From: Bacteroidales bacterium
GTDB taxonomy: Bacteria > Bacteroidota > Bacteroidia > Bacteroidales > VadinHA17
Reading direction: 5' to 3'
Length of the DNA stretch: 7,391 nt
NCBI GenBank assembly: GCA_025455535.1
Contig: JALOMM010000068.1
Coordinates: forward strand, 1 to 7,391
Shown here: positions 1-7,391 of the stretch, in pieces
Position numbering within the stretch: position 1 is the stretch's first letter
How the letters are laid out: every line of letters starts with the position of its first letter
Notes under the pieces: model-generated
Told to the model about the DNA's origin: nothing
Database searches by the model: none
The model's input: the letters and a program-made list of their open reading frames with translations, nothing else
Translations under genes and position numbers: made by a program

Positions 1-6
1 CCTCCC

Positions 7-42
7 CGGGTCTCGCACCGTCGCTCCATCGCTTCGTCCTCC
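7..42. repeat. Degenerate period-8 repeat array
   Basis: Octamers follow in phase: GCACCGTC (15-22), GCTCCATC (23-30), GCTTCGTC (31-38), then CTCC. The octamer at 7-14 also ends in TC. They share the pattern GCNCNNTC with the longer array at 6551-6614. A near copy of the last unit plus CTCC recurs at 180-191. No reading frame with protein-like content covers this stretch. The left limit is uncertain because the window starts here. Confidence 0.6.
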
Positions 43-70
43 GAATGCGCCGTCAGGCGGAGAAGGAGAA

Positions 71-191
71 CCCTGCACCTCATTCCCAAATCGCAAATCG
101 CAAATCGCAAGTCCTCCATCCTCCCTGCACCTCAATTCGCAAATCGCCCATCGCAAATCGCAAATCCTCCTGGTCCCTCGCTTCATCCTCC
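71..191. repeat. Duplicated ~48-bp repeat block with CAAATCG heptamers
   Basis: Two copies of a block (71-117 and 123-170), 52 bp apart, each begin CCCTGCACCTCA and end in TCCTCC. Inside each is a period-7 array: CAAATCG three times at 87-107, and ATTCG/CAAATCG/CCCATCG/CAAATCG/CAAATCC across 136-167. Two octamers, GGTCCCTC and GCTTCATC, follow at 172-187. Together with 7-42, nearly all of the non-coding DNA upstream of the helicase promoter is repeat sequence. Open frames crossing it are low-complexity translations of the repeats. Confidence 0.75.
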
Positions 192-215
192 ATAGCTTTA
201 GTGAAGGAGGACCCA

Positions 216-245
216 TTGCTCCTTCCACCTTTTTTCTTACCTTTG
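216..245 (+). promoter_or_regulatory. Bacteroidota-type promoter of the DEAD-box helicase gene
   Basis: A -33 element TTG (216-218) lies 19 bp before an exact -7 box TACCTTTG (238-245), matching the known TTG/TAnnTTTG pattern. Transcription would begin near 252, giving a leader of about 30 nt before the ATG at 284. No Shine-Dalgarno sequence is visible, as is usual in this phylum. Confidence 0.65.
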
Positions 246-283
246 CCGCGTTTCACCTCTATTGCAAAACTCATTGTATATAA

Positions 284-1447
284 ATGACATTTGAAGAATT
301 CGATCTGAATCCGGAACTGCTGGAATCAATATATTATATGGGCTATACCGAGGCCACACCGATACAGGAAAAAGCTATCCCGGTGATACTCGATGGGGAC
401 GACCTTATCGCCTGCGCACAGACTGGCACAGGCAAGACGGCCGCCTACCTGCTCCCTGTCATGAATCATATTGCAGAGATGCGCCATGACCATACTCACA
501 CCCTTGTCCTCGTACCCACACGTGAGCTCGCCATACAGATAGACCAGCACGTACAGGGACTGGCTTACACGCTGAATATCACATCACTGGCTGTCTACGG
601 CGGCGGCGACGGCAGCGGATGGGACCAGGAAAAAGCCGCACTGTCAAAGGGGGCTGACATCATCGTGGCAACCCCTGGAAGACTGATATCACATCTTAAC
701 CTCGGGTACGTAAAGTTCGATAAAATAGAAGTGCTTGTCCTCGACGAGGCAGACCGCATGCTCGACATAGGATTCTATGACGATATCGTACACATCATCT
801 CCTACCTGCCCAAAAAGCGTCAGACACTCATGTTCAGCGCTACCATGCCGCCTAAGATACGGTCGCTGTCAAAGCATATCATGAACAAACCCGTAGAGAT
901 AGCCCTGGAGATGTCCAAGCCGGCCGAGGGTGTGTTGCAGGCCGCATACTTCGTGAACGACGACCAGAAGCTGCCGCTGATAAACAGCCTTATCGCCGAC
1001 AAGCCTGAGTACGACAGCATACTGATCTTCAGCTCGACAAAGAAGAAGGTAAACGAGATAGTGCGCGGACTTCGTACAAAACAATACCAGGTTGAAGGTA
1101 TCTCATCCGACCTCGAGCAGAAGGAACGGGAGGAGGTGCTGCTGCGCTTCAGGTCACGCCGTACCAGGGTGCTCGTAGCGACAGACGTGCTGAGCCGCGG
1201 GATAGACATCAAGGATATAAACCTCGTGATCAATTTCGACACCCCGGCTGATGCAGAGGACTATGTGCACCGTGTAGGTCGCACTGCACGCGCCGAGACC
1301 ACCGGCGTGGCGCTGACACTTGTCAACAGGACGGATATTCAAAGGATGCAGCGGATCGAGAAACTCATCGGCTACGAGGTCTACAAAGCACCTCTTCCGG
1401 CTTTCATAGCCGAAAAGCATCATGACAGGGGCGGCAGGCAGGTGTAA
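284..1447 (+). CDS. DEAD-box ATP-dependent RNA helicase, minimal two-domain core
   Basis: Superfamily 2 RNA helicase that uses ATP to open RNA duplexes or remodel RNA-protein complexes in the cytoplasm. The full motif set is visible: Q motif (F6, TPIQ 25-28), motif I AQTGTGKT (45-52), Ia PTRELA (78-83), Ib TPGR (130-133), II DEAD (154-157), III SAT (185-187), IV-like LIFSST (247-252), V ATDVLSRGIDI (299-309) and VI HRVGRTAR (329-336). At 387 residues it is almost only the two RecA-like domains. It lacks the long basic or RNA-binding C-terminal tail of RhlE, CsdA or DbpA-type enzymes, so its RNA target cannot be read from sequence. It resembles the RhlE group most, but I assign no symbol. It has its own promoter and a repeat-filled downstream gap, and appears monocistronic. 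Start ATG 284 precedes a canonical FEEFDL Q-motif entry. Confidence 0.96.
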   Translation: MTFEEFDLNPELLESIYYMGYTEATPIQEKAIPVILDGDDLIACAQTGTGKTAAYLLPVMNHIAEMRHDHTHTLVLVPTRELAIQIDQHVQGLAYTLNITSLAVYGGGDGSGWDQEKAALSKGADIIVATPGRLISHLNLGYVKFDKIEVLVLDEADRMLDIGFYDDIVHIISYLPKKRQTLMFSATMPPKIRSLSKHIMNKPVEIALEMSKPAEGVLQAAYFVNDDQKLPLINSLIADKPEYDSILIFSSTKKKVNEIVRGLRTKQYQVEGISSDLEQKEREEVLLRFRSRRTRVLVATDVLSRGIDIKDINLVINFDTPADAEDYVHRVGRTARAETTGVALTLVNRTDIQRMQRIEKLIGYEVYKAPLPAFIAEKHHDRGGRQV

Positions 1448-1449
1448 GT

Positions 1450-1534
1450 GTCTGAAGGTCTGAAGGTCTTGACGCTCCGCTGTCTGAGGGTCCTGCGGTC
1501 TTGCGGTCTTGCAGTCTTGCAGTGTCTTGCAGTC
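1450..1534. repeat. Degenerate period-8 repeat array downstream of the helicase
   Basis: Starting 3 bp after the helicase stop, octamers run in register: GTCTGAAG (1450 and 1458), GTCTTGAC, a diverged unit, GTCTGAGG (1482), GTCCTGCG, GTCTTGCG (1498), GTCTTGCA (1506 and 1514). A 2-bp slip is followed by another GTCTTGCA (1524-1531) and GTC. The units diverge on the left and become near identical on the right. No spacers are present, so this is not CRISPR. No clear hairpin or T-tract terminator for the helicase lies in the array. Confidence 0.75.
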
Positions 1535-1539
1535 AACAC

Positions 1540-1602
1540 TATTGCCTAATGCCAGCTGCCTGCCAATTCGCATATCGCATATCGCATATCGCAAATTCCC
1601 CC
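1540..1602. repeat. Period-7 repeat array (TGCC heptamers then TATCGCA heptamers)
   Basis: The heptamers TATTGCC, TAATGCC and AGCTGCC (1540-1560) and a short unit lead into ATTCGCA (1566-1572) and three TATCGCA units (1573-1593), followed by a CAAATTC variant. The same order (TAATGCC/TATTGCC, then ATTCGCA, then AATCGCA units) is found at 4541-4610, in each case directly after a period-8 array. Confidence 0.75.
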
Positions 1603-1618
1603 AACATCCTGTAACCTG

Positions 1619-1640
1619 AAATTTTTTTCATAAAAAATTT
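1619..1640. promoter_or_regulatory. AT-rich palindrome overlapping the -33 element of the padR promoter
   Basis: AAATTTTTT (1619-1627) is an exact inverted repeat of AAAAAATTT (1632-1640) with a 4-bp spacer. Its right arm runs into the TTTG at 1638-1641, the probable -33 element. It could be an upstream promoter element, an operator half, or a weak AT-only terminator for the helicase transcript. An all-AT stem is a poor terminator, so a DNA role is more likely. Confidence 0.4.
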
Positions 1641-1670
1641 GCATTTGTAAATAATAATATTCTATATTTG
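1638..1670 (+). promoter_or_regulatory. Bacteroidota-type promoter of the padR operon
   Basis: TTTG (1638-1641) is separated by 21 bp from an exact -7 box TATATTTG (1663-1670). A second TTTG at 1644-1647 would give a 15-bp spacing, which is too short. Transcription would begin near 1677, leaving a leader of about 23 nt before the ATG at 1700. The surrounding 1619-1697 is strikingly AT-rich compared with the coding DNA on either side. Confidence 0.7.
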
Positions 1671-1671
1671 C

Positions 1672-1694
1672 AATATATAATCTTCTTATATATT
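1672..1694. promoter_or_regulatory. Perfect 9-bp inverted repeat, candidate PadR operator
   Basis: AATATATAA (1672-1680), a 5-bp spacer TCTTC, then TTATATATT (1686-1694) form an exact dyad. It begins 1 bp after the -7 box and ends 5 bp before the padR start codon, so a bound dimer would cover the transcription start. PadR dimers commonly bind AT-rich dyads in their own promoters, so autorepression is a reasonable inference. Confidence 0.55.
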
Positions 1695-1699
1695 TAAAC

Positions 1700-2044
1700 A
1701 TGATTCAGACAGATCTAATAAAAGGTTCCCTCAAAACAGTGGTACTGAAACTGCTGCAGGAGAACGGACGCATGTACGGATACGAGATAACACGCAGGGT
1801 TGAGGAACTCACTTCAGGCAGGATAAAACTTACATACGGCGCCCTCTACCCTGTCCTCCACAAGCTCGAGAACGAAGGCGTACTCGTGACAGAATCGGAG
1901 AATTTCAATAACCGCATCCGCATCTACTACAGCCTTACCGACAAAGGACACTCGGTGGTGGCAGAGAAGATTGAAGAGATGAAGATCTTCATCGAGTCAC
2001 TTCAGAATATCATTAATCCCCAACCGCGGCTCACCAATGCCTGA
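1700..2044 (+). CDS. PadR-family winged-helix transcriptional regulator
   Basis: Small DNA-binding repressor of the PadR family, 114 residues, the length of the short subfamily (PadR-s2, winged helix plus one C-terminal dimerisation helix). Family hallmarks are in order: N-terminal helix (about 3-21), GRMYGYEI (23-30), recognition-helix region YGALYPVLHKLENEGVL (46-62), and the wing with RIYYSLTDKG (74-83). A C-terminal helix (about 84-105) probably dimerises. It is the first gene of an operon; its stop overlaps the start of the next gene by 8 bp (2037-2044), which suggests translational coupling. PadR regulators often control an adjacent membrane protein or transporter, so the two following genes are the likely targets, together with autoregulation through the dyad at 1672-1694. 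The inducing signal is unknown; the C-terminus looks too short for a separate ligand domain. Confidence 0.93.
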   Translation: MIQTDLIKGSLKTVVLKLLQENGRMYGYEITRRVEELTSGRIKLTYGALYPVLHKLENEGVLVTESENFNNRIRIYYSLTDKGHSVVAEKIEEMKIFIESLQNIINPQPRLTNA

Positions 2045-3488
2045 ACTGACGCTGCAAAATATTGACCAGATAAGTCGTGAAGTCAGGCAGCAGGAGATAA
2101 TCTTCTCCCATCTTCCTGATGAGCTTATTGATCACCTCTGCTGTGACGTTGAGCATGAGATGAGTAACGGACTGACCTTCCAGGAAGCCTATCGCAACGT
2201 GAAGGAGAAGATGGCTAGCGGGAGACTCAGGGAGATACAGCAGGAAACACTTTATGCAGTCGACACCAAATACAGAAAAATGAAACAGACTATGAAAATT
2301 TCAGCCATAGCAGGCACGGTCATGCTTGGCTTCGCAGCGCTTTTCAAGATCATGCACTGGCCGGGCGCCGGCATCATGCTGACACTCGGTGGCTTCGCGC
2401 TGGCCTTCGTCTTCATGCCGTCGGCACTGACAGTGCTCTGGAAAGAGACACACAGCAGCAAGCGGCTGTTTCTTTACATCTCAGCCTTCATATCAGGCAT
2501 GCTGTTCATCATCGGAGTTGTATCCAAGGTGCAACACTGGCCGCTGTCAGGACTGATACTCACCTTTGCGGCGCTGAGCGGGATTTTTTTCCTGATACCC
2601 TCGGCTCTCATCGCAAAACTGTCTGGACCGAAGGACCGCCGGAAGATACCGGTTTACATTCTGGGCGCGGCAGGCCTCGTCTTCTATATCCTGGCTATCC
2701 TGTTCAAGATTCAGCACTGGCCGCTGGCATCACTGCTGCTGGCGCTCGGGACAGTCACTGTTTTCCTGGTGGTGTTTCCGTGGTACACATGGCTTACATG
2801 GAAAGACGACAAAAATGTCAGCTCCGAATTCATATTCATGGTGGCGGGATCGCTGGCCCTGGTAATCCCGGCCCTGCTCCTTAACCTCAGCCTGCAGAGA
2901 ACCTACGACACTGGCTATTATATACACCAGCAGGAGCAACAGGCACTTTTCGGATACAACTTCAGGGAGAACCTGTCGCTGATCGATAATGGCACTGGCA
3001 CAGCCGTTTCGCCTCAGCTCGCTGAAATCAATGCCAGGACCAGAGTGCTGCTTAAGGTTATAAACGATACGGAAGCAGAGATGATCGCTATAGCCGAGGA
3101 AAAACGTGGTATCAATGAAGTGATTGCCAGTCATTTCAGCGAGACTGACATCGGTCCGGTTTTACGGTTCAATACCCTGATCTTTCCATTTCATCCCGTC
3201 CCGGCCAGAGACTATCTGCTCAGGGAAGGGTCAGATATGCGGACAGGGCTTGATGCTGCCCTGAAAGAATACGCTGACTACCTGTCCGGACTGCTACCTG
3301 AAAGTGAGGCTGGAAGTTACATGAAGCTACTTGATCCCTCTGTGTACCTGCCTCAGATAAATCCTGAAACAGACAGGGTTTCACTGATGGCCGGACTCCA
3401 TATGCTCGGGCTCATGAAAAACGGCGTCATCACTGTGGAATCGTATGCTCTTTCTGCGATACCGGCACAATCTCAACCACAAAACTAA
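2037..3488 (+). CDS. Polytopic membrane protein: HAAS-like domain, three GldL-like hairpins, GldM-like helix and periplasmic domain
   Basis: 483 residues, no assigned function. Residues about 8-75 form a soluble helical domain (LPDELIDHL, acidic residues, G-x-T-F-x-E-A-Y) resembling the HAAS/permease-prefix domains encoded beside PadR genes. Three transmembrane hairpins follow (about 86-133, 144-193, 204-253), each with the GldL signature K-x-x-H-W-P: K104/HWP 107-109, K164/HWP 167-169, K224/HWP 227-229, exactly 60 residues apart. A seventh helix (about 263-284) runs into LNLS, like the GldM entry LALNVS, and then a periplasmic domain of about 200 residues with the spacing of GldM domain 1. 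The positions matching the essential GldL glutamate are L122, G182 and V242. Seven helices put the N-terminus inside and the C-terminus in the periplasm. The start overlaps padR. I infer a partner of the next gene product in a motor-derived complex; the remote homology is my reading and is untested. Confidence 0.85.
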   Translation: MPELTLQNIDQISREVRQQEIIFSHLPDELIDHLCCDVEHEMSNGLTFQEAYRNVKEKMASGRLREIQQETLYAVDTKYRKMKQTMKISAIAGTVMLGFAALFKIMHWPGAGIMLTLGGFALAFVFMPSALTVLWKETHSSKRLFLYISAFISGMLFIIGVVSKVQHWPLSGLILTFAALSGIFFLIPSALIAKLSGPKDRRKIPVYILGAAGLVFYILAILFKIQHWPLASLLLALGTVTVFLVVFPWYTWLTWKDDKNVSSEFIFMVAGSLALVIPALLLNLSLQRTYDTGYYIHQQEQQALFGYNFRENLSLIDNGTGTAVSPQLAEINARTRVLLKVINDTEAEMIAIAEEKRGINEVIASHFSETDIGPVLRFNTLIFPFHPVPARDYLLREGSDMRTGLDAALKEYADYLSGLLPESEAGSYMKLLDPSVYLPQINPETDRVSLMAGLHMLGLMKNGVITVESYALSAIPAQSQPQN

Positions 3489-3494
3489 AAGACC

Positions 3495-4433
3495 ATGAAA
3501 CAGAAAATATACATCCTCGGCCTGGTGACTATTGCCGTGATCGTCGTTGGCGCACTCCTCAAGACAAATCACTGGCCCGGAGGCGGACAGCTGTTAATTT
3601 TCGGCGTGACGATGCTGCTCTTTGCTTTTCTTCCCCTTGCCCTCAGAAGCCATTACCTGACGGCAGGCAACCGTCAGCACAAGGCGCTCTACATCGTCGG
3701 ATGGCTAACTTGTCTGGTGATGTTCGGCGGGATGCTTTTCAAGGTACTGCACTGGCCGGGGGCAGGCAAGGCATTGCTGGTGGCACTGCCGTTCCCGTAT
3801 GTCGTTTTCCTGCCGGTCTTCCTGGTTGTAACAGGAAAGGATAAAAACTTCAGTATTCATAATACTGTTTCCGTACTGTTCCTCCTGGCTGCCGTATCAA
3901 TCTTCTCCGCCCTGGTTTCGCTTAATGTATCGAAGGAGAAGATCGACGATAGTATGACACTGTCACGCAACTATAACAGGCTGGAGGCAGCGCTTGATGA
4001 TATTCCTGCTGCAGCTGGCCATGTATCGGGCATAAATGTAATCGATGAACTCCTGGGTACTATTGATGACTATCAGCGCAGAATATTCTCCGTTGAGGGC
4101 ATGTCTGAGGAAGAATGGAATAATGAACCATGGAATTTCCCGCGTCCGGAAGCAACATCTATCGCAAACAAAGCCCTGTTCATTGAAGGGAAGAACCCCA
4201 CATATGACACAGGGCTACAGGCCGGGCTGGGTGATCTTGTCAGTGAACTTCAGAAGTCTGCCGCTAATGAAGAGCTTGCCGGCAAAATACCCTTAATCTT
4301 TGACTTCTATGAGACGCCCGATAACAACCTGGTATGGACGCAGGATATGTTTGTTGTATCTCCCCGCGTCTGGTCACTCATCTACCTTGACGCCCTCGAG
4401 ACTAATCTTAAGCTGTTGAGAGCTGGAATGTAA
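3495..4433 (+). CDS. Polytopic membrane protein: two GldL-like hairpins, GldM-like helix and periplasmic domain
   Basis: 312 residues with the same plan as the upstream protein but without its cytoplasmic N-terminal domain. Two GldL-like hairpins (about 5-50 and 64-112) carry K23/HWPG 26-29 and K83/HWPG 86-89, again 60 residues apart. A fifth helix (about 123-143) leads into SLNVSKEKIDDS (142-153), very close to the GldM sequence after its single helix (LALNVS, acidic, helical). The periplasmic part (about 150-312) ends in W281, F286, P290 and a leucine-rich helix, the pattern closing GldM domain 1; GldM domains 2-4 are missing. The GldL glutamate position is L41 and P101. The gene starts 6 bp after the previous stop, so it is co-transcribed. 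It is likely a paralogue and heteromeric partner of the upstream product. Loss of domains 2-4 argues against reaching outer-membrane secretion components as GldM does. Confidence 0.85.
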   Translation: MKQKIYILGLVTIAVIVVGALLKTNHWPGGGQLLIFGVTMLLFAFLPLALRSHYLTAGNRQHKALYIVGWLTCLVMFGGMLFKVLHWPGAGKALLVALPFPYVVFLPVFLVVTGKDKNFSIHNTVSVLFLLAAVSIFSALVSLNVSKEKIDDSMTLSRNYNRLEAALDDIPAAAGHVSGINVIDELLGTIDDYQRRIFSVEGMSEEEWNNEPWNFPRPEATSIANKALFIEGKNPTYDTGLQAGLGDLVSELQKSAANEELAGKIPLIFDFYETPDNNLVWTQDMFVVSPRVWSLIYLDALETNLKLLRAGM

Positions 4434-4466
4434 GGTGGGGGTTGCGATCGTGCGATCGTGTCGCAG

Positions 4467-4481
4467 CCCCGCGGTGCGGGG
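4467..4481. other. GC-rich hairpin in the convergent spacer
   Basis: CCCCGC (4467-4472) pairs exactly with GCGGGG (4476-4481) around a 3-nt loop. No T-tract follows on either strand. Its place between convergent genes would suit termination or 3'-end protection, but the lack of a U-run leaves this open. Confidence 0.5.
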
Positions 4482-4496
4482 TAAACTCCGCGTAGA

Positions 4497-4516
4497 TCCC
4501 GACCGAAGCGTCGGGA
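4497..4516. terminator. Hairpin in the convergent spacer, possible bidirectional 3'-end structure
   Basis: TCCCGAC (4497-4503) pairs exactly with GTCGGGA (4510-4516) around a 6-nt loop, CGAAGC. It lies 64 bp after the GldM-like stop (4433) and about 100 bp after the methyltransferase stop on the other strand. No U-run follows, so factor-independent termination is doubtful; it may mark a mobile or repeated element instead. Confidence 0.4.
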
Positions 4517-4540
4517 CAATCGTGCAATCGTGTTGTACAC

Positions 4541-4610
4541 TAATGCCTATTGCCTTTTCCCTTTCCCAATTCGCAAATCGCAAATCGCAAATCGCAAATC
4601 GCAAATACTT
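4541..4610. repeat. Period-7 repeat array (TAATGCC to AATCGCA units)
   Basis: Ten heptamers run in one register without a slip: TAATGCC, TATTGCC, TTTTCCC, TTTCCCA, ATTCGCA, four AATCGCA (4576-4603) and AATACTT. The array ends 10 bp before the methyltransferase stop codon. Unit order matches 1540-1602 and, in part, 136-167. Confidence 0.8.
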
Positions 4611-4619
4611 CCACACCCT

Positions 4620-5219
4620 TTAACCTTTAATTATCACAAACACCCCTCCTCCTCTCATCACCTCTGATTTCACCTTTATCCCCGCCTCCCGGGCAAAGTA
4701 GTGCATGCCGCCCTTCTTCATGTATATCCTGAAGTTACGGTAATGTTCTCCCCCTGCCACCCGCTCTATGCCCCATGCCACGCGCCTGCCCCATCCCGCG
4801 GGCATATGATGGTTATAGTCCACCACAACCACCCTGTAGGCTATCCTCTTCATTTCCGAGAGGATCTTCATTGCCAGGTCTGCATCAAACTGGTGCACCG
4901 CCATGGAGGTCAGCGCCACGTCAAAGGAGTTGTCTCCGTAGCACGACAGGTCAGAGGCGTCCCTCACCTCGAAGAGCACATTGCTTGTCCCTCTCCTCCG
5001 GGCACTCATGCGAGCTGCGGTGATGCTCTCCTCATTGAGGTCTATCCCCGTCACATGCACCGCCTTCTCTGCCAGTGCCAGCGCCAGTGCTCCCGTACCG
5101 CAGGCGATGTCAAGCACCCTGTCCATCCTCGTCACTCCGTCGAGCACGCTGCCGTGAAGCCTCGACAGGATCGGATCGATAAACAGCTGGTAAAAGAGAG
5201 TCCTGATTGAAAATCTCAT
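4620..5219 (-). CDS. Class I SAM-dependent methyltransferase
   Basis: 199-residue Rossmann-fold methyltransferase of the UbiE/Methyltransf_11 type, transferring a methyl group from S-adenosylmethionine to an unidentified small molecule or lipid. Motif I is LDIACGTGALALALA (36-50); the acidic residue at the end of strand 2 is D60 (GIDLN), expected to bind the ribose; D87 (VRDASDL) fits the adenine-binding position; and SFDVALTSMAVHQFD (98-112) is the post-motif II strand. An N-terminal helix (FYQLFIDPILSRLHGSVLD) may cap the active site. The substrate cannot be inferred: the C-terminal half (PAGWGRRVAWGIERVAGGEHYRNF) is basic and aromatic, and similar small enzymes are often listed as quinone or phospholipid methyltransferases. 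It lies 91 bp downstream of the sugar dehydrogenase on the same strand, with a hairpin and a candidate promoter between, so it is probably transcribed separately. Confidence 0.9.
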   Translation of the reverse strand: MRFSIRTLFYQLFIDPILSRLHGSVLDGVTRMDRVLDIACGTGALALALAEKAVHVTGIDLNEESITAARMSARRRGTSNVLFEVRDASDLSCYGDNSFDVALTSMAVHQFDADLAMKILSEMKRIAYRVVVVDYNHHMPAGWGRRVAWGIERVAGGEHYRNFRIYMKKGGMHYFAREAGIKVKSEVMRGGGVFVIIKG

Positions 5220-5242
5220 TAATTGCAGGCCTTATTGATTCC

Positions 5243-5250
5243 CAAAGATA
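5243..5250 (-). promoter_or_regulatory. Candidate -7 box for the methyltransferase gene
   Basis: The plus-strand CAAAGATA reads TATCTTTG on the minus strand, an exact TAnnTTTG. Transcription would begin near 5236, about 16 nt before the ATG. No TTG is present at the expected -33 distance (about 5268-5275), so support is partial. Confidence 0.4.
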
Positions 5251-5265
5251 GTGATAAAAGTATGA

Positions 5266-5310
5266 GGGTCTACGCTCTGCGCACCCTTCTAATCTCTCAG
5301 AACGTAGCCC
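5266..5310 (-). terminator. Stem-loop just after the sugar dehydrogenase stop codon
   Basis: The plus-strand arms CTACGCTCTG (5270-5279) and CAGAACGTAG (5298-5307) pair at 9 of 10 positions. The one mismatch, C5275/A5302, becomes a G-U wobble only in minus-strand RNA, giving a continuous 10-bp stem; flanking GGG/CCC can extend it past a one-base bulge. A UUUU run follows about 10 nt later. The strand bias fits a 3'-end structure or terminator for the gene ending at 5311. Confidence 0.5.
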
Positions 5311-6462
5311 TTATTGAGCCACTACCTGTAATATCCTCCCTGGTCCTTCAACCGACACATATATCGACCCGTCAGGAGCCTGTATCACATTACGGATCCT
5401 GCCGTAGCCACTCAGAAGGACACTCTCCTCAGTCACCATGTTCCCATCAACAACGCATCTGTATAGCGTCTGCGATGCAAGCCCGCTGATAAGAAGGTCA
5501 CCTTTCCAGGCTTTGAACTTATCGCTTGTGATGAAAGTCATCCCGCAGATGCCAATAGATGGAGTCCATGTATAGAGCGGCGGCGTTATGCCTGCTGCCA
5601 CATGACCTGCCGATATCGTGGTGCCGTCATAGTTGACCCCTATGGAATAGACTGGCCAGCCGTAGTTTGCCCCTTTCGTGATTATATTGATCTCATCACC
5701 CCCTTTCGGACCGTGTTCCGTGGCCCATATCTCACCTGTCTCAGGATGCCTCGCAAGTCCCTGCGGGTTCCGGTGACCGTACGAATATATGGAAGTCGGC
5801 GCAGTGTTTCCGGGTATAACCGGATTGTCGGCAGGGATGCCTCCGCCGTCAGTCAGCCGGTGTACCTTGCCCCAGTTCGATTTCAGATTCTGGGCATTGT
5901 TGTTTCCTGTGTTCGGACCACCGTAGCTCGTGCTTCCACCTTCACCCACACTCATGTATAGACGGTTGCTCTTATCAAACGCAATGCGGCTTCCGTAATG
6001 ACCGTACCATGTGTTTGACCCGCCTGTGGCAAATATCTCCTCAATATTCTGCACCTGGTTATTGCTGATCCTGAAGCGGATGAGCTTCAGCTGTGCCCCT
6101 CCTCCCCCTGTGTTTGATACAGCATAGGAGGCATAGATCCATCCGTTGCTGGCATGATCAGGGTGCACCCTTATGTCAAGCAAACCTCCCTGACCTGACG
6201 ATAATACGACTGGTAACCCTGTTATCTCCGTGACGGTCTCATTGCTTCTGAGATACAGTCTCCCCCTCTTCTCCCCGAAGATAAGATCTCCGTTCGGGAG
6301 AAAATCCATCCCCCATATGATTTCGTAGCCTGTAACAACAGTGCTGATCTCTACTGTAGGATCCTCCAGCGGTATTTCGGGGGTCTCCTCCTCACTGCAC
6401 GACGACAGCATCACAACAAAACTAAGTAGTATCAATGCTCTTCTTCTGACAATTTCTTTCAT
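5311..6462 (-). CDS. Lipoprotein of the soluble PQQ-dependent glucose/sorbosone dehydrogenase family
   Basis: 383-residue six-bladed beta-propeller of the PQQ sugar dehydrogenase (GSDH) family, which oxidises aldose sugars using pyrroloquinoline quinone. A signal peptide (charged MKEIVRRR, hydrophobic core to about 18) ends in the lipobox LSSC with C22, so it is lipid-anchored. The residues after the cysteine (S-E-E-E) resemble the Bacteroidota export signal to the cell surface. Family motifs: GQGGLLDIRVHPD (90-102), GHYGSRIAFD (154-163) with H155 at the place of the catalytic histidine of soluble glucose dehydrogenase, SVGEGG (171-176), GHRNPQGL (229-236), ATEHGPKGGDEIN (247-259), NYGWP (266-270) and GRIRNV (354-359), the arginines that contact PQQ in the family. 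No pqq genes are visible here; the cofactor may be scavenged. The substrate is unknown. Other propeller sugar dehydrogenase-like lipoproteins without proven PQQ use are an alternative. Confidence 0.92.
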   Translation of the reverse strand: MKEIVRRRALILLSFVVMLSSCSEEETPEIPLEDPTVEISTVVTGYEIIWGMDFLPNGDLIFGEKRGRLYLRSNETVTEITGLPVVLSSGQGGLLDIRVHPDHASNGWIYASYAVSNTGGGGAQLKLIRFRISNNQVQNIEEIFATGGSNTWYGHYGSRIAFDKSNRLYMSVGEGGSTSYGGPNTGNNNAQNLKSNWGKVHRLTDGGGIPADNPVIPGNTAPTSIYSYGHRNPQGLARHPETGEIWATEHGPKGGDEINIITKGANYGWPVYSIGVNYDGTTISAGHVAAGITPPLYTWTPSIGICGMTFITSDKFKAWKGDLLISGLASQTLYRCVVDGNMVTEESVLLSGYGRIRNVIQAPDGSIYVSVEGPGRILQVVAQ

Positions 6463-6494
6463 GGTAATATCATTCTGGTCTCAATGCTAAACAA

Positions 6495-6526
6495 CAAATC
6501 ATAAATAAGGTTCTTGGATCTTTCAA
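6495..6526 (-). promoter_or_regulatory. Near-consensus promoter of the sugar dehydrogenase gene
   Basis: On the minus strand, TTG (6526-6524) precedes TATGATTTG (6503-6495) by 20 bp. The -7 box has one extra base compared with TAnnTTTG. The leader to the ATG at 6462 would be about 25 nt. This is the best match I found in the region, but it is imperfect. Confidence 0.35.
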
Positions 6527-6550
6527 TTCCACGTCCCCGTACACCTGGTC

Positions 6551-6614
6551 GTACAATCGCCCCATCGCTCAGTCGCACAGTCGACCCCTCGACCCTTCGC
6601 TCAATCGCCCCTTA
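6551..6614. repeat. Eight-unit degenerate period-8 array in the divergent spacer
   Basis: Eight octamers run in one register: GTACAATC, GCCCCATC, GCTCAGTC, GCACAGTC, GACCCCTC, GACCCTTC, GCTCAATC and GCCCCTTA. Positions 1, 4, 7 and 8 (G, C, T, C) are nearly invariant and the others vary freely. No spacer, hairpin or coding potential was found. It accounts for the GC-rich middle of the 309-bp gap 6463-6771; the rest of that gap is AT-rich promoter and leader DNA. Confidence 0.75.
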
Positions 6615-6633
6615 AAAGCTGCCTGAAATATTC

Positions 6634-6664
6634 TTGACATTACCGAACAATATGCATAAATTTG
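6634..6664 (+). promoter_or_regulatory. Bacteroidota-type promoter of the small lipoprotein gene
   Basis: TTG (6634-6636, within TTGACA) lies 20 bp before an exact -7 box TAAATTTG (6657-6664). Transcription would begin near 6671, giving a long leader of about 100 nt before the ATG at 6772. Confidence 0.65.
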
Positions 6665-6683
6665 TTGTTAATATAGTTAGCAT

Positions 6684-6727
6684 GGTTAACCTGGTTTAGC
6701 CTGAATATTATTCCGGTTTAAATATTC
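6684..6727 (+). promoter_or_regulatory. Leader-region inverted repeats before the small lipoprotein gene
   Basis: GGTTAACC (6684-6691) is a perfect 8-bp palindrome just after the predicted transcription start, echoed by GGTTTAGCC (6693-6701). GAATATT (6703-6709) pairs with AATATTC (6721-6727) around an 11-nt loop. They could be operator sites or leader RNA structure; no known riboswitch class was recognised. Confidence 0.35.
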
Positions 6728-6771
6728 TGAGATATCGCTTGTGAATTATAAACCTTCTAAAATTACATCCT

Positions 6772-7308
6772 ATGAAAACCAAAATGACATTGATCCTCGC
6801 AACGGTTTTACTGTTTGCAGGATGCGATCTTTTTAAGGATGCTGCTGAGGTCGATTTCTCAACAGACCTGACCGCCAGTATCCCTGTCCTGATAACAGGT
6901 GAGAAATCTGCTGATGCCGATGCTGAACTGCTTGCAGTGCCATTCAGCAAGTCCTACGAGCTTAAGCTGGCAGAGAACGATGATATCAGTCCTTATATCG
7001 ACAAGATCAGGAAAATAGACCTTAAGTCACTCGAAGGTTATGTCACCGGACTGGTCACAGGTCAGACCATTAACACAATGTCACTCGATGTAACCGGCGT
7101 TGGCACTATAACCACGGTGACCAATATTACCCCGGCAAACAGCACTTTCTTTCCTCAGGTTATGGCAGACGATCTCGATGCTGTCGGAGCACTGCTGAAG
7201 AAAGACAGGAAGGTCACGCTTGTGATCCATGGTAATGCGAGCGGACCGATGACATTTACCGTCACCTGTATCTTTGATGCAACTATTACCGCCGGCGCAC
7301 TCGACTAG
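6772..7308 (+). CDS. Small lipoprotein of unknown function, predicted beta-rich
   Basis: 178 residues; I do not recognise the family. A lipoprotein signal peptide is clear: MKTK, a hydrophobic stretch (5-16) and the lipobox LFAGC with C18, followed by DLFKDAAEVDF. The acidic residue after the cysteine is not the S-E-E-E type seen in the sugar dehydrogenase, so it may face the periplasm. The mature part alternates hydrophobic and polar residues (SLDVTGVGTITTVTNIT 103-119; KVTLVIHGNASGPMTFTVTCIFDATI 146-171), suggesting a beta-sandwich. The terminal pattern of a sheet, G-x-x-x-G-P and a final strand vaguely recalls LEA14/WHy-like or pilus-type domains, but this is weak. It is about 160 residues after cleavage. 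It is transcribed alone from a good promoter with a long leader, divergent from the sugar dehydrogenase. Ends at TAG with no obvious terminator. Confidence 0.8.
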   Translation: MKTKMTLILATVLLFAGCDLFKDAAEVDFSTDLTASIPVLITGEKSADADAELLAVPFSKSYELKLAENDDISPYIDKIRKIDLKSLEGYVTGLVTGQTINTMSLDVTGVGTITTVTNITPANSTFFPQVMADDLDAVGALLKKDRKVTLVIHGNASGPMTFTVTCIFDATITAGALD

Positions 7309-7363
7309 CCTCCGGCAGATTCTTATCATATTCTTTTAAATTGTAAACTGGCCATCCTTTGCC

Positions 7364-7391
7364 ATGCCTTTTGATCCCAAGAGGGTGGTGA
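7364..7391 (+). CDS. Possible 5' end of a further gene, cut by the window edge
   Basis: ATG at 7364 opens a frame reading MPFDPKRVV up to the window end. It lies 55 bp after the lipoprotein stop, a normal gene spacing, but nine codons cannot identify a gene and no promoter or ribosome site decides the start. Confidence 0.25.

Follow-up and report, generated by a model that had tools for sequence, protein, structure and literature searches.

Two GldL/GldM-derived membrane proteins beside padR in Bacteroidales: a putative non-rotating sensor

The locus raises the question of whether two membrane proteins assembled from parts of the GldL-GldM motor still form a motor and, if not, what they may do instead. 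The stretch of DNA analyzed (the window; 7,391 nt) is from a member of the Bacteroidales and carries padR, protein 1 (483 aa) and protein 2 (312 aa) in one row on the + strand, with both membrane protein open reading frames found at the coordinates of Table 1. The 3' end of padR overlaps the start of protein 1 by 8 bases, while the genes of protein 1 and protein 2 are separate and lie six bases apart. The original prediction took the two proteins for the core of a motor. We judge it slightly on the probable side that the locus is instead a three-gene, likely self-repressed PadR operon, in which the two GldLM-derived proteins form a PadR-coupled membrane sensor that does not rotate. This reading builds on features established at the sequence level: both proteins are homologous to GldL and GldM, have lost Glu49 and Glu59 and carry short tethers, protein 1 overlaps padR, and a repeat is conserved.

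Table 1. Coordinates of the features of the padR locus within the window
Feature	Position	Strand	Evidence
Promoter-like TTTG (1638-1641) and TATATTTG (1663-1670), upstream of padR	1638..1670	+	read from sequence
Perfect inverted repeat AATATATAA-N5-TTATATATT, probable PadR operator	1672..1694	.	pattern search
padR, PadR-type winged-helix regulator, 114 aa	1700..2044	+	PF03551, E 6.7e-19
Protein 1: N-domain, three GldL hairpins, GldM helix and domain 1	2037..3488	+	
Protein 1 N-terminal DHxCCDVE domain, predicted to be cytoplasmic and to partner PadR	2037..2291	+	
Protein 1 hairpin 1 (K104, H107; Leu122 at Glu49 position)	2292..2441	+	hhalign to GldL, 98.3%
Protein 1 hairpin 2 (K164, H167; Gly182 at Glu49 position)	2463..2618	+	hhalign to GldL, 96.9%
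Protein 1 hairpin 3 (K224, H227; Val242 at Glu49 position)	2646..2798	+	hhalign to GldL, 97.1%
Protein 1 GldM-type central helix, end LNLS	2820..2894	+	position and motif only; hhalign match spans domain 1 alone
Protein 1 periplasmic domain, GldM domain-1 type	2895..3461	+	hhalign to GldM N-part, 91.5%, E 8.7e-07
Protein 2: two GldL hairpins, GldM helix and domain 1	3495..4433	+	
Protein 2 hairpin 1 (K23, H26; Leu41 at Glu49 position)	3504..3644	+	hhalign to GldL, 98.1%
Protein 2 hairpin 2 (K83, H86; Pro101 at Glu49 position)	3681..3830	+	hhalign to GldL, 97.0%
Protein 2 GldM-type central helix, end SLNVSKE	3858..3923	+	end aligns with GldM TM end LALNVS (hhalign)
Protein 2 periplasmic domain, GldM domain-1 type	3924..4430	+	hhalign to GldM N-part, 96.6%, E 6.6e-10

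GldL- and GldM-type parts of the two proteins

The hairpin motifs are KIMHWP at 104, KVQHWP at 164 and KIQHWP at 224 in protein 1, and KTNHWP at 23 and KVLHWP at 83 in protein 2. A hydropathy scan places 7 TM segments in protein 1 and 5 in protein 2, in agreement with the three and two K-x-x-H-W-P hairpins that had been predicted and with a total of five hairpins and two central helices. Pfam GldL_N (PF22827) scores 51.9 bits with protein 1, in three matched stretches, and 41.6 bits with protein 2, in two (cut-off 24). By profile-profile comparison (hhalign), 5/5 hairpins match GldL at 96.9-98.3% (controls <2%), which bears out their GldL-like nature; the NCBI equivalog of GldL, TIGR03513, remains below its cut-off (41.9 and 26 bits vs. 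68.3 needed). Within the K-x-x-H motif of the hairpins, Lys and His are nearly invariant.

The last helices end in LNLS (protein 1) and SLNVSKE (protein 2), as originally read, and the C-terminal parts of both proteins match the N-part of GldM by hhalign (controls <2%), with the TM end included in protein 2 and domain 1 only in protein 1. The proposal that the periplasmic domains are patterned like GldM domain 1 is borne out by these values (96.6% and 91.5%), and the profile comparisons agree that a GldL part and a GldM part are fused on one chain in each protein. The homology of proteins 1 and 2 to GldL and GldM is, thus, supported by sequence comparison. The periplasmic parts of the two proteins hardly match each other (1.5%, hhalign). 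Pfam GldM_1st (PF12081) has no match to protein 1 or 2 of this locus singly; among relatives, it is above the cut-off in L123, L033 and L130 protein 1, and below it in L118 protein 1 and L035. The GldM model matches both proteins of the related three-plus-two-hairpin (3+2) pairs G086 and G071 (E 1.1e-19 to 1.2e-10). The full four-domain GldM shaft (TIGR03517, >180 bits) is not reached by the relatives, which cover ~12-229 of 524 and are below the cut-off, and TIGR03517 is not listed for the two proteins of this locus in the NCBIfam scan.

The linkers to the central helices are short, as had been noted (residues ~254-262 in protein 1 and ~113-122 in protein 2). Tethers of about ten residues argue against continuous rotation, which supports the earlier view on this point.

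Loss of the motor glutamates

Glu49, in TM2 of GldL, is described as strictly conserved and essential in the cited part of PMC8986121, and it is present in 32/32 true GldLs (33 extracted, with the GldL of this assembly dropped as lacking TM2, and three near copies, L178-L180, among the 32). By contrast, in alignments of 121 protein-1 and 120 protein-2 sequences, no acidic residue occupies the Glu49 position of any of the five hairpins (0 in 121, 121, 121, 118 and 120 rows), and Glu59 likewise has only non-acidic counterparts throughout both alignments. The single-gene form of the family, in which one protein carries the hairpins and the GldM part, has an acidic residue at the Glu49 position in 0/240 hairpins among the matches listed. 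Over the 12 TM cores, 2 of 25,486 alignment cells are acidic; thus, no other conserved intramembrane acid is apparent. The reading of the pair as a motor is rejected on these grounds: Glu49 and Glu59 are lost in all five hairpins, and other TM acids are nearly absent. As no hairpin has the motor glutamate, the proteins are more likely a membrane sensor for PadR than a motor.

Hairpin number in the wider family

The number of hairpins was predicted to sum to five in homologous loci. This is the case within the 3+2 clade, where 51/55 distinct pairs have 7+5 TM helices and the other 4/55 are cut, broken, mis-called or without periplasmic domains (L031). The 55 pairs exclude those under 100 and 60 bits, and L130 and L132 are therefore treated apart. 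In the tree (49 loci, with three absent because the gene finder missed them), the 3+2 loci form one clade, on one side of one branch, and the 3+2 arrangement is kept across deep divergence in its 26 members. Locus L191 has lost both periplasmic domains and retains the hairpin motifs (3+2) together with the two end helices, that of protein 1 ending in LAVNVS.

Beyond this clade, the prediction fails: loci related to the present one vary in hairpin number, and totals of five are not the rule. Among the matches listed, 120/120 homologues of the single-gene form show two hairpin motifs, and 119/120 combine GldL_N with GldM_1st on one chain. Seven genomes with this form were searched; six (G049, G051, G066, G073, G076, G220) have no GldL_N match beyond the form itself and true GldL, and the seventh (G041) has one further GldL_N frame of 65 residues. 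Pairs with 2+2 hairpins (L130, L132) also occur, as do short two- or three-hairpin proteins that lack a periplasmic domain (L195-L197).

N-terminal domain, PadR and operator

The N-terminal DHxCCDVE domain of protein 1 is conserved (alignment A3), with DHxCC in 118/120 protein-1 homologues vs. 0/120 protein-2 sequences. The earlier reading assigned no role to these N-terminal 85 residues or to padR. The same type of domain heads 7-TM proteins without hairpin motifs beside PadR (L128, L133, L134, L186), and it is on these loci that the modular pattern of the domain rests; in L127 and L129 it is joined to further TMs, with one GldL-like motif in L127. Membership in the HAAS family (PF22564) is not established. 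HAAS is absent from the Pfam families listed for 21 members (25 of 29 families) and from whole-protein Pfam scans of this locus and its relatives. The N-domain aligns with 14 Bacteroidota HAAS segments (ten above the Pfam cut-off) at an hhalign probability of 0.5% and has no match in a PDB profile search, and NCBIfam scans give permease-prefix hits of only 11-13 bits (cut-off 30).

A PadR gene is upstream in 64/69 loci (68 named and this one), and in 46 of those 64 it overlaps by 8 bases as here. The -33/-7 promoter consensus of Bacteroidales is TTTG and TAnnTTTG, and elements resembling it precede padR. The inverted repeat pattern has 1 match in the window (0.01 expected). Its core is found within 1 mismatch upstream of padR in 57/61 loci (64 less three with too little upstream sequence; shuffle mean 1.65), a test made after the fact on a pattern derived from the same loci, for which the genome-wide search is more independent; one of the 61 loci, L116, lacks an operator-like site. 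In that search, 117 family genomes have 45 distinct sites (both-strand doubles merged by hand), 35 of which precede a gene of the protein-1 type by 304-390 bp. Of the remaining ten, the site of L209 precedes padR where the contig breaks off, that of L210 precedes an N-domain gene that is truncated, that of L205 is at the end of a contig, and seven are next to or within unrelated genes. A wider regulon is rejected on this distribution; with few operator-like sites elsewhere, the regulon may not extend beyond its own operon. A fixed target operon is likewise rejected, as TolC-type genes lie downstream in only 15/46 loci and none follows in 31/46. Together, the N-domain, padR and the probable operator indicate signaling.

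Comparison with known systems

The membrane complex ZorA-ZorB of Zorya consists of separate subunits and is not known to involve a PadR, unlike the present pair. The two are alike in a 5:2 count outside motility, with ZorA-ZorB serving phage defense according to the cited part of PMC11890865. The GldLM/PorLM motor core, for which a structure is available (PDB 6YS8; PMC9389320, in part), shares with the locus the PF22827 hairpin family, the N-terminal GldM helix and domain 1 (PF12081 in relatives), the K-x-x-H motif, and five hairpins with two shaft helices when summed over both proteins. It differs in that each protein here unites a GldL part with a GldM part, Glu49 and Glu59 are lost, GldM domains 2-4 and the R-Q-K start before the TM are missing, the genes follow padR rather than lying beside gldM, and protein 1 adds the DHxCCDVE domain. 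Judged by sequence, the count fits that of 5:2 ion-driven rotary motors, with five ring units surrounding two shaft helices; an intramembrane acidic residue that could serve ion transfer, such as GldL has, is not conserved here.

HAAS-PadR systems are described in a 2024 paper (PMC11237479, in the part cited) as modular, with the N-domain on various TM proteins, including uncharacterized 6TM, 4TM and 2TM partners. Similarly, the present loci have a stand-alone PadR winged-helix gene directly 5' of a membrane protein (64/69 loci) and an N-terminal domain common to several kinds of TM protein (L128, L133, L134, L186). By contrast, the N-domain here is without a detectable HAAS sequence match, the TM part is GldLM-derived, a type not named in the cited part of that paper, and there are two membrane proteins rather than one. 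Listeria PadR proteins mainly regulate their own operons, which include a membrane protein; in LltR (Lmo0599)-Lmo0600-Lmo0601, the gene of a PadR repressor precedes that of a multi-spanning membrane protein and one additional gene, as here, although the two encode DUF1700 and DUF4097 proteins rather than GldLM parts (PMC6624303, in the part cited). Literature searches for GldL with PadR or GldL-like terms, and for GldLM/PorLM with a transcriptional regulator or sensor (by title and abstract start), returned nothing on such a system.

Proposed function and alternatives

Proteins 1 and 2 would form a 1:1 pseudo-5:2 bundle, in which either the GldM-type domains on the periplasmic side or the core within the membrane may feel an envelope condition. 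Strain would pass to the predicted cytoplasmic DHxCCDVE domain of protein 1, and this domain would hold or free PadR; PadR would then leave or occupy the repeat at 1672-1694 and so set the level of its own operon. In some relatives, PadR perhaps also sets a TolC/HlyD/ABC exporter lying behind the operon. That a GldLM 5:2 core was merged into two chains, deprived of its motor glutamates, tethered, and wired to PadR via a new cytoplasmic domain to give a covalent pseudo-5:2 receptor is a tentative proposal that falls short of probable.

PadR proteins can bind drugs, and proteins 1 and 2 might be an effector pair that alters the membrane while PadR responds to another cue, for instance a small molecule. 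The operator lies mostly at its own operon, so the operon product may be the output, as in a Listeria PadR operon in which the gene of the membrane protein Lmo0600 is the effector (PMC6624303, in the part cited). This explanation is unlikely, since the N-domain is common to membrane proteins of other build beside PadR (L128, L133, L134, L186), which a PadR-contacting module fits better than an effector. A proton-driven 5:2 motor that makes limited strokes rather than rotating, and performs mechanical work on the envelope or a neighboring exporter, is improbable: the GldLM-core homology, the 3+2:1+1 count, the nearly invariant Lys and His, and the TolC-type genes downstream of some loci are consistent with it, but Glu59 and the essential Glu49 (PMC8986121, in the part cited) are missing from all five hairpins and no conserved intramembrane acid substitutes for them.

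A PadR-coupled sensor may also work without a 1:1 five-hairpin ring, the proteins forming their own oligomers or another ratio and the number five being an accident of ancestry. The single-gene form, with its two hairpins (among the matches listed) and no extra GldL_N match in six of seven genomes, points this way, as do the 2+2 pairs and the short forms; moreover, since the 3+2 form occupies a single side of a single branch, its constancy may reflect descent only. Retention of 3+2 over deep divergence, and of the motifs in L191 despite the loss of both periplasmic domains, makes this version somewhat unlikely. It is very improbable that the proteins insert into or compete with the true GldL-GldM motor to tune type 9 secretion, given that the two chains already have a full set of five hairpins and that true GldL and GldM are on another contig of this assembly. 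The parts could meet, as a full-length GldL_N match also occurs in 19/20 searched genomes, picked for carrying such proteins or other GldM-type matches.

Implications

The non-rotating PadR sensor, if right, would be a rotary-motor scaffold reused as a one-way sensor, which would allow one to ask which elements of a 5:2 motor serve assembly and which serve energy. In that case, the 2-, 2+2- and 3+2-hairpin relatives would be a natural series for the stepwise build-up of a ring, and the 3+2 pair may offer a 5:2-like complex in which each position can be changed separately. The locus adds a PadR-linked family with an unclassified N-domain to the Bacteroidales and other Bacteroidota, and connects relatives of GldLM with gene regulation and, at certain loci, with exporter genes.

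Layout of the operon

The assembly comprises 1.73 Mb in 252 contigs (62% complete), and the window corresponds to its contig C36. padR and protein 1 share eight bases, and six bases separate the stop of protein 1 from the start of protein 2; this spacing suggests that all three genes form a single operon. The CAAATCG-type repeats of the window create spurious short ORFs.

Features of the window
Feature	Position	Remark
CAAATCG-type repeat runs	88-165, 1566-1595, 4567-4606	three intergenic stretches
DEAD-box helicase		leftmost gene, before padR
Perfect 9+9 inverted repeat	1672-1694	putative PadR operator
padR	1700-2044	
Protein 1	2037-3488	
His-x-Cys-Cys-Asp-Val-Glu	2133-2153	protein 1 residues 33-39
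Protein 2	3495-4433	
Methyltransferase and glucose/sorbosone dehydrogenase		right of protein 2, opposite strand to it

Relationship to GldL and GldM

The sequence features of the original prediction, namely three GldL-type hairpins in protein 1, two in protein 2 and a GldM-like C-terminal part in each, are confirmed as a whole. Both proteins exceed the GldL_N cut-off, over three and two stretches respectively, and hydropathy assigns seven transmembrane (TM) segments to protein 1 and five to protein 2. Profiles of 121 protein-1 and 120 protein-2 sequences were compared with profiles of true GldL and GldM genes from the same order and class. All five hairpins match the GldL profile (96.9-98.3%), the C-terminal part of protein 2 matches the GldM TM end and domain 1 (96.6%, E 6.6e-10), and that of protein 1 matches GldM domain 1 (91.5%, E 8.7e-07). 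The controls (GldM C-terminal domains, GldL tail and swapped pairs) stay below 2%, and the two C-terminal parts hardly resemble each other (1.5% mutual match). In the more distant pairs of genomes G086 and G071, with the same three-plus-two (3+2) hairpins, the GldM model matches both proteins (E 1.1e-19 to 1.2e-10). Among the relatives, two single-gene forms (L123, L033) and protein 1 of locus L130 score above the Pfam GldM_1st cut-off; L118 protein 1 and L035 score below it.

Loss of the motor residues

The interpretation of the pair as a motor finds no support. Glu49 of GldL is reported to be strictly conserved and required for motor function (PMC8986121), and is present in 32/32 true GldLs of the comparison set. 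In the five hairpins, Leu, Gly, Ile (Val in the window), Leu and Pro, in turn, predominate at the equivalent position; an acidic residue occurs there in 0 of 121, 121, 121, 118 and 120 rows, respectively, and in 0/240 hairpins of the single-gene form. The Glu59 position is likewise acidic in no row of the five hairpins, and the 12 TM cores hold acidic residues in 2 of 25,486 cells. The Lys and His of the hairpin motif are retained; therefore, the hairpin itself is under constraint. About ten residues separate the last hairpin from the end helix, in agreement with the short linkers originally described. From these sequences, we infer loss of the known proton path and consider it unlikely that a shaft rotates within a ring. 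The assembly's own GldL (G000:C35, L001:1447-2226) is missing TM2 with Glu49 (KIQHYPMAGKEEPDW) and adjoins a normal gldM start; this loss is in-frame and perhaps an assembly fault.

Constancy of the hairpin count

The proposed sum of five hairpins holds within one clade and fails outside it. A set of 160 loci yields 55 distinct protein-1/protein-2 pairs (>100 and >60 bits, window included), of which 51 have 7+5 TM segments; the others are L025 (contig edge), L104 (mis-called start), L113 (frame break) and L031, scored 6+5 and without periplasmic domains. Read at length (L191, G097:C82), this last 3+2 pair has lost both periplasmic GldM-type domains but retains its 3+2 hairpin motifs and its two end helices, one of which ends in LAVNVS; the membrane core thus appears to be one unit.

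Other forms include the 2+2 pairs of L130 and L132, the proteins of L195 and L196, which end after three and two hairpin motifs respectively, and L197, with two motifs, one extra helix and no periplasmic domain. In nine loci (L123, L181-L185, L192-L194), padR accompanies one two-hairpin gene with a GldM part, judged by length or Pfam, and, wherever sequence is available beyond it, no partner gene is present (L182 and L192 stop within the next 200 bases). Among 120 listed homologs of this single-gene form, all have two hairpin motifs and 119 have both GldL_N and GldM_1st. Genome G066 has two such paralogs (L185, L194), each with its own padR.

In a tree of PadR plus the N-terminal domain of protein 1 (46 of 49 loci), a branch with support of 96/95 separates the 26 3+2 loci from the other forms; five hairpins thus look like a trait that arose once and then stayed stable in one clade. 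A ring of five around two is, at this stage, a tally of elements and not a structural result.

PadR, its operator and the N-terminal domain

Of 69 loci (the window and 68 named ones), 64 have a PadR gene upstream, and 46 of these 64 show the eight-base overlap. The inverted repeat sits one base after the TATATTTG box and five bases ahead of padR. Its core pattern (<=1 mismatch) occurs upstream of padR in 57/61 loci, whereas 40 shuffles average 1.65 and never exceed 5; L116 is one locus among the 61 with no such site. A stricter pattern gives 45 distinct sites in 117 family genomes, and the reversed control gives two among the matches listed. As 35 of the 45 precede a protein-1-type gene by 304-390 bp, PadR would most likely repress its own operon and little else, similarly to the Listeria PadR proteins LstR and LltR, which are reported to repress mainly their own operons (PMC6624303).

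Protein 1, and not protein 2, begins with an 85-residue domain bearing the motif DHxCCDVE (DHxCC in 118/120 protein-1 vs 0/120 protein-2 sequences). Beside padR, this domain also forms the N-terminus of 7-TM proteins that lack hairpin motifs altogether (L128, L133, L134, L186) and of longer membrane proteins with hairpin motifs that are weak at most (L127, L129); no GldM parts are recognizable in these six. L127 comes from the named strain Splendidivirga corallicola BMA10, whose protein has one GldL-like motif. In HAAS-PadR systems, one N-terminal domain beside PadR is similarly described on varied membrane proteins (PMC11237479, PMC12419801). While the DHxCCDVE domain is not HAAS by sequence, by analogy this PadR-linked domain may work like HAAS. 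The His-x-Cys-Cys-Asp-Val-Glu stretch, nearly invariant in 21 such domains on different membrane proteins, may be a metal-binding or redox-sensing site.

Genes behind protein 2 and overall reading

Of the 46 loci that contain protein 2 followed by 900 bases or more of sequence, 15 carry a same-strand TolC-type gene no more than 1,500 bases on; 10 of these 15 have an HlyD-type gene within reach and 8 an ABC ATPase (Pfam on examples). The remaining 31, like the window with its opposing methyltransferase, have other genes there, many on the opposite strand; thus, only in one group is there a hint of an exporter link. The L100 protein (L100:964-2355) also seems to be followed by TolC-, HlyD- and ABC-type genes; it is a protein 1 whose C-terminus resembles that of protein 2 (AIETNLKLI), as though the two had been fused by a deletion.

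On balance, a PadR-coupled sensor probably fits better than a motor: a non-rotating membrane core derived from GldLM would be linked to PadR, which would repress its own operon through the predicted operator upstream of padR.
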